Origin: Phycisphaerae bacterium RAS2 | Lineage (GTDB): Bacteria > Planctomycetota > Phycisphaerae > UBA1845 > UTPLA1 | Direction: 5' to 3' | NCBI GenBank assembly: GCA_007753915.1 | Contig: CP036352.1 | Coordinates: 124,001-188,000 of the forward strand | Length of the DNA stretch: 64,000 nt | In this document: in pieces, positions 1-64,000 of the stretch | Layout: each line of letters starts with the position of its first letter | Position numbering within the stretch: position 1 is the first letter of the stretch | Notes under the pieces: model-generated | Databases searched by the model: none | The model's input: the letters and a program-made list of their open reading frames with translations, nothing else | Told to the model about the DNA's origin: nothing | Position numbers and translations under genes: made by a program

Positions 1-1622
1 TCAAGCACCATCGTCAGGCGGTGCGCGTGCTCATGGGAGAACGCTTTGCGCGATCGAGCGGCGAAGTGCGCGAGCCACGCGGGCGACGTGCGGCCCGCGC
101 GGACGTGCTGCGACCAATCATCCAGCTGTGCGAGCAGTCCGGCCGGCGAATCGCCCGACAGCGCGATGATCTGCGCCGAGCCGTCCCACGCCGGTTCAGC
201 GAGCGCGCCGGGCGCGGCCTCCAGCAATGCGTGAAAATTGCTTCCCCCGAAACCGAACGAACTGACCCCCGCGCGGCGCGGCCGACCGCGGCGCGCCACC
301 CACGGACGCAATTCCGTGTTGATGTAAAACGGACTGGTGTCGATATCCAGTTTCGGATTCGGCCGGGCGACCTTGATCGTCGGCGGCAGCGCGCCATGGT
401 GAATCGCCAGGGCCGCTTTGATCAGCCCCGCCGCGCCGGCCGCCGCCTTGGTATGGCCGATCTGTGATTTCACCGAACCGACAGCGCACCAGCGCGCGTC
501 GGCGTCATTCGCAGCCTCGCGATACACGCCTGACAGCGCGTCAAACTCGACCGCGTCGCCGACTTTCGTGCCGGTGCCGTGGGCTTCAATCAGCTCGACT
601 TCATGCGGGGCAAGGCCGGCGATCTTGTACGCATTTCGCAGCGCGCGGGCCTGACCCGCGGCGTGCGGGGCGTAGATGCTCTGCGAACGGCCGTCGCTCG
701 ACGTACCGATTCCGCGGATGACGGCGTAGATTCGATCGCCGTCGCGCTGGGCGTCGGGCAGACGCTTCAATACGAGCATGCCGATGCCCTCGCCGAGCAC
801 CGTTCCGTCGGCATCGTCGGCGAAGGGCCGCGCGTCGCCCGTCGGCGAGAGCGCCGGCGTCTTGCTGAAGCACATGTACATGAAGATGTCGTTCAGGGCG
901 TCGACGCCGCCGGTCAGCGCGAGATCGCACCGCCCCGTGGCCAACTCCATCATGGCGAGGTGCGCGGCGCTCAACGAGCTGGCGCAGGCCGCATCGACCA
1001 CGCAGTTGGTCCCGCGGAGATTGAGACGATTGGCGATTCTCCCCGCGACCACGTTGCCCAGGAGGCCGGGGAATGAATTCTCCTGCCAGCTCACGTACGC
1101 GTCGGAGATTTTCGCCAAGGCCGACTCGGCCTGATCGGCCGGCACGCCCGCCTCGGCCAGCGCCCGCCGCCAGATCGGATGCCCCAGCCGCGCCCCAAGC
1201 GGCAGGGCCAGCTCCTGCAAGCCCGTTACGCCGAGGATGACACTGGCCCGCTCGCGGTTGAACTCGCGCGACTCGCCGTAGCCCGCGTCCTCCAGGGCCG
1301 CCTTCGCCACGACGAGGCTCAACAGTTGCGACGTGTCGGTCGCTTCGAGAATCGTCGGTGGGATGCCGAACTCCGTCGGGTCAAACTCCGTCGTCGAGAG
1401 AAACCCCCCGCGCCCGCAATATGTGAAGTCCGGCCGCTTCGGATCGGGGTCCACGTAGTCGGCGATGGACCAGTGCGAAGGCGGCGTGGGCGTGATGGCG
1501 TCGTCCCCGCGGCGCAGAAGCCGCCAGAATGCGAGGATGTCCGCCGACTTGGGGAACATGCACCCCATGCCGATGATGGCGATGGGTTGAGCGGGAGTGT
1601 CCGTCGTTCGCGCGATGCTCAT
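1..1622 (-). CDS. PfaA-like beta-ketoacyl synthase (polyketide/PUFA synthase), 3' part outside window
   Basis: The reading frame runs from an ATG at 1622 down through position 1 without a stop, giving about 540 residues of a larger protein. Residues 12-460 form a complete ketosynthase domain. The Cys nucleophile lies in DAACASS (about residue 213), the first His in EAHGTGT and the second His in GHTKAAAG, so the Cys-His-His triad of elongating ketosynthases is intact. The glycine-rich GFGGSN motif closes the domain. The start IAIIGMGCMFP is typical of modular synthases. It follows pfaD on the same strand after about 230 nt. In PUFA-synthase and related polyketide clusters, PfaD supplies the trans-acting enoyl reductase for such a synthase. 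Acyltransferase, ACP or dehydratase domains would lie beyond the window edge, so whether the product is a polyunsaturated fatty acid, a hydrocarbon or another polyketide cannot be told. Confidence 0.9.
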   Translation of the reverse strand, partial: MSIARTTDTPAQPIAIIGMGCMFPKSADILAFWRLLRRGDDAITPTPPSHWSIADYVDPDPKRPDFTYCGRGGFLSTTEFDPTEFGIPPTILEATDTSQLLSLVVAKAALEDAGYGESREFNRERASVILGVTGLQELALPLGARLGHPIWRRALAEAGVPADQAESALAKISDAYVSWQENSFPGLLGNVVAGRIANRLNLRGTNCVVDAACASSLSAAHLAMMELATGRCDLALTGGVDALNDIFMYMCFSKTPALSPTGDARPFADDADGTVLGEGIGMLVLKRLPDAQRDGDRIYAVIRGIGTSSDGRSQSIYAPHAAGQARALRNAYKIAGLAPHEVELIEAHGTGTKVGDAVEFDALSGVYREAANDADARWCAVGSVKSQIGHTKAAAGAAGLIKAALAIHHGALPPTIKVARPNPKLDIDTSPFYINTELRPWVARRGRPRRAGVSSFGFGGSNFHALLEAAPGALAEPAWDGSAQIIALSGDSPAGLLAQLDDWSQHVRAGRTSPAWLAHFAARSRKAFSHEHAHRLTMVL

Positions 1623-1856
1623 TCAGGGGTCCGACTTCGGAAAGTGCGTTACGTGCCTGGCCGATCCGGGTTGACTGCTTGTGTGAAAGGGGGAAGTATA
1701 AGGGAAAGAGCCTGACGGCCGCACCCCCCACGGCATTCATAAACCTTTTGGTAAAATAATGTTATGGTTGTCAAGAGAATTGAGAAGAGCGAGTTGCGAA
1801 GAGTGAAACCATAACACTCAAAGCGAACTCGTGTTCGCAGGTGCCTTCGAAATTCG
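1623..1856. other. pfaD-ketosynthase spacer with inverted repeats
   Basis: No gene is visible in this 234-nt spacer. It is AT-richer than its flanks. It holds a 10-bp inverted repeat (TGTTATGGTT at 1760-1769, complement at 1807-1816) and a small hairpin, GCGAAC-TCGT-GTTCGC, at 1823-1838 just after the pfaD stop. Neither is followed by a convincing T-tract, so they may be processing or pausing structures rather than a terminator. Confidence 0.4.
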
Positions 1857-3905
1857 CTATTCAGCCAACGCCCCCTGCACGTCCGCCAGTTCCATCGGTT
1901 CGAAGCGCGCCAGGTCCGGGGCAATCTCCACGCCCTGCGCCCGCAACCAGTTTACGCGCGTCAGCACGGCCGCGCCGAGCATCAGGTTCATCGCGACGGC
2001 GACGACTGTTCGGTTCTGCCAGCGTTCGAGGCACGAGCCGCGCGCCCACTCGTTGAAGGCGCCCATGGCCGGGCCGCACCAGACCTGGTAGTCGGCTTTC
2101 CGCGTCGGCTCACCGGCGTTGGCCCATTTTGACGCTTGTCCAAGATAAGATCGGAAGACCAGGGCCATGCGGTGCTTCGGCTCGGCCTCGGCGCGGTCGA
2201 TTTGCGAGGGGTCGCGTTTCTCGAAGAACGCGCGCGTCTGGTCCCACGCCTGTTCAATCGAGCAGCGGAAGAAGTCCCGCTCCAGCGCCGTGCGCTGCGT
2301 CGCGGGCAACGCATCGAGACTATCGTATTGACGGTACAGGTCGTACAGCTTGCGGGCCCGCATCGCGAACATCGTGCCGAACTTCAGCACCTGCACCTTC
2401 ACACCCATTTCAAACATGTCGGCCGCCGGGGCCATGGTCACATCGGCCTGCGCCGCCTTCGCCAGCATCTCACGCACCGCGTCGGACGTGCCCGCCTCGA
2501 CGCACGACTGATTGACCGAGCCGGTCAAAACGAAGGCCGCTCCCATCGCGAAGGCTGCCGCCGCCGCAGCGGGCGTGCCGATGCCGCCGGCCGCGCCGAT
2601 GCGCAGCGGGCGGTCGTATTCAAACTCGGCCTGCAATTCGTCGCGCAGCGCCATCATGGTCGGCAGCAGCGCGAGGGATGGACGGTTATCCGTGTGCCCG
2701 CCCGAATCGGCCTCGACAATGAGGTCCTGCGCCACGGGAACGCGTCGCGCCCACTGGGCCTGCTCGGCCGTGAGGTCGCCGGAGGCAACGAGCTTGTTCA
2801 GCATCGCCTCGGGCGGCGGCGAGAGGAACTTCCGGGCGACTTCGACGCGCGAGACCTTGCCCAGCACGCGGTTGGGACAGATCACGCGCCCTTCGGCATC
2901 GCGCGTGATGCCGCTGACGCGATAGCGCACCAGCGGCAGCGTCAGGTCGAGGTAGGCTGAAGCATCAACAACGCGCACACCGCGCTTCAGATACAAGTCA
3001 ACGACGGCGGATTCGAGGTCCGGTTCGCTCGGGCTGTGAATGAGATTGAAGCCGAACGGGCGATTGGGGAGCGCGGCTTGAACATGGTCGATGGCGCGGG
3101 CGACGCGGTCGACCGACAAGCCTGCGGAGCCGAAGAATCCCATCATGCCGGCGCGGCCCATCGCTTCGACGATTTCGACCGATGCGATGCCGTTGGCCAT
3201 CGCGCCGGCGAGGTAGGCGTATTCCAGTCCGTAGTCGTGTCGAAATGAAGGGTCGCCCAGCATGGAGGGGTGCAGGGCGGGAGTGTATGCAAACAACGGC
3301 AGGACTTGTTCGCCGGCGTTCGGCGCGGTTTCAGTTGGTGCGATTGCGCCGAGCGTGCAGACACCGTCTACGCCGAGCGAGGTCCGTTCACCATGAACGA
3401 CCACGGCGAGCGGCGAGTTAACGCGGCGCAGCGCCCGGCGCACATCATGCGGTTCCCAAACCGGCTGCCCGCCGGACGATCGCCACCACCCGCGGACGAG
3501 CGGCGCGGCGGCGTGAGAAGATTTGCCTGCGTGCTTCGTCTCGCGACTGGTCTTTGTTGATTCGGCCTGTGGAGTGATCGTTTCTGATGACGCAGGAGTG
3601 GCACGATTCGGCATGGCCGCTTCGGGCGGCATGGTCGGGGCCTCTTGCGGCCGGGTCGACGTCCCGTCGCGAAGCGGCAGCGCCCGCGCCGCCCGAACGC
3701 CCAGATCGATCAGCACGTTGGCTCCCGCGAATATCGTGCCCAAGGCCAGGCGCGCCCCGGATCGCGCCGTGTTCGCCGCAGCCGACAACGCATCGCGACC
3801 GGTGTCGATCACGCCGGACGCCACGGTTGACACCAGCCCGACGCCGGCCGCCGGCTCGTGACGCGCGGGAGCCATGCGCTCGTTTGATTTGTCAGAATTG
3901 CCCAT
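1857..3905 (-). CDS. pfaD: PfaD family enoyl reductase / nitronate monooxygenase-like flavoprotein
   Basis: This 682-residue protein is a PfaD-type FMN-dependent TIM-barrel enzyme of the 2-nitropropane dioxygenase superfamily. In PUFA synthases and some trans-AT polyketide clusters PfaD is the free-standing enoyl reductase that reduces double bonds on the ACP-bound chain. The core spans about residues 140-680. It contains the glycine-rich phosphate-binding stretch RIGAAGGIGTPAAAAA followed by AFVLTGSVNQSCVEAG, and the family segment DASAYLDLTLPLVRYR. About 130 N-terminal residues are extra: an alanine-rich, moderately hydrophobic stretch (residues 20-75) and then a Pro/Thr/Ser-rich linker. 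Residue 11 is another possible Met start. The gene begins 23 nt after ispH and precedes the ketosynthase gene, so the three may share a transcript. Confidence 0.9.
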   Translation of the reverse strand: MGNSDKSNERMAPARHEPAAGVGLVSTVASGVIDTGRDALSAAANTARSGARLALGTIFAGANVLIDLGVRAARALPLRDGTSTRPQEAPTMPPEAAMPNRATPASSETITPQAESTKTSRETKHAGKSSHAAAPLVRGWWRSSGGQPVWEPHDVRRALRRVNSPLAVVVHGERTSLGVDGVCTLGAIAPTETAPNAGEQVLPLFAYTPALHPSMLGDPSFRHDYGLEYAYLAGAMANGIASVEIVEAMGRAGMMGFFGSAGLSVDRVARAIDHVQAALPNRPFGFNLIHSPSEPDLESAVVDLYLKRGVRVVDASAYLDLTLPLVRYRVSGITRDAEGRVICPNRVLGKVSRVEVARKFLSPPPEAMLNKLVASGDLTAEQAQWARRVPVAQDLIVEADSGGHTDNRPSLALLPTMMALRDELQAEFEYDRPLRIGAAGGIGTPAAAAAAFAMGAAFVLTGSVNQSCVEAGTSDAVREMLAKAAQADVTMAPAADMFEMGVKVQVLKFGTMFAMRARKLYDLYRQYDSLDALPATQRTALERDFFRCSIEQAWDQTRAFFEKRDPSQIDRAEAEPKHRMALVFRSYLGQASKWANAGEPTRKADYQVWCGPAMGAFNEWARGSCLERWQNRTVVAVAMNLMLGAAVLTRVNWLRAQGVEIAPDLARFEPMELADVQGALAE

Positions 3906-3928
3906 CGCCCCGCGATTCTACCGCCAAA

Positions 3929-4900
3929 TCAGCCTTCAATCACCTTCAGCGGCACGCCGCGCTTCTGCTCCACGGCCTCCCGCAGTTGCGGCGGAATCTG
4001 GAATACCGTGTCTTCCTCGGCCGTCGTGCAAAGCTCGACCCCGCCGGCCCCCAGCGACGCCAGCCGATCCAGCACGCCGCGCACGACCGATTCGGGAGTG
4101 CTTGCCCCCGCCGTAACGCCGACGAGTGCCGCATTAGTGACCCATTCCGGGTTGATCTGATCCGCCCCGTCGATCAGGAAGCCGCGCACGCCCCGCGCCG
4201 CGCCGACTTCCACCAGCCGCGCCGCATTGCTGCTGTTGCGCGAGCCGACCACCAGCAGCAGGTCCATTCCGCGGCGGGCCATCTCTTTTACCGCGTCCTG
4301 CCGATTCTGGGTCGCGTAGCAGATGTCGTCGGTCGGCGGCAATTCCAGTTTGGGGAAACGCTCGCGCAGGGCGTTCAGCACGCCGGCCGTGTCGTCCACG
4401 CCGAGCGTCGTCTGCGTGAGCACCATGAGCTTGTCGTGCGACGGAAACTCGACCGCGCGGGCGTGCGACTCGTTCTCGACAAGTGTAATCTTTCCCGGCG
4501 CTTCGCCCATCGTGCCGATCACCTCGTCGTGCCCGGCGTGGCCGATCAGGGCGATGTGATAGCCCTGCCGCACGAAGCGATGAACTTCCAGATGCACCTT
4601 TGTGACCAGCGGGCACGTCGCATCGATCAGCCGCAGCCCGCGCGAACGGGCCTCGTCGAACACGCTCGGCGCGACGCCGTGCGCCGAAAGAATCGCGACC
4701 GCTCCGGCCGGGGCCTCGGACAATTCCTCGATGAACACGGCCCCCTTGCCCCGCAGATCGGCGACGACGTGGCTGTTGTGCACGATCTCCCGCCGCACAT
4801 AGACCGGCGGGCCGAACGCCTCGAGCGCGAGATCGACGATCTTCACGGCGCGATCAACGCCGGCACAGAACCCACGGGGATTGGCAAGGAGGACGTTCAT
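3929..4900 (-). CDS. ispH: 4-hydroxy-3-methylbut-2-enyl diphosphate reductase
   Basis: IspH (LytB) is the last enzyme of the MEP isoprenoid pathway, a cytoplasmic [4Fe-4S] reductase that makes IPP and DMAPP. I place the start at the ATG at 4900, giving 323 residues beginning MNVLLANPRGFCAGVDRA, the conserved IspH N-terminus with the first cluster Cys in GFCAG. The other cluster Cys residues lie in IDATCPLV and ELCTTAEE. The substrate-binding segments IGHAGHDEVIGT and the TQTTLG region are present. An upstream in-frame start would add 27 residues, but these are encoded partly by an intergenic palindrome (4932-4959), which argues against it. The protein ends with VPLKVIEG. It lies between pepF and pfaD on the same strand. 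Confidence 0.95.
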   Translation of the reverse strand: MNVLLANPRGFCAGVDRAVKIVDLALEAFGPPVYVRREIVHNSHVVADLRGKGAVFIEELSEAPAGAVAILSAHGVAPSVFDEARSRGLRLIDATCPLVTKVHLEVHRFVRQGYHIALIGHAGHDEVIGTMGEAPGKITLVENESHARAVEFPSHDKLMVLTQTTLGVDDTAGVLNALRERFPKLELPPTDDICYATQNRQDAVKEMARRGMDLLLVVGSRNSSNAARLVEVGAARGVRGFLIDGADQINPEWVTNAALVGVTAGASTPESVVRGVLDRLASLGAGGVELCTTAEEDTVFQIPPQLREAVEQKRGVPLKVIEG

Positions 4901-4931
4901 TGGCGAGTAATGATAGCGTGTGACGGCATCA

Positions 4932-4959
4932 AAGCCGACGGGTTGCAATCCGTCGGCTT
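4932..4959. repeat. palindromic intergenic element, possible terminator for pepF
   Basis: A perfect 10-bp stem, AAGCCGACGG with CCGTCGGCTT, encloses the 8-nt loop GTTGCAAT. It lies between the pepF stop and the ispH start. On the minus strand it could act as a weak terminator, since the stem runs into CTTTGA. In style it resembles the other short palindromes scattered in the spacers of this window. Confidence 0.5.
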
Positions 4960-5005
4960 CATGCATCGTCATCCAGCTCATTACTCACGGCTTGCGGCGA
5001 GAAGC

Positions 5006-6736
5006 TCACGCCTCCGCCAATTCCCCCCGCGCCCCGGCGATCAGCGGCGCAATCGCCTCGGCCGAGAAATCGAACTTCACCCCCGCCGCGGCGAACAACT
5101 CCGGCAGCGGTCGGCGGCCGCCCAGGGCCAGGCCCCGCTGGTAGGACTTCACCGCTCCGGCGTAATCCCGCCGCGAGTTGAAGTACACCCCGAGCGCCCC
5201 AAGCTGTGCGATGCCGTATTCGACGTAATAGAAAGGCACGGTGAACGGGTGATTCTTGCGATGCCAGTTCGTCGCCAGCACGTCCTCCATGCCGCTGTAA
5301 TCAACCCAGTGATTGAATCGCTTGTTCAGCGCGGTCCATGCAGCGCGGCGATCTTCGCGTGTGTGCGTCGGGTGGGAATAGACCCAATGCTGGAACATGT
5401 CGATCGTGCTCATCCACGGAAAGAACCGCACAATATTCTGTAAGTTGTCGAGGTGCGCCCGCTTCGCGTCGGCCGGCGAGTAAAATTCCGTCAGATGCGG
5501 GGCGGCCAGCAGCTCCATGCCCATCGACGCGACTTCGGCAAACTCAATCGGCGGCTGACGGAGCGCCGTCATCGGTTCGTCACGCACCGAGAACACGTGA
5601 AACGCGTGCCCGCCCTCATGCAGCATCGTCTGTACGTCGTCCTGCGTGCCGACCGCGTTCATGAAAATGAACGGCAGGCGGCGGCCCTCGAACGCCGTCA
5701 TGTAGCCGCCCGGCGCCTTGCCCTTGCGGCTCTCCAGGTCGAGCAGTCCGCCCTCAACCATCCGCGCGAACTGCTTCGCAAACACATCGCCGACGCGCGA
5801 AAAAATCTTTCCGCATCCCGCGATTAACTCCGTCGCGCCTTTGAACGGAGTCAACGGCTCGCGCCCCTGCGGGTCCACGTCCATGTCCCACGGTCGAAGC
5901 GCATCAAGCCCCAGTTGTTGCCTTCGCTGCTCGGCCAACTGCTGCGCCGCAGGCACGACGAGCTTCTCGACGCTGGCCGCGAAGGCCTCGCAATCCGCCG
6001 GCGTGTAATCAAACCGCTCCCAGTCGCGGAAGGCGTACTCGCGGTAGTCTTTCAGCCCCTTATTAACCGCCATCTGATGCCGAATGCGCACCATGGCGTC
6101 GAAGATCTGCTCGACCTCATCGCGCCGGCTTGTCCAGCAGGCGCTGATCTTCTCCCACGCCTCGCGGCGAACCGCGCGATCCGGCGACTCCAGCAGCTTG
6201 CTCATTTCCTCCAGCGTCTGCTCGCGGCCGTCATGCTGCACGGACATCCCACCGACGATCTTCTGGTACTGCTGGGAGAGTTTGTCATCTTCCGTCGCCA
6301 GCGGGACGTTTCGCTCGTCGAACAGGTCGACGCGCGCGCGGAGCTGCTTGAGCCAGACTTCGAAGCGCTCCGAAGGCAGATCGCGGTGGTGGGCGCAATC
6401 CAGCACTTTGCGCTCGAGCCGGTTGGTCCAGACTTTGACCTGTGGCGCGACGTTCTCGACGAAGTCGAGGTAGCGCTTTTCGATTTCGGTGTCGTCAGTG
6501 TGGCATGTCATCGCCACATAGCGCAGCGAACTCTCTTCGTCGAGCCATGCGTCCAGCTCGGACCAGTCCGCGAGAAGCGCTTCCATCGCCGCGCGGCTGC
6601 CCAGTGCCCGGCCTTCCAGGTCGCGGTAGTACGGCTCGATCGCCGCGAGGTCGCCGAGGACGGCATCGGCCGCGACGAAACGGCGCGGAAAATCACACGA
6701 CGCGGGAGAGCTTGTGGACGACGTTGAACCAGCCAT
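5006..6736 (-). CDS. M3 family oligoendopeptidase F-like metallopeptidase
   Basis: This 576-residue zinc metallopeptidase of the M3B (PepF) type is a cytoplasmic enzyme that trims short peptides. The zinc motif HEGGHAFH sits in QTMLHEGGHAFHVFSV, and the downstream glutamate ligand is in the helix EFAEVASMGMELL. The C-terminal YYVEYGIAQLGALGV stretch is also typical of PepF. The ATG at 6736 is preceded by a good Shine-Dalgarno (GGAAAGGAG), and the encoded MAGSTSSTSSP leader gives a family-like length. Starting 33 codons further upstream would only add an Arg-rich tail with no conservation. It stands alone between the ImmA-like gene and ispH. Confidence 0.93.
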   Translation of the reverse strand: MAGSTSSTSSPASCDFPRRFVAADAVLGDLAAIEPYYRDLEGRALGSRAAMEALLADWSELDAWLDEESSLRYVAMTCHTDDTEIEKRYLDFVENVAPQVKVWTNRLERKVLDCAHHRDLPSERFEVWLKQLRARVDLFDERNVPLATEDDKLSQQYQKIVGGMSVQHDGREQTLEEMSKLLESPDRAVRREAWEKISACWTSRRDEVEQIFDAMVRIRHQMAVNKGLKDYREYAFRDWERFDYTPADCEAFAASVEKLVVPAAQQLAEQRRQQLGLDALRPWDMDVDPQGREPLTPFKGATELIAGCGKIFSRVGDVFAKQFARMVEGGLLDLESRKGKAPGGYMTAFEGRRLPFIFMNAVGTQDDVQTMLHEGGHAFHVFSVRDEPMTALRQPPIEFAEVASMGMELLAAPHLTEFYSPADAKRAHLDNLQNIVRFFPWMSTIDMFQHWVYSHPTHTREDRRAAWTALNKRFNHWVDYSGMEDVLATNWHRKNHPFTVPFYYVEYGIAQLGALGVYFNSRRDYAGAVKSYQRGLALGGRRPLPELFAAAGVKFDFSAEAIAPLIAGARGELAEA

Positions 6737-7218
6737 GGAGGACTCCTTTCCCGGAGGTCGTCGCGCGAGGGCGCGATGGGCGTAATGGTATCGTCCCGCG
6801 CGCGGCGCGGCTTGCTTCCAATAGCGCGCGGACACAACTCAATGGAGTAAAAAAGGCGTGCGGCACCCTGTTGGTATTGGCGCGGTCAAAGGGTGCCGCA
6901 GCGAGTGGAAGACAGGTTGTGATTCTCCCATCGGTCAGCGAACTGAAGCACGATGAGATGTGGCCATTTCATTCTACGCAGCGAATGGTCAGGGCTGCGG
7001 GTATCTGGAAAAAGGTCACCCGCTGCAGCCGTCCGCCGCACGCTCACCACATTAACATCATATCCCGTAAAAGGTTATCAGTCAACGAAAAGTCACGAAA
7101 TTCAGGGAAGTTCAAGGGGGATTCTCGGAAGCGCAGTGTCCTTCCAGTCGTGTTGCGACCGGAGTTGGACGGATCTGTCGGCGGCATTCACCAGGCGATC
7201 GGAACAGGCTTCGGCCGG
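6737..7218. other. intergenic region without a supported gene
   Basis: About 480 nt separate the pepF start from the end of the ImmA-like metalloprotease gene. Short frames exist on both strands, but they have Arg/Ser-rich compositions typical of out-of-frame high-GC DNA. The only clear structure is the terminator-like hairpin at 6851-6899. Confidence 0.5.
6851..6899 (-). terminator. terminator-like hairpin with T-tract (minus strand)
   Basis: Perfect 10-bp arms, GCGGCACCCT (6860-6869) and AGGGTGCCGC (6890-6899), enclose a 20-nt loop. Read on the minus strand, the second arm is followed five bases later by TTTTTT. It lies about 320 nt downstream of the ImmA-like gene and 115 nt upstream of pepF, so it would insulate pepF from upstream transcription. 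Confidence 0.45.
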
Positions 7219-7938
7219 TCAGGGAGATGGCGGCTTGATCGGAGTTGAGCCGCTCGGCGTGGACTTGACGCGGTTTCGAATCGCGGGTCGGGCTGCAAGG
7301 ACCGGCTGGCCGACGGATTCCTTCACTCTGGCCCTGCGAATGGCGGTGAGGTGAGCAGCCGCTACAAAGCCGTCCAAGTCCTGGAAATCCCACTCGTTTC
7401 TGGCCACGGGCGACGCATGGGAGTCGATAACGACCAAACCGTGGCGGTCAACCAGCGCTCGCGCCGCAAACCGGTCGCAGCGAGCTTCCTTCTGCCGGGT
7501 GTTGCGACGAGCCTGGCGAACCAGCCAGTGATAGAGCTCATGCATGAACACAAACAACACCAACTGGTAAGGGTCCTGCACGACGATGCTGTATATCTCG
7601 CGCCACCATCGGCCCCGGCTGGACCGCGCCCGGGCGAGATAGGTCTTGAGCGGATACGGGTAGCTCACGTGACGCCCGACATTTACGTAAATCCGGCCCG
7701 TCTTGTAGAAACACGTTCCCGAAAAGTCCGATGAGCGGCTGTCGCGGATCGTCACATCCAGCCCGTGAAGCGGCCATTCGCCGGCCGCCTCACGAATCAT
7801 CTGCAGCAGCCGGTCGGTGTCGAGTGATGTCAGGTTGCGAAATCGCACGAAGTCCTGCTCCGATTCAAATGCCGGCATCGAGACAAGGGGTTCGCCCTCC
7901 CCGGCTACGTCCGCGAACCATTGAACGTAAATGTCCAT
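7219..7938 (-). CDS. ImmA/IrrE-like HExxH metalloprotease, function unknown
   Basis: With the ATG at 7938 the protein has 239 residues. Zinc motif HELYH lies at residues 133-137, in FVFMHELYHWLV. About 13 residues later, EARCDRFAARAL matches the E-x-x-x-x-x-F-A pattern of the ImmA/IrrE gluzincins, in which the Glu is the third zinc ligand. The N-terminal 100 residues show no motif I recognise, and the C-terminal 35 residues are basic and Pro-rich. There is no signal peptide. An upstream in-frame ATG at 8022 would add 28 residues with no obvious value. ImmA-type proteases usually cleave a partner repressor, but no partner regulator is adjacent, so the target is unknown. Confidence 0.75.
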   Translation of the reverse strand: MDIYVQWFADVAGEGEPLVSMPAFESEQDFVRFRNLTSLDTDRLLQMIREAAGEWPLHGLDVTIRDSRSSDFSGTCFYKTGRIYVNVGRHVSYPYPLKTYLARARSSRGRWWREIYSIVVQDPYQLVLFVFMHELYHWLVRQARRNTRQKEARCDRFAARALVDRHGLVVIDSHASPVARNEWDFQDLDGFVAAAHLTAIRRARVKESVGQPVLAARPAIRNRVKSTPSGSTPIKPPSP

Positions 7939-8121
7939 CGGCCGAGCAGATAACCCGGCTGGAGCGGGTGTCCGAGCGGCGAATCGGGTTGCCTCCGGGC
8001 CGCGATTGCAGCAACCCGGCAAACCCCCATAAACAACGCGATGTCCGGGGCGACGGTGTGCCGCAGGATTTCGAGGTTTTGGGACATGCCGGAAGCTTCG
8101 TATTGATCGGAGGTTTCGGCG

Positions 8122-8150
8122 TTGCTTCCTCCCCGGTCAGGCGGTAAAAT
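8122..8150 (+). promoter_or_regulatory. sigma-70-like promoter for the 8327 lipoprotein gene
   Basis: TTGCTT (8122-8127) and TAAAAT (8145-8150) are separated by exactly 17 nt in a region otherwise poor in A+T. The predicted start near 8157 leaves a leader of about 170 nt. The rest of the 7939-8326 divergent spacer shows nothing else I can name. Confidence 0.4.
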
Positions 8151-8326
8151 CCAGCGTGAGGCAGCCGGGTAGCAACCGGGGACCGGCCGTCTCAACCTTC
8201 CCCGCCGATCCATGCCGGACATGGCGGCGGATGCAAACGGCGCGAAGCGTTTCAACCCATTGGTGGATTGCAGTCGTGCCCCCGCCTCGCGGAACCCCCA
8301 GGCAGCCTTGTAAGGGAGGCCCTTTC

Positions 8327-9247
8327 ATGAGGACTCGATTCGGTCACGTTCTGAACCTGCGCGGCGCGGTGGCGCTGGGCCTGCTGGCGGCGTTCATCGC
8401 CGTAGGCTGCGGCGGCAACATCAGCCCGTTCTTGTCGGCGCAGTTTGCGCAGACCTTTTTGAACCTTCCCAATCGAAACCAGGGAGCGCCGACGACCACG
8501 CCCGATGACAACTCTCCCGACACGGCGATCACATCCGTGTGCGCGCTGGACGCGGCCAGCAGAAATATACAAATTGCGCTGGTGAATCAGGCGCAGCAGC
8601 CGGTGTCGTTCGCGATCACCCTGGCCGTCTCGGCCGGGCCGGGCGGCTTCGTGTGTGACGCCGAATTGCCGAACTACCTCAACGCCGGTTACGTCGACGC
8701 CCTGATCCCCGGCCAATCGGTGCTCGTCATCGGCTGCGATACGATCCCGCTGCTCTCCGGGAATCGAATTCTGGTCCGGCGGTACGGCATCAACGAACTG
8801 GGCAGTCCGCCGCTTGTCGCAGCCACGCCCGGGACGGAGACAACGCGCACGCTTCTGACGGCCACAGGCAGCCCGCTGATTCCGCTGCCGGAACTGATCG
8901 TTTTCGGCGATGCGGATCCGAACTTCATCTGCACCGGTGCCAACCTCTGCACTCAGCGCGGATTCGTGTACACCAATCCGTCGGGCATCCCCGTCGGCAA
9001 GTCCGCCGAAGTGATCCGCATTCAGGGAACGCTTTGTGCGCAAGGCTTTGGCACGGCTCCGGAATGGCGCCTCGACAAGACGCCGTTCAACAACGCCGTG
9101 CAACCGTTCCAGTTTGCGGGCGGCGGCACGATTGTCACGACGGTCCTTGACCGAGCCGGCGACGCAACGGGCAACCCGCGCAATCAGGTGGTGTGGCTCG
9201 TCACCGACGCAAACGGCGACACGATCCAGAATCCCGATCCGGGTTGA
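8327..9247 (+). CDS. putative lipoprotein, unknown function
   Basis: The ATG at 8327 follows a strong Shine-Dalgarno (AAGGGAGG). The N-terminus RTRFGHVLNLRG then a hydrophobic stretch ending AVGCGG is a lipoprotein signal peptide with the acylated Cys near residue 28, so the mature protein of about 280 residues should be membrane-anchored. The body is beta-rich, with several scattered Cys residues (for example CDAELP, GCDTIPL, FICTGANLCTQRGF) that could form disulfides. Two segments of similar build (about residues 75-145 and 200-295) suggest a duplicated beta fold, but I recognise no family. It stands alone behind a sigma-70-like promoter. Confidence 0.75.
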   Translation: MRTRFGHVLNLRGAVALGLLAAFIAVGCGGNISPFLSAQFAQTFLNLPNRNQGAPTTTPDDNSPDTAITSVCALDAASRNIQIALVNQAQQPVSFAITLAVSAGPGGFVCDAELPNYLNAGYVDALIPGQSVLVIGCDTIPLLSGNRILVRRYGINELGSPPLVAATPGTETTRTLLTATGSPLIPLPELIVFGDADPNFICTGANLCTQRGFVYTNPSGIPVGKSAEVIRIQGTLCAQGFGTAPEWRLDKTPFNNAVQPFQFAGGGTIVTTVLDRAGDATGNPRNQVVWLVTDANGDTIQNPDPG

Positions 9248-9275
9248 TGAGTAGAGCGGGATTGGTCAGGGGTTC

Positions 9276-9851
9276 GTGATCAGCGATCGCCGGGGAGCGC
9301 TCTCGGCGCACCATATCCATTGCTGTTTCTTCGCAACGCGGTGCAACACGCTCGGCGAGGCGAGTGCGGTTGGCTTTCTTTATCAGACCGCCCATTCCAT
9401 TTCATTTTTCAATCGGTTTTTTTCGTGCAGGGATGCGGACGACGGGCTAACCTGTGCGCCGCAAGGATGCCCGCGCGATGCGCCGCCTGCTTCGGGCGAT
9501 CTCGTGCGACGGAACGGACTCCATCTCTTCGCCGGTTGGGAGTTTCGTTTCGTGCTTGGTTATGTGTTGGCCTATCGTCCTCTTACGCTTGACGGGAGTC
9601 TTGTCACGTCAGCCGGCCGGCGGTTCTTCTTCAATGCCCGGCCGGAAGATACGGTGCTACGCGGCGGCGACTGGGTTCACTTTGAGCCGCTTCCCGGCGC
9701 GGCAGCGTCCATCGCCTGCGCCGGCGGATCGCCGGCCTTCGCGCGGATCATCGCTCGCGCCGATCAGGTGGCGTCGATGTGTATCCCTTCTCGCGATGCG
9801 GCGGATTTGCTGGCAGCGCTGACCGGAGAATCCGAGGCGATTGGCAGCTAG
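9276..9851 (+). CDS. hypothetical protein, possible divergent OB-fold
   Basis: This 191-residue frame starts at a GTG shortly after the lipoprotein gene. The first 75 residues are Cys-rich and not very protein-like, so the true start may be a downstream GTG near the segment RRNGLHLF. The second half looks genuine. GYVLAYRPLTLDGSLVTS, then GRRFFFNARPED, then LRGGDWVHFEPLP follows the strand pattern of a cold-shock domain, with FFFN in the place of the RNP2 core, but the RNP1 aromatic motif is missing. The tail carries a short helix (DAADLLAALTGE). Function is unknown. Confidence 0.4.
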   Translation: MISDRRGALSAHHIHCCFFATRCNTLGEASAVGFLYQTAHSISFFNRFFSCRDADDGLTCAPQGCPRDAPPASGDLVRRNGLHLFAGWEFRFVLGYVLAYRPLTLDGSLVTSAGRRFFFNARPEDTVLRGGDWVHFEPLPGAAASIACAGGSPAFARIIARADQVASMCIPSRDAADLLAALTGESEAIGS

Positions 9852-10043
9852 TCTTGTCGTGGTACGTGGAAGGCGCACCCGGCGGCGTGATGCGAGAATG
9901 GCGCGTTCCGGACTCGCCGCCCACGCCGTTTCCGTTTTCTCCGCCAACTTGAGCCTCCCGGCACAGGGCCGCTATACTTTTCGCTGATCGGTCCGCCACG
10001 GCGCTTCCATGGCAGGCGGCCAGCCGATCCGGGAGTTGCTCCG

Positions 10044-10967
10044 ATGCCAAACATGACTCGTTCCGCATGCTCGCGTTGTGCCTTGATGCATTCGGTTGCC
10101 GCTTTGGCGTTGATCGCCGGCGTCGGCTGCTCGCAGGCCGGCGGCGATGCTGCGATGCGCGACGTGATTATGGTCGGCACGACCAAGGCAGATCCATTCG
10201 GCATTCCCGCCGAGTACCGCGCGCTCCACGCAGGGATGGAAGAGGCGCTGGGCCGGCCGGTTCGATTCAATCCGCAACCCGGCGGGGAGGCAATATCGCA
10301 ACAACTGACGATGGGCGACATGAAGTTCGCGATTCTGTCGGCCCAGGAATACGCCTCGATCCCCGACGCTTCGCATTTGAAATTGCTGGCCAGCGCCGTG
10401 AACGAAATGGGGCGGACATCGCGCAAAGGGCTGCTGATCGCGCGGGCGAGCGACCAGCGATTCAAATCGGTGGCGGATTGCGCGGCCAAGCGCTTCGCCT
10501 TCGGAACCTACAAAGACCTGTTGACCGATTATGCCGCGCGCAAGGCGCTGGAGCGCGGCGGGGTCCCGACGAACAAGCTGCTGCCTGAACTGCTGCCCCC
10601 GCCTTTTTGCTGGGAGCAGCGGTTGTATGTTCAGAATGACGCGGCCGTAAAGATCGCGCTGGACCTGACGGTGAACGCCGGCGTGGTCGACGAGTCGGTC
10701 TTCAATAAACTGCCCGCGACGGGGGGGAATCCCATCTCCGGCCCGTCGAAGGATCAGTTCAAAGTGATTGGCGAGACTGATCCGGTGCCCGAATTGGTGA
10801 TCGTCGCGGGTCCCGGGGCAGCGGAAGAAGACTTGAAGAAGCTGACGGACTACCTGCTGAATCGCACAGCCGAGAACGAAGCACTCTGCAAACAGTTGAT
10901 GGTGAAGGGCTTTGCTCCGTCCAATCGCTCCGAGTACGACGCCTTGAAGGCGCTGATGCCGAGTTAA
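10044..10967 (+). CDS. PhnD-like phosphate/phosphonate ABC transporter substrate-binding lipoprotein
   Basis: This 307-residue protein has a lipoprotein signal peptide with the acylated Cys in IAGVGCSQ (about residue 29), so it should sit on the periplasmic face of a membrane. The fold matches the PhnD/TauA-like periplasmic binding superfamily: VGTTKADPFGIPAEYRAL at the first lobe, the LTMGDMKFAILSAQEYA hinge, and FAFGTYKDLLTDYAARKAL in the second lobe (PhnD proteins typically have FxxPxSxSG...P at this place). A GGGAG Shine-Dalgarno precedes the ATG. No permease or ATPase gene accompanies it, so it either works with a distant transporter or has a sensing role. The substrate is unknown. BioY follows 39 nt downstream. 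Confidence 0.75.
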   Translation: MPNMTRSACSRCALMHSVAALALIAGVGCSQAGGDAAMRDVIMVGTTKADPFGIPAEYRALHAGMEEALGRPVRFNPQPGGEAISQQLTMGDMKFAILSAQEYASIPDASHLKLLASAVNEMGRTSRKGLLIARASDQRFKSVADCAAKRFAFGTYKDLLTDYAARKALERGGVPTNKLLPELLPPPFCWEQRLYVQNDAAVKIALDLTVNAGVVDESVFNKLPATGGNPISGPSKDQFKVIGETDPVPELVIVAGPGAAEEDLKKLTDYLLNRTAENEALCKQLMVKGFAPSNRSEYDALKALMPS

Positions 10968-11006
10968 CAAGCCCCGGCGGGAACGAAAATCAATTGAGGA
11001 ACCGCA

Positions 11007-11585
11007 ATGACGCACGCACCGCTTGCTGACATATTGCTCTTCACAGGCGCTCGTCGCCGCACGATGGCCGCTGATCTCGCGCTGGTGGTCGCCGGCTCGA
11101 TACTCGTGGCGCTGTGCGCGAAGGTGCAACTGCCGATGTGGCCGGCGCCGATGACGTTGCAGCCGTTCGCAGTGCTGCTGGTTGGCGCGGCGCTGGGGAT
11201 GCGGCGCGGCGCGGCGGCCATGGCGGTTTATTTGATGGAAGGTGCGGCGGGCTTGCCGGTCTTTGCCGGTCCGGTCGCGGGGATCGGCTATTTCGCCGGG
11301 CCGTCAGCGGGCTATCTGTTTGCATTTCCGATTGCGGCGGCGGTGGTCGGGGCGCTTTGTGAAATGGGAATGGGCCGGCGCATGGCGACGGCTGCCGTAG
11401 CCATGGCAGTCGGCCAGGCGATCATCCTGGGCGGCGGCTTCATCTGGTTGGCGCTTCAGGCCGGTGTGACCGCCGCGTTCTTCGAGGGAGTATTGAAGTA
11501 CCTTCCGGGCGACGTGCTCAAGATCGCCCTTGCCGCGACGGCGATGCCGTGGGCCTGGCGGCTCGTCGGCGACCAGCGCAAATAG
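11007..11585 (+). CDS. bioY: BioY family biotin transporter S component
   Basis: BioY is the substrate-capturing membrane subunit of ECF-type biotin transporters. The 192-residue protein has about six membrane segments and the family signatures LPMWPAPMTLQPFAVLL, EGAAGLPVFAG and GPSAGYLFAFP. It begins at an ATG preceded by GAGGA and is 39 nt downstream of the PhnD-like gene, probably cotranscribed. The energising EcfA/EcfT subunits are not in the window. The last 68 bp overlap, tail to tail, the 3' end of the PEP-CTERM gene on the other strand. Confidence 0.93.
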   Translation: MTHAPLADILLFTGARRRTMAADLALVVAGSILVALCAKVQLPMWPAPMTLQPFAVLLVGAALGMRRGAAAMAVYLMEGAAGLPVFAGPVAGIGYFAGPSAGYLFAFPIAAAVVGALCEMGMGRRMATAAVAMAVGQAIILGGGFIWLALQAGVTAAFFEGVLKYLPGDVLKIALAATAMPWAWRLVGDQRK

Positions 11586-12237
11586 CCGCAACTCCGAACA
11601 TTGAGATCAGCATGCCCGCGGCCGGCTCGGGGACGGCAATCGGGGACTGTCGCAGCGTGAACGACGTGATTCCGTCGGGCACGTCGATGTGCAGCAGGAT
11701 GCCCGCATTGAAAGCCGCGGCCGGCATGAACCCGGTTCCGATCAAATCGAATTCGGTGGCGGGCAGGGCGCTGAAGAAAGTGCCGAGCGAGACCGGCGAG
11801 TTGTAATCCGGCGCGTCGAAATCCAGTCCGACGCCGCTGGTCGCCTTGACGAATCCCGCGCCGACGCCGAATCCAAGCTCCATGTGGTAACCCGACCAGT
11901 CCAGGCCGGTGCTGTTGGAGACGCCTTCTTCAACGCGGTATTCGGTGGTGCCGCCGGTGTCGGCGATTTCGAAAACGAGATCGACCGGCCCGATTCCCAC
12001 GTAGTTTTTCTGGAGCACAAATACGACGTTTGGCGATATTCCGGCGACGTCGTCGTTGTTCGGGGCGGACGGCGCGACGATGAACTCGCCGGCGACCGAG
12101 GCAACGCCCGAGTGCCACGTCAGCCCGGTGATCATCCCGGCCGGGGCGCTGCTCGCGGCCGACGCCATGGCTGCAATCGCCGCGAAACAGGTCAGGAAGC
12201 TGGTGAAGCGACGCGAGGGTTCAGCAGGGCTACGCAT
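11518..12237 (-). CDS. PEP-CTERM sorting domain protein
   Basis: The 239-residue protein has an N-terminal signal peptide (TSFLTCFAAIAAMASAASSAPA) and a C-terminal PEP-CTERM tripartite tail: VPEP, a short hydrophobic helix (MLISMFGVAAICA) and an Arg cluster. Such proteins are exported, processed by an exosortase and associated with the outer surface or exopolysaccharide. The middle (about residues 35-195) is a beta-rich domain with no family I recognise. The ATG at 12237 follows CGGAGG at a good distance; an upstream in-frame ATG lacks such a site. Its final 68 bp overlap bioY in antisense orientation. No exosortase gene is seen here. Confidence 0.85.
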   Translation of the reverse strand: MRSPAEPSRRFTSFLTCFAAIAAMASAASSAPAGMITGLTWHSGVASVAGEFIVAPSAPNNDDVAGISPNVVFVLQKNYVGIGPVDLVFEIADTGGTTEYRVEEGVSNSTGLDWSGYHMELGFGVGAGFVKATSGVGLDFDAPDYNSPVSLGTFFSALPATEFDLIGTGFMPAAAFNAGILLHIDVPDGITSFTLRQSPIAVPEPAAGMLISMFGVAAICAGRRRAARPTASPSRQGRS

Positions 12238-12443
12238 GATGGTTCCTCCGAGAGAAAGACGGCGCATTGAGTCTGTCGCATGAAGCGGCCAGGCAAGAGA
12301 CGCTGGAGCCCATTCTAACCGAAAGGCAACCTGAAATCGCGCCAAAATCGACCGTTCCGCCAATAAAGAAAAGTGACTTGAGCAACGCGTGGGCGCGGAG
12401 CGGCTGGCAGAGAAGAAGCTTTGGGCCGTGAGCCGGAAGAAAG

Positions 12444-12458
12444 GCGGGCAGTGCCCGC
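12444..12458 (-). terminator. hairpin downstream of the protease gene, weak terminator
   Basis: GCGGGC-AGT-GCCCGC forms a compact hairpin 70 nt after the stop of the secreted protease gene. On the minus strand it is followed by CCTTTCTTCC, a pyrimidine run rather than a pure T-tract. The rest of 12238-12527 shows no gene. Confidence 0.3.
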
Positions 12459-12527
12459 TCTGTTACGGCTGCCGCGGCGCTGTGAACATCGGCATGGATT
12501 CATGCCTTATGAGGGGCACAGCACCGA

Positions 12528-14453
12528 TTAAGGCGCGGCGAGCAGATCGGCTGTAAAGAGCGCTGTGTCGCCGTCGAGCGTCTCCGTCTTGTAGTCCGCG
12601 CAGCCGGCGTTGTCGGTCTCGAGCGGCGAGCCGAGTTTGGCGCGGACGAAACCGGCGATGTCGGAACCGGTGACGAATCCGTCGCCGTCGATGTCGCCGA
12701 GCAGTTTGCAATCGCAACCGATGGTGAACTGTGCGACGGCATCGGTGAAGGGCGTCTCATCCGATTGGAAGTTTCGCGCTTTGATTCGCAGGGTGTACTC
12801 CGTGCAGGGGACCAGCCCGGTGAGGTTCACGCTGGCCGCACCGGCTCCGGTGACCCATGCGTTGGCGCCGCTGCCGTCGGGCGGGGTCAGTTCGTAATAG
12901 AAGCCTGTCTGGAGGAATCCGACGTTGGTAAAGGTTCCGAGCGCCTGAACCGTCATCGATGTTGAGGTCACGTTTGAGAAGCCGACGCCGGTGGGGGTCT
13001 GGATCGGCATGCCGGCGGTGATGGTGGTGCTGTAGGCCGTGACGTTGGGCGTGGGGGAGTTGCTGTCGCGCGCGCGCACCCGGTAGTTGTAGACCGAGTT
13101 GGGCGTCAGGCCGTTGTTGGAATAGTCGCGATCCGTGGTCCAGCCGCTGTCGATGCCGCCGCCCGCGCCGCTGACGTAGTCGAAGTAATACTCAACAGGC
13201 GGCGAGCCGGTGTCGGTGGCCTCGGTGCATTGCATCACGACGGTTGTCGTGCTGGTCGGCGTCGGCGGGATGGTGAAGAACATCGGATCAGGAGTCGGCG
13301 AGACGATGTCGTCATCGCAAACACCCTGGGGGTTGGCCAGCGCGTTTTGCAGGCCGGAGTGCTGGATGGCCGTGCCCTGGTTGGAGCCGCCGCCGCTGTT
13401 GCAGCCGGCGTGCGTATGTATGCCGATGGCCAGTCCGGTGGTTTCATCAATGATGGGTGAGCCGGAGTTCCCGCCGGTGGTGTCGGTCGCGTAGCGCACG
13501 GTGTTTCCGGTCAGCGATACGTAGGGCCCGACGTGGGTCTTCTGCACGTAGTTCCAGGTAGGCGAGACGGGCGCGGAAACGCCGCCGTTGCCGGTGATGC
13601 GGATGTTCTGTCCGGAAACAGGCGGTGCAAACGGGGCCAGAATGAAGTAATCGCCCTGCGCCTGCGCGGCGGTGAGGTTGGTGTTCGAATTCTTGAAACA
13701 GCCGAAGTAGGCCCAGTCGTTCCCGACGCCGCCGTTCAGGGATTGGACCGATGCGGGGTCGATGGGATACTGATCCTGCGGCGGCGGGCTGACCGTCGCG
13801 CCGCCGGCCGTTGAGAGCGGCACGTTGAATTGCATCACCTGCAGCGATGCGCCCGCGCAATGTCCGGCGGTGAGCAGACACTTGTTCTCGTCGTTGAAGA
13901 GCCAAGCGGTGCAGGTGACGGGCATGGCGCGGCCGACGCGCGGGTCGTTGGAAAGAATGCGATCGTCGACGGCCCCGCAGATCGTTCGCTCGTCGGCGTC
14001 GTCTTCGATGACCGGTTCTCCGGCGATGGTCTCTTGAATCACGATGCGGTTTTCGCCGGTGCCTGCGCTGGCGAAAAGTTCGATGCGTACGGCGTCGCCG
14101 TTGAAGTAGGCGCTGGTGTTCTGCCACTGTTGCACGTGCGAGGCGTGCATGATCTGGAAGTATCCGTCATGCAGCGAGGTGATAATCAGGAACGAGCCGG
14201 TGCCGTCGTCTTCGTTACCCGCAAGCCTCACCTCGTCGAACTTGAGCCTGATCCAGGATGCGTCAGGAACGCGGACGGTTTCCGCAAAGACGGCGTCGTT
14301 GGAAAGACCGATATTCTCCAGTGGCCCGGAGTCGAGCGGCGTGGGGGCCAATCGACTGGGGATTTCGCGGGGTTGAGCAAATGCCAACGGCAGCCCGGCG
14401 AAGAGCAAAAGGGTCGCCACGCACAATGTTTGAGCAGGTCGGAATGAGTTCAT
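12528..14453 (-). CDS. secreted trypsin-like serine protease with fibronectin type III and dockerin domains
   Basis: The 641-residue protein starts with a signal peptide (CVATLLLFAGLPLAFA). The catalytic triad of a chymotrypsin-fold protease is visible: His in LTAGHCAG (about residue 197), Asp in GNDWAYFG and Ser in GGNSGSPIIDE. Cys residues around TAWLFNDENKC and HAGCN fit disulfides. Residues about 385-575 hold two fibronectin type III-like repeats, each ending in the YxxRVRARD / YTLRIKARN pattern. The C-terminus carries a dockerin type I-like calcium repeat (LGDIDGDGFVTGSDIAGFV), a common tail on planctomycete exported proteins. A pre-domain of about 150 residues precedes the protease. No cohesin partner is visible here. 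Confidence 0.9.
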   Translation of the reverse strand: MNSFRPAQTLCVATLLLFAGLPLAFAQPREIPSRLAPTPLDSGPLENIGLSNDAVFAETVRVPDASWIRLKFDEVRLAGNEDDGTGSFLIITSLHDGYFQIMHASHVQQWQNTSAYFNGDAVRIELFASAGTGENRIVIQETIAGEPVIEDDADERTICGAVDDRILSNDPRVGRAMPVTCTAWLFNDENKCLLTAGHCAGASLQVMQFNVPLSTAGGATVSPPPQDQYPIDPASVQSLNGGVGNDWAYFGCFKNSNTNLTAAQAQGDYFILAPFAPPVSGQNIRITGNGGVSAPVSPTWNYVQKTHVGPYVSLTGNTVRYATDTTGGNSGSPIIDETTGLAIGIHTHAGCNSGGGSNQGTAIQHSGLQNALANPQGVCDDDIVSPTPDPMFFTIPPTPTSTTTVVMQCTEATDTGSPPVEYYFDYVSGAGGGIDSGWTTDRDYSNNGLTPNSVYNYRVRARDSNSPTPNVTAYSTTITAGMPIQTPTGVGFSNVTSTSMTVQALGTFTNVGFLQTGFYYELTPPDGSGANAWVTGAGAASVNLTGLVPCTEYTLRIKARNFQSDETPFTDAVAQFTIGCDCKLLGDIDGDGFVTGSDIAGFVRAKLGSPLETDNAGCADYKTETLDGDTALFTADLLAAP

Positions 14454-14586
14454 GACGGTCTATTTTAACCACGCACGGACGCAGTTTGAAAGCAGAATCG
14501 GCAGAATTTGCCGCTTGTTGGCTGCTTTCGGTCGATTCGCCCGACGACTCGCGGGTACGGCGGACCGAATTTGGTGGCGAAGGTGT

Positions 14587-15015
14587 GTGCGCGCAAACGC
14601 CGGGCTGATTATGGGCTGCGCCGCCGGGGTGTTCCTGTGCGGCTGCAATCGCCCGGGTGCCATCGATGTGGACCTGACCAGTCATCCCGTTCGGTTCCTG
14701 ATCGACCATCGGGGGTGGCCGAGGCCGTTCATGTGTCCGCGCGTAACCGAGTTCGCGGTGGCAAGCGACGAAGAGGGGGCGGTGTGGCAGTTGGCGGCAG
14801 AATCTGCCGAGGGCGTTCCCGCGCGGGAGTTGGCGATTGTCTATGGCGAGCTGCCGCGCGGGTTTGTGCAAACCGTTCCGACAAGCGGGCGACCGCCGCG
14901 ATTGATGGAGGGGCGGACGTATTATGTTGGCGCGGGCGGGCCGAGATCGGTCTATCGCATCGTGTTCGCGTTGCCCCTGGAGCGGGGCATGCCGCTGCCG
15001 CAGGGAAGCCGTTAG
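14587..15015 (+). CDS. small putative lipoprotein, unknown function
   Basis: This short gene is divergent from the secreted protease. I prefer the GTG at 14587, which gives about 142 residues with a compact lipoprotein signal (RANAGLIMGCAAGVFLCGC). The frame is open back to an ATG at 14452, which would add 45 Arg-rich residues and overlap the start codon of the protease gene. The mature part has a balanced composition and the beta-rich segment DVDLTSHPVRFLIDHRG followed by ELAIVYGELPRGFVQTV. I recognise no family. Confidence 0.5.
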   Translation: MRANAGLIMGCAAGVFLCGCNRPGAIDVDLTSHPVRFLIDHRGWPRPFMCPRVTEFAVASDEEGAVWQLAAESAEGVPARELAIVYGELPRGFVQTVPTSGRPPRLMEGRTYYVGAGGPRSVYRIVFALPLERGMPLPQGSR

Positions 15016-15087
15016 CTCTTGGCTATTAGCCGTTGGCCAATCCTCCTTATCCCGCCGATTCTTGAAAACTCTCCAGCAAATGCCGTA

Positions 15088-15107
15088 GGTGCGTCCTCGA
15101 CGCACCA
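15088..15107. repeat. 20-bp palindromic spacer repeat, copy 1
   Basis: GGTGCGTCCTCGACGCACCA forms an 8-bp stem-loop. An identical copy lies at 55907-55926 between nuoL and nuoK. Both are intergenic. Confidence 0.7.
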
Positions 15108-15309
15108 ATTTCTGTTCGAATCTTTCTCGGCGAAAGTCGCGCGATCGATGTTGCTGAACGGCAGAGGCTGCGCGGCGCGGTGTGCTGCTTGAAGCGTGAT
15201 TGAGGCGCTTCATCAGGCGACACACAACTTTTTTTTCGCACTCAATCCTCCGAGAAATCGAAACTTAGCGAACATCGCAGACTCTGATGCCGGCTCAAAC
15301 TTCGCGCGC

Positions 15310-15324
15310 TGGCACGCCCGATGC
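15310..15324 (+). promoter_or_regulatory. sigma-54-type (-24/-12) promoter for the flagellar cluster
   Basis: TGGCAC, five bases, then ATGC matches the RpoN consensus (TGGCAC-N5-TTGC) at nine of ten positions, with both invariant dinucleotides GG and GC correctly spaced. Transcription would start near 15336 and give flgF a leader of about 275 nt. RpoN control of rod, hook and hook-associated genes is well known in other flagellated bacteria. That it applies here is inference. Confidence 0.5.
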
Positions 15325-15590
15325 CTAGGCCAGACGGCGTCCGGACTGCGCATTCCGCGCGGCCGGCATGAGTAAGCGTGCATGAACGAACGTGCAGCGA
15401 CAACCGGCGATTCCTCGCGAGCGACATCTGATCGCGAGGCGATTCGCTGCGAGGCGAGCGGCTTGCGACGGCTTGGGGCGGCCGTGCTGCGAGGCGCAAT
15501 GATCGCCGCGACGCTGCACTTGATTGAATCGCCGACCCGGGAGCGGGCCGAGGAAGCAAAACGCTTCGATCGCTAGTGCGACGAGGCCGG

Positions 15591-15605
15591 GCGACAGGAG
15601 GTCGC
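15591..15605 (+). promoter_or_regulatory. flgF leader hairpin with Shine-Dalgarno in the loop (candidate CsrA site)
   Basis: A perfect 5-bp stem, GCGAC and GTCGC, encloses the loop AGGAG, which is the Shine-Dalgarno of flgF (ATG at 15612). A GGA presented in a hairpin loop over the ribosome site is the classic CsrA target geometry. Confidence 0.45.
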
Positions 15606-15611
15606 TGGGAC

Positions 15612-16370
15612 ATGGTTCAGGGACTTTGGCAGTCGGCCGGTGGCATGCTGGCGCAGGATTACCGGCAGACGCTGCTGGCGAACAACCTGGCCAACGCGGA
15701 GACGCCGGGCTTCAAGCCGCAGCGCGTGGGCTTCATGGAGCGGCTGAACGCCGCCCGTGCGCGCGGCGATCTGCCGTCGCTCCAGGGGCCGTGGGCGAAT
15801 CTCACCGGGGGCGTCTTCGAGACACAAATCTACACCGATTTCACCGAAGGCCCGATCGCGCCGTCGGAAAGCCCGTTCGACGTGGCGATCCGCGGCGAGG
15901 GCTTTTTGTCCGTCCAGACAGCCGACGGCCCGCGGTACACGCGCGATGGTCGCATGGTGATGGACCAGGGCGGCATGTTGCGCCACGTCGCCAGCAACGC
16001 GCCGGTGCTTTCAACCGAGGGGCGGCCGATCGTGGTGAATCCCTTGAGCACGGACAAGGCGCGGATCGACGCGACGGGTCGCGTGTGGCAGGGCGAGAAC
16101 ATCGCGGGCCGGCTGGATGTGGTGGAGTTCGCAGACCGGCAGGGATTGGTGGCGCAGGGCGAGAATTTGTTCGAGGCGGGCGGCCAGTCGGCGCGGTCGA
16201 GCCGGGCGGAAGTTGTGTCGCGCGCGTACGAAGCGTCGAGCGTGCAGCCGACGGCGGCGCTGGTGGAGATGATCGCGGCATCGCGGGCCTACCAGATGAA
16301 CGCCACGATGATTTCGATGCAGGATCAGTCGCTGGGCCGCGTGGTGAACGACCTGGGTCGAATTGGTTAA
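15612..16370 (+). CDS. flgF: flagellar basal-body rod protein FlgF
   Basis: This 252-residue flagellar rod protein of the FlgF/FlgG family starts MVQGLWQSAGGMLAQDYR. It has the family signature LLANNLANAETPGFK (residues about 20-34) and the C-terminal EMIAASRAYQMNATMI helix that forms the axial D0 coiled region. Length and position before flgG support FlgF, the proximal part of the distal rod, rather than FlgG. The start at 15612 has AGGAGG upstream. It is the first gene of the visible flagellar cluster. FlgB, FlgC and FliE, which normally precede it in rod assembly, are not in this window. Confidence 0.9.
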   Translation: MVQGLWQSAGGMLAQDYRQTLLANNLANAETPGFKPQRVGFMERLNAARARGDLPSLQGPWANLTGGVFETQIYTDFTEGPIAPSESPFDVAIRGEGFLSVQTADGPRYTRDGRMVMDQGGMLRHVASNAPVLSTEGRPIVVNPLSTDKARIDATGRVWQGENIAGRLDVVEFADRQGLVAQGENLFEAGGQSARSSRAEVVSRAYEASSVQPTAALVEMIAASRAYQMNATMISMQDQSLGRVVNDLGRIG

Positions 16371-16382
16371 GGACGGTTCGTG

Positions 16383-16407
16383 ATTTAGCCGGCGAGCTTG
16401 CTCGCCG
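16383..16407. repeat. 25-bp palindromic spacer repeat (family A), copy 1
   Basis: The sequence ATTTAGC then CGGCGAGC-TT-GCTCGCCG sits between flgF and flgG. It is identical over 25 bp to 37790-37814 and differs by two compensating bases from 47234-47258. The compensating change keeps the stem intact, which points to selection on the hairpin. Confidence 0.8.
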
Positions 16408-16422
16408 TTCGAAGGGTTGAGC

Positions 16423-17232
16423 ATGGGCATTCAGGCACTCTATACCGCAGCGACGGGCATGAAGGCGATGGACTTCAAGCTCGACGTGACGGCGAACAAC
16501 CTGGCGAACATCGAGACGACGGCGTTCAAGCGCTCGCGCGTGAACTTTGAGGACATCCTGTACCAGACGATCGAGGAGCCGGGCGTGCGCAACGGGCTGG
16601 ACCAGCCGCTGCCGCTTGGGCAGCAGGTGGGTCTGGGCGTGCAGGTTTCCAACACGCAGTTGAATTTCGAGCAGGGGTCGTTCGACCAGACGCTGCAGCC
16701 GTTCGACATCGCCATCGAGGGCGACGGCCTTTTCCAGGTGCAGGCGTTCATCGACGGACAGGAGACGACTGTCTATACACGAGCGGGCAATTTCACGAAG
16801 AACGCCAACGGCGAACTGGTGCTGGCCAATTCGTTCGGCGCTAGGCTGGAGCCGCAGATCACGATCCCGCAGGACGCGGTGGACGTTCAGATTTCGCCGC
16901 AGGGGTTGGTGGCGGTGCGGTCGCAGGGCGCGCTGGAGTTTCAGGACATCGGGCAGATTCAGTTGGCCCGGTTCATCAATCCGTCGGGATTGAAGCAGCT
17001 CGGGAAGAACCTGTTCGGGCAGACGGACGCCAGCGGCCCGCCGTTGATCGCGAACCCGACGCAGGACGGGACGGGTTCGTTGTTGCAGGCGAACCTGGAA
17101 TTATCAAACGTTGATCCGGTGCGCGAGCTGGTTGAATTGATCCGCACGCAGCGGTCGTTCGAGTTGAACTCGCAGTCGATCCAGAGCGCCGATCAGACGC
17201 TCCAGACGGTGAACAACCTTCGGAGGTTCTAG
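16423..17232 (+). CDS. flgG: flagellar basal-body distal rod protein FlgG
   Basis: The 269-residue protein has the N-terminal rod signature TANNLANIETTAFKRSRV, the GDGLFQV segment, the TRAGNFTKNANGELV hook/rod loop and the C-terminal LVELIRTQRSFELNSQSIQ helix followed by TLQTVNNLRRF, all diagnostic of FlgG. It polymerises in the periplasm as the distal rod that passes through the P and L rings encoded downstream (flgI, flgH). The ATG at 16423 has AAGGG six nt upstream; a TTG two codons earlier is less likely. FlgF ends 52 nt upstream and flgA begins about 120 nt downstream. Confidence 0.97.
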   Translation: MGIQALYTAATGMKAMDFKLDVTANNLANIETTAFKRSRVNFEDILYQTIEEPGVRNGLDQPLPLGQQVGLGVQVSNTQLNFEQGSFDQTLQPFDIAIEGDGLFQVQAFIDGQETTVYTRAGNFTKNANGELVLANSFGARLEPQITIPQDAVDVQISPQGLVAVRSQGALEFQDIGQIQLARFINPSGLKQLGKNLFGQTDASGPPLIANPTQDGTGSLLQANLELSNVDPVRELVELIRTQRSFELNSQSIQSADQTLQTVNNLRRF

Positions 17233-17350
17233 GAAGCGCAGTGAGCAGTAGTCAGTAAACAGCCGCAGACGCACCAGTTCAATCTGTAGGGTGGGCACTG
17301 CCCACCAAGAAGACGAGATGAGCGAAGCGGGAAGACTTAGAGACGCAGGC

Positions 17351-18520
17351 ATGACACGAGACACGAAGACAAGCCAGACCGCCGGAACCGTGCGAGTTGA
17401 TCGTTCGCGCGTCGGTGCCTTGCGATGCCTGGCGGTCTCGCTGGCGATTTGCGTTTGCGCTGCGCCGGTTGACCGTGCGATGGCGGGCGAAGTGCGTATC
17501 TGGCCGACGGCGATGGTGTCGGACCGCGATGTGGTGCTGAAGGACCTGGCGGAGTTTGTGGATTTCTCGCGCACCGAGCGCGATCGCCTTGAAGCGACGG
17601 TCGTTTCGCCGTCGCCGTGCGAGGGCGGCGAGTTACTGCTGACGATTGAGGATGTTCGCCGGGCGCTGGTGGAGGGGGGCGCGAACCCGGCGGAGGTGCG
17701 ATTACTTGGCGCGTCGCGGTGCAAAGTGATGCGGCCATTGGGCGCGCCGCGCCGATTGTCGCTGTCGAAGCATCCATCCGCCGACGCCGGGGGCGCTCAA
17801 CACAAGGCGAATCGAGTCAACAGGTCGAAGGCTGAGCCAATTAGAACGGAGTCGCCCCGTGCCGCGCGGACACTGGAATCCGCGGTGCGGGAGTTCCTGG
17901 CTGCCCGGCTTTCGGAGCTGCCCGGTCGCGTGGATGTGCGCTTCAGTCGGGCCAACCGGTCTGATCTCGCGCTTCCGGCCGAGAGTCATCAATTTGACAT
18001 TCATGCGGCATCATCCGTGCAGCCTGGACTGGTCACGCTGGAGGCGAAGGCGCATTCGGCGGATGGCGCGATGCGCGCGATTCCGCTGGTCGTGGAAGTG
18101 GCTGTGATGCGGGACGTGGTCGTGGCGCGGCGGCCGATCAATCGCGGTCGAATGATCGAATCGGCAGACCTGGCGGTGCAGGAGCGGCGATTCACGGAGG
18201 CGTCGGACATCGGCCTGACGCAGATGGATGCGGCGGTGGGCCAACGTGCACGCGATTTCATTCCGGCGGGTGCGATGGTCGCGGCGGCCTCGATAGAAGC
18301 CGCGCCGGTGGTGGAGCGCGGCGATGCGGTGACGATCTGGATTCGGCGCGGCGGTGTCGTCGTGAAGGCAAGCGGTCGCGCGCAACAGGCGGGCGGGCTG
18401 GGCGACGTGATCGCGGTTCGCCGCGACGGAACGAAGCGCAAGCAGGACCTGGTCGAGGCCGTGGTGACGGGACCCGGCACGGTGACGATTTCCGATTCGG
18501 CCCAACTGGCGAGTCGGTGA
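17351..18520 (+). CDS. flgA: flagellar P-ring formation chaperone FlgA
   Basis: FlgA is a periplasmic chaperone for FlgI assembly. The signal peptide is in CLAVSLAICVCAAPVDRAMAG. The C-terminal SAF domain is clear: VVVARRPINRGRMIESADLAV then GQRARDFIPAGAMV and GDAVTIWIRRGGVVVKASGRAQQAGGLGD. The protein is longer than usual for FlgA because of an N-terminal domain plus a basic linker around residues 130-180. The start is uncertain: ATGs exist at 17351, 17318 and 17291, none with a strong Shine-Dalgarno, and the shortest leaves the most normal signal peptide. The upstream spacer holds a GGTGGGCA-type palindrome (about 17286-17302). Confidence 0.85.
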   Translation: MTRDTKTSQTAGTVRVDRSRVGALRCLAVSLAICVCAAPVDRAMAGEVRIWPTAMVSDRDVVLKDLAEFVDFSRTERDRLEATVVSPSPCEGGELLLTIEDVRRALVEGGANPAEVRLLGASRCKVMRPLGAPRRLSLSKHPSADAGGAQHKANRVNRSKAEPIRTESPRAARTLESAVREFLAARLSELPGRVDVRFSRANRSDLALPAESHQFDIHAASSVQPGLVTLEAKAHSADGAMRAIPLVVEVAVMRDVVVARRPINRGRMIESADLAVQERRFTEASDIGLTQMDAAVGQRARDFIPAGAMVAAASIEAAPVVERGDAVTIWIRRGGVVVKASGRAQQAGGLGDVIAVRRDGTKRKQDLVEAVVTGPGTVTISDSAQLASR

Positions 18521-18533
18521 CGGAGCGAACGTG

Positions 18534-19298
18534 ATGAACCGGTATGTGATGGGATTGATTGTGCTCGGCATGGCGCCGGCGATGGCGGCGGGGCAGTCGT
18601 CGTCGCTGTTCAACCGCGCGCAGGAGCAACCGTCGCAGCAGGCCAGCGCGACAACGCAACCGGCGATCAACGGAGCGGTTCGAGCGGAGAACGGCGCGGC
18701 GATTCCGCAGGTGCCGGTGGTGATTCCGCCGCAGCCTCGCAACCTTGCCCTGGCGCAGTACTCGCTGACATCGATCGCGCCGCCGGAGCCGAAGGCAATC
18801 GGCGTCAACGACTTCATTGGTGTGATCGTACGACACCGCCTGCGATACCAGACGGATTCGCGGCTTGAGCAGAAGAACAAGTGGAATCTCCAGACGAAGC
18901 TGGCGGCGTGGTTTCGGTTCCATGACCACAAGCTCGTGCAGCAGGATTTTGAACGCGGCATTCCCGAAGCGAAGCTGGACCACAAGAACGACATTCAGAA
19001 CCGCGGCGTGTCCGATCGGCGCGATGTGTTCGAGACGCGCCTGAAGGCGAAAGTCGTGGACGTGAAACCCAACGGCAACCTCACGATCTTCGCGCTGACG
19101 CAGGTGGAGATCGACGACGAGAAGCAGTTCATTCTGATGACGGGCGAATGCAACAAGACGGACATCGCCCCGGACGGCAACGTGACGAGCGACAAGATAT
19201 TCAACCTCGTCATCAAGACGGACAACGACGGCGCGGTGCGTGATGCGGTGAAGCGCGGCTGGTTCAAGGAGTTCCTTGATACCGCCAAGGCGTTTTGA
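18534..19298 (+). CDS. flgH: flagellar L-ring protein FlgH
   Basis: FlgH forms the outer-membrane L ring around the rod. The protein (254 residues) has the segment SLFNRAQEQ near the N-terminus, IGVNDFIGVIVRHRLRYQTDS in the middle, and NGNLTIFALTQVEIDDEKQFILMTGECN, which matches the family core. It has a cleavable signal peptide (GLIVLGMAPAMAAG) but no lipobox Cys, whereas most proteobacterial FlgH proteins are lipoproteins. The ATG at 18534 has GGAG eight nt upstream; a GTG one codon earlier is possible. It lies 13 nt after flgA and six nt before flgI. Confidence 0.9.
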   Translation: MNRYVMGLIVLGMAPAMAAGQSSSLFNRAQEQPSQQASATTQPAINGAVRAENGAAIPQVPVVIPPQPRNLALAQYSLTSIAPPEPKAIGVNDFIGVIVRHRLRYQTDSRLEQKNKWNLQTKLAAWFRFHDHKLVQQDFERGIPEAKLDHKNDIQNRGVSDRRDVFETRLKAKVVDVKPNGNLTIFALTQVEIDDEKQFILMTGECNKTDIAPDGNVTSDKIFNLVIKTDNDGAVRDAVKRGWFKEFLDTAKAF

Positions 19299-19304
19299 CG
19301 GGAT

Positions 19305-20474
19305 ATGGGAATGATTGAGTTGACACAACGAGCCGCGGGCTTCAGCCCGCGCGGCCGATCGAATGGTCGAGACCGCTTCGCGTCGACGCACGGCGTGTTT
19401 GTGATCGCGGCGTTGCTCCTGTTCGTCACGGCGGACGTGGCGCAGGCCACGCGCATCGCCGACGTGACGCACCTGCAGGGTCGGCGTGAGAACCGGCTGC
19501 TGGGTTACGGGCTGGTGATCGGCCTGCCGGGCACGGGCGACGGCGGGAAGTACCTTGCATCGGTGATGCAGCTCCAGGCGATGCTGGCGAAGTTTGAGAT
19601 TCCGGTCCCGGCGGCGGCGCTGGCGGATACGAAGAACGTCGCGATCGTCATGGTCGAGGCGACGCTGCCGGACAACGGTGTGCGAGAGGGCGACCGGATC
19701 GACGTGCGCGTGAACTCAACCGGCTCGGCGAAGAGCCTGATGGGTGGCTACCTCGTGCCGACTCCGCTTCAGGGGCCGGGGCTGGATCGCATCTTTGCGT
19801 TTGCGTCGGGGTCGGTGCGACTGACCGATCCGGCGGTGAAGACGAGCGGCCTCGTCGTGCAAGGCGCGACGATGGAGGCGGATGTCATTCACAACTACAT
19901 GAACGAAGCAAGCCAGATCACGCTGGTGATCGAGGACGTGCACGCGAGCCACGCGCTGGCGTCGGTCATCGCGCAGATGATCAACGAGAGCGTGTCGGAA
20001 GTCGGGCAGACGCGGCGACTGGCCGAGGCGATCGGCCCGAAGAATGTCGTTGTGACGATTCCCGAGGAGGAGCGCGACCGGCCGGCGACGTTCATCGGCC
20101 GGATCGAGAGCACCGAGTTGCTGATGCCGCCGGGCGAGGCTCGAATCGTGATCAATCGCAAGACGCAGACGATCGCGATCGGGGATGGCGTGGAGGTCGG
20201 CCCCGCGGTGATCTCGCACAACGGCATGTCCATCATGACGCGCCAACCGCCGCCGGTTCCGACACCGGACGCACCGGTCGTCGGGGAGCAGTTCGTCGCG
20301 GCGATTCAGCCGGGTAACGGCGTCGCAGGCGCGAACGATGCGACGCGGGCGAAGTTGCAGGAGCTGGTGGATTCGCTGAACGCGCTGGGCGTACCGGCGA
20401 AGGACATCATCGAGATCGTCGAGAACCTTCACAGGCTGGGCAAAGTGACCGGCAAGCTGGTGGTGGTGGAGTAA
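19305..20474 (+). CDS. flgI: flagellar P-ring protein FlgI
   Basis: FlgI forms the periplasmic P ring. Family motifs are clear: ATRIADVTHLQGRRENRLLGYGLVIGL, GTGDGG, the LADTKNVAIVMVEATLP and GDRIDVRVNSTGSAKSLMGG segments and the C-terminal LVDSLNALGVPAKDIIEIVENL. From the ATG at 19305 it has 389 residues, but residues about 9-17 (RAAGFSPRG) are encoded by a palindromic repeat (19330-19354) that is intergenic elsewhere. A GTG at 19395 would start directly at the hydrophobic signal (VFVIAALLLFVTADVAQA). Either the repeat inserted into the leader region or the true start is downstream. Confidence 0.95.
   Translation: MGMIELTQRAAGFSPRGRSNGRDRFASTHGVFVIAALLLFVTADVAQATRIADVTHLQGRRENRLLGYGLVIGLPGTGDGGKYLASVMQLQAMLAKFEIPVPAAALADTKNVAIVMVEATLPDNGVREGDRIDVRVNSTGSAKSLMGGYLVPTPLQGPGLDRIFAFASGSVRLTDPAVKTSGLVVQGATMEADVIHNYMNEASQITLVIEDVHASHALASVIAQMINESVSEVGQTRRLAEAIGPKNVVVTIPEEERDRPATFIGRIESTELLMPPGEARIVINRKTQTIAIGDGVEVGPAVISHNGMSIMTRQPPPVPTPDAPVVGEQFVAAIQPGNGVAGANDATRAKLQELVDSLNALGVPAKDIIEIVENLHRLGKVTGKLVVVE
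19330..19354. repeat. 25-bp palindromic repeat (family B), copy 1, inside flgI frame
   Basis: CGCGGGC-TTCA-GCCCGCG lies within a 25-bp unit. Identical copies are at 50068-50092 (end of nuoN) and, inverted, at 59891-59915 (nuoC-nuoD spacer). Confidence 0.8.
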
Positions 20475-20482
20475 TCGCGAGC

Positions 20483-20851
20483 ATGGAAATCAATCCGGCA
20501 TTCTCGATTCGCCCACAAGCAGCGCTAAGCCTTGCGGCGGATCCCGCGCGCAGTGCGGCTCGCGCGATCCGCGTCGCCCCGGAGGCCAAGTCGGCAAACG
20601 AAATCGGCCGCGAGCGCGTCGGCGAACTTGTCGGCAGCATCTTCTACGGCCAACTGATGCGGCAAATGAATCAGTCGAGTTTGCGTAGCGACTTGTTTCA
20701 CGGGGGCCGCGGCGAAGAGGCGTTCCAGGGGCAGCTCGTGCAGCACCTGGGTGAGCGAATCGGCCGCTCGAAGAACGAACCGGTGGCGAATGCGATCCAC
20801 CGCACGATGCAGCGACGGCTGGGGAATGCAGCGGACGGAGCGGCGGCATGA
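20483..20851 (+). CDS. flgJ: rod-binding protein (FlgJ N-terminal domain)
   Basis: This 122-residue protein corresponds to the N-terminal rod-capping domain of FlgJ: IFYGQLMRQMNQSSLRSDLFHGGRGEEAFQGQL followed by LGERIGRSKN. The C-terminal muramidase domain found in enterobacterial FlgJ is absent, as is common outside the gamma-proteobacteria, so another enzyme must open the peptidoglycan. The stop overlaps the flgN start in an ATGA, a sign of translational coupling. Confidence 0.85.
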   Translation: MEINPAFSIRPQAALSLAADPARSAARAIRVAPEAKSANEIGRERVGELVGSIFYGQLMRQMNQSSLRSDLFHGGRGEEAFQGQLVQHLGERIGRSKNEPVANAIHRTMQRRLGNAADGAAA

Positions 20852-21381
20852 CGGCAACAGCGAAGAACATTCCGATGCCCGCTTCGCAGAGCGTTGACGC
20901 GCTGGTGCGGCTGCTTGATCAGTTGATCGCACGGCACGAAACGCTGCACACGGTGATCGCGGACAAGCTGGAGGCGATGCGCCGGTCGAATGTGCCGGCG
21001 ATGCTGGAAGCTTCGGCGCGCGAAGCGGCGGTGGCGGACGAGATTTTGAAGCTGGATCAGCAGCGCGCGACGGTCGCGACGGATCTGGCGACGCGGATGC
21101 AGTGGCCGGCGAACGTGACGGTTCGGGTTCGGGCGCTGGCGGCGCGGCTGGAACCGGCGGAGGCGAAGAAGCTGATCGATCGCGCGGACGTGCTGCGGGA
21201 AAAGATGCTGGCGGTGGCGCGGGCCAATCGCGTGGTGGAGCTGGTCTGCAAGCAGATGCTCCAGCACATGAAGGCGGTGTTCACCGACCTCGTGCAGCCG
21301 GACGACTCGAACAAGACGTACTCGGCGGGCGGCGGGGTCGAACGACCGGCCGGTCCGCAGGTGTTTAACACGGTGGTATGA
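20848..21381 (+). CDS. flgN: FlgN family flagellar export chaperone
   Basis: The 177-residue all-helical protein carries a long N-terminal helix (LVRLLDQLIARHETLHTVIADKLEAM) and the C-terminal YSAGG motif typical of FlgN-like proteins. FlgN is the cytoplasmic chaperone for FlgK and FlgL, whose genes follow directly. It overlaps flgJ by four bases and ends four bases before flgK. Confidence 0.85.
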   Translation: MTATAKNIPMPASQSVDALVRLLDQLIARHETLHTVIADKLEAMRRSNVPAMLEASAREAAVADEILKLDQQRATVATDLATRMQWPANVTVRVRALAARLEPAEAKKLIDRADVLREKMLAVARANRVVELVCKQMLQHMKAVFTDLVQPDDSNKTYSAGGGVERPAGPQVFNTVV

Positions 21382-21384
21382 GAC

Positions 21385-23088
21385 ATGGGACTTAGTTCAG
21401 CCCTAGGGATTGGTCGCTCGGCGCTGGCTGCGTATCAGGCGGCGCTGCAGGTTGTCGGCCACAACATCGCCAACGCGGGGACGCCGGGCTACGCGCGGAA
21501 CGTTGCGAATCTGTCGGCCGTGCCGGGTGCGAGCCTGGGTGTGGGCCAGGTCGGCTACGGCGTGACCGTAACCGGTGTGCGGCGCAACGTGAGCGAGGCG
21601 CTCAATGCGCGGCTGCGAACGGCCGGTTCGAACGTGCAATCGTCGGTCGCGCAGCGCGACGTGATGGCGCGAATCGAGGGCATTTTCAATCCGCTGGGGG
21701 ACACGAATCTCGGCTCGCTCATGGGCGAGTTTTTCAAGACCGTCGGCGACCTGCAGAACAATCCGCAAAACACCGCTTCGCGCAGCATCGTCACGACGAG
21801 CGCCGGCGCGGTCATCGACAAGATTCGCTCGATGCGAACCGACCTCCTCGCGCTTCGCACCGACGCCAACCGCGAGATTGAAGTTGCCGTGCAGCAGGCC
21901 GACCAGCTCGCGTCGCAGATCGCGTCGCTCAACGTGCAGATCAGCACGGCCGAAGCGTCGTCGGGCGGGACGGCCGCCGGTCTGCGCGACCAGCGCGATC
22001 AGTTGCTCGGTCAGCTTTCGGATTTGTTTGAGATCACGGTGCGCGAGCAGCCCTCGGGGGCGATCAACGTGTACCTCGGCAACGACGCGCTGATTCAGTT
22101 CGGCGAGTCGTTCGGGCTGAAGACCACGACGGAAATCGATGCCAACGGGCTGGCTTCGGTCGTTGTGCGGTACAAGCACCACAACGGCCCGGTCGATGCC
22201 ACGAGCGGGCGCATCCCCGGGTTGATTACGGCGCGAGATTCGTACGGGCAGTCGCAACTCGACCGGCTCGATGCGATGGCGTCGGCGCTGATACACGAAG
22301 TCAACAAGCTGCACGCAAGCGGCAAAGGGTTGCAGGGCTTCTCAAGCGTGATGGGGACGTACGCGGCGACGGATCCGAGCCTGGCGCTTTCGGCGACGGG
22401 CAACGGCATCACGTTTCCGCCAAAGACCGGCTCGTTCTTCATCGACGTGAAGGACGACGCGACCGGCGTCTCCACGCGGCACCAGGTTCACATCGATCTG
22501 GACGGCATCGGCAGCGATTCGTCGCTCAACTCGGTCGCGGCGGACATCACCGCGAACGTGCCGGGTGTTACGGCGACGGTCCTGGCCGACGGTCGCTTGC
22601 AGCTTTCGTCCGCCGCGGGCAGTACGTTTTCCTTCGCGGATGACACCTCGGGTTTTCTGGCGGCGGTGGGCGTGAACACGTTTTTCGCCGGCAGCACGAG
22701 CCGCGACATCGAGATCAACTCGGTGGTGAAGAGCAATGTCGCCTTTCTGGCAGCGGGCAAGACCGATCTACCCGGCGACGGCTCGAATGCGACGGACATC
22801 GCGGCGCTGCAGAACAAGGTTGTCACGGCGCTGGGCGCCTCGTTGAACGAGTACTACGCCTCGACGGTGGCGGAGATCGCGGTGACCTCAGCGAGCACGC
22901 AAGGTGCGTACGACGCCGGCGCGATCGTGTTCGAATCGCTGACGAATCAACGCGAAAGCATCAGCGGCGTGAACATGGACGAAGAGGCGATTTCGATGAT
23001 TACGTATCAGCGGGCCTACGAGGGCGCCGCGCGATACATGACCGTCGTGGATGAAATGCTCCAGGTGCTGTTGGGCATCGTACGGTAA
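21385..23088 (+). CDS. flgK: flagellar hook-associated protein 1 FlgK
   Basis: FlgK (567 residues) is the first hook-filament junction protein. The N-terminus QVVGHNIANAGTPGYARN is the rod/hook signature. Residues about 90-200 form the D1 helices (DLQNNPQNTASRSIV). The C-terminus GVNMDEEAISMITYQRAYEGAARYMTVVDEMLQVLLGIV is the conserved FlgK tail. A variable domain lies at residues about 310-470 (FFIDVKDDATGVSTRHQVHIDLDG), resembling a hook-IN type module. It is the client of the FlgN chaperone encoded just upstream. Confidence 0.96.
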   Translation: MGLSSALGIGRSALAAYQAALQVVGHNIANAGTPGYARNVANLSAVPGASLGVGQVGYGVTVTGVRRNVSEALNARLRTAGSNVQSSVAQRDVMARIEGIFNPLGDTNLGSLMGEFFKTVGDLQNNPQNTASRSIVTTSAGAVIDKIRSMRTDLLALRTDANREIEVAVQQADQLASQIASLNVQISTAEASSGGTAAGLRDQRDQLLGQLSDLFEITVREQPSGAINVYLGNDALIQFGESFGLKTTTEIDANGLASVVVRYKHHNGPVDATSGRIPGLITARDSYGQSQLDRLDAMASALIHEVNKLHASGKGLQGFSSVMGTYAATDPSLALSATGNGITFPPKTGSFFIDVKDDATGVSTRHQVHIDLDGIGSDSSLNSVAADITANVPGVTATVLADGRLQLSSAAGSTFSFADDTSGFLAAVGVNTFFAGSTSRDIEINSVVKSNVAFLAAGKTDLPGDGSNATDIAALQNKVVTALGASLNEYYASTVAEIAVTSASTQGAYDAGAIVFESLTNQRESISGVNMDEEAISMITYQRAYEGAARYMTVVDEMLQVLLGIVR

Positions 23089-23103
23089 GGAACTGAAACG
23101 AAC

Positions 23104-25038
23104 ATGGGTCTGGGCGGAATCAGTCGAGTTTCGAGCAACATGCAGGCGCTGGCCATGCTCAACCAGCTCCAGCGCAACACCGTGCGCCTGGCGTACGACC
23201 AGCAGCGGCTCGCCAGCGGCAAGCAGTTGCTTTCCGTCAGCGACAATCCGCTCGCGGCCGAGAAGATCAGCCGACTCAACCAGTCGCTCCAGCGGCAGGA
23301 TCAAATTCTTCAGAACCTTCGGCACGCCGACAACTACCTCACGGCGGCCGACTCGTCGCTGGTGGACGTGAGCGACCTGCTGACCCAGGCCGCTCGAATC
23401 GCCAGCGAGCAGGCCGGCAGCCTGCAAAGCGCCGAAGAGCGCGCCTCGCAGGTCACGGTTGTGGACGGACTGATCGACCAGTTGCTGAACATCGGCAACC
23501 GTCAATATCAGGGTGATTACCTGTTCGGCGGGCGGCAATCGCGCCTCGCGCCGCTTGCGACGGGGAGCGGCCGTGTGACGCTGCAGGGCGACTTCGCCGG
23601 ACGGCAGACGCTGGTCGGCGAGGACCTCGCGCTGCCGTTCAGCATCCCGCTGGCCGACCTTTACGGATTGAACAGCGAAGTGAGCGGCGGGTTTGTCGAT
23701 TTTGACGTGCAGCTTGATCCGGCGGGACGCATCAACGAACTCGGCGGGTTCGCGAACACGGGCATTCGGCTGGGCGTGATCCGCGTGACGGAGACCGGGC
23801 CGAACATCGCATTCGATGTGGACTTCACCGGCGCCGAGACGATCAACGACCTGATCGCGCGATTCAACGACGCGGCGGCCAATGCCGGCGCGACCTTGAG
23901 CCTCGGCGTCAGTCCGGCCGACGGCGGCGCGCTGCGCGTCACGAGCGGCGGCGGCAACGGCATCGCCGTTGCGGACATCGGCAACGGGACGACGGCATTC
24001 GACATCGGCCTGCGCGGGACGGTTGGCGCGGGCACTCCGCTGGACGGCGGCAATCTGAATCGCCGCGTTACGGGTACGACGCGCCTTGTGGACCTGCAGC
24101 CAGGTGGCATGGCACTGCCCGATGGCGTCGTAATCACCAGCGGCAGTCGGACCGTGAACGTCAGTTTCGCCGGCGCGACGCGCGTTCAGGATGTGTTGAA
24201 CGCGTTGAACTCGGCCGGCGTCGGTGTTCGGGCGTCAATCACCGCGGACGGTCGCTCGATTCAGATTGAGAACCTGATCGCGGGCACGCCGCTGATAATT
24301 GGTGAAAACGGCGCGGGGACCGACGCCCAGGCCCTGGGAATCAAGACGATCGACCGGGGTGTTTCGTTGGCGCGGGTGAACAACCAGCGCGGCATTCATC
24401 CTGTAAGCGGAAATGATATGCGAATTACGAACGCAAACGGTGTTGCGTTTGAAGTTGATTTGACCGGCGCGAAGACCATCGGCGATGTGATCGATGCGAT
24501 CAACGCGGCTTCGACGCTGGCCGGCGCGGGCGTGACGGCGAGCACGTCGCAGGGCGGTGCGGGTCTTCGGCTGACGGGGCCGGCGGGGCCGGACAACCTG
24601 ATGGTCGAGGCGGTGAACTTGTCGCCGGTGGCGGCCGAGTTGGGCATTCTCAAGAGCGGGTCGCCGACGGCGCTGGAGGGAGACAACGTCGCGCCATTCA
24701 CGCAGCCGGGCATTTTCAGCGCGCTGTATCGGCTGCGCGATGCCCTGCTTTCGGACAACTCATCGGAGATCACCGAGGCAGGCTCGCAGATCAACGCATT
24801 GCAGCGCGACATGGCGACGGTGCAGGGCCAGGTCGGCGCGGCGTCGAAGGCGATGCGCGATCGGTTGCAACAGACGGATGACGCGGTGGTAGCGACGCGC
24901 ATCCTGTTGAGCGAACTGGAAGAAATTGACTACACGGAAGCGGTGACGCGGTTTCAGCAGGCGCAAACGGCGCTGCAGGCCAGCCTGTTGAGCAGCAGTC
25001 GAATATCCAATCTGTCGCTGTTGGACTTCCTGCAATGA
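23104..25038 (+). CDS. flgL: flagellar hook-associated protein 3 FlgL, enlarged
   Basis: FlgL joins FlgK to the flagellin filament. The N-terminal D0/D1 region (MQALAMLNQLQRN...LASGKQLLSVSDNPLAA) and the C-terminal helix (LSELEEIDYTEAVTRFQQAQTALQASL) match the family. At 644 residues it is about twice the size of enterobacterial FlgL. The extra length is three flagellin hook-IN-type repeats (about residues 240-300, 355-410 and 450-505), each with the pattern TxxDVxxxINxAxxxxGVxASxxxxGxxLxxxN. These would project from the junction. The stop codon overlaps an upstream ATG of the fliW frame. Confidence 0.93.
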   Translation: MGLGGISRVSSNMQALAMLNQLQRNTVRLAYDQQRLASGKQLLSVSDNPLAAEKISRLNQSLQRQDQILQNLRHADNYLTAADSSLVDVSDLLTQAARIASEQAGSLQSAEERASQVTVVDGLIDQLLNIGNRQYQGDYLFGGRQSRLAPLATGSGRVTLQGDFAGRQTLVGEDLALPFSIPLADLYGLNSEVSGGFVDFDVQLDPAGRINELGGFANTGIRLGVIRVTETGPNIAFDVDFTGAETINDLIARFNDAAANAGATLSLGVSPADGGALRVTSGGGNGIAVADIGNGTTAFDIGLRGTVGAGTPLDGGNLNRRVTGTTRLVDLQPGGMALPDGVVITSGSRTVNVSFAGATRVQDVLNALNSAGVGVRASITADGRSIQIENLIAGTPLIIGENGAGTDAQALGIKTIDRGVSLARVNNQRGIHPVSGNDMRITNANGVAFEVDLTGAKTIGDVIDAINAASTLAGAGVTASTSQGGAGLRLTGPAGPDNLMVEAVNLSPVAAELGILKSGSPTALEGDNVAPFTQPGIFSALYRLRDALLSDNSSEITEAGSQINALQRDMATVQGQVGAASKAMRDRLQQTDDAVVATRILLSELEEIDYTEAVTRFQQAQTALQASLLSSSRISNLSLLDFLQ

Positions 25039-25148
25039 GAGGACGCATGGCAGGCGGCGACAGGTTTTCAGGGACGGGCCGTTCGGCGGCGCAGCAGCGC
25101 CGCGACGGTCGCAACATGCCGCCGGGTCGGCGGCCGGGAGCAGAGGAC

Positions 25149-25598
25149 ATGGTCATTGAAACGTCACGGTTCGGAGGAATCGAAGTGGACGATCAACGCT
25201 TTTTGAATTTTCCGCGCGGCATTCTGGGTTTCCCCGACGATCGCGAATTCGCCCTGATTCAGACGGGCGAAAACAGCGCGTTCTACTGGATGCAGGCGGT
25301 GCATCGGCCGGAGCTGGCGTTCGTGGTGTGTGATCCGCGGATGTTCCTGCCGGACTACCAGATCGCGATCAAGCCGGAAGATCTGACGCAGATCGGCCTG
25401 TCGGACACGGTCGGTTCGCAGGTGTTTGTGATCGTGAACAAAGTGGGTGAGACGCTGACGGCGAACCTGCAGGGTCCGCTGTTGATCAACGTGGCGACGC
25501 GCGTGGGCAAGCAACTGGTGTTGTCGGAGAAGAAGTATACGACGCGCCATGAATTGATGAAGCTGCCGCAGCGCGGCGTGATGGCCCGGACGGCCTGA
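25149..25598 (+). CDS. fliW: flagellar assembly factor FliW
   Basis: FliW is a cytoplasmic protein that binds either flagellin or CsrA, so that free flagellin level controls CsrA activity. From the ATG at 25149 (GGGAG upstream) the protein has 149 residues. It begins VIETSRFGGIEVDDQRFLNF and contains the family core FPRGILGFPD, the FYWMQAVHRPELAFVV segment and the NLQGPLLIN motif. The frame is open to an ATG at 25035 that overlaps the flgL stop as ATGA. Using it, or the ATG at 25047, would add 34-38 basic low-complexity residues. The neighbours csrA and flagellin complete the known circuit. Confidence 0.93.
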   Translation: MVIETSRFGGIEVDDQRFLNFPRGILGFPDDREFALIQTGENSAFYWMQAVHRPELAFVVCDPRMFLPDYQIAIKPEDLTQIGLSDTVGSQVFVIVNKVGETLTANLQGPLLINVATRVGKQLVLSEKKYTTRHELMKLPQRGVMARTA

Positions 25599-25702
25599 AA
25601 CAGGGATGTTGGCAGGCGTCGAGACCGCGCGATGCCTAGGATTGAGTGAGGTGACCTCGCCCGGTCCGAAGGCGCGACGTGCGGCCTCGGGAAAAGTAGA
25701 AA

Positions 25703-25769
25703 GCCCGCGTGAGCGCGGCGGCAGGGTTTGCCGCGTGCGGGCGGAAATTGCGAGGCCGCAAGCCTCGCA
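25703..25769 (+). promoter_or_regulatory. structured csrA leader
   Basis: Between fliW and csrA two further stem-loops precede the csrA ribosome site. The first is GCGGCA-GGGTT-TGCCGC (25718-25734) inside an outer stem GCCCGC (25703-25708) / GCGGGC (25737-25742). The second is TGCGAGGC-CGCAA-GCCTCGCA (25749-25769). The loop of the first exposes a G run. Together with the SD hairpin they form a compact folded leader. Confidence 0.4.
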
Positions 25770-25770
25770 A

Positions 25771-25786
25771 CCAGGAAGGAGCCTGG
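25771..25786 (+). promoter_or_regulatory. csrA leader hairpin with Shine-Dalgarno in the loop (candidate autoregulatory CsrA site)
   Basis: CCAGG-AAGGAG-CCTGG is a perfect 5-bp stem whose six-base loop is exactly the csrA Shine-Dalgarno. The start codon at 25788 follows one base after the stem. CsrA is known to repress its own translation through loop GGA motifs of this kind. Confidence 0.5.
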
Positions 25787-25787
25787 C

Positions 25788-26066
25788 ATGCTGGTACTTT
25801 CGCGACAGCGCGATGAAACGATCATGATTGGCGACGATATCGAGATTACTATTGTCGATATCAGAGGAGACAAGGTGCGCCTGGGGATCACGGCCCCCTC
25901 GCACGTCGCCGTGCACCGCAAGGAAGTATACGACGCGATCCAGCGGGAGAACCGCGCCGCGGCCAACATCAAGCCCGAGGATCTGCCTCCGGATGCGACG
26001 CGTCCGGGCGGCAATCCACCGCCGGGCAACGGGCCGCGGCCGCCGCGAGGACCGCGACGGGGTTGA
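25788..26066 (+). CDS. csrA: carbon storage regulator CsrA
   Basis: CsrA is a small homodimeric RNA-binding protein that blocks or stabilises mRNAs at GGA motifs. The 92-residue product begins [20 protein letters not shown], with Arg6 and the beta-strands of the dimer intact, followed by [22 protein letters not shown], which includes the C-terminal RNA-binding Arg region. After residue 62 an acidic then Pro/Gly/Arg-rich tail of about 30 residues extends beyond the usual end. It lies between fliW and flagellin, as in other bacteria with a FliW-CsrA switch. Confidence 0.95.
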
Positions 26067-26200
26067 GGCAGCGAGAGGGGAAAGCGTGGCGGGTGGCTGG
26101 AGGAGTCGGCCCGCGAAACCAACGCAGACCTGCACGGTGTGGGCGAGCGACAGCGAACTGGACTGGACTTTGATGGCGGCATGACGCCGCGACACAAGCG

Positions 26201-26218
26201 ACAATCACGGAGGATTGT
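26201..26218 (+). promoter_or_regulatory. flagellin leader hairpin with Shine-Dalgarno in the loop (candidate CsrA site)
   Basis: ACAATC-ACGGAG-GATTGT is a perfect 6-bp stem whose loop carries ACGGAG, overlapping the flagellin Shine-Dalgarno. The loop contains the A-C-GGA core preferred by CsrA. The start codon is at 26222. In Bacillus the equivalent hag leader is the main CsrA target, so this is the expected place for the site. Confidence 0.6.
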
Positions 26219-26221
26219 GAT

Positions 26222-27661
26222 ATGTCACGCATTAACACGAACACGGCCTCGATCACCGCGGCGCGCGAACTGACGCGCTCCAACGACCGATTGCTCACGT
26301 CGCTGGAGCGGCTCTCCAGCGGCTTGCGCATCAACCGCGGCGCCGACGACCCGGCAGGCCTGATCATCTCCCAGAACCTGCGGTCGGAAATCGAGAGCGT
26401 GCGCCAGGCTGTCGCCAACTCGCAGCGGGCCGCGAACGTGATCGCCACGACTGAAGGCGCGCTGAACGAGGTGGCCGCCCTGCTGAACGACATTCAGGCC
26501 AAGATTGTCGAAGCGGCCAACGTCGGCGCCGTCTCGGACGATGAAATCCGCGCCAATCAGCTGCAGATCGACTCGGCCATCGAGTCCATCACGCGCATCG
26601 CCAACACGACGACCTTCGGCGGGCGCAAGCTGCTCAACGGCGCGCTCGGATACGTCACCAGCGGCGTGAACAACGCGCAGGTGACCGACCTGCGCATCAA
26701 CAACGTCTCATTCGGCACGGCCAGCTACATCCCGGTGACGGTCAACGTCATCCAGTCGGCCCAACATGCATCATTGCAATTCCAGACCAGTGCCATCACG
26801 TCGGATGTGACGATCGAGCTGGCCGGTCCGAACGGCGTCACGTCCCTTTCGTTCATCGCCGGCACGGCCGCCAGCGCGATCGGTGCGGCGATCAACCTTG
26901 TGAGCGATGCGACGGGCGTGCAGGCGTCGCTGATCAACGGCGCGAACGCCGCCAGCGGCATTGTGCTGGAGTCCATTGCCTACGGCAGCGATGCCTTTGT
27001 CCAGGTCACTGAACTGGGCGGCACCAGCGGCGTCTTCAGCACGGTGGATGAATCCAGCAACGTCGTCCGGCGCGACAACGGCCGTGACGTTTCGGCCACT
27101 GTCAACGGTGCCAGCACCCTCGGCAAGGGACTCAATCTCTTCCTGAACACGACGAGTCTGTCAGTCGAGCTGAGGCTGCAGGAGGCCTTCAACACGGCCG
27201 GGTCGAGTTCGTTCACGATCACCGGCGGCGGCGCGATCTTCCAGCTTGGACCCGGGGTCGACACCAACCAACAGGTGAACATTGGTGTTCAGTCAACCGC
27301 GGCGACCAATCTCGGAAACCTGACCATCGGCTACCTGTCGGACATTGCCAGCGGCGGCGCGTACTCGATTCTCAACGGCGGCGCGAAGCAGGCCGGTGAG
27401 ATCGCCGCCGAGGCAATTCGACAAGTGTCGGTGATCCGCGGCCGGCTCGGCGCGTTCGAGAAGAACACGCTCGATACCAACGTGAACCAGCTTCGTATCA
27501 CGCTGGAGAACCTGACCTCGGCGGAGTCGTCGATCCGCGATTTGGACTTCGCCCAGGAGACGAGCAACCTGACTCGCAATCAGATTCTGGTGCAAGCCGG
27601 GACGAGCATCCTGGCGGTGGCGAATCAGACGCCGCAAAACGTGCTGTCGCTGCTGCGGTAA
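26222..27661 (+). CDS. fliC: flagellin
   Basis: The 479-residue filament protein has the conserved N-terminal D0/D1 region (SRINTNTASITAARELTRSNDRL, LERLSSGLRINRGADDPAGL) and C-terminal D1/D0 region (SSIRDLDFAQETSNLTRNQILVQAGTSILAVANQTPQNVLSLL). The central residues about 155-370 are a variable surface domain with hook-IN-like stretches (SDVTIELAGPNGVTSLSF). It has no signal peptide, as expected for export by the flagellar type III apparatus. A separate leader of 155 nt from csrA and the hairpin at its ribosome site suggest its own post-transcriptional control. A strong stem-loop follows the gene. Confidence 0.97.
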   Translation: MSRINTNTASITAARELTRSNDRLLTSLERLSSGLRINRGADDPAGLIISQNLRSEIESVRQAVANSQRAANVIATTEGALNEVAALLNDIQAKIVEAANVGAVSDDEIRANQLQIDSAIESITRIANTTTFGGRKLLNGALGYVTSGVNNAQVTDLRINNVSFGTASYIPVTVNVIQSAQHASLQFQTSAITSDVTIELAGPNGVTSLSFIAGTAASAIGAAINLVSDATGVQASLINGANAASGIVLESIAYGSDAFVQVTELGGTSGVFSTVDESSNVVRRDNGRDVSATVNGASTLGKGLNLFLNTTSLSVELRLQEAFNTAGSSSFTITGGGAIFQLGPGVDTNQQVNIGVQSTAATNLGNLTIGYLSDIASGGAYSILNGGAKQAGEIAAEAIRQVSVIRGRLGAFEKNTLDTNVNQLRITLENLTSAESSIRDLDFAQETSNLTRNQILVQAGTSILAVANQTPQNVLSLLR

Positions 27662-27693
27662 TCCGGTCACCAGGACACAACCAAAGGGGCTAA

Positions 27694-27724
27694 GGGCACG
27701 GTCTGACTGAAACAGGCCGTGCCC
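27694..27724 (+). terminator. stem-loop after flagellin
   Basis: A 12-bp stem with one G-U pair, GGGCACGGTCTG and CAGGCCGTGCCC, encloses the 7-nt loop ACTGAAA, 32 nt after the flagellin stop. It is followed only by GCCTCGTTTA, so it may stabilise the 3' end as much as terminate. The 27725-27986 remainder holds a promoter and no gene. Confidence 0.6.
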
Positions 27725-27793
27725 GCCTCGTTTACAGGGGCCATGAAGGCCGATTTCTGATGGAAACCTCGCTTTGAACACTTCCGCCGCCGA

Positions 27794-27822
27794 TTGTTTT
27801 GAGATGTGAATTCTGGTAGAAT
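27794..27822 (+). promoter_or_regulatory. sigma-70-like promoter for the sugar dehydrogenase gene
   Basis: TTGTTT (27794-27799) and TAGAAT (27817-27822) are 17 nt apart in a short AT-rich patch. The leader to the ATG at 27987 would be about 160 nt and has no obvious riboswitch fold. Confidence 0.4.
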
Positions 27823-27986
27823 TTGGGTCGAGCGCGAGCGAACTGCCTGCGCCGGAAGGCGGACCCCGCAGCCGCTTTCGGATGGGAGGGGAAGGCGTCC
27901 TGACCGGCTTCCTGCAGATTCCTCCCGATGTTCTCCAGCCTGATGGGTAGTGAGGCGACACGATTACTTTGAAAAGAGGACGATCC

Positions 27987-29405
27987 ATGATTCGACGAAT
28001 GGCGCTTGGAAGCATTTTGACGGTGGTGGCGTTGTCGACGTTTTCGGTCGCGGCGCGCGGCCAGCAACTGACCACGGTTCGCGTAGCGAGCGGTCTCACC
28101 AACCCGATTTTCGTGACGGCCCCGCCCGGTGACACCGGCCGGCTGTTCATCGTCGAGCAACGCGGTAATCCTGCCGCCACCTCGGCTCGAATCCTCGTAT
28201 TGGATCTCACGACGAACCCCCCGACGCTCCTTGGCGCTCCCTTTCATGTCGTGACGGGTCTCGCGACCGGCAACGAGCAAGGCCTGCTCGGCATGGCGTT
28301 CGATCCGAATTATTTGACGAACGGTAGGTTCTATCTGAACTTCACGCTCTCGGGCGGCAGTGGCACGACAGTTATTCAGCGACGCGTCGACTCGAATCCA
28401 TTGGACAACGTGCACACCGACGCAGGGGGCAGTCCGAACACGGTCATCTCGTATGCCCAGCCGTTCAGCAATCACAACGGCGGCTGGATCGGCTTCAGTC
28501 CCGTGGACGGATATCTTTACATTCCGACCGGCGACGGCGGCAGCGCGTGCGACCCCAGCCAGCGGGCCCAGGACATCAATTCACTCTTTGGTAAGACGCT
28601 CCGCCTGGATGTCTCCGGCCCGGCCGGCTACACCAACCCGGCGGGCAACCCCTATCAGGGAATTGCCGGATTGGATGAAATCTGGAATCTCGGATTGCGC
28701 AATCCCTGGCGATGTGGATTCGATCGCGCGAACGGAAATCTCTACATCGGGGACGTCGGTCAGAATCGCCGCGAGGAGATCGACATCGACCCGGTCGGCG
28801 TCTCGAACCGCAATTACGGCTGGGACTGCGAAGAAGGCTTCAGTTGTGCCAATCTGTCGTCACAATGCGTCGGCACGACCAACGGCTGCGCCTGCGGCGC
28901 AGCGAGCTTGATCGACCCGGTTCATGATTATGACCAGACGGTCGGCTCGCGCTGTGCCGTCACCGGCGGCTACGTCTATCGCGGTTGCCGCATGCCCGGC
29001 TTGCAGGGAACCTACTTCTTCGCCGACTATTGCAGCGGCGAACTTTGGTCGATGCCGGCCGGCGGCGGTGCGGTCACGTCGCGCACGGCTGAACTGGCGC
29101 CCGGTGGCGGTCTGGCTATCAATCTGATCACCTCATTTGGCGAGGATGCCCAAGGCGAGTTGTATATCTGCGACCAGTCCGGCGGTGAAGTGTTCAAGAT
29201 CATCCCGCGCGGTGTCGGCGACACGAACGGCGACAACGTCGTCAACCTGAACGACGCCGATTCGTTCGCGCTGGCCTGCGTCGATCCGGTGGCCTACGCA
29301 CTGGCCTTTCCCGGGCTGGACCCGTTCATTCGGGCAAACATGAACGGCGACTGTGAAGTGAATGGGCACGATGTCGTGCGCTTCGTAAAGACGCTTGTGC
29401 CGTAA
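27987..29405 (+). CDS. secreted PQQ-type sugar dehydrogenase (GSDH family) with C-terminal dockerin
   Basis: The 472-residue protein starts at the ATG at 27987 (AGAGGA upstream) with a signal peptide (LGSILTVVALSTFSVAARG). Residues about 30-395 match the soluble glucose/sorbosone dehydrogenase six-bladed propeller: VRVASGLTNPIFVTAPPGD, EQGLLGMAFDPNY, HNGGWIGFSPVDGYLYIPTGDGG, GLRNPWRCGFDR and DVGQNRREEI. These carry the His, Arg and Asp residues that usually bind PQQ and calcium. Several Cys pairs lie around CEEGFSCANLSSQC. The C-terminus has two dockerin-type calcium repeats (GDTNGDNVVNLNDADSF and NMNGDCEVNGHDVVRFV). It probably oxidises sugars outside the cytoplasm. The substrate is unknown. 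Confidence 0.88.
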   Translation: MIRRMALGSILTVVALSTFSVAARGQQLTTVRVASGLTNPIFVTAPPGDTGRLFIVEQRGNPAATSARILVLDLTTNPPTLLGAPFHVVTGLATGNEQGLLGMAFDPNYLTNGRFYLNFTLSGGSGTTVIQRRVDSNPLDNVHTDAGGSPNTVISYAQPFSNHNGGWIGFSPVDGYLYIPTGDGGSACDPSQRAQDINSLFGKTLRLDVSGPAGYTNPAGNPYQGIAGLDEIWNLGLRNPWRCGFDRANGNLYIGDVGQNRREEIDIDPVGVSNRNYGWDCEEGFSCANLSSQCVGTTNGCACGAASLIDPVHDYDQTVGSRCAVTGGYVYRGCRMPGLQGTYFFADYCSGELWSMPAGGGAVTSRTAELAPGGGLAINLITSFGEDAQGELYICDQSGGEVFKIIPRGVGDTNGDNVVNLNDADSFALACVDPVAYALAFPGLDPFIRANMNGDCEVNGHDVVRFVKTLVP

Positions 29406-29442
29406 CTCGGCGTTCGCCTTGTTAAGTAAATAACTCCTGCGG

Positions 29443-29472
29443 CCCGCGGCTCACCCCCGCGGGTCGTTTTTT
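29443..29472 (+). terminator. rho-independent terminator
   Basis: The stem CCCGCGG / CCGCGGG with a 7-nt loop is followed by TCG and TTTTTT. It ends the sugar dehydrogenase transcript 15 nt before the methylase start codon. A TATACT motif at 29474-29479 directly after it could be a -10 box giving a nearly leaderless methylase transcript, but no matching -35 is visible. Confidence 0.85.
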
Positions 29473-29486
29473 GTATACTCCCGCCC

Positions 29487-31127
29487 ATGTCGCGCCTGGT
29501 GCACACACCCGATGCCCGATCGCGCCGCCGCGCGTTGGGGCAGGTCTTCACGCCCCGGCTCGTCGCCGACTTCATGGCGCGATGGATCTGCGCGAACCGC
29601 CCCGGGCGCATTCTTGACCCTGCACTGGGAGAAGGCGTCTTCGTTGATGCGATTCAGGCAATCGCGCTTCGTGGCGGATGGTCCCCGCGCATCGACGCAT
29701 TTGAGATTGATCGCGCGGTTCTGTCACGATCGTCCGACGCGAGCCATTTGGTCAACGAGCCCGCCGTAGCGGTTCGTCGCTCCGCCCGCCTTCATGGACG
29801 CGCGGCGTTGCGTACGCGCGTAGAAGATTTTCTTCTCGCCGGCATCCCGGCTCGCTACGACGCGATCATCGCCAACCCGCCCTATGTGCGGCATCATGAC
29901 TTTGATTACAGTGAAGCGATCCTGCGGCAGTTCGACGTGCTGGCGGGTCGGCGGCTGTCGCGTGCGACGAATCTGTATGGCTTGTTTCTAGTGCGCATCG
30001 CGTCGTTGCTTTCGCCGGGCGGTCGCGCGGCCGTCATCACGCCGGCGGAATGGCTCAACGCGGACTTCGGCGTGGCGCTGAAGGCGCACCTGCTGGAGCG
30101 CAATCTGATCGAGGCTCTCATCCAATTCGACCCGGCCTTGCATGTCTTCCAGGGTGCGCTGACGACGGCGGTCATCGTGTTGCTGCGGCGCGGGCGGCGC
30201 GAGGGTGATTCAATCAGGCTCATGAACGTCAAGTCGCTGGATGATCTCCCGGCGGTGAACTTGCGCGGCGCTCGACGCATGCGGCGAGAAGAACTGGACC
30301 CGTCGCGGAAGTGGTCGCCGCTGTTTGTCGCCGCGAGCGCCGCGGCGCAGGTGGGGCGAACGTCGCGATCTGTCGACAAGCGGGAGGCGGCCGGTGTTAT
30401 CACGCGACTGGGTGATGTGGCGATGTGCTCGCGCGGCATCGCCACCGGGGCGAACGCCTTCTTCACGCTGCGCGAGTCCGAACGACGCAAATGGAAAATC
30501 CATCTCGCCGACGTGCGTTTGTGCATCACCAAGGCGGCGCAAATTCGCAGTCACCGGCTTGATGCGGCAGCGCTGCGGCGGCTCGTGGCGCGAGATGAAA
30601 GGGTCTATCTTCTACATCCTCGGCAGCCGCTTCATCCCGCGGTGAAGCGCTACCTCGCGCACGGCCAATCGCTGGGCGTGGATCGTCGCCACCTGCCGAG
30701 TCATCGGCCGGTCTGGTATCTGCCGGAGAATCGCCCGCCCGCGCCGATTCTGATCAGTGTCTTCTCGCGCGGCGATTTTCGGGTCGTCTGGAACGAGGCC
30801 CGCGCGAGCAACCTGACCGCGTATCATGGCATCTATCCTCGCGCCGGCGAGGGTCGCGGCGAAAGCGATCGAGCCGCTCGCCGGAGGGCGAAGCAATTGT
30901 TTGAGTACCTGCGGAGTCCAGCAGGCCGGCGCGCGATTGCGCTGCACCGTCGCGTTTATGGCGGCGGCCTGTACAAGCTTGAACCGCGTGACGTGGAGGC
31001 AGTGAGCGTGCCGATGGGAATCACAGCCCCGAGCGCGAGTCCTGGATCCGCCGTGGCGGACGAGCGGGCACCAGGTGCCTGCGATGAGCGCGGAGTGCGC
31101 GGCGTTTCTCGTATGCATCATGATTGA
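29487..31127 (+). CDS. N6-adenine DNA methyltransferase (Eco57I/TaqI-like), apparently orphan
   Basis: The 546-residue protein has the SAM-binding motif I in RILDPALGEGVFVDAI (about residues 41-56), preceded by LGQVFTPRLVADFMARW, which is typical of Eco57I-type methylases, and the catalytic motif NPPY at about residues 130-133. Residues about 280-510 form a C-terminal domain resembling TaqI-like target recognition regions (RLGDVAMCSRGIATGANAFF, WYLPENRPPAPILISVFSRG). No PD-(D/E)xK or other nuclease signature is visible in it, and no restriction gene adjoins it. It could be a solitary modification enzyme or part of a split system elsewhere. Confidence 0.85.
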   Translation: MSRLVHTPDARSRRRALGQVFTPRLVADFMARWICANRPGRILDPALGEGVFVDAIQAIALRGGWSPRIDAFEIDRAVLSRSSDASHLVNEPAVAVRRSARLHGRAALRTRVEDFLLAGIPARYDAIIANPPYVRHHDFDYSEAILRQFDVLAGRRLSRATNLYGLFLVRIASLLSPGGRAAVITPAEWLNADFGVALKAHLLERNLIEALIQFDPALHVFQGALTTAVIVLLRRGRREGDSIRLMNVKSLDDLPAVNLRGARRMRREELDPSRKWSPLFVAASAAAQVGRTSRSVDKREAAGVITRLGDVAMCSRGIATGANAFFTLRESERRKWKIHLADVRLCITKAAQIRSHRLDAAALRRLVARDERVYLLHPRQPLHPAVKRYLAHGQSLGVDRRHLPSHRPVWYLPENRPPAPILISVFSRGDFRVVWNEARASNLTAYHGIYPRAGEGRGESDRAARRRAKQLFEYLRSPAGRRAIALHRRVYGGGLYKLEPRDVEAVSVPMGITAPSASPGSAVADERAPGACDERGVRGVSRMHHD

Positions 31128-31191
31128 AGCGCAGGGCGCGTTCCGGACGCACCATGAATTGTGAATGGCGAATAGCAAGTAGCGAAAGGCG

Positions 31192-32595
31192 ATGCCAATG
31201 CGAGTGTCAATGCAAGTTCACAGGTTGATCGGGCTGTTCTTCGTTCATGCGATCATCGCGATGGGGGTAGTCGCCCTGCCATCGGCCGCCGATGATCGCG
31301 CCGGCGCTGGCGCGAAGTCCGCGGACGCGACCACGCTTGGTGAAATCGACAAGCGGATCGACTCTTCGCTGCCCCAGTGGCTCGATTTCTACAAGACCTG
31401 TCACGCGAACCCCGAGCTATCGCTTCATGAGCAGGAGTCGGCCGCGCGAATCGCCGCCGCATTCAAGAAGGCTGGCCTCACCGTCACTGAGAATTTTGGC
31501 GGACACGGTGTCGTCGGCGTGCTGGAAAACGGCAAGGGGCCGACTGTATTGATTCGCGGCGACATGGATGCATTGCCGATCATCGAGGACACGGGTGTGC
31601 CCTATGCGAGCAAGGTAAAGGTGGAACTGGGCGACGGCTCGCACGTCGGCGTCATGCACGCCTGCGGTCACGACGTGCACCAGACGGTTCTCGTGGCAAC
31701 TGCCCAGATGCTCGCGGGCATGAAGGATCATTGGCATGGCCGCGCGGTGTTTGTGGCGCAGCCCGCCGAGGAGATCGGCCGCGGCGCGGCAATGATGATC
31801 GATGCGGGTCTGTTTGAGAAGTTCGGCAAGCCCAGCGCCTGCATCGCTCTGCACGTGTCTCACGAGATTCCCGCCGGCACCATCGGCTACACGTCGGGCT
31901 GGGTTTATGCCAACGTTGATTCGGTGGATATCACCATTCACGGTCGCGGCGGCCACGGGGCCTATCCGCATCAGGCGGTGGACCCGATCGTGACCGGGGC
32001 ACAGGTCGTGGTGGCGTTGCAGACGATTGTCAGTCGCCGCATGAATCCGCAGGAGCCGGGCGTCATCACCGTCGGCTCGTTTCACGCAGGCAGCAAGCAC
32101 AATGTGATCCCGGATGAGGCGAAGCTGCAGTTGACCGTTCGGTCGTACAAGCCCGAAGCGCGGAAGCTGCTGCTCGACTCGATTCGACAGATTGCGATGG
32201 ATGTCTGCAAGGCGGCGGGCTGCCCGAAGCCGCCGACCGTGACGGTGCTGGAGCAAGATCACACACCGGCGAGTTACAACGACCCAGCGCTGACGGCTTT
32301 TGCGGTCGGTGCGTTCGGCGTTGTGTTCGGCAAGGATGCGGTACTGGAGCGGCCGGCGAGCATGGGCGGGGAGGACTTCGGTCAGTTCGCGTCGCGATCG
32401 GGCGCGCCGGGGTTCATGTTCAACATCGGCACGGTGAGCGCGGAGGCGTACGCGGCATCGAAGCAGCCCGGGGCCGACCCGCTGCCGAGCGTGCATTCGG
32501 CGAAGTTCGCGCCGGTCCCCGAGCCGACGCTGCGAACTGGCGTGCGGGCGATGACGACGCTGGCGATGTGCCTGTTGAACAAGGAAGAAAAGTAG
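31192..32595 (+). CDS. exported M20 family metallo-amidohydrolase
   Basis: This 467-residue M20D (hippurate / IAA-amino-acid hydrolase type) enzyme removes acyl groups from amino acids or similar amides. A signal peptide is present (LIGLFFVHAIIAMGVVALPSAA). Metal-binding motifs are visible: the RGDMDALPI segment (about residues 122-130), HACGHDVH (156-163), the QPAEEIGRGA catalytic glutamates, and GGHGAYPHQAVDPI in the dimerisation lid. The C-terminal SMGGEDFGQF supplies the last His/Glu-type ligand region. ATGs at 31192, 31198 and 31210 are all possible starts. It is 64 nt after the methylase and probably unrelated to it. Confidence 0.92.
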   Translation: MPMRVSMQVHRLIGLFFVHAIIAMGVVALPSAADDRAGAGAKSADATTLGEIDKRIDSSLPQWLDFYKTCHANPELSLHEQESAARIAAAFKKAGLTVTENFGGHGVVGVLENGKGPTVLIRGDMDALPIIEDTGVPYASKVKVELGDGSHVGVMHACGHDVHQTVLVATAQMLAGMKDHWHGRAVFVAQPAEEIGRGAAMMIDAGLFEKFGKPSACIALHVSHEIPAGTIGYTSGWVYANVDSVDITIHGRGGHGAYPHQAVDPIVTGAQVVVALQTIVSRRMNPQEPGVITVGSFHAGSKHNVIPDEAKLQLTVRSYKPEARKLLLDSIRQIAMDVCKAAGCPKPPTVTVLEQDHTPASYNDPALTAFAVGAFGVVFGKDAVLERPASMGGEDFGQFASRSGAPGFMFNIGTVSAEAYAASKQPGADPLPSVHSAKFAPVPEPTLRTGVRAMTTLAMCLLNKEEK

Positions 32596-33046
32596 GGTCC
32601 GCTTTGCGGACCGAAGGGCCGTGTGGGTCGGTAGTCTACGAAACCAGCATGCAGTGTTACTTCCGAGCTGCGACCGTGAGGGAGCGGGTCTTTGCTAGAG
32701 GGGTTCGTCGCTCTGCACGGAATTCTTCGCCCGGAGGGCGCACGAGCGTTGCCGGCGGCTTCAGCCGCCGGACTAATGCTCCCGAAGAGACATTCTCGTC
32801 CGGAGGACGAACGAGGGTTGATTGGATGCGTGAGTCCCCTGATTTTTCGTTCGCCCTGCCGGGCGATGAGCAAAAGTAATCAAGAAACACCGACCACCAA
32901 GGGCTTGCTCGCTTCGCTCGCCGCGCTCCTGGCAACGCGCGTGCGCCCTTCGGGCGAAATAGTCTTCATGGGCAATGTTCCCCAAGGCCAAAGCCCATGG
33001 CAAAGTTCGCGTGCCTCCGCATGAACTTCAGGCATACAATCGTATT
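32596..33046. repeat. intergenic region rich in short palindromes
   Basis: These 451 nt hold no convincing gene. They begin with the perfect hairpin GGTCCGC-TTT-GCGGACC (32596-32612) directly after the amidohydrolase stop, then CCGGCGGC-TTCA-GCCGCCGG (about 32752-32771). Two related blocks follow the same pattern: CGCCCGGAGGGCGCACGAGC near 32730, and TCGTCCGGAGGACGAACGAG near 32797. A third block, GCGCCCTTCGGGCG, lies near 32943. Open frames here are artefacts of this palindromic DNA. Confidence 0.6.
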
Positions 33047-33880
33047 ATGCATGCAGACTTTGCCGACGGTAATTCGCCGACTCGTAACACGCGGCATCGT
33101 ATGCCGTTCAGGCGGTGGCTGCTGGTTGCGTTCCTCCTTGCTTGGCTGACCACGAATTATTATGGGATTGGTTATGTTCCCCCGAGCGGCAAGTGCTTTG
33201 CTGTTGGAGGTGGAGTAATCAGCTGTGGCGGGGGCCTGATCTGGGTCGATCGTATGCTTGACCTGCCAAATGCCGTGATACGTGGGAATTGGATCCTTGG
33301 CAGAGTAGACCAACTCCCGGGCAACTTGCCGCAATTCCAGTTCAGCTACTGGTGGGTCCTTATCGGTTTGGTGTTGTATGACTTGCATGTGTCGTATCGA
33401 CGGACGCTGCCATTCCTCGTTCAAAACAGGAATCTGATTCCGCTTCTGCTTTGGGGGCTTTTTGCTTGCTCGATCGCCGCGTTTCTCACCGCCGGATGGG
33501 CCGGACGAGGACCGGGAGATCTTTGGTCGATTGTTATGATTGTTATCACTTTGCTTTCGCCCGTTGTACTCGAATCGGACCGGCATGCCTCACATCAACC
33601 CATGTCGCGAGCGCGCTACACTATCATTGCCACCATAATTGTGGTGTTCTCGTGGTTGCTAGGAGAGATCCTTGCACACGGAGCACATCGAAGTCCCAAT
33701 ATTGGTGATGTAGTCAGTCTCATGGGCCTTCCCGTAGGCTTGCTAGTCCTCGTACGCGGGCTGTTAGCCAATCGGCGATGGCCGCCTCCCGGTCATTGCC
33801 ACAAGTGTGGTTACAATTTGTTTGGCAACGTCTCCGGCATCTGCCCGGAATGCGGGTCGGCGATCGATGTGCAGTCATGA
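33047..33880 (+). CDS. membrane protein with C-terminal planctomycete-type zinc ribbon
   Basis: This protein of about 277 residues has six or so hydrophobic segments (for example WLLVAFLLAWLTT, YWWVLIGLVLYDL, LIPLLLWGLFACSIAAFL, YTIIATIIVVFSWLL, VSLMGLPVGLLVLVRGLL) and a cytoplasmic tail CHKCGYNLFGNVSGICPEC with two CxxC pairs. This short ribbon is common on otherwise unrelated small planctomycete proteins. Its role is unknown. The base composition is lower in G+C than the flanking genes. Starts at 33047 and 33101 are both possible, and neither has a clear Shine-Dalgarno. Confidence 0.7.
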   Translation: MHADFADGNSPTRNTRHRMPFRRWLLVAFLLAWLTTNYYGIGYVPPSGKCFAVGGGVISCGGGLIWVDRMLDLPNAVIRGNWILGRVDQLPGNLPQFQFSYWWVLIGLVLYDLHVSYRRTLPFLVQNRNLIPLLLWGLFACSIAAFLTAGWAGRGPGDLWSIVMIVITLLSPVVLESDRHASHQPMSRARYTIIATIIVVFSWLLGEILAHGAHRSPNIGDVVSLMGLPVGLLVLVRGLLANRRWPPPGHCHKCGYNLFGNVSGICPECGSAIDVQS

Positions 33881-33972
33881 TTTGCTGCATTTTTCTCTCT
33901 CCCATCGCGCGCGGCGGGTTGCCGCGGATACCTGGTCGATCTACAATTGTGACGAATCGACGAGGGCATGAC

Positions 33973-34608
33973 ATGGACGGTCGTCGCTCACTCCTGACCA
34001 TGACGGTTGCTGCGATGCATTTTTGCGTCGCATGTTCCTCGCCACAGCCCACCCATTTGTCCGGCGATTCAGAAACCACAATCGTCAAACCCTCCGCTGC
34101 CCGATCCGGCGGCGACTTGAACTCGCAGCAGTTCGCGACCAGCGGAGCGCCTTCCTCGCATCGATACGTCTTTCTTGTTGAGCCTGCCGCAGGCGCAAAT
34201 CCGGAAACGTGGCGACTTGTGCCGGCGTGCGCTCCCGATGCGTCCATTCCGGCCGCAGCGCGCGAAGCCGTTGAGCTGGCCCGCGCCTATCTCGCCCGGC
34301 GCAATCTGCTCGCGCCGGAGCATCGCTTCTGTGCGGCGGCGGTCGGCGGCAATCGATGGCAAGTCACGAATCTGCCTGCCGGCCGTTACATCAACTCGGC
34401 CATCGCCGTGGCGGTTGTCAATGGCCGCGCGGAAGGCCACGTCTACACGACGCCGGCGGATTACCGAGATGAGCTGGACGTTGATTCGCTGCTAGAATGG
34501 AGATCGCGCGGTCGGGGTCCGAGAGGATCGGCTCCGGGGCCGGCGCCCCCAAACTTCAATCCCCCCGCAGATGCCCCTACAATGCCTCCTTTCCCGCTAC
34601 CGGAATGA
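33973..34608 (+). CDS. putative lipoprotein, unknown function
   Basis: From the ATG at 33973 the protein has 211 residues. The N-terminus RRSLLTMTVAAMHFCVACSS is a lipoprotein signal with the acylated Cys near residue 20. The mature part has a mixed alpha/beta stretch (RYVFLVEP, REAVELARAYLARRNLL, NRWQVTNLPAGRYINSAIAVAVVNG) and ends in a Pro/Gly-rich tail. I recognise no family. The frame is open upstream into the end of the preceding membrane protein gene, but those residues are not protein-like. It ends 24 nt before asnS. Confidence 0.65.
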   Translation: MDGRRSLLTMTVAAMHFCVACSSPQPTHLSGDSETTIVKPSAARSGGDLNSQQFATSGAPSSHRYVFLVEPAAGANPETWRLVPACAPDASIPAAAREAVELARAYLARRNLLAPEHRFCAAAVGGNRWQVTNLPAGRYINSAIAVAVVNGRAEGHVYTTPADYRDELDVDSLLEWRSRGRGPRGSAPGPAPPNFNPPADAPTMPPFPLPE

Positions 34609-34632
34609 ACCGGCGCGGGCCGGGGCATTCAC

Positions 34633-36135
<1,503 letters not shown>

Positions 36136-36177
36136 GACACGGGGCTTGAGAATTTAGGATCGGAATCTGCAGACAAC

Positions 36178-37728
36178 ATGACCCACCAGACCATTGCCAT
36201 CCTCGACTTCGGCGCACAGTACCTGCAACTCATCGCGCGGCGCGTGCGCGAGAACCAGGTGCATTCGCTCATCTTCGCGCCCGGCGTGTCGCCGGAGGAG
36301 CTGCGCAAGCACAACATCATCGGTGTCATTCTCAGCGGCGGGCCGGCCAGTGCCTATGAGCGAGGCGCGCCGCGGCTGCACGACGGGCTGTTCGAGCTTG
36401 GTGTGCCGATTCTCGGCATCTGCTACGGCATGCAGGCGGCGGCACAGCAACTGGGCGGGCGCGTCGAGGCGGCGCAATTGCGCGAGTATGGCCGCACAAA
36501 GCTGGAACGGACCAGGCCCGATCCGATTCTCGCCCACGTTCCGGAATCGACAACAGTCTGGATGTCGCACGGCGACGTGGTGACCGACTTCGGCGGCGAT
36601 TTTGTAACACTCGCCCGCACGCCATCCTGTCCCCATGCGGTCGTCCGGCACAAGTCCCGCCCGCTGTACGGTGTGCAATTCCACCCCGAAGTGTCGCACA
36701 CGCCCGAAGGCAGTCAGATACTTCGGAACTTCCTGTACGAAATTTGCGGCGCGGCCGGCACCTGGAACCCCGGCTCGATCATCGATCAGTCCGTCGAGGC
36801 GATCCGCCGCACCGTTGAACCCGGCGCGAGCGTGATCGTCGGCCTGTCCGGCGGGGTCGATTCGGCCGTCACCGCGGCGATCATTCATCGCGCCATCCCT
36901 GATCGACTCAAGTGCATCTTTGTTGACAATGGTCTCTTACGCGCCAACGAGCGGCAGCGTGTCGAAGCGGTGTTCGAGGGGCACTTTCACATGGACCTGC
37001 ACGTGGCGGATGCCGCCGAGCGATTTCTCAATCGCCTCGCCGGTGTCATCGATCCGCAGGAAAAGCGACGCCGCATCGGCCACGAGTTCATTGAAGTATT
37101 CAAATCCGAGGCGACGCGCATTCCCGGTGCGCACTACCTCGCGCAGGGCACGCTCTATCCCGACGTGATCGAGTCGGGCCATTCGGCGGCCGGGCCTACC
37201 GCGAACATCAAGCTGCATCACAACGTCGGCGGGCTGCCGGCGGAGCTGGGCTTCAAATTAGTCGAGCCGTTGCGCGATCTGTTCAAGGACGAGGTGCGCA
37301 TCATCGGCGAGATCCTGGGCCTGCCGGAGGAACTCGTCTGGCGGCATCCGTTCCCCGGCCCGGGTCTGGCGGTGCGCATCATCGGCGAAGTAACACACGA
37401 GCGGTGCGAATTGCTGCGCGCCGCCGACCGCATCATCATCGAGGAGATCACCGCGTCGGGCTGGTATCGCAAGATTGCTCAGGCTTTCGGCGTGCTGCTG
37501 CCGGTGTCGAGCGTCGGCGTCATGGGCGACGGGCGCAGTTACGCCGGGCAGAATGTCATCGTCGTGCGATTTGTCGAGTCGCGCGATTTCATGACCGCCG
37601 ACTGGGTGCCGATCGAACCGGGCGTGCTGGCTCAAATCTCGACACGCATCACAAACGAGGTCGCGGGGGTCAATCGCGTGGTGTACGACATCACCAGCAA
37701 ACCGCCGGCGACGATTGAGTGGGAATAG
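36178..37728 (+). CDS. guaA: GMP synthase (glutamine-hydrolysing)
   Basis: GuaA converts XMP to GMP in purine synthesis. The 516-residue protein has the class I glutaminase domain with the Cys nucleophile in GICYGMQ (about residue 82) and the His-Glu pair in [11 protein letters not shown]. It then has the ATP-pyrophosphatase P-loop [10 protein letters not shown] (about residues 222-231) and the C-terminal dimerisation domain ending [13 protein letters not shown]. It follows asnS by 42 nt and may be cotranscribed with it. Confidence 0.98.
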
Positions 37729-37789
37729 GCGACGGGGAACCGCCTAAGCATCGAAGCATCGGAATGGACGCCGGGGCGTCCCTCCCGCC

Positions 37790-37814
37790 ATTTAGCCGGC
37801 GAGCTTGCTCGCCG
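37790..37814. repeat. 25-bp palindromic spacer repeat (family A), copy 2
   Basis: Identical over 25 bp to the flgF-flgG spacer copy (16383-16407). Here it sits in the 115-nt spacer before the Rrf2 gene. Confidence 0.8.
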
Positions 37815-37843
37815 CGTTACTGTTTCCAGACACGAATAAGCTC

Positions 37844-38257
37844 ATGCTTCTATCCACCGGTTGCCATTACGCCGTCGCCGCGCTGGTGCGGATCGTTCAC
37901 ACGGCCGAGCCGGGGCGTTTCTGCCTGGTGAAGGACATCGTCGGGCCACTGGACGTGCCGCGCGATTACCTCCGCAAGCTGCTGCAACAACTCGTCCGCG
38001 CCGGCGTACTGGCGTCGGCCAAGGGCCGCGGCGGCGGCTTCGCGCTCAACCGCCTCGCGGGCCAGATCACGCTTCGCCACATTATCGAGGCCATTGACGG
38101 TCCCGATCGCACCTACCGCTGTATGTACGGCCTGACGCAGTGCAGTGCGTCGCATCCTTGCAATCATCTGCCCGGCTGGGCGGCCGTGCGGCGACAGATG
38201 GACGACCTGCTGGATCGCACGACGCTGGCGGATCTCGCGGCGGTTGTACGATTTTGA
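37844..38257 (+). CDS. Rrf2 family transcriptional regulator with three-cysteine motif
   Basis: The 137-residue protein starts MLLSTGCHYAVAALVRI. It has the winged-helix DNA-binding domain of Rrf2 proteins (DVPRDYLRKLLQQLVRAGVL, SAKGRGGGFALNR, where the last segment forms the wing). The C-terminal part carries C-x6-C-x5-C (CMYGLTQCSASHPC), close to the cluster-binding motif of IscR, NsrR and RsrR, so it may sense iron-sulfur status, nitric oxide or redox state. No target gene such as isc or suf is adjacent. The start at 37844 gives the normal family length. Confidence 0.88.
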   Translation: MLLSTGCHYAVAALVRIVHTAEPGRFCLVKDIVGPLDVPRDYLRKLLQQLVRAGVLASAKGRGGGFALNRLAGQITLRHIIEAIDGPDRTYRCMYGLTQCSASHPCNHLPGWAAVRRQMDDLLDRTTLADLAAVVRF

Positions 38258-38430
38258 ATGGTCTGTTGAATGCTGAGCCTACGCATGTGGGCGAAGCCAC
38301 TGCAGCGCAATCGGTTCGTTGTTGTCGAATGGCGGCGCTTTCGCGTGGTCGAATCGTCGCGCGGGTCGCCTCGGCGACTCGCCTTCGGAGAGCTGAAGCC
38401 CGCGGCGCTTTGTGATAGAGTTCCGCGATT

Positions 38431-40095
38431 ATGACGACTTCGACTCAAATTCGTGCCCGGTTTGCCCCTTCCCCCACGGGCTATCTGCATGTCGGCGGGG
38501 CGCGGACGGCGCTGTTTAACTGGCTGTTCTGCAAACGCTTCGGCGGCACGTTCATTCTGCGCATCGAAGACACCGACATTCTGCGAAACATCGAGGGGGC
38601 CGAAGCGAAGCTGATCGAAGACCTCCGCTGGCTGGGCATCGAGTACGACGAAGGGCCGGATGTCGGCGGGCCGGCTGGGCCGTATCGTCAGTCCGAGCGG
38701 TGCGATCTGTACGACGCGGCGGCGAAGAAGCTGCTCGCCGAGGGCAAGGCTTATTATGCCTTCGACACGCCGGAGGAGCTGGACGCCCTGCGGCGTGAGG
38801 CAACGGCAAAAAAAGTCGGTTTTCGCTATCCGAGGCCGGTGCACTTTCCCACCGAGGCCGAGGCAGCGAAAGCGCGGGCCGAAGGGCGGCCGGTCGTCGT
38901 GCGATTCGCCGTGCCGGATGAGCCGATCACGATCCACGACGAGATTCTTGGCGACGTGACGTTCGGCGCGGGCGAATTGGAAGACCTCGTAATCGTCAAG
39001 AGTAACGGCTGGCCGACGTATCACTTCGCCGTCGTAGTCGATGACGCGCACATGAAGATCAGCCACGTGCTGCGGGCGCAGGAACACCTGATGAACACGC
39101 CCAAGCACGTGTTCATGCAGCGCGCCCTGGGCTTTCCGTCGCCGGCGTTTGCGCACCTGCCGCTCGTGTTTAATCTGGACGGCTCGAAGATGTCCAAGCG
39201 CGACAAAGCCAAGTCCGTGCAGAAGGCGATCACCGATCGCGGCGGAAAGCTGTCGCCGCAGTCGCCGGATGGTGCGGCGTGGCAAGCGTCGCTGGTGTCG
39301 GCCGCGGGCGGGGCCGAAGTGATCGATCGGTTGAAGAAGGGCGACGCACCGGATTCGGCAACGCTGGATCGGCTGGGTCGATTCCTCGGGGTGCAATTGC
39401 CGGAAATCGACGTGCACGATTTTCGTGTGAGCGGCTATTTGCCTGAAGCGCTGGTGAATTTTGTCGCGCTGATCGGCTGGTCGCCCGGGAACGACCGCGA
39501 GATCCTCACGCGCGCGGAGATGATCGAGGCATTCTCCATAGATCGCATCAACAAGACGGCCGGCCGCTTCGACCGCGAGAAACTGCTGTCGTTCAACACG
39601 ACGTATGTCGCCGCAGCGACGCCGAACCGGTTGCTAGCAGCGTTTCGCGACTGGGCGGCGGCGAGTGAATCGCCGATGGCGCGGCTGGACGATGCGACAG
39701 TCAATCGTGTGCTTGCGGCTTGCAAGGGGTTTCGCACGTTTGCCGATGTGGAGTCGAAGGCCGGCGTGCTGTTCGCGGATGATGCAACTGTGGTGTACGA
39801 CGTCGACGCGGTGAAGAAGGTGTTGGCGAAGAATGACGGCGCGGGGTACGCGATGCTGGAGCGGATTCGCGGTGAGCTGGAGGGGCTGACGCCCTGGTGC
39901 GCCGAATCGGTCGAGGCCTGGGTGAAGTCATTTTGCGAAAAGACCGGGTCGAAGATGGGCGACGTGGCCCAGCCGCTGCGTGTGGCGGTCGCGGGGCGAA
40001 CGGTCAGTCCGTCGATCGGCGAGACGCTGGATCTGCTGGGGCGGGAGCGTACGTTGGCGCGAATAATGCGATGCATGCAATTCGCTTTAGGTTGA
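38431..40095 (+). CDS. gltX: glutamyl-tRNA synthetase with an insertion after KMSKS
   Basis: GltX (class Ic) charges tRNA-Glu. The HIGH-type motif is in APSPTGYLHVGGARTALFN, and the KMSKS motif appears as GSKMSKRD (about residues 251-258). The protein has 554 residues versus about 470-490 in most bacteria. The extra length is mainly about 70 residues directly after KMSKRD (about 262-330, AITDRGGKLSPQSPDGAAW onwards), before the usual GYLPEALVNFVALIGWSPG segment. The C-terminal anticodon-binding region ends with SPSIGETLDLLGRE. Because glnS is also present, this enzyme is likely discriminating rather than non-discriminating. Confidence 0.95.
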   Translation: MTTSTQIRARFAPSPTGYLHVGGARTALFNWLFCKRFGGTFILRIEDTDILRNIEGAEAKLIEDLRWLGIEYDEGPDVGGPAGPYRQSERCDLYDAAAKKLLAEGKAYYAFDTPEELDALRREATAKKVGFRYPRPVHFPTEAEAAKARAEGRPVVVRFAVPDEPITIHDEILGDVTFGAGELEDLVIVKSNGWPTYHFAVVVDDAHMKISHVLRAQEHLMNTPKHVFMQRALGFPSPAFAHLPLVFNLDGSKMSKRDKAKSVQKAITDRGGKLSPQSPDGAAWQASLVSAAGGAEVIDRLKKGDAPDSATLDRLGRFLGVQLPEIDVHDFRVSGYLPEALVNFVALIGWSPGNDREILTRAEMIEAFSIDRINKTAGRFDREKLLSFNTTYVAAATPNRLLAAFRDWAAASESPMARLDDATVNRVLAACKGFRTFADVESKAGVLFADDATVVYDVDAVKKVLAKNDGAGYAMLERIRGELEGLTPWCAESVEAWVKSFCEKTGSKMGDVAQPLRVAVAGRTVSPSIGETLDLLGRERTLARIMRCMQFALG

Positions 40096-40127
40096 TTGCC
40101 TCAACCGGCTCGTCATCTGCCCGGAGT

Positions 40128-40147
40128 TTCTTATAACCGCATAAGAA
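40128..40147. promoter_or_regulatory. inverted repeat, candidate operator of the toxin-antitoxin pair
   Basis: A perfect 7-bp inverted repeat, TTCTTAT-AACCGC-ATAAGAA, lies five bases upstream of the -35 box of the DUF433/DUF5615 promoter and 33 nt after gltX. Antitoxins commonly bind such repeats. A gltX transcript end is an alternative role. Confidence 0.4.
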
Positions 40148-40152
40148 TTGGT

Positions 40153-40182
40153 TTGACTTGGGCCTTGGCGAATCGCTATCCT
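40153..40182 (+). promoter_or_regulatory. sigma-70-like promoter of the toxin-antitoxin pair
   Basis: TTGACT (40153-40158, five of six consensus bases) and TATCCT (40177-40182) are 18 nt apart. Transcription would start near 40189, about 28 nt before the antitoxin ATG. Confidence 0.5.
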
Positions 40183-40216
40183 GTCTTGAGGCGTGCAGAT
40201 ACGATCTGGTGCACTG

Positions 40217-40453
40217 ATGGTTGACTGGCGGCAACATTTCACGCGCGATCCCAATGTGTGTCACGGTCAGCTCTGCGCCAAGGGCACGCGTGTGTTGATC
40301 ACCAATATTCTCGACAGCCTCGCCGAAGGTGCAACGCGCGATGAAATCCTGGCGAGCTATCCGTCTTTGCGCGTCGAACACGTCGAAGCCGCCATGTGTT
40401 ACGCGGCGGAACTGGCGCGCGAGGAGAGCATCCTACCGGTGACCGATCTGTGA
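40217..40453 (+). CDS. DUF433 family antitoxin-like protein
   Basis: The 78-residue protein has the DUF433 pattern: DPNVCHGQLCAKGTRVLITNILDSLAEGATRDEILASYPSL followed by VEAAMCYAAELA. It is a small winged-helix-like protein that is often the antitoxin of a PIN-like DUF5615 toxin. The ATG at 40217 gives a family-like N-terminus. Its stop overlaps the GTG start of the next gene in GTGA, so translation is probably coupled. Confidence 0.85.
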   Translation: MVDWRQHFTRDPNVCHGQLCAKGTRVLITNILDSLAEGATRDEILASYPSLRVEHVEAAMCYAAELAREESILPVTDL

Positions 40454-40800
40454 AGTTCAAGATCGACGAGAATCTTCCCACCGAGTTGACGCAGTTCTTC
40501 CACCGTCTCGGTCACGACGCCGACACGGTCGTGCAGGAAGGCCTTAATGGCGCGGATGATCGGGAGATTCTCGCGCATGTCAAGAAGGAACGTCGTGCGT
40601 TGCTCACCCTGGACAAGGGAATTGCCGACGTACGGCGTTACCCTCCCGATGCGTACGCAGGACTGATTGTCTTTCGAACGAGATTGACCGGCCGGCTCGC
40701 CGTGACGCGGTTCGTGGAGCGAAGCATGGTAGTCATTCTCAATGAATCACTGGTAGGGCGACTTTTTCTTGTAACGGACAACGGCATCCGCATCCGATAG
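40450..40800 (+). CDS. DUF5615 PIN-like toxin
   Basis: The 116-residue protein starts at the GTG at 40450. It begins KFKIDENLPTELTQFFHRLGHDADTV, with the conserved DEN motif of the DUF5615 PIN-like (Mut7-C related) fold, followed by LTLDKGIADVRRYPP. The acidic residues in DEN, DDREI and TLDKG are those expected for a metal-dependent RNase site. Pairing with DUF433 in this order is a recurrent type II toxin-antitoxin arrangement. The RNase activity itself is inferred. Confidence 0.82.
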   Translation: MKFKIDENLPTELTQFFHRLGHDADTVVQEGLNGADDREILAHVKKERRALLTLDKGIADVRRYPPDAYAGLIVFRTRLTGRLAVTRFVERSMVVILNESLVGRLFLVTDNGIRIR

Positions 40801-41035
40801 TCTTCTTGCCGCGTTTGCCGCAATCCTTGCTGTATTGAACGGACATCGCTATGATGGTGTTTATGTTTATGCGTCCGGACAACTTCATCGTTTCAATCGC
40901 CGGCTCCTGCCGACAGCAGCGGCGCGCGCCGCGATAATTATCCCCTTTTCATCACTACGGTGTTCTTCCCTAGCCCTTTAACCGGCGCCGGTTCGCCCTG
41001 CGCGGCGACTCCGGGCGCTGAAGAGTACGCTCCGT

Positions 41036-41064
41036 TTGCGGCCCGCTCCTCATTGTTTGATAAT
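41036..41064 (+). promoter_or_regulatory. sigma-70-like promoter upstream of glnS
   Basis: TTGCGG (41036-41041) and GATAAT (41059-41064) are 17 nt apart, with a predicted start about 23 nt before the glnS ATG. The rest of the 40801-41093 spacer shows no gene and only the small palindrome ACCGGCGCCGGT near 40981. Confidence 0.35.
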
Positions 41065-41093
41065 CGACCGAGACCCATACAGGAACCCGCATC

Positions 41094-42935
<1,842 letters not shown>

Positions 42936-42957
42936 ATTACTCTGAGTGCGATCTCAT

Positions 42958-43563
42958 TTAGGAGCCTCTTCCGAGCTTCTTAGCAACGTAGTCTAATTGT
43001 ATGGGAGCAATGGTTGGTCGTCGTCGCCCAATGAACTGGCTGTTATCAACTGTGCCAGAACTTGTGCACAAGTGGAGAAACAACTGACAAATCGCGGTGC
43101 CAGGTCTAATTACTATTGGGATCTCGCCAAGGTTGCTTAATTCCAGTGTAAGACACCCTGTGAAACCAGGGTGGACCCCAATTGCCGTCGCGATAATCAG
43201 ACCATGGCGCCCCCACGACGATTTTCCAATAACATATCCAGAAAGGTCAGAAGGAAGTTTTATCCACTCGAGAGTGACTCCGAGCACAAAGCTTCTCGGG
43301 TGTAGTACGAATCCTCGGCCGAAGGGGACATAATGCATCTGCGATAGCTCGAATTCGTGGGGAGGTGACGCTTGGTCTGGGTCATACACCTCAAGCGATG
43401 GCACACATGTTTCTCGCAGGGTCGCAAACCAGCACCCAAGGCGCAAGTCAATCGCGGCCGCTCCGTCGAAAGCAAGTTCATCAGTATTAGGCTCGGGATA
43501 GATCCCGAGTCTACCTTCTGGAGCATTTAGTCGCCTTACAATTTCATCGCATTTGAGAGGCAA
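42958..43563 (-). CDS. dCTP deaminase / dUTPase superfamily protein in a low-GC operon
   Basis: The 201-residue protein matches the trimeric dCTP deaminase fold. The catalytic residues can be placed: S115 and R119 in GKSSWGRHGL, and E141 in CLTLELSNLG. These correspond to the Ser, Arg and Glu of E. coli Dcd at near-identical spacing. PGFTG and IRPGTAICQLF are also family motifs. The C-terminus (FIGRRRPTIAPIQL) differs from housekeeping Dcd. The reaction would be dCTP to dUTP, or dUMP if bifunctional. It starts four nt after the stop of the HExxH gene, so the two are cotranscribed. It could be the cell's only dCTP deaminase or a defence effector that drains dCTP during phage infection. The context favours the second, without proof. 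Confidence 0.8.
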   Translation of the reverse strand: MPLKCDEIVRRLNAPEGRLGIYPEPNTDELAFDGAAAIDLRLGCWFATLRETCVPSLEVYDPDQASPPHEFELSQMHYVPFGRGFVLHPRSFVLGVTLEWIKLPSDLSGYVIGKSSWGRHGLIIATAIGVHPGFTGCLTLELSNLGEIPIVIRPGTAICQLFLHLCTSSGTVDNSQFIGRRRPTIAPIQLDYVAKKLGRGS

Positions 43564-43567
43564 TTGA

Positions 43568-44914
43568 TCACCTAAGGCGTTCGCGAATCTCTATCGCTTC
43601 AAAACTCTTAAGTACGAGATCGGACAGAATTCGAGCATGGTCGCTTTCGGCAATGTGCTTCTCATTCGACCATTGACTTGTTGTGAACTTCCAAGCTGCA
43701 TTGATTATATCAGCAAGATTGCATTCTTTGGGAGCAGGTATCATGTTCTTGAAATTCTCACAACATGCTCGAATCCTCGTGTAGTTGGGCTTCGGGAGGT
43801 GCTTTTCCGTAGCAATCTTCCCAATCTCCTCGATAAGACTGGGAAAAAAGCGCTGCAAGGCAAAATCTGCTAGGGATAATGAATACCCAATTTCTCGACC
43901 TTGCGGAGCAGGATCATCTTGCACTAGTTCTAGGTACTCATTCGGGAATTGGTAGTCAAACGTTCCTGCTGCAGTTCTAAGATTCTCAAATCTGCGCCTT
44001 AAGTTCGGGTATTCTGGCGACCTAAGGCGGCCAGTGTTTGGCCCTATCAAATAGGCACAAGCGTGCAGGAAAGCTTCACCGAACAGAACAAGTCCAACGA
44101 GGTCGCAAAAAGTCTCTTCAAGCTGACGAAGCGCCCAGTTCCAGGACAATAGCCATGTGTGGCTTACTTGCGGATCAAAGGGGTTTGCAAATTTTTCGCG
44201 ACTTATTTCGGGAAACAACATGTTGTACTCGTTCCACGTATCCTCAATTCGATTGCGAATACAAACTGATATTTCTGCGGAGTAACGGTTCTTTAGGTCT
44301 TTGTCTGTCCAAAGTGGATGCCCAAGTTCGTGCCCCGCAATAGAAGTGAGCTTGGGGTTCCCGGCTTCTGGTGCCGGCAAACCGAGGAACACAAAGCCGT
44401 TCAAGTCGCCGTACAATAAGACAAAAGGAGTGTAGTCCCACTCGGAAGAAATAACTAGGCGGCCACTCGGTCCAAGTACTGCATGTGCTAGCCGAAGGAG
44501 GGGGCCATATGTCTCGAAGCTGTTTCGAGTGCTTGTAGATCGACTTATGAAGCCGAGCAGGGGCGTATAATCCATTACTAGACGTAGCGAGACAGAGCAT
44601 CCCGTTTTGATTGTTTCAGGGTCCGCGGAAGCGGGCAGTGCCTCCAAGTCGGCAAGGCACTCAATGACTTTTCGTTCGATTCTTTCAACTACTTCCTTTG
44701 CATGCGGATATGGAAACGGCTTAGTCTTCAGCCGTTTGGCTTCAAACAGGAATGCCCGCAGGCGATGTATCGCACTTTCTCGCAGCTTTTGATGAGAAAT
44801 GGAACGCGCCCTCCCCCTACCGTCGATGAGGATTCTTTGGGCGAGGTTCTGTAAACGAGTGTTGATAGGCTGCCGCGCAGCGTGCGAGTGCGACACAGAA
44901 ATTGCGAGCATCAA
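43568..44914 (-). CDS. HExxH putative metallopeptidase, unknown family
   Basis: The 448-residue protein has a zinc-protease motif HELGH (residues 195-199, in SIAGHELGHPLW). About 67 residues later LEETFCDLVGLVLFG could give the third (Glu) ligand and the following Asp, as in gluzincins. The N-terminal 110 residues are helical and basic, and the middle region before HELGH contains LVISSEWDYTPFVLLYGDLNGFVFLGLP, which looks like the edge strand leading into the zinc helix. No signal peptide or membrane segment is seen. The 5' end overlaps the preceding gene by 98 nt, and starts at 44914 (TTG) or 44911 (ATG) are available. Base composition is clearly lower in G+C than the flanks. Its partner or substrate may be one of the two co-encoded proteins. 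Confidence 0.8.
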   Translation of the reverse strand: MMLAISVSHSHAARQPINTRLQNLAQRILIDGRGRARSISHQKLRESAIHRLRAFLFEAKRLKTKPFPYPHAKEVVERIERKVIECLADLEALPASADPETIKTGCSVSLRLVMDYTPLLGFISRSTSTRNSFETYGPLLRLAHAVLGPSGRLVISSEWDYTPFVLLYGDLNGFVFLGLPAPEAGNPKLTSIAGHELGHPLWTDKDLKNRYSAEISVCIRNRIEDTWNEYNMLFPEISREKFANPFDPQVSHTWLLSWNWALRQLEETFCDLVGLVLFGEAFLHACAYLIGPNTGRLRSPEYPNLRRRFENLRTAAGTFDYQFPNEYLELVQDDPAPQGREIGYSLSLADFALQRFFPSLIEEIGKIATEKHLPKPNYTRIRACCENFKNMIPAPKECNLADIINAAWKFTTSQWSNEKHIAESDHARILSDLVLKSFEAIEIRERLR

Positions 44915-45344
44915 CCACCGTCGGCGATTCCTCGTTAGATTCGTTGAGAATCTGTGTCATTTTGGTTGCTTGTGTGAGCAAGTCTTCAAAAGTTGCAATC
45001 TGAGGATGTTCTCCCGTGTCATGCAACGCTCTAACTACTACGTTTGTCACAAACGGGTCTGGCGTGGAATTGATTTGTTGCAGCTTAAACGCCTTACTTA
45101 AATAGCGACTCAGAAGGCGTACAGCACCAAGGTCCGTCTCCTTATTGAGCCGCACGATTTCCAGTTGCATGGCCGCCCTGGCCGCTAAAAGTGATAGGTC
45201 CGCATCGCGTACGTCGATGTTCTCGGTAGTACCGAGTGATGGACTGGCGAGCATGGTGGACTCCATTCGGTAGTCGTAAGACGCGGGAGCAAAACTTTCG
45301 CGTCTTGCGTTGTAAATTTTTGCGCAGAAAAACCCGTCAGGCAA
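44817..45344 (-). CDS. unknown helical protein, first gene of the low-GC operon
   Basis: The protein has 175 residues from the ATG at 45344, or 149 from the ATG at 45266. I recognise no family. It is predominantly helical and mildly acidic in the middle (DADLSLLAARAAMQLEIVRLNKETDLGAVRLLSRYLSKAF, then FEDLLTQATKMTQILNE) with a basic, Pro-rich end. There is no signal peptide. Its 3' end overlaps the HExxH gene by 98 nt, and a promoter lies about 50 nt upstream, so it leads a three-gene transcript. A small helical first protein could act as sensor or inhibitor, but nothing in the sequence proves this. Confidence 0.7.
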   Translation of the reverse strand: MPDGFFCAKIYNARRESFAPASYDYRMESTMLASPSLGTTENIDVRDADLSLLAARAAMQLEIVRLNKETDLGAVRLLSRYLSKAFKLQQINSTPDPFVTNVVVRALHDTGEHPQIATFEDLLTQATKMTQILNESNEESPTVVDARNFCVALARCAAAYQHSFTEPRPKNPHRR

Positions 45345-45393
45345 GGTGCTGCCGTTCTAATCGACTGACCGCAGAAGAATTACGCCGCCAGAT

Positions 45394-45422
45394 AGTATAA
45401 TCGGCCAAGCTTTGGGCCTCAA
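45394..45422 (-). promoter_or_regulatory. sigma-70-like promoter of the low-GC operon
   Basis: On the minus strand TTGAGG (45422-45417) and TATACT (45399-45394) are separated by 17 nt. Both are near consensus. Transcription would start near 45387, about 43 nt before the first ATG. The rest of 45345-45576 is AT-rich spacer; a 66-codon frame through it (45337-45537) overlaps this promoter and is not called. Confidence 0.5.
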
Positions 45423-45576
45423 CGCAGTGATGGAGGCTTGGCTCAGTCGAACGCCCTTTTCCCAATCCATCAGACCAAAATGTTAGCGATAACAAAGGGT
45501 TTGTTGTCTCATAATCCGGAGTCGGAACAGCATTCAATTGGTTATTCGAATGTTGGAAAACCTCTAATCGGTTAAA

Positions 45577-47184
45577 TTAAGCGATCTCGCTTATCCGAAT
45601 CCGCGCGCCGCACTTATTGCACTCCACCTGTGGCGCGGAAAATTGGGGACTTAATTCCACCGCGTGGCCGCAGCCGCAGCGGAACGACTCCCAGCCGCCG
45701 CTGCGCCGGCGATAGACCATGTTTTGCGCCGGCCGCGCGATGCGCCGCGCTGTACCGGGCGCGCCGGATGAGTCGTCGTGTGTGCCCGTCTCGTCATCGC
45801 CAAGCCCTATGCCGCCGCGCGGACGATCACTCGAATCCGCGACCGCATGCGCCGGCTCGTGCAGCTTTCCGCAGCGTGGGCATGCAACCTGTGTCGCGGC
45901 GAGGCCCGGCGGCAACTTGATCCGCACGCCGCACGAACACACGATCGGCAGCACGCCCGCGGCCGCGTCCAGCAACCCCATCGCCTCGCGCACGCGCGCA
46001 ATCGCGTCGCCGCGCGATTCCTTGGCGGCCGTCGGTCTTCGCGCGGGCATCGACTGCTGCTCCTTGAGAAACGCTTCGCTCATGCAGTGCCGCCCGCGTT
46101 GCAGCTTCGCGTACGCCGCCTCGTAATCAACGTAGCCCGCCATGCCGCCCATGCCGCGAAGGATCTTGATCCGCTCGGTCAGCGGTGGATGCGACGAAAA
46201 CACGCTCGCCCGCCCGCTTGATTGCAGCGGGTTCACGATGAACATCGGCGCGAGCGTCTTGCTGCAGGTCATCAATCCTTTGCCGGTCGAAGCGCCGATT
46301 TTTTCCAGCGCCGACGCCAAGCCTTCGGGATAGCGCGTCAGCACGGCCGCTGACGCATCGGCGAGGTACTCGCGCCGCCGCGAACAGGCGAAGTAGAGCA
46401 TCTGCGCGAAGATCGGCGCGAGAATCGCCAGCACGATGGCAACGACGAACAGAATCGCTTGCGCCCCGTTCCCCTTGCCGCGCGAAGAGGACCGCCGCGG
46501 CGCATACCACTGCGCACGAAGAAACAACTCGGAGATCAGCACGATGCTGCCGAGGATTGTGCCGGCCAGGGTCATGAAGCGAATGTCGTAATTGCGAACG
46601 TGGCCGATCTCGTGCGCAATCACGCCCTGCAGTTCGTCGCGGTTCAGACGCGACAGCAGCCCGCGCGTCACCGCGACGGCGGCTTCATCCGGCGAGCGGC
46701 CGGTGGCGAATGCGTTCGGCACGTCGTCATCAATCACGTAGACCTCGGGCACCTTCGGCAGCCCGGCCGCGAGGGTCATCTCCTCGACGACGTTGTATAG
46801 CTGCGGCGCGTGCTCCTTGTCGATCGGGATTGCGCCGGCCGTGCGCAGCAATGATCGCGCGCCGAGAAACCAGCCGTTCAGCCCCATGATCGCGGCGATA
46901 CCGAGGCCCGCTGCGATGCCGGCCAGTCCGCCCTTGTTGAGCAGATCGCCGGGCCGGTCAAGCCATGAGAAGAATCGAGGCTGCCGAATGGGGTCAGGAT
47001 CGCCATCAGCCATTCGGTTGACCATGCCGGTGTAATCTGAATAACCGCGCACGAGGTCGCGCGGCATGGCGGCCTGAAGGTACACTGCGCCGCCGATCGC
47101 GTACCCGATGGCGGCGAGAAGCAGGGCCATGACGCCGATCAGCATCCACGATCGGCGCTTGTTCTGTTCAATCGCGTCCCACAT
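45577..47184 (-). CDS. M48 family (HtpX-like) membrane metalloprotease with C-terminal zinc-ribbon repeats
   Basis: The 535-residue protein has two N-terminal membrane helices (WMLIGVMALLLAAIGYAIGG, GLAGIAAGLGIAAIMGLNGW), the VPNAFATG segment and the zinc motif HEIGH (about residues 191-195), followed by further membrane helices and CSRRREYLADASAAVLT with the third ligand. This is the HtpX-like inner-membrane quality-control protease. After residue 400 come two Cys-rich ribbons (CSCGVRIKLPPGLAATQVACPRCGK and CGCGHAVELSPQFSAPQVECNKCG) that share a repeat pattern and are not part of typical HtpX. LemA is encoded immediately upstream, the usual partner. The ATG at 47184 gives MWDAIEQNKRRSW. Confidence 0.9.
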   Translation of the reverse strand: MWDAIEQNKRRSWMLIGVMALLLAAIGYAIGGAVYLQAAMPRDLVRGYSDYTGMVNRMADGDPDPIRQPRFFSWLDRPGDLLNKGGLAGIAAGLGIAAIMGLNGWFLGARSLLRTAGAIPIDKEHAPQLYNVVEEMTLAAGLPKVPEVYVIDDDVPNAFATGRSPDEAAVAVTRGLLSRLNRDELQGVIAHEIGHVRNYDIRFMTLAGTILGSIVLISELFLRAQWYAPRRSSSRGKGNGAQAILFVVAIVLAILAPIFAQMLYFACSRRREYLADASAAVLTRYPEGLASALEKIGASTGKGLMTCSKTLAPMFIVNPLQSSGRASVFSSHPPLTERIKILRGMGGMAGYVDYEAAYAKLQRGRHCMSEAFLKEQQSMPARRPTAAKESRGDAIARVREAMGLLDAAAGVLPIVCSCGVRIKLPPGLAATQVACPRCGKLHEPAHAVADSSDRPRGGIGLGDDETGTHDDSSGAPGTARRIARPAQNMVYRRRSGGWESFRCGCGHAVELSPQFSAPQVECNKCGARIRISEIA

Positions 47185-47233
47185 GGAGTTCTCGCGCCGG
47201 CTCACCGTTTGCTGCGGCGCGTTGGCGGCCCTC

Positions 47234-47258
47234 ATTTAGCCGGCGGGCTTGCCCGCCG
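47234..47258. repeat. 25-bp palindromic spacer repeat (family A), copy 3
   Basis: ATTTAGC then CGGCGGGC-TT-GCCCGCCG, between lemA and the M48 gene. It differs from copies 1 and 2 by two compensatory substitutions in the stem. Confidence 0.8.
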
Positions 47259-47266
47259 CGACGATA

Positions 47267-47821
47267 TCAGGAGAAGCTCACCTTCGGCGCTTCGCGTGCG
47301 GCGGCGTTGTCCAGTTCGAAGAACTCCTCCTGCTCGAAGTTGAACATCCCCGCGACGATGTTCGCCGGGAAGGACTGCACCTTGTTGTTGTAACCCATCA
47401 CGCTGTCATTGAAGTGCTGGCGCGAGAAGCCGATTCGATTCTCCGTCGAGGCCAGTTCCTCCTGAAGCGAGAGAAAATTCGTGTTGGCCTTGAGGTCAGG
47501 ATACTGCTCGGCGACCATCAAGAGTCGCGACAGGGCGTTGCTTAACTCGCCTTCGGCCCGCGCCGACGCAGCGATGCCGTTCGCGTTGGTGGCGGCCGCC
47601 CGCGCCTGGGTCACGCCCTCCAGCGCCGACTTCTCATGCCCGGCGTAGCCCTTGACCGTCTCCACGAGGTTGGGGATCAGGTCGTGACGCCGCTTGAGTT
47701 GCACGTCGATCTGCGACCAGGCGTTCTTCACGCGGTTACGAAGCGCCACGAGCGAGTTGTACGTCAGCACGAACCAGCCTACGAACACCACCGCTGCGCC
47801 GATTGCGATCCAGATGGCCAT
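47267..47821 (-). CDS. lemA: LemA family protein
   Basis: The 184-residue protein has one N-terminal membrane helix (AIWIAIGAAVVFVGWFVLTYNSLVAL) and the LemA core: NRVKNAWSQIDVQLKRRHDLIPNLVETVKGYAGHEK, then LSRLLMVAEQYPDLKANTNFLSLQEELASTENRI, then YNNKVQSFPANIVAGMFNF. LemA proteins are small helical membrane proteins often encoded with HtpX-type proteases, as here. Biochemical role is poorly known. The start overlaps the preceding stop in TAATG. Confidence 0.95.
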   Translation of the reverse strand: MAIWIAIGAAVVFVGWFVLTYNSLVALRNRVKNAWSQIDVQLKRRHDLIPNLVETVKGYAGHEKSALEGVTQARAAATNANGIAASARAEGELSNALSRLLMVAEQYPDLKANTNFLSLQEELASTENRIGFSRQHFNDSVMGYNNKVQSFPANIVAGMFNFEQEEFFELDNAAAREAPKVSFS

Positions 47822-48237
47822 TACGAATTGTCTCCTTCCGCGCGATCCCGCAACTCGCGCTCAAAAAGCGTACCGAGAAACCCCGTCGCGGCGCCGCTGG
47901 TCGAAGCAAACGCGCGCACCAGCGCCGCCAGTTCACCATGATCCAGCCACAGGCCGTCGCCGCGCGGACAGGTGTCGAGCGTCACGTCGGCATCGCGCAC
48001 GCGCCGCGCCTCCAGCTTGCGGCGGCAGCGCGGGCATTGCCGATCGCGCGACTTGCCCAGGCGCTCGGCCGTCTGCATCGCCGACGTAAGCGAGGCGATC
48101 GCGCCGTTTTCGTCGGACGAGAGCAGCGCCTCGAGTTCGCCCGCGTCGAACCAGGCCCCGAGGCAGGCCGGACAGTGATCGACCTCGACGCCGTCGAGTT
48201 CGAGGATCAGCATCGGTTTTTTGCAGGCCGGGCACAT
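47821..48237 (-). CDS. TFIIB-type zinc-ribbon domain protein
   Basis: The 138-residue protein contains two zinc ribbons of the zf-TFIIB type. The first is CPACKKPMLILELDGVEVDHCPACLGAWFDAGELEALL, and the second CPRCRRKLEARRVRDADVTLDTCPRGDGLWLDHGELAAL, in which one Cys of the second pair is replaced by Arg-Gly (CPRG). The W-x-D-x-G-E-L pattern is typical. The ATG at 48237 puts the first ribbon at the N-terminus, as usual for this family. It is the first gene of a zinc-ribbon/lemA/M48 set. Function is unknown. Confidence 0.85.
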   Translation of the reverse strand: MCPACKKPMLILELDGVEVDHCPACLGAWFDAGELEALLSSDENGAIASLTSAMQTAERLGKSRDRQCPRCRRKLEARRVRDADVTLDTCPRGDGLWLDHGELAALVRAFASTSGAATGFLGTLFERELRDRAEGDNS

Positions 48238-48396
48238 GGAGCACCTGTTCGCGCGAAGCCGGGCCCTCCGCCTGATGCGATGGGCGCGGATCGACCGCGT
48301 CACAGGAAGTGTAACGTCGCTGCGGGCCGCTCGGCCACTATAAAAGCGACCGGCGTTCATAACAGACGGGGGCTTGTCAGCGATAAGACAGGTTTG

Positions 48397-49491
48397 TTAC
48401 GCGCCGAATTCCGCCGTGTCCTTCGCGTGCGCGCGGGCAGTCTCGAGCGCGATGCGATGCTCGTCCAGCAGGCGGCGCAGGTGCGCATCCAGCGTGAACA
48501 TGCCGTCCTTTCGCCCGCTTTGAATCGCCGTGTCGAGTTGCTCGGTCTTCCCGGCGCGGATCGCGCTGCGCACGGCGAAGCTGCCGAGCATGACCTCCAT
48601 CGCCAGCACACGGCGGCCCGCCTGCGCGCCGGGCAACAAGTGCTGCGCGATCACCGCCTGAAGGCTCAACGACAATTGCGTGCGGATATCGTCATGCTGC
48701 TCCGGCGGGAAGAGATCGACCAGCCGCGAAATCGCGCCCTTCGCGTCGGCCGTGTGCAGCGTGGAGAAGATCAGATGCCCCGTCTCGGCGGCGGAGATGG
48801 CGAGCTGCGCCGTGTCGCGATCGCGAATCTCGCCGACGAGGATCACGTCCGGGTCCTGGCGCAGGCCGAAACGCAGACCGTCGAAAAATGACGCGACGTC
48901 GTCGCCGATTTCGCGCTGGGTCACGATCGACCCCGGCGCGGGCGGGTGGACGTATTCAATGGGTTCTTCAATGGTGAGGATGCGATGACCGCCACGCTGA
49001 TTGAGCAGCGCGATCAGGGCGGCGAGCGTCGTCGTCTTGCCGCTGCCGGTGACGCCGGTCACGAGCACCAGCCCGCTGTTCAGGGCGGCGATGCGTTCGG
49101 CCAGATCGCGCGGAAAACCCAGCTCGTCAAAGCTCGGCAGTCGCGTTGGGATGGCGCGAAAGCACGCGCCGATCTGCCCGCGCGCGGTGAAGACGTTGGC
49201 ACGGAAGCGCGGCGCGGAGGCCTGGCCGCTCGCCGCCGGAAGCGACAGTGCGAAATCGACATCGGTAGCATTGTCCAGCCGCGCCAGTGCCCCGGCCGGA
49301 GCGACCGCCGCCAGCATCGCGCGGACGGCATCAGCGGCGATCGGCGTCGCGCCGGTCGGCACGAGCGTTCCGTGGACGCGATACATCGGGGCGTGCCCGG
49401 CGACGAGGTGCAGATCCGACGCCTCCATGGCTTCCATGGCGAGCAGGAGCGGAACGACATCGGTCGGCGACGTGGGCGGGGTGGATGCCAT
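48397..49491 (-). CDS. pilT: type IV pilus twitching motility ATPase PilT
   Basis: PilT powers retraction of type IV pili from the cytoplasmic face. The 364-residue protein has a PAS-like N-terminal domain (ASDLHLVAGHAPMYRVHGTL), Walker A GVTGSGKTTT (about residues 146-155), the Asp box ILTIEEPIEYVH, Walker B RQDPDVILVGEIRD, the His box TGHLIFSTLHTADA, and the retraction motif AIRAGKTEQL near the end, which corresponds to AIRxxK and distinguishes PilT from PilB. No other pilus gene is nearby. Confidence 0.93.
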   Translation of the reverse strand: MASTPPTSPTDVVPLLLAMEAMEASDLHLVAGHAPMYRVHGTLVPTGATPIAADAVRAMLAAVAPAGALARLDNATDVDFALSLPAASGQASAPRFRANVFTARGQIGACFRAIPTRLPSFDELGFPRDLAERIAALNSGLVLVTGVTGSGKTTTLAALIALLNQRGGHRILTIEEPIEYVHPPAPGSIVTQREIGDDVASFFDGLRFGLRQDPDVILVGEIRDRDTAQLAISAAETGHLIFSTLHTADAKGAISRLVDLFPPEQHDDIRTQLSLSLQAVIAQHLLPGAQAGRRVLAMEVMLGSFAVRSAIRAGKTEQLDTAIQSGRKDGMFTLDAHLRRLLDEHRIALETARAHAKDTAEFGA

Positions 49492-49563
49492 GCGAAGGAA
49501 TGATACTCGGCCGCGACGTATCGGTTGCGGGGCCGGGCGGCTCGATTCACGGAAAAGGCCCGC

Positions 49564-49995
49564 TTACGACGCCTGCCGCGGAAGATTCGCGTGAATGCGC
49601 TCGAGTTCGCCGAGATGACGGCGGTGTTCGTCGAGGTGGCGGCGGACGATCAGGGCTGCAGCCTTGTCGATTATCCGGGCCGCCTCATACAGCCGCACAA
49701 GGTTTCGCACGTTGGCGATGACCTGCGGCATGAGAAACGACAACTTGAGGTAATGCACGCCACCGACGCTGGTGGGGTAGGTCGGCGGCCGCGGGGAGCC
49801 GCGCAGCCGCAGGATCGACTCGGCGAGCGCCGCCTGATGCGCCTGCGTTTCGCGGAGCATCTGCTGGACGATCTGGTGATCACCGGCGGCCGGCCACGTC
49901 ACGTGCGCTCCGGCCTCGGCCAGCCGATGCACGAGACTGCCGTACTCGGCGGCCAGCAGGGCGTTCAGCGTGTCGATGTCAGATTGGTGATCCAT
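49564..49995 (-). CDS. hypothetical helical-bundle protein, ferritin-like architecture
   Basis: The 143-residue protein (start ATG at 49995) is predicted to be four helices: DTLNALLAAEYGSLVHRLAEA, HQIVQQMLRETQAHQAALAESILRL, MPQVIANVRNLVRLYEAARIIDKAAALIVRR and LDEHRRHLGELERIHANL. The layout and Glu/His-rich helices resemble ferritin-like proteins. However, the Glu-His spacing (RETQAH, DEHRRH) is i to i+4 and not the ExxH of diiron ferritins, so metal binding is doubtful. It lies between nuoN and pilT on the same strand. Confidence 0.6.
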   Translation of the reverse strand: MDHQSDIDTLNALLAAEYGSLVHRLAEAGAHVTWPAAGDHQIVQQMLRETQAHQAALAESILRLRGSPRPPTYPTSVGGVHYLKLSFLMPQVIANVRNLVRLYEAARIIDKAAALIVRRHLDEHRRHLGELERIHANLPRQAS

Positions 49996-50054
49996 GAATT
50001 CCACACAAGCGTTGCATCGTGACCACGGCGAACAAGCTCGCCGGCCCAATGGAA

Positions 50055-51686
50055 TCATTCGCCGAGCGAGCCGCGGGCTTCAGCCCGCGCGGTGTCGGGC
50101 GATGGAAAGATCGCCGCGGTCGCGGTCGGCTGCACGACGCGATACAAGTCGCGCGAGCGATTCTCGGCGAAACCGATCAACCCGCCGGCGTACAGCGTGC
50201 CGGTCAGCACAATGCCCAGCGCACACGCCACCACGGCGAGCCGGCCCAGCGCCGGCGTGCGAATCGGCGGCTCATCGCTCGACACGAAATACATCGCGTA
50301 CGCGACACGAGCGTAGTAGTAGAGACTGATCAGCGTGTTGAACACGGCAACGAAGATCAGCCAGTACAGCTTCGCTTCGAACAGCGCCACGAGCAGGTAA
50401 TACTTGGCGACGAACCCACCGAACGGCGGCAGGCCCACGAGGCTGAACAGGCAGATCGTCATCACCGCGCCCAGCAGCGGATTGCGCCAACCCAGCCCGG
50501 CGAATCCGTCGAGCGTCTCCTTGCCCGTGGCCCAGCCGACCATCGCGACAATGCCGAACGCGCCGATGTTCATCAGCACGTACACCAGCGTGTACGCGAC
50601 GATCGCGCTGAACGCCGGATGCACCGCGCCCACTTCATTCAGCGTCGGTCGCCACAAGATCGCCACCGCCATCAGCATGTAGCCCGCGTGCGCGATGGAA
50701 CTGAACGCGAGCAGCCGCTTGAGATTGGTCTGCCAGAAGGCCGAGAAGTTGCCGACCGTGCAGGTGACGGCGGCCATGATCGCAACGGCCTGCGAGACGG
50801 TCACGAGCACCGCGGGCGACGCCGTGGACGACGTCAACACCGAGATGATGCGGAGCATCAGGCCCAGCCCCGCGGCCTTGCTTGCGACGCTCAACCACGT
50901 GGTGATCTCGATCGACGCGCCTTCGAATACGTCCGGGCACCAGAAGTGAAACGGCACGGCCGAGACCTTGAAGGCGACGCCGGCGAGGAACGCGATGATC
51001 GCCGTGCCCATCAGCACGCTCGCGCCGCCGGTCGATATCTCCGCGCCGATCTGTGCGAGGTCCAGCGTGTGGTAGTGGCCGTACAGCAGCGACGCGCCGT
51101 AGATCATCATGGCGCTGGTCACCGCGCCGAAGAGAACGTATTTCATCGATGCTTCGGCCGAGAGGCGGTTTTTCTTTCGGAAGCCGGCCAGCCCGTACGA
51201 CGGCAGTGAAGCCGATTCGACGGCCAGCACGATCATCAGCAGGTTCGTCGTGCAGACCATGAGCGCCATGCCGAAGGCGCTGCCCAGCAGCAAGGTGAAG
51301 TATTCCGGTGCGTCGTCGGCGGAGGACATCGTGCCGGGCTGGGCCGACCACTGTCCGATCCACCACATGCCGATGATGAGCAGCAGAAACGCGCTGGACA
51401 GGAAGATGAAGAAGTAGCTGAACTGATCGACGACGAGCATCGGCCGCGCCGCGTCGGGTGACATGCCTGCGAAGCTGCCGCTGGACGTGAACCCGCCGAG
51501 ACAGAGGTACGCCGTCACGCCCGCTCCGATGGCCGCGGTGATCGCGCTGACGCGCCCGTTCCGTCCGAAGACCAGCGCCGCCAGCAGCACGGCGACTATG
51601 GCCCCGGCGAGGCTCCACAGCGGAGCCAGCGCCTTAAGCTGCTCCGCATCGGGCAGCCAGAATGGTGTTGCCGCAAGAATCTGCAC
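50055..51686 (-). CDS. nuoN: NADH-quinone oxidoreductase subunit N
   Basis: NuoN is one of the three antiporter-like proton-pumping subunits of complex I. The 543-residue protein has about 14 membrane helices, with the conserved VESASLPSYGLAGF motif, FKVSAVPFHFWCPDVFEGAS and the AYTLVYVLMNIGAFGIVAMVG stretch. The last nine or so residues before the stop (TARAEARGS) are encoded by a copy of palindromic repeat family B (50068-50092), so the natural C-terminus was probably extended by the repeat. It is the last gene of the nuo cluster, 12 nt after nuoM. Confidence 0.96.
   Translation of the reverse strand: MQILAATPFWLPDAEQLKALAPLWSLAGAIVAVLLAALVFGRNGRVSAITAAIGAGVTAYLCLGGFTSSGSFAGMSPDAARPMLVVDQFSYFFIFLSSAFLLLIIGMWWIGQWSAQPGTMSSADDAPEYFTLLLGSAFGMALMVCTTNLLMIVLAVESASLPSYGLAGFRKKNRLSAEASMKYVLFGAVTSAMMIYGASLLYGHYHTLDLAQIGAEISTGGASVLMGTAIIAFLAGVAFKVSAVPFHFWCPDVFEGASIEITTWLSVASKAAGLGLMLRIISVLTSSTASPAVLVTVSQAVAIMAAVTCTVGNFSAFWQTNLKRLLAFSSIAHAGYMLMAVAILWRPTLNEVGAVHPAFSAIVAYTLVYVLMNIGAFGIVAMVGWATGKETLDGFAGLGWRNPLLGAVMTICLFSLVGLPPFGGFVAKYYLLVALFEAKLYWLIFVAVFNTLISLYYYARVAYAMYFVSSDEPPIRTPALGRLAVVACALGIVLTGTLYAGGLIGFAENRSRDLYRVVQPTATAAIFPSPDTARAEARGSLGE
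50068..50092. repeat. 25-bp palindromic repeat (family B), copy 2, at the end of nuoN
   Basis: Identical to 19330-19354. It encodes part of the NuoN C-terminus when read on the minus strand. Confidence 0.8.
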
Positions 51687-51698
51687 GCGGAACCGCTC

Positions 51699-53255
51699 CT
51701 AGTTAAACAGGCCGACGACCTTGTCGATCGTGCCGTTCATGAGGTCAAAGGTGTACTTCGGCAGCACGCCGAGGAAAATCGCCAGCACGGCCATCGGGAA
51801 GAGAATCGCCGTCTCCCGCGCGTCGGCATCGGGGAACGACGCGTACTCCTCGCGCTTCTTGCCGAGATAGACGCGCTGAATCATCCAGAGGATGTAGCCG
51901 GCGGTCAGCACGACGCCGAAGGCCGCGGCGAACGCCATGGGCTTGGCCCAGGTGAACGGCGCGCTGTAAGTGCCGAGCAGAACCCAGATTTCACCGATGA
52001 AGCCGCACAACGACGGCAGCCCCAGCGATGCAAAGAAGCCCAGCGTCGCCAGCGAACCGTAGCGCGGCATGGCCAGCCACAAGCCGCCGAAGCGGTTGAG
52101 GTCGCGGTGGTGCGCCCGGTCATAAATGATTCCGACGAGGAAGAAGCACATCGGGCTGCTGATGCCGTGGGCCAGCATCTGGAACATCGCGCCCTGGAAA
52201 CCCGTGTTCGTCATGATGGCGCAGCCCAGCACGACGTAGCCCATGTGGCTGATCGAGCTGTAAGCGACGAGCCGCTTGAAGTCGGTCTGTGCGAGGCAGC
52301 AGAACGCGCCGTACAGAATGTTGATCAAACCCAATGAGGCGACGTACCACGCCAGTTCCTTGCCCGCCTCGGGGAAGATCGGGTAGCACACGCGGAGGAA
52401 ACCGTACGAGCCGAGCTTCAGCAGAATGCCGGCCAAGATCATCGAGATCGGCGTCGGCGCTTCGACGTGGGCATCGGGCAGCCACGTATGGAAGGGGAAC
52501 AGCGGCACCTTGATCATGAACCCGATGAACAGCATGACGAACATCGCCTGGCCGAAGTTCCAGCCGAGGAAGGTCGTGTTCTCGCCGTTGAAGAGTTCGT
52601 GAATGGCGGGCTTGGTGGCGTACTCAATGAGGTTGAAGGTGCCTGCGCCGCCGTTGGCGTCGGCGCTCATGAAGTACATCGCCAGCAACGCGACGAGCAT
52701 CAGCACCGAGCCGGCCAGCGTGTACAGGAAGAACTTGATCGCGGCGTATTCCTTCCGCGGCCCGCCCCAGACACCGATCAGGAAGTACATGGGCAGCAGC
52801 ATGACTTCCCAGAAGATGTAGAACAGGAAGAAGTCAATCGCGCCGAACGTTCCCAACACGCCCGTTTCAAGCAACAAGAACAGTGCGAAATAGCCCTTGG
52901 GGCTGCGATTGTTGTGCCAGTGGTCGAAGTTCCAACCGGCCCAGCAGGCCAGCCAGGTGATGAGCGTCGTGAGGATGACCAGCGGGAAGGAGAGGCCGTC
53001 GAGGCCGACGTGCCAGTTGATCTCAAATCCGCCGACCTTGATCCATTCGACTTGGTGCTCGAATTGCAGCGCGCCATACGCGCCGTTGAAGGCATCGCCC
53101 GAAAGAAACGGCCCGAACAGGCTGCACGACAGCAGGAACACCGCGAAGGTGACGACCCACGCGACCACGCGCGCCTGCCGCGCCGGGGCGATCAGCACCA
53201 GCCCGGCGCCGATCAACGGAAGAAAGATCAGCCACGTCAACAGATGACTCGTCAC
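51699..53255 (-). CDS. nuoM: NADH-quinone oxidoreductase subunit M
   Basis: NuoM (518 residues) is an antiporter-like membrane subunit. It has the conserved EVMLLPMYFLIGVWGG segment with the key Glu, the FMIKVPLFPFHTWLPDAHVEAPTPISMILAGILLKLGSYG motif with proton-path Lys, and SISHMGYVVLGCAIMTN. The start MTSHLLTWLIFLPLIGAG is typical. NuoL ends 24 nt upstream. Confidence 0.97.
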   Translation of the reverse strand: MTSHLLTWLIFLPLIGAGLVLIAPARQARVVAWVVTFAVFLLSCSLFGPFLSGDAFNGAYGALQFEHQVEWIKVGGFEINWHVGLDGLSFPLVILTTLITWLACWAGWNFDHWHNNRSPKGYFALFLLLETGVLGTFGAIDFFLFYIFWEVMLLPMYFLIGVWGGPRKEYAAIKFFLYTLAGSVLMLVALLAMYFMSADANGGAGTFNLIEYATKPAIHELFNGENTTFLGWNFGQAMFVMLFIGFMIKVPLFPFHTWLPDAHVEAPTPISMILAGILLKLGSYGFLRVCYPIFPEAGKELAWYVASLGLINILYGAFCCLAQTDFKRLVAYSSISHMGYVVLGCAIMTNTGFQGAMFQMLAHGISSPMCFFLVGIIYDRAHHRDLNRFGGLWLAMPRYGSLATLGFFASLGLPSLCGFIGEIWVLLGTYSAPFTWAKPMAFAAAFGVVLTAGYILWMIQRVYLGKKREEYASFPDADARETAILFPMAVLAIFLGVLPKYTFDLMNGTIDKVVGLFN

Positions 53256-53279
53256 GTTCCGGCTCCCTGCAAATCGAAT

Positions 53280-55823
53280 CTACTGCGCCGACGCCAGCGA
53301 AAGCGTCTTGCGCAGGAACCACTGACACCCAGACGACAACGGCTCGTAATACAACACCACCAGCAGCGCGACGGCCGCCGTCCCCGCCGCCAGCACCACG
53401 TACGAACGAATCCGGCCCGACTGCGGCCGGCGAATGTGCATGCCGATGTCCAGCATCGCCTCGGCCAATTCGTTGGCGATGCGATCGAGCAGGCCCCAGT
53501 CGGTCTTCTTCACGGGCATGTCGAGCTGTCGACCCATGAACACGCCGAGCAGGCGCGTCACGCCGGCGGAGAGATTCACCAGCCCGTCGACGATGTACTT
53601 GTCGATCGCGCTGCAGACCTGTCCGAAGACCACCGTGCCGCCGACCAGCACGGCGTCGTACACATGATCGAAGTAAAGTTTGTTATCCAGTGCCTTGTGA
53701 ATCGCGCTCAATGGCCAGATGCGCTTCAATCCGGCGGCGATCTCCAGCCCGCGCAGGTACAGAAACGCCGCCAGACCCATGCCGATCAGCCACGACCAGC
53801 CGACAATCTTTGCCAGGGCCGCATGCGGATCGCGCCCCGGCATGTGGGTCAGCGTCAGCATCGAGCCGCCCGCGTGATGCGCCTCGCCGTCGACCGCGAC
53901 GATCATCGAGCTGTCGGTCGCGATGGCGGCCGCCTCGGCCAGCATCGGGCGGAAGGTGCCGAGCATGTTGTAGCTGCAGAAGACTGTCCCGACGGCCAGC
54001 ACGGCCAGCGGAATCCACATCATCGGCGACTCGTGCGCGTGATCGTACACATGATGATCGCGCGGCTTGCCGCAGAACGTCAGCCACCAGACACGCATCA
54101 TGTAGAACGGCGTAATGTAGGCGATGATGATCGGCAGCCAGAACATCCACGTCGGCAGATTGGGCAGACGCTGGGCAATGGCGAGCTTCGCCGGCGTGCC
54201 GGTGGCGTGATCGCCGTGAGCGTCGGCACCGTGGCCGGTCTCCGTGTGGCCGGCAGATTGCGCACCATGCTGGCCGGTTTCGTCGGTAAGCGGCAAGGCT
54301 TGAGACGTGAGGCTTGCGGCTTGAGAAAGGGGACTGGAAGCCGGTCCAACGGAGTGCGCGCGAGAATAAGCGGCAGCTACTTCGCCATTCGCTATTCTTA
54401 ATTCTTCATTCGGCGACGCCGCTGCATGTTCCCCTGCGTCATCCGCCGCCGCGTCGGTCTTGCCCCATGCCGGGAAATTAAACGCCCGTTCGTACGCAAC
54501 GGCGAGAATCTCGTCCTTGCTGAAGTAGCCGCCGAGGCCGAGCTTGAAGTGATCCGGCCCGAAGGCGACGCCAGGCAATCCGAAACCGGCAATCGCCAGC
54601 ACGCCGATGAAGAACGTCCAGCAGGTGACGGGCATCTTCTTCCGCAGGCCGCCCATCTTGGTGATGTCCTGCTCGTGGTGACAGCCTTCGATGACCTGAC
54701 CGCTTCCGAGGAAGAGCATGGCCTTGAAGAAGGCATGCGTCATCAGATGAAACAGCGCCGCCACCCATGCACCGACGCCCAGGCCGAAGATCATGTAGCC
54801 CAGCTGGCTAAGCGTGGAGTACGCCAGCACCTTCTTGATGTCCGTCTGCACGATGGCGATCAGCGCGGTGATGGTCAGCGTGATGCAGCCGATCACGGCG
54901 ATGAACATCTGCGCCTCGGGCGTGAGCAATCGGAACACGCGGGCGACAAGATACACACCGGCCGCGACCATGGTCGCAGCGTGGATCAGCGCGCTCACCG
55001 GCGTCGGGCCGGCCATGGCATCGGGCAGCCACACATGCAGCGGGAACTGGGCGCTCTTGCCCATCGCGCCGCAGAAGAGGCCGATGCCCATGATCGTGGC
55101 GAGGCTCAAGCCCCACAGGTTGAATGACTCGGCAAAGATGCCGGACTTTGCGTGAAACTGCTGGGCGATGGAGGCAGCGGCCGCGTCAATGTCGAACGTG
55201 CCGGTGTAGATGACCACCAGCGCGAGGCCGAGGATGAAGCCGAAGTCGCCGACGCGGTTGGTAATGAACGCCTTCATGGCGGCGTTTGAGGCGTACTTCC
55301 GCTCGAAGTAGAAGCCGATGAGCAGATACGAGCAGAGGCCGACGAGTTCCCAGAAGATGAACAGGAACAGCAGGCTGCTGCTGATGACCAGACCGAGCAT
55401 CGAGAAGCAGAAGAGCGAAAGGTACGCGAAGAAGCGGTGATACTTGCTGACGCCGTCGACCTCGTCGCTGTGGCCGGCCATGTAGCCGATGCTGAAAAAA
55501 TGAATCCAGAAGGCGATGAAGGTGACCATGAAGTACATGATCACGGTGAGGCTGTCGAGCTTGACGCCGACGGTGATAGGGATGTCGCCGATGCGGCCCC
55601 AGTCGTAGCGGTAGGCGCTTTCGGCGAGGGTCGCGCGTGTGGCAGCGTCGACGCCGAGCCAGCCGGCGAGGACGTAGATGCCCATGCCGGCCGAGAAGCC
55701 GATGGCGGCGAGCGCCACCCACGACGCTTTCGGCTTGCCCAGCCGCGGCCCCCAGAACGCGAGGATGCCGAAGCTGATCAGCGGGATGACGACGCCCAGA
55801 GCCAGTGCTGTCTGATATTGCAT
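53280..55823 (-). CDS. nuoL: NADH-quinone oxidoreductase subunit L with a loop insertion
   Basis: NuoL is the distal antiporter-like subunit with the long lateral helix. Core motifs are present: FIFWELVGLCSYLLIGFYFER, SAQFPLHVWLPDAMAGPTPVSALIHAATMVAAGVYL and ALIAIVQTDIKKVLAYSTLSQLGYM. The protein has 847 residues, well above the usual 610-680. Most of the excess is a low-complexity segment of about 105 residues (about 448-555) between the AYERAFNFP and WMFWLPIIIAYITPFYMMRVWW regions. It includes NEELRIANGEVAAAY and a His/Gly-rich run, and reads like spacer DNA that has become coding. The lateral-helix C-terminal part is retained. Confidence 0.95.
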   Translation of the reverse strand: MQYQTALALGVVIPLISFGILAFWGPRLGKPKASWVALAAIGFSAGMGIYVLAGWLGVDAATRATLAESAYRYDWGRIGDIPITVGVKLDSLTVIMYFMVTFIAFWIHFFSIGYMAGHSDEVDGVSKYHRFFAYLSLFCFSMLGLVISSSLLFLFIFWELVGLCSYLLIGFYFERKYASNAAMKAFITNRVGDFGFILGLALVVIYTGTFDIDAAAASIAQQFHAKSGIFAESFNLWGLSLATIMGIGLFCGAMGKSAQFPLHVWLPDAMAGPTPVSALIHAATMVAAGVYLVARVFRLLTPEAQMFIAVIGCITLTITALIAIVQTDIKKVLAYSTLSQLGYMIFGLGVGAWVAALFHLMTHAFFKAMLFLGSGQVIEGCHHEQDITKMGGLRKKMPVTCWTFFIGVLAIAGFGLPGVAFGPDHFKLGLGGYFSKDEILAVAYERAFNFPAWGKTDAAADDAGEHAAASPNEELRIANGEVAAAYSRAHSVGPASSPLSQAASLTSQALPLTDETGQHGAQSAGHTETGHGADAHGDHATGTPAKLAIAQRLPNLPTWMFWLPIIIAYITPFYMMRVWWLTFCGKPRDHHVYDHAHESPMMWIPLAVLAVGTVFCSYNMLGTFRPMLAEAAAIATDSSMIVAVDGEAHHAGGSMLTLTHMPGRDPHAALAKIVGWSWLIGMGLAAFLYLRGLEIAAGLKRIWPLSAIHKALDNKLYFDHVYDAVLVGGTVVFGQVCSAIDKYIVDGLVNLSAGVTRLLGVFMGRQLDMPVKKTDWGLLDRIANELAEAMLDIGMHIRRPQSGRIRSYVVLAAGTAAVALLVVLYYEPLSSGCQWFLRKTLSLASAQ

Positions 55824-55826
55824 GTA

Positions 55827-55926
55827 CGGTTGTCAGTTAACAGTGGTCAATGTTCAGTGACCAGTGGTTAGTTGCCAGTGGTCAGTACGTCGTTCGTAGT
55901 TCGTAGGGTGCGTCCTCGACGCACCA
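55827..55926. repeat. nuoK-nuoL spacer made of short repeats
   Basis: The spacer contains five imperfect copies of a CAGT(T/G)GTCA-like unit (about 55830-55886, for example CAGTGGTCAATGTTCAGTGA and CCAGTGGTTAGTTGCCAGTG), then GTTCGTAGTTCGTAG, and then the 20-bp palindrome identical to 15088-15107. A related string, CAGTGAGCAGTAGTCAGTAA, follows flgG near 17240. Confidence 0.6.
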
Positions 55927-55930
55927 CTTT

Positions 55931-56242
55931 TCAATGCTTCAGCTCGTCGCCGCGATCGACGTCGATCGTGGCCAGGCGGTTGTAGAAGTTCATGAAGATG
56001 GCGATGCCGATCGCCGCCTCCGCCGCCGCCAGCAGGATGACAAACACAGCGAAGATGTGCCCGTCGCCCGCGCCGGTCTGATATTTCGAAAACGCAACGA
56101 AGTTGATGTTCGCCGCGTTGAGCACCAGCTCCACACCGATGAGAATCCCGATGGCGTTGCGCTTCGTGGTCATGCACAGCACGCCCAGCGAGAAGATCAA
56201 CGCCGAGAGGACGAGATAGTGATTCAGTCCGATCGCCAGCAT
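55931..56242 (-). CDS. nuoK: NADH-quinone oxidoreductase subunit K
   Basis: The 103-residue protein with three membrane helices matches NuoK: LNHYLVLSALIFSLGVLCMTT, IGILIGVELVLNAANINFVAF with the conserved Glu of the proton path, and GHIFAVFVILLAAAEAAIGIAIFMNFYN with the second Glu. It begins one nt after the nuoJ stop. Confidence 0.97.
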   Translation of the reverse strand: MLAIGLNHYLVLSALIFSLGVLCMTTKRNAIGILIGVELVLNAANINFVAFSKYQTGAGDGHIFAVFVILLAAAEAAIGIAIFMNFYNRLATIDVDRGDELKH

Positions 56243-56734
56243 TTACTTCTCCGGCCTCGCCATGTACGCCGCGCCGATCATCACCACCAGCAGCAGCACG
56301 CTCGCCGCCTCAAATGGCACGAGGTAATCCGTCAGCAACATGCGGCCCACGTCGGCCACGTGCGGCGACGCGGTCAACTCGCCGCTCGGCTTCGACCAGT
56401 CGGCTCGGTTCATCAGCGTGATCAAGCCCGTTGCCAGCAGCGCCGCGACGAAGACCGACCCGACCACCTGCCCGCGCGTCGGCGTGAGTTTCGCGTACGG
56501 GCTCTTGCTGGTCAGCATGACCCCGAACACGATCAGAATCAGCGTGCCGCCGGCGTACACAATCAACTGAATCGCCGCCAGCAGATTCGCATTCAACAGG
56601 AAATACAAACCCGCCACGCCGCCCAGTGTGCCCAGCAGGCACACGGCCGTGCGCACGATGTTCTTCGACAAGGCCGCGCCGACGGCGCTGCCGAGTGAGA
56701 CGCCTGCGAACAAGTAGAAGGCCAGTGTTTCCAT
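56243..56734 (-). CDS. nuoJ: NADH-quinone oxidoreductase subunit J
   Basis: NuoJ (163 residues) is a small membrane subunit at the hinge of the complex I membrane arm. It has five helices, with the conserved GLYFLLNANLLAAIQLIVYAGGTLILIVFGVML segment, including the Tyr-Ala-Gly-Gly motif. It follows nuoH after a 31-nt spacer that holds the palindrome GATCGC-CCGC-GCGATC. Confidence 0.96.
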   Translation of the reverse strand: METLAFYLFAGVSLGSAVGAALSKNIVRTAVCLLGTLGGVAGLYFLLNANLLAAIQLIVYAGGTLILIVFGVMLTSKSPYAKLTPTRGQVVGSVFVAALLATGLITLMNRADWSKPSGELTASPHVADVGRMLLTDYLVPFEAASVLLLVVMIGAAYMARPEK

Positions 56735-56765
56735 TCGTTGTTTCGATCGCCCGCGCGATCAGCGG

Positions 56766-58619
56766 CTATGACCCCGGCAGGTGGTCGATCACCAGGCTGC
56801 CCGGCAGTCGCTTGCGATTCACCCAGCCGTACCACGCGATGCACAGCATCGACAGCATGACGGCAACGCCAATTGCCACGAGCGTCCAATGCGACGCCTT
56901 GTCCACCGCCAGCATCCACGGCGCCTTGAGGTGATGCACGCCGAGGATCCAAAGCGTGTTGCCCAGCAGCACGATCATTGTCAGCGGCAACAGCACCTGC
57001 ACACAGGCGTACAACACCTGGTCAATTCGAATGCGCGGCAGCGTCCACCGAATCCACAACTGCACGTAGTACAGGAACGCCGACTTGAGGATGAACAGGA
57101 TCGGCCCCTCCTTCAGGAACATGCCGTTGATCACCCGCGCGGGAATGTCCAGATACCACTCGCCGCCGGTCGGCAGCGCCCAGCTCGCGGGAAACGGCGA
57201 CTTCCACCCGCCGAGGAACAGGATCACCGCGAGGCCCGACACGACAAACATCGCCGCGTATTCACCGAAGAAGAACAACGACCAGCGGAAGCCCGAATAC
57301 TCGGTGTGGAAACCCGCCACCAGTTCCGACTCGCTCTCGGGCAGGTCGAACGGCGCCCGCTTGCAGCTTGCCAGCGAGCCGATGTAGTAGGTGAAGAAGG
57401 CAACGAACGCGAACGGATTGGCGAAGATGAACCAAGTCCAGAAGCCGCCCGCTTGTTGATCGGCGATGGCTGTCAGTTGCAGCGTGCCGGCGAGCATAAC
57501 GGGAATCAGCAGGCTCATGCCCATCGGGATTTCGTACGAGACCATCTGACAGGCCTCGCGCATCGCGCCGTACACGCTCCATTTGTTGTTGCTGGCCCAG
57601 CCAGCGAGGATCACGCCGACGACTTCGATCCCCAGCATCGCGAGGATGAACAGCAGCGCCACGTCCAGATCGCGAAACACCCACGACCCGGCGAAAGGCA
57701 GCGCCACGAACGCGCAAACCGCCGGCACGAACGCGAGGTGCACCGCCATGCGGAACAACAGCGTGTCGCCCTCGGGCGGGATTGTGTCTTCCTTGAACAG
57801 CAGCTTGATGCCGTCTGCGGGGGATTGCGCCCAGCCGTGCCAGCCGCCGACACGCATCGGGCCGAGTCGGCTTTGAATGCGGCCGGCGATCTTCCGCTCC
57901 CACCAGATGCCGAAAACCGGCACGATGTTGATGAAGCCGATGATCGCGCTCAAGGCGATTACGTCGCGCACGAGGTCAAACTGCAACGGCCACAGGGCGT
58001 ATGCGAGGATGACCGGAAACTGCGGAATCGTTGCCGACAGTGCATCGTAAATCTCGCGCACCGTGAGCTGCGCGGTTGTGATCCAAAGCGGCGTGGTGAA
58101 CTCGTTGCTCCCCGCGGCCCCGGCCAGCATTCCTTTGATGAGATCGAACACAATCGAATGCAGCCAGACGACAAGGCAGGCCCCGACCACGCCACCGCAG
58201 AAGATGGTGAAGGCGACGTACGGCCCCTTGAGAATTCGCCCGATGATGCGGTACGACGCGATGGCCAGCGATCCGCCGCACAGGGCAAAGAACCCGACAA
58301 TCGGCCCGATGGCCAGCAGCAATGCGGGGAGTATCTTCCAGTCGGTGATCTGGTTCGGCTGGCCAAGACCGAAGCCGGCGTACGATCCCACGCCGATCAC
58401 CAGAGACGCGATGCCCGCAGCGCCAAGCAGACCGATGGCCTTGCGGCGATAGCCGGAAAGGGTTGCAGGGCTTTTTTCCGCCCACGGTATCGTGTAGGTG
58501 CTCAAACCCGGCTCTCCCACTGCCGACGGCCGCCCGCGTGCGGCCCCAATCGCGCCAAGAACAAGGTTTATAGCAGGAAAAAGAGCGGTTGCAAGCCGGG
58601 AAGGGACTGCCGACTTCAT
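56766..58619 (-). CDS. nuoH: NADH-quinone oxidoreductase subunit H with a membrane N-terminal extension
   Basis: NuoH forms the quinone-entry channel of complex I. The recognisable core begins near residue 225 (FINIVPVFGIWWERKIAGRIQSRLGPMRVG). It continues with QSPADGIKLLFKEDTIPPEGD, MREACQMVSYEIPMGMSLL and RAPFDLPESESELVAGFHTEYSGFRWSLFFFGEYAAM, all standard. The protein has 617 residues, against about 330-430 in most bacteria. The extra N-terminal 205 residues carry about three to four membrane helices (KAIGLLGAAGIASLVIGVG, ILPALLLAIGPIVGFFALC, YVAFTIFCGGVVGACLVVWL) and a soluble segment. Confidence 0.95.
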   Translation of the reverse strand: MKSAVPSRLATALFPAINLVLGAIGAARGRPSAVGEPGLSTYTIPWAEKSPATLSGYRRKAIGLLGAAGIASLVIGVGSYAGFGLGQPNQITDWKILPALLLAIGPIVGFFALCGGSLAIASYRIIGRILKGPYVAFTIFCGGVVGACLVVWLHSIVFDLIKGMLAGAAGSNEFTTPLWITTAQLTVREIYDALSATIPQFPVILAYALWPLQFDLVRDVIALSAIIGFINIVPVFGIWWERKIAGRIQSRLGPMRVGGWHGWAQSPADGIKLLFKEDTIPPEGDTLLFRMAVHLAFVPAVCAFVALPFAGSWVFRDLDVALLFILAMLGIEVVGVILAGWASNNKWSVYGAMREACQMVSYEIPMGMSLLIPVMLAGTLQLTAIADQQAGGFWTWFIFANPFAFVAFFTYYIGSLASCKRAPFDLPESESELVAGFHTEYSGFRWSLFFFGEYAAMFVVSGLAVILFLGGWKSPFPASWALPTGGEWYLDIPARVINGMFLKEGPILFILKSAFLYYVQLWIRWTLPRIRIDQVLYACVQVLLPLTMIVLLGNTLWILGVHHLKAPWMLAVDKASHWTLVAIGVAVMLSMLCIAWYGWVNRKRLPGSLVIDHLPGS

Positions 58620-58676
58620 CGCCAGATTGCTCGCGCAATCGACTCCTTCAGCGACGTTGACAATTGCCCGTTGCCC

Positions 58677-59867
58677 CTACCGATCCACCTCGCCCATGAC
58701 CACGTCGATGCTGCCGATGATGGCCGCGACGTCGGCGAGCAGGCAGTTCGTGCAGGCCTGGCTGGTGATTGAGAGATTGCAGAAGCTCGGGCCGCGGGCC
58801 TTCACCCGTGCGGGGATGGCGCTGCCGTTGCCCTGCACGAAGAAGCCCAGTTGCCCGCGCGGGTTCTCAAGTTCGTAATAGATTTCATCCGCCGGCAGTT
58901 TGACCGTCTTGCCCTTCTTGTCCAGCACGTCGCCCTCGGTGCCGCGCAGCTTCTCAAACGCCTGCCGCAGGATGCGCACCGATTGCTTCATCTCAAGGAT
59001 GCGTACGAAGTAACGGTCCCAGCAGTCGCCGATCTGGCCCTTGGCCCCCTCGCCGATCGGCACGTCGAATTCGTACTCGTCGTAGCCGAGGTCCTTCTGA
59101 ACCTTGCGAAGATCCCATCGCACGCCGCTGGCACGCAGCGGCGGCCCCGTCAGCCCGAAAGCCAGTGCATCGGCCGCGCTGATGACACCGACATTCGCCG
59201 TGCGCTTGACGAAAATGTGGTTGTAGCTAAGCAGATTATTGTATTCGTCGATCTTCGGCTCGAAGTAATCGAGGAACTCCTCGGTGATGTCGATGAACCG
59301 GTCGGGCAGGTCCTGCGTGACGCCGCCGATGGTGATGTAGCTGTAGGTGAGCCGCGCACCGCAGGCCGACTCGAACAGGTCGAGGATCATTTCGCGTTCG
59401 CGGAAGGCGTACAGAAACGGCGTGAACGCGCCGATGTCCAGCCCATAGGTGCCCATCGACACCAGGTGCGACGCGATGCGGTTCAACTCGGCGAAGATGA
59501 CGCGGATGATCTGCGCCCGCTTGCTGATCTCCATGCCGGCCAGCTTTTCCACCGCGAGGGCAAACGCGAGGTTGTCGTTCATGCCCGCGAGATAGTCCAT
59601 GCGATCGGTGTACGGGATGTACTGATACGGCGCGACATTCTCGCCGATCTTCTCGGCGCAGCGATGGAGGTATCCAATGTGCGGCACGGCCTCCAGCACC
59701 ATCTCGCCGTCGGTGCGAAGCACGACGCGCAAGACGCCGTGCGTCGCCGGATGCTGCGGGCCCATGTTGACCAGCATTTCCTCGGTCTGAAAATCATTCG
59801 ACACGATCTGATCGCCCGTCAGATCGACGTTGATGTCCGGCCGTGCTTCGAGAATCATGTCCGCCAT
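58677..59867 (-). CDS. nuoD: NADH-quinone oxidoreductase subunit D
   Basis: NuoD (396 residues) is the 49-kDa subunit that lines the quinone-binding site with NuoB. Motifs include NMGPQHPATHGVLRVVLRTDGE with the quinone-site His, IGYLHRCAEKIGE, the GALTP-like GAFTPFLYAFREREMI segment, the GPPLRASGVRWDLRKVQ stretch and the C-terminal CNLSITSQACTNCLLADVAAIIGSIDVVMGEVDR. It is related to NiFe-hydrogenase large subunits but lacks their metal Cys pairs. A spacer of about 90 nt with two palindromes separates it from nuoC. Confidence 0.97.
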   Translation of the reverse strand: MADMILEARPDINVDLTGDQIVSNDFQTEEMLVNMGPQHPATHGVLRVVLRTDGEMVLEAVPHIGYLHRCAEKIGENVAPYQYIPYTDRMDYLAGMNDNLAFALAVEKLAGMEISKRAQIIRVIFAELNRIASHLVSMGTYGLDIGAFTPFLYAFREREMILDLFESACGARLTYSYITIGGVTQDLPDRFIDITEEFLDYFEPKIDEYNNLLSYNHIFVKRTANVGVISAADALAFGLTGPPLRASGVRWDLRKVQKDLGYDEYEFDVPIGEGAKGQIGDCWDRYFVRILEMKQSVRILRQAFEKLRGTEGDVLDKKGKTVKLPADEIYYELENPRGQLGFFVQGNGSAIPARVKARGPSFCNLSITSQACTNCLLADVAAIIGSIDVVMGEVDR

Positions 59868-59890
59868 TGCAATCTCACTTGCTCAATGAG

Positions 59891-59915
59891 CCGCGCGGGC
59901 TGAAGCCCGCGGCTC
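59891..59915. repeat. 25-bp palindromic repeat (family B), copy 3, inverted
   Basis: The exact reverse complement of 19330-19354, in the nuoC-nuoD spacer. A second palindrome, CCGATTGC-TT-GCGCAATCGG, follows at about 59927-59946. Confidence 0.8.
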
Positions 59916-59956
59916 GTTGATTCAACCGATTGCTTGCGCAATCGGCTCTTCAATTC

Positions 59957-60520
59957 CTAATGCACCGGCCGGGTCTGGCCATACTCTGTAACCGCCGGGA
60001 TGCCGTGATACTCCATCGGGAAGTTGTAATCCTTGCGCAGCGGGAAGCCCTCCCAATCGTCGGGGCAGAGAATGCGCCGCGGGTGCGGGCCGTCGCGGCC
60101 TTCCACGCTGTCAGGATGATTGTCAAACACGATGCCCATCAGGTCATACGCCTCGCGCTCGTGCCAGTCGGCCGCGGGCCAGATGTCTGCCACGCTGGGA
60201 ATGTGCGGATTGGCTCGCGGCACTTTCACTTTCACGGTGAATGCGTGCGGTCGCTTCCACGGTTCGCGCCCGTGGGTCTGGCCTGCGAGGGCGTCGAGGT
60301 CATACGTCGCGGCGAGCTGTTCGTCCTCAAGGTAATCCTGGCTGGTGATGCATCGCAGCATGTTGAAGCCCATGCGCGGGTCATCGCGCAGAAAACGGGC
60401 GATGTCATGCCACGCGGCGGCGTCCACTTCGACATGCGGCAGCGCGCCGGCGAAGTTCGCCCCGCGAATCTTCTCGCCGAAACGCTCCTTGAGAACGGCT
60501 CCGATCTCTTCGGGGGTCAT
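59957..60520 (-). CDS. nuoC: NADH-quinone oxidoreductase subunit C
   Basis: NuoC (30-kDa subunit) is a peripheral-arm protein. From the ATG at 60520 it has 187 residues. It has the family stretch [48 protein letters not shown] (the family signature WxEREAYD(L/M)xG) and [19 protein letters not shown] at the end. An ATG at 60538 would add six residues, but the GGGAAG Shine-Dalgarno lies between the two, which favours 60520. It is separate from NuoD, not fused. Confidence 0.96.
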
Positions 60521-60586
60521 TGGTATCTTCCCATTCAAAGAGCCGATCGCGCGTGCGATCGAATCCGATCAGTTCCGATTGACCTG

Positions 60587-60627
60587 TCAGAGCCGGGGCG
60601 TATCGCCCCGGTGCTCGTGAGCAACGC
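60587..60627. repeat. 41-bp nuo spacer repeat, copy 1
   Basis: TCAGAGCCGGGGCG, then TAT, then CGCCCCGGTG and CTCGTGAGCAACGC in the nuoB-nuoC spacer. The stem CCGGGGCG / CGCCCCGG has a 3-nt loop. A copy with two differences lies at 61767-61807. Confidence 0.75.
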
Positions 60628-60689
60628 ATCATGCCCTGGCGTCGCATCGAAATCTCCGACTCGAAATGAGCCGGCTTTGATATTCTGCT

Positions 60690-61223
60690 TCACGATGCTT
60701 CGACCAAACGGCTCGACCTGTCCTTCGCCTTCAGCCACGGGTCCTTGGCGATCGATGTGTTGCGAATCTTGTCCTGCAGGCGCATCAGGCCTTCCAGCAG
60801 CGCTTCGGGCCGCGGCGGGCAGCCCGGCACATACACATCCACCGGCACGACGAGGTCCACGCCCTTCACCACGTGGTAGCCGTGCTTGAAGTACGGGCCG
60901 CCGCCGATCGTGCATGCGCCCATCGCAATCACATACTTCGGCTCGGGCATCTGGTTATACAAACGTCGAACACGGCTGGCCATCTTGAACGTCACCGTGC
61001 CGGCCACGATCATCAGGTCGGCCTGCCGCGGCGTCGCGCGAAACGCGCCGGCCCCGAAGCGGTCGATGTCGAACCGGCTCGCGCCGACCGCCATCATCTC
61101 GATCGCGCAGCACGCCAGGCCGAACGTCATCGGCCACACGCTGCTGCTGCGGCCCCAGTTGATCGCCCAATCCAGCGACGTGACGATCATGCCCTCTTCG
61201 AATCTGTTTTCGATCCAGCTCAT
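60690..61223 (-). CDS. nuoB: NADH-quinone oxidoreductase subunit B
   Basis: NuoB (PSST; 177 residues) carries cluster N2, the last iron-sulfur cluster before quinone. The cluster Cys residues lie in [12 protein letters not shown] (adjacent CC), [14 protein letters not shown] and [19 protein letters not shown]. The C-terminal 30 residues are charged and variable. It starts 13 nt after nuoA. Confidence 0.97.
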
Positions 61224-61235
61224 GAATTCACCTGT

Positions 61236-61676
61236 CTAACTCCACTGCCGCGCCGCACGGTACAGCTCGTCACGCGGTGCGGTTTGCGGCCGCTCCTTCA
61301 TTCCCGTCGCCCGCACCCAGTCGAGGTAGCCGAATCGCCACAGGTACAGGAAGCCCACGACAATGACGCCGAAGAAGAAGAGCATGTCCCACAAGGCCGC
61401 GATGCCCGCTTCCTTGTAGACCACGGCCCACGGATAAAACAAAGCGATCTCAATGTCGAAAATCAGGAACACCAACGCGACGACATAAAATCGCAGGTCG
61501 AATTGCACCCAACTGCTGCCGATGGCTGGCTCGCCGCATTCGTACGGCGCACCCTTCTCCGGGTGCGGCAGACTCGTACGCACCAGCCGACCGATCGTCA
61601 GGCCGCCGAGCGAGATCGCCAGCCCGCCCACCACGAACAACAGCAGGCCGATGACAACGTCAATTCCATCCGCCAT
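61236..61676 (-). CDS. nuoA: NADH-quinone oxidoreductase subunit A
   Basis: NuoA (146 residues from the ATG at 61676) has three membrane helices and the conserved segment PYECGEPAIGSSWVQFDLRFYVVALVFLIFDIEIALFYPWAVV, with the Cys of the quinone-site loop and the acidic FDIE motif. An in-frame upstream ATG at 61715 would add 13 residues without a membrane start. Upstream is the 200-nt spacer with the 41-bp repeat. Confidence 0.97.
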   Translation of the reverse strand: MADGIDVVIGLLLFVVGGLAISLGGLTIGRLVRTSLPHPEKGAPYECGEPAIGSSWVQFDLRFYVVALVFLIFDIEIALFYPWAVVYKEAGIAALWDMLFFFGVIVVGFLYLWRFGYLDWVRATGMKERPQTAPRDELYRAARQWS

Positions 61677-61766
61677 GTATACCGAACTCCTCAAAGAGCC
61701 GATCGCACAAGTCACAGATCCGCCGTGGCGGGCGATCGGTTACGGTCGGTTTCGTTCAACCTTCCA

Positions 61767-61807
61767 TCAGAGCCGGGGCGTGTCGCCCCGGTGATCGTGA
61801 GCAACGC
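61767..61807. repeat. 41-bp nuo spacer repeat, copy 2
   Basis: In the nuoI-nuoA spacer. It matches 60587-60627 at 39 of 41 positions, and the hairpin loop reads TGT here in place of TAT. A further shared GAGCCGGCT follows both copies. Confidence 0.75.
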
Positions 61808-61873
61808 GTCGCTTCCATCGCAATCTTGCGAGTCGTTTGGAAATACCGGCTCGTTACGAGCCGGCTCCGTTGG

Positions 61874-62467
61874 TCATTCCTTCTTCGCGCTGGACGGCTG
61901 CAACGCTTTGAGCATCTCCTCGCGTACGGGCCTCGCCCGCTCTTCCCATCGCGCTTTCTTGGCCGCCGCCCACTCGGGCATGTTGTCCTTCTGCATCCAG
62001 TACGGTTCGGGCGTTTGCTTGCCGGTCTTGGCCAGTTCGGTGAACTCGACGCACATGTCCTCGCGCGTGTAAGCGCTCAAATCGTGGTTGTCGCCCATGT
62101 GGATGCAATCAGTGGGGCACGGGTCGCAGCATAGCGCGCAGAACATGCACTTGCTGTAATCGATGGCATAGCGCTCCAGCGCCCCGCCGATCGCCACGCC
62201 CGTCGCCTTGTCGATCTTGCGCGGCCCGCTCTTCTCAATGTAGATGCAGTCCACCGGGCAGGCCTTGGCGCACTGGTCGCAGGCGATGCACTTTTCCGCC
62301 TCGAACCAGTGGAAGCCGCGGTAGCGCGGTTGCAGGGCCGGGGCCATGTCGGGGTATTGCAGCGTGATGGTCCGCGCGAAGTTGTACTTCAGGGTGATGC
62401 GCATGCCGATGGCGATGGTCCGAACCGTGTCGAAGATGTTCCGGAAGTACTGCCGCACCGTCGCCAT
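61874..62467 (-). CDS. nuoI: NADH-quinone oxidoreductase subunit I
   Basis: NuoI (TYKY; 197 residues from the ATG at 62467) carries two [4Fe-4S] clusters, N6a and N6b. The two ferredoxin motifs are CIACDQCAKACPVDC and CMFCALCCDPCPTDC. A 40-residue N-terminal segment precedes the YRGFHWFEAEKCI strand. An open frame extends to 62620, but those residues are not conserved-looking. It is the first gene of the cluster in transcription order, ahead of nuoA, whereas it usually lies after nuoH. Confidence 0.96.
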   Translation of the reverse strand: MATVRQYFRNIFDTVRTIAIGMRITLKYNFARTITLQYPDMAPALQPRYRGFHWFEAEKCIACDQCAKACPVDCIYIEKSGPRKIDKATGVAIGGALERYAIDYSKCMFCALCCDPCPTDCIHMGDNHDLSAYTREDMCVEFTELAKTGKQTPEPYWMQKDNMPEWAAAKKARWEERARPVREEMLKALQPSSAKKE

Positions 62468-62638
62468 GCCTGTCCCTCGATCGCGCCGTTCAAGTCCTTC
62501 GGCGCTCCGTTTCACCGGCATTCCCATGCCGACGACCCTGCCGAACGGAGTATAGCCGAGCCACACGAGGGCACCAACAGGCGGGGTCGCTGCGCTGGTC
62601 CGACTCCTTCCTCGCGACACGCATCCACCTGTTTAATG

Positions 62639-62644
62639 TATAAT
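62639..62644 (+). promoter_or_regulatory. TATAAT -10 box upstream of the 62671 gene
   Basis: A perfect TATAAT preceded by TTTAATG, 27 nt before the ATG. No good -35 is visible at 16-18 nt. The 62468-62670 spacer separates it from the divergent nuoI gene. Confidence 0.35.
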
Positions 62645-62670
62645 GTGCTTTCTCTGGGGCGCTCGAGCCA

Positions 62671-64000
62671 ATGAGAACTTTCTCGCGACATCCTGTTATC
62701 CGCGGGGCGCTGCCTTGCGCGCGGCTTCGCGCGCTGGCGCTGGGCGCGTTGCTGACCGGGGCGGCAGTGCTCGACGCGGGCCAACCCGCGCCGCCGGCTC
62801 ACGCTGTCGCCGAACGTCAGGGCTCCGGCGTTTACTCCCGCTTCGTCCTGCCGACCCTCGACGGCATGGATCGCATCGCCCTGTCGGACTTTCGCGGGCG
62901 GCCGGTGCTGGTGGTTCACTTCGCCGCGGGCCACGCCGCCTCGCGCGAGGCGCTGCTGGATTTGCAAGAGAACGCCGCCGCGCTGGTGAAAGCCCACAAA
63001 CTCTGGCTGCTGCCCGTGGCACACGATCACTACGCCGACCGGGTGCGCGCCTTCGCCGCCGTCCATCGGATCAACGAGCCGATCGCGCACGACCTGCTGA
63101 ACCTTACCGAGTCCGGCCGCCTGCCGCGCTTGGTGTACGTCCCTCGCAAGGGCGCGCCGCGCGAATTGAACGGCGACGAAGATGTTGACAAACTGATTAA
63201 TATGCTGGGCCGGGCCAAATCGGTCGAGCCCGCGCCCATCGCCGAGGAAGACCGCGAACAGCTCCCCGAAACGCGCGTGACGCGGCGGGCCGCGCGCGAT
63301 GCGCCCAGCCGCGAGCAGCTTCTGGCCCATGCCGACGCCCTCGTTCTCGCCGGCAAGCCGCCGCAGATCGACGAAGCCATTGAGTTCTATCGCCAGGTCG
63401 CGGCCCAGCAGCCGGTCAGCGCCGTCGCGCTTCAACGGCTGGGCGTCGCCTATCGCATTCGCTTCGACCGCCCGCAGCGTCAGCCCGGCGATCTCGCCGC
63501 AGCGATGGATGCATGGGCCGCCGCGGCCAAGCGCGACAAGGAGTGCGATGCGCTGCGGCTGCGACTCGCGCCCGTTCTGTCGACGGGCAAAGGCCCCGCG
63601 CCCTACGAATGGCTCGGCAAGGCCGTCGCGACGGACGACAGCACGCGGCTGGAAATCGAGCCGTTGCCGATCGAAACGGGTGACAAGGTCGCGGCAAAGG
63701 GCGACGCCGCGCCCGATGCCGAAGGGGCCGCGCCGGAAGATCGCACGGCTGTTCGCATCGAGACGGCGCAGCACACGCGGCGCGTGAGCAAGGCCGATCA
63801 TGTGACGGTGATCGTGGCGTTCATTCCCGATGCGGCGGACGGCTTCGGCTGGGCGACGGAGCAGGGGCCGACCGTGCGGCTGGAGAAGCCGGTCGCCGGC
63901 GAGTTGAACAGCATCGAGCAGGCGGCGACTGTCAAATACGCGGCATGGCGTGCCACGGGCGAGTCGGCGACGCCGGGTGACGAATCAAACGCAGCCGAAG
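62671..64000 (+). CDS. exported protein with thioredoxin-like and TPR-like domains, 3' part outside window
   Basis: The frame opens at the ATG at 62671 and runs to the window edge without a stop (443 residues visible). A signal peptide is present (ARLRALALGALLTGAAVLDAG). Residues about 50-175 read like an AhpC/TSA-type thioredoxin fold (RFVLPTLDGMDRIALSDFRGRPVLVVHFAAG), but the catalytic CxxC position is GHAAS, so the redox Cys residues are missing. Residues about 205-300 are helical and TPR-like (EAIEFYRQVAAQQPVSAVALQRLGVAYRIRF). The rest is a Pro/Ala-rich beta region. Function is unknown; a structural or chaperone role is possible. Confidence 0.75.
   Translation, partial: MRTFSRHPVIRGALPCARLRALALGALLTGAAVLDAGQPAPPAHAVAERQGSGVYSRFVLPTLDGMDRIALSDFRGRPVLVVHFAAGHAASREALLDLQENAAALVKAHKLWLLPVAHDHYADRVRAFAAVHRINEPIAHDLLNLTESGRLPRLVYVPRKGAPRELNGDEDVDKLINMLGRAKSVEPAPIAEEDREQLPETRVTRRAARDAPSREQLLAHADALVLAGKPPQIDEAIEFYRQVAAQQPVSAVALQRLGVAYRIRFDRPQRQPGDLAAAMDAWAAAAKRDKECDALRLRLAPVLSTGKGPAPYEWLGKAVATDDSTRLEIEPLPIETGDKVAAKGDAAPDAEGAAPEDRTAVRIETAQHTRRVSKADHVTVIVAFIPDAADGFGWATEQGPTVRLEKPVAGELNSIEQAATVKYAAWRATGESATPGDESNAAE

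Follow-up and report, generated by a model that had tools for sequence, protein, structure and literature searches.

NuoH holds the quinone entrance of complex I, and the passage of quinone through its narrow bottleneck is an open question in the field. The window analysed here, a stretch of 64,000 nucleotides that forms part of a single-contig genome of 4.32 Mb, contains a nuoH frame with a long hydrophobic part ahead of the conserved core, which raises the question of whether this part belongs to the protein and what it might do there.

The nuoH gene, its cluster and a second complex I

The NuoH ORF lies on the minus strand (56766-58619) as one open frame and would encode 617 amino acids if translated from ATG 58619. 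Its only Pfam match was NADHdh at residues 224-552 (353.9 bits; PF00146 cut-off, 27), in agreement with the preliminary description, which had placed the conserved core near residue 225, and the NCBIfam model for NuoH, NF004741, was also passed (321.7 against a cut-off of 305). The minus-strand cluster has the order I-A-B-C-D-H-J-K-L-M-N (Table 1); nuoA-D and nuoH-N are present and nuoE, nuoF and nuoG are absent from it, the gene content of an 11-subunit complex I. The earlier mention of missing nuoEFG holds for this cluster but not for the genome, whose second cluster contains NuoF, NuoG, H, I, J, K, L and M (names from sequence reading) and has a short NuoH. The one strong NuoF match of the genome falls in that second cluster, and a weak second match (66 bits) lies elsewhere and may be RnfC. 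Because the second cluster has NuoF/NuoG and a short NuoH, two distinct complexes are encoded in the cell, judged from its gene content, the extension being part of the one that lacks the NADH module. NuoEFG may be shared between the two.

Table 1. Coordinates of nuoH, its parts and the surrounding Nuo genes in the window
Feature	Position	Strand	Basis and remarks
nuoH, corrected CDS	56766..58505	-	TTG start 58505, 579 aa, stop 56766-56768; conserved N-terminus, Shine-Dalgarno, Pfam NADHdh, NF004741
Over-called 38 codons, more likely nuoH 5' leader	58506..58619	-	In-frame stop and frame-shifting indel in same-genus G001
Shine-Dalgarno core GGAG	58514..58517	-	8 nt before TTG 58505
N-terminal extension domain, ~170 aa	57996..58505	-	Absent from canonical NuoH; alignments A1/A2 and models; without Pfam match
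TM helix e1 (predicted), model residues 13-44	58374..58469	-	AlphaFold2 block pLDDT 84-97, extension alone 92-98; absent in 1-TM relatives
TM helix e2 (predicted), residues 55-83	58257..58343	-	AlphaFold2 models (whole protein; extension alone)
TM helix e3 (predicted), residues 97-129	58119..58217	-	Models; kept also in relatives with shorter extension
P-side acidic/helical stretch before TM1 (predicted), residues 130-170	57996..58118	-	Motif near LTxxEI
NuoH TM1, residues 177-210	57876..57977	-	AlphaFold2 model; ~210-248 in 617-aa numbering
Extra C-terminal TM helix (predicted), residues 529-562	56820..56921	-	AlphaFold2 model; beyond Pfam NADHdh
nuoI	61874..62620	-	ORF list; no NCBIfam match reached its cut-off; start of the ORF probably placed too far upstream
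nuoA	61236..61715	-	ORF list; best NCBIfam matches below cut-off
nuoB	60690..61223	-	ORF list and NCBIfam
nuoC	59957..60538	-	Name from sequence reading and cluster position; homologs at same place in related loci
nuoD	58677..59867	-	Directly upstream of nuoH; ORF list and NCBIfam
nuoJ	56243..56734	-	ORF list; homologs directly follow long nuoH in 53/53 testable related loci
nuoK	55931..56242	-	ORF list, related loci
nuoL	53280..55823	-	847 aa, hydrophilic insert
nuoM	51699..53255	-	ORF list, related loci
nuoN	50055..51686	-	ORF list, related loci

The same arrangement was seen in related loci, with nuoJ downstream of nuoH wherever this could be tested (Table 1). Upstream of nuoH the closest Nuo gene was NuoD in 43 of 51 loci, the other eight having no upstream Nuo gene in the available stretch, and tblastn gave a NuoF/NuoG match in none of the 59 long-form loci. 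The absence of EFG does not always go together with an extension, however: in L135 nuoD adjoins nuoH with no EFG between them, and NuoH has no extension. Related short NuoH genes often lie outside any Nuo cluster (L124, L134, and L122-L131), those of L124 and L134 standing among unrelated genes whose Pfam families include glycine cleavage P-protein, HDOD/GGDEF and a PLP enzyme. The nuoL insert of the window (~54167-54470, minus strand) is hydrophilic, His-rich and about 100 aa long; parts of its DNA recur at other places in the genome as short matches (32 bases at 88%, 28 bases at 89%), and it is perhaps an in-frame repeat element.

Translation start and maintenance of the extension

We compared the start region with the 30 fetched long-type loci, own included, leaving out L012, which is cut by a contig end, from the start analysis and from alignment A1. 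An N-terminus of the type (S/T/A)Q-x-(T/S)-x-PW, or a variant of it, was common to 29/29 long relatives with an assignable start, and in the window it begins at TTG 58505, residue 39 of the 617-aa frame. The chosen positions were start codons in 28/29 cases (13 TTG, 12 GTG, 3 ATG); in the remaining case, L030, the reference began one codon early and the start was set by hand. A GGAG, GAGG or AGGA core lay 4-12 nt upstream of the chosen start in 24/29 loci, compared to 14/322 other in-frame start-like codons in the same stretch, and was missing in L018, L022, L028, L029 and L030. Across the nuoH clade (L003-L032), 25 of 28 identified start codons were TTG or GTG, mostly behind a GGAG-type site. 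In the same-genus G001 the frame above the conserved start is closed by TAA, and the aligned DNA has a frame-shifting indel there. ATG 58619 was rejected in view of the conserved TTG start together with this stop and frameshift in the nearest relative, and residues 1-38 of the 617-aa ORF are most likely not protein. Given the conserved TTG start with its Shine-Dalgarno core and the upstream stop and frameshift in G001, NuoH is a protein of 579 aa with an extension of ~170 aa before TM1. The preliminary description had counted about 205 extra residues; that many do precede the core in the 617-aa frame, but the first 38 were over-called.

The ~95 bp upstream of the nuoH start (58506-58600, minus strand) are nearly identical between G000 and G001, and the DNA further up is unalignable; in G001, nuoD ends ~1 kb from the nuoH start. 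This stretch, which contains TTGCAA (58594-58589) and, after 16 nt, TATAAA (58572-58567), is possibly the nuoH promoter or leader. Rule-based detection upstream of nuoH, with the TTGCAA/TATAAA stretch included, gave no promoter.

Translation might instead start near TM1, with the upstream frame separate or non-coding. In L004, L025, L107 and L099 a four-base Shine-Dalgarno core also precedes a TTG that lies 47 residues ahead of the core anchor, as such a start would need, but the window lacks this site, TTG 58505 being its only pre-TM1 start with a four-base core, and none of the 30 loci has a stop between extension and core. The conserved upstream start with its frequent Shine-Dalgarno core, and a dN/dS of 0.155 across the extension between G000 and G001, also stand against a start near TM1, which we consider extremely improbable. 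As evidence against the extension, the preliminary description had named an internal start near residue 200 with relatives of the short form only; the long form proved to be conserved, and the internal start is unsupported.

In the G000-G001 comparison, dN/dS of TM1 and the core was 0.031, and between G014 and G006 the values were 0.09 for the extension and 0.026 for the core. Mean pairwise identity was 28.6% over positions 1-95, 33.8% over 96-130, 22.6% over 131-168, 53.2% over 169-200 and 73.8% over 201-507, the P-side stretch before TM1 (131-168) being the least conserved part. Alignment A2 held 22 of the 30 long-type loci, without the 1-TM forms and L012. These results show that the extension is a maintained yet fast-changing protein region under purifying selection.

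Distribution of the extended NuoH

The alignment of NuoH across relatives that the preliminary description had proposed placed the extension in one order of Phycisphaerae. A long-type NuoH match at E < 1e-130 was found in 45 of 61 genomes searched (own and 60 further), including all 17 of the same family, and the named relatives are Phycisphaerae and other Planctomycetota MAGs. The extension profile, run against 198 genomes of the class at E <= 0.01, matched in 33, of which 31 belong to the same order and two, elsewhere, are weak and unverified. At the phylum level, 84 of 244 genomes had a NuoH match at E <= 1e-100, and the extension was covered from its start only in the own genome; by hydropathy it was found in none of the 29 other loci fetched from this search (no segment was scored for L054 and L056, and exact copies were entered once). 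One contig titled Alphaproteobacteria, L119, carries a long NuoH nested inside the planctomycete (Phycisphaerae) clade and is probably misbinned.

In a tree of 108 NuoH cores, all verified extensions fell in one clade of 65 rows (SH-aLRT 99), composed of 34 long forms, 30 short forms and L118, a near-copy of L114 labelled 'none' because a contig end cuts it at its start. Labels were taken from a hydropathy window, and the 'short' label of L133, outside the clade, reflects one weak segment; L112, L110, L126, L128 and L141 (no anchor), L032, L115, L135, L049 and L062 (short) and exact copies were left out of the tree. Within the clade the 3-TM and shorter forms interchange, with 13 changes for each label. 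The part kept by the aligned clade members is e3 with the stretch to TM1, and e1-e2 are missing in many relatives. The verified extension-bearing NuoH proteins thus fall in one order of Phycisphaerae and in a single clade.

Among matches at E < 1e-6 in the 198 class genomes no stand-alone copy of the domain was found: all came from genomes that have a long-type NuoH, and their frames, 512-644 aa, had the length to be expected of this form. Weak matches were also given by G002:C3, G406 and G440. One more, G012:C44 at E 6e-6, and weaker ones in G002, G010 and G427 fall in a family of TPR membrane proteins. Such proteins, ~610-740 aa long, occur in the same order (L176, L177, L178, L179, L180), the own copy lying at C1:2996214-2996873. 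The N-terminal anchor of this family and the first 41 aligned columns of the extension gave an hhalign probability of 65.5%, a weak resemblance that is insufficient to call homology.

Predicted structure and possible role of the extension

AlphaFold2 was run on 29 aligned relatives (mean pLDDT 72.7; numbering of the 579-aa protein). The model contained the three extension helices listed in Table 1, then short helices at 149-159 and 165-175 leading into TM1, and the extension modelled alone gave the same helices (mean pLDDT 88.5). Of the three to four hydrophobic segments, soluble stretch and unbroken frame described earlier, three predicted TM helices, a P-side stretch and the open frame were recovered. 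The predicted topology is N-in, with e1 running out, e2 back in and e3 out, and with the P-side helical stretch leading into TM1. Charges agreed with this topology: over 29 sequences the mean net charge was +1.83 for the N-terminus, +2.14 for the e2-e3 loop, -2.00 for the e3-TM1 loop and +2.38 for the TM1-TM2 loop; the N-terminus and the e2-e3 loop were net positive in 24/29 and 27/29 sequences, respectively, whereas K+R exceeded D+E in the e3-TM1 loop in only 1/29. This loop, the longest soluble part, is placed on the P side because it is net acidic, and on the N side the extension exposes only its short N-terminus and the e2-e3 loop, which is short too; each is net positive.

The core has the fold of its family, with Z scores of 29-34 to NuoH/NdhA/ND1 chains over ~300-350 residues. 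It matched E. coli NuoH (7z7v_H) with Z 31.2 and rmsd 3.1 over 317 aligned residues (model 168-526), but differs from canonical NuoH/Nqo8/ND1 in the ~170-residue N-terminal extension with its three predicted TM helices and in one C-terminal TM helix, which Thermus Nqo8 (4hea_H) seems to have too, the alignment reaching model residue 556. The highest structural Z was obtained for cyanobacterial NdhA (6khi_A; Z 33.7, rmsd 3.2, 349 aligned, model 118-524), although the Z scores of the top rows differ by only 1-3. NdhA also gave the highest PDB sequence score and likewise belongs to an enzyme without an NADH module, but at 372 aa in the PDB record it is too short for the extension. A long N-terminal part is present in 8iuf_N1, which we take to be Euglena ND1 (670 aa in the PDB; our profile aligns to residues 243-619), but no similarity of that part to the NuoH extension was found.

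Searches with the extension assigned it to no family or fold. Pfam gave no match to the extension of the window and only scattered matches to 22 extensions (best E 0.011, no family in common), a PDB sequence profile search gave no match at E <= 10, and none of 26 Foldseek matches against the PDB reached E <= 0.001, NdhL not being among those listed. The VIA-align rows for the extension were helical hairpins or elongated helices. Duplication of another Nuo subunit as the origin of the extension was rejected, hhalign probabilities against NuoA, B, C, I, J, K, L, M and N being 0.1-0.7%. Within the limited coverage of our literature search, we found no description of bacterial NuoH with its N-terminus extended by a membrane part, none of the NuoH subunit in Planctomycetes complex I, and none of a TM domain fused to NuoH throughout a clade in complexes lacking the NADH module. 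Both NuoH and complexes of 11 subunits are already known.

The quinone entrance of known complex I is described as framed by TM1, AH1 and TM6 of NuoH (PMC8799541). Since the extension is covalently fused to TM1, we infer that it would sit at or near this entrance unless the P-side stretch lets it swing away. We propose with a probability of about one half that the extension is a fused accessory cap or stabiliser at the heel, beside TM1 of the quinone entrance. A lineage-specific membrane domain would have been fused once to the NuoH N-terminus in the ancestor of this clade, would pack against the membrane-arm heel beside TM1 as a built-in supernumerary subunit, and would stabilise TM1 and the arm junction and influence the shape of the route by which lipid and quinone gain access. 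The extra subunit-like domain next to the quinone channel suggested by the preliminary description fits a domain covalently attached to TM1. The extension might then work like NdhL of the ferredoxin-dependent cyanobacterial NDH-1, with its 11 core subunits, while being apparently unrelated to it in sequence. NdhL is described as a two-helix accessory subunit that caps lipids at the entrance of the plastoquinone cavity next to NdhA (PMC7021789; also PMC6992706), and its deletion almost abolishes NDH-1 activity (PMC7021789). NdhL adds TM helices next to the NuoH homolog where quinone enters (PMC7021789), and the extension would do so at the corresponding place, but NdhL is a separate protein with two TM helices, whereas the extension is fused to NuoH in one open frame. 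No PDB chain matched the extension in the profile search (E <= 10), and Foldseek gave no significant match. Euglena has an added single-helix subunit, NDUEG6, described as adjoining the quinone tunnel entrance (PMC10884005).

Several observations argue against a cap. No accessory subunit resembles the extension in sequence, or significantly in fold; e1-e2 are not essential in general, since they are missing in many relatives; eight of 51 loci have no upstream Nuo gene in the available stretch; and a precise gate would not be expected to be as poorly conserved as the P-side stretch. An assembly or membrane-insertion anchor, in which the positive N-terminus and e1-e3 serve insertion and early NuoH assembly and have no catalytic role, would suit the fast divergence of the extension, in which e1-e2 were repeatedly lost or gained; the common features are only e3 and the charged N-terminus, and the resemblance of the first 41 columns to the N-terminal anchor of the unrelated TPR family points the same way. 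We nevertheless regard an anchor as unlikely, because the extension is kept in every verified clade member under purifying selection, while the cell's other complex has a short NuoH that manages without it.

The association with the NuoEFG-less cluster in the loci read, next to a second complex with NuoF/NuoG and a short NuoH, could also point to a surface on which another membrane complex, or an electron donor in the membrane, docks laterally, as a supercomplex interface. This seems quite unlikely: the extension has little mass on the N side, the side on which soluble donors would bind, an unsystematic look at the cluster revealed no additional conserved gene, and L135 lacks the extension despite its similar nuoD-nuoH arrangement. 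Docking of a non-NADH electron-input module on the cytoplasmic side, as the preliminary description had suggested, would agree with the absence of NuoEFG from the cluster, but the predicted topology places the main soluble part, net acidic, on the P side, away from electron donors, and therefore argues against such docking, which we judge very improbable. A bolder version of the proposed role is at present doubtful. It sees in the extension a new module dedicated to the quinone entrance or to a supercomplex, with a single origin in a complex I that lacks the NADH module; if this is true, the extension would tune the choice of quinone pool or membrane partner by a second complex I that works beside an ordinary 14-subunit-type complex in one cell.

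Another complex I without NuoEFG has been described, whose direct electron donor is given as unknown (PMC11238625); the main text of that source does not contain the term NuoH and mentions no extension of it. The lineage studied here carries an 11-subunit complex, a type of unknown electron donor, alongside a complex with NuoF/NuoG. The 3-helix and 1-helix versions of NuoH in close relatives form a natural series for testing what adjoins TM1, and the fused domain may represent a single-gene counterpart of the accessory subunits added in cyanobacteria (NdhL) and mitochondria.
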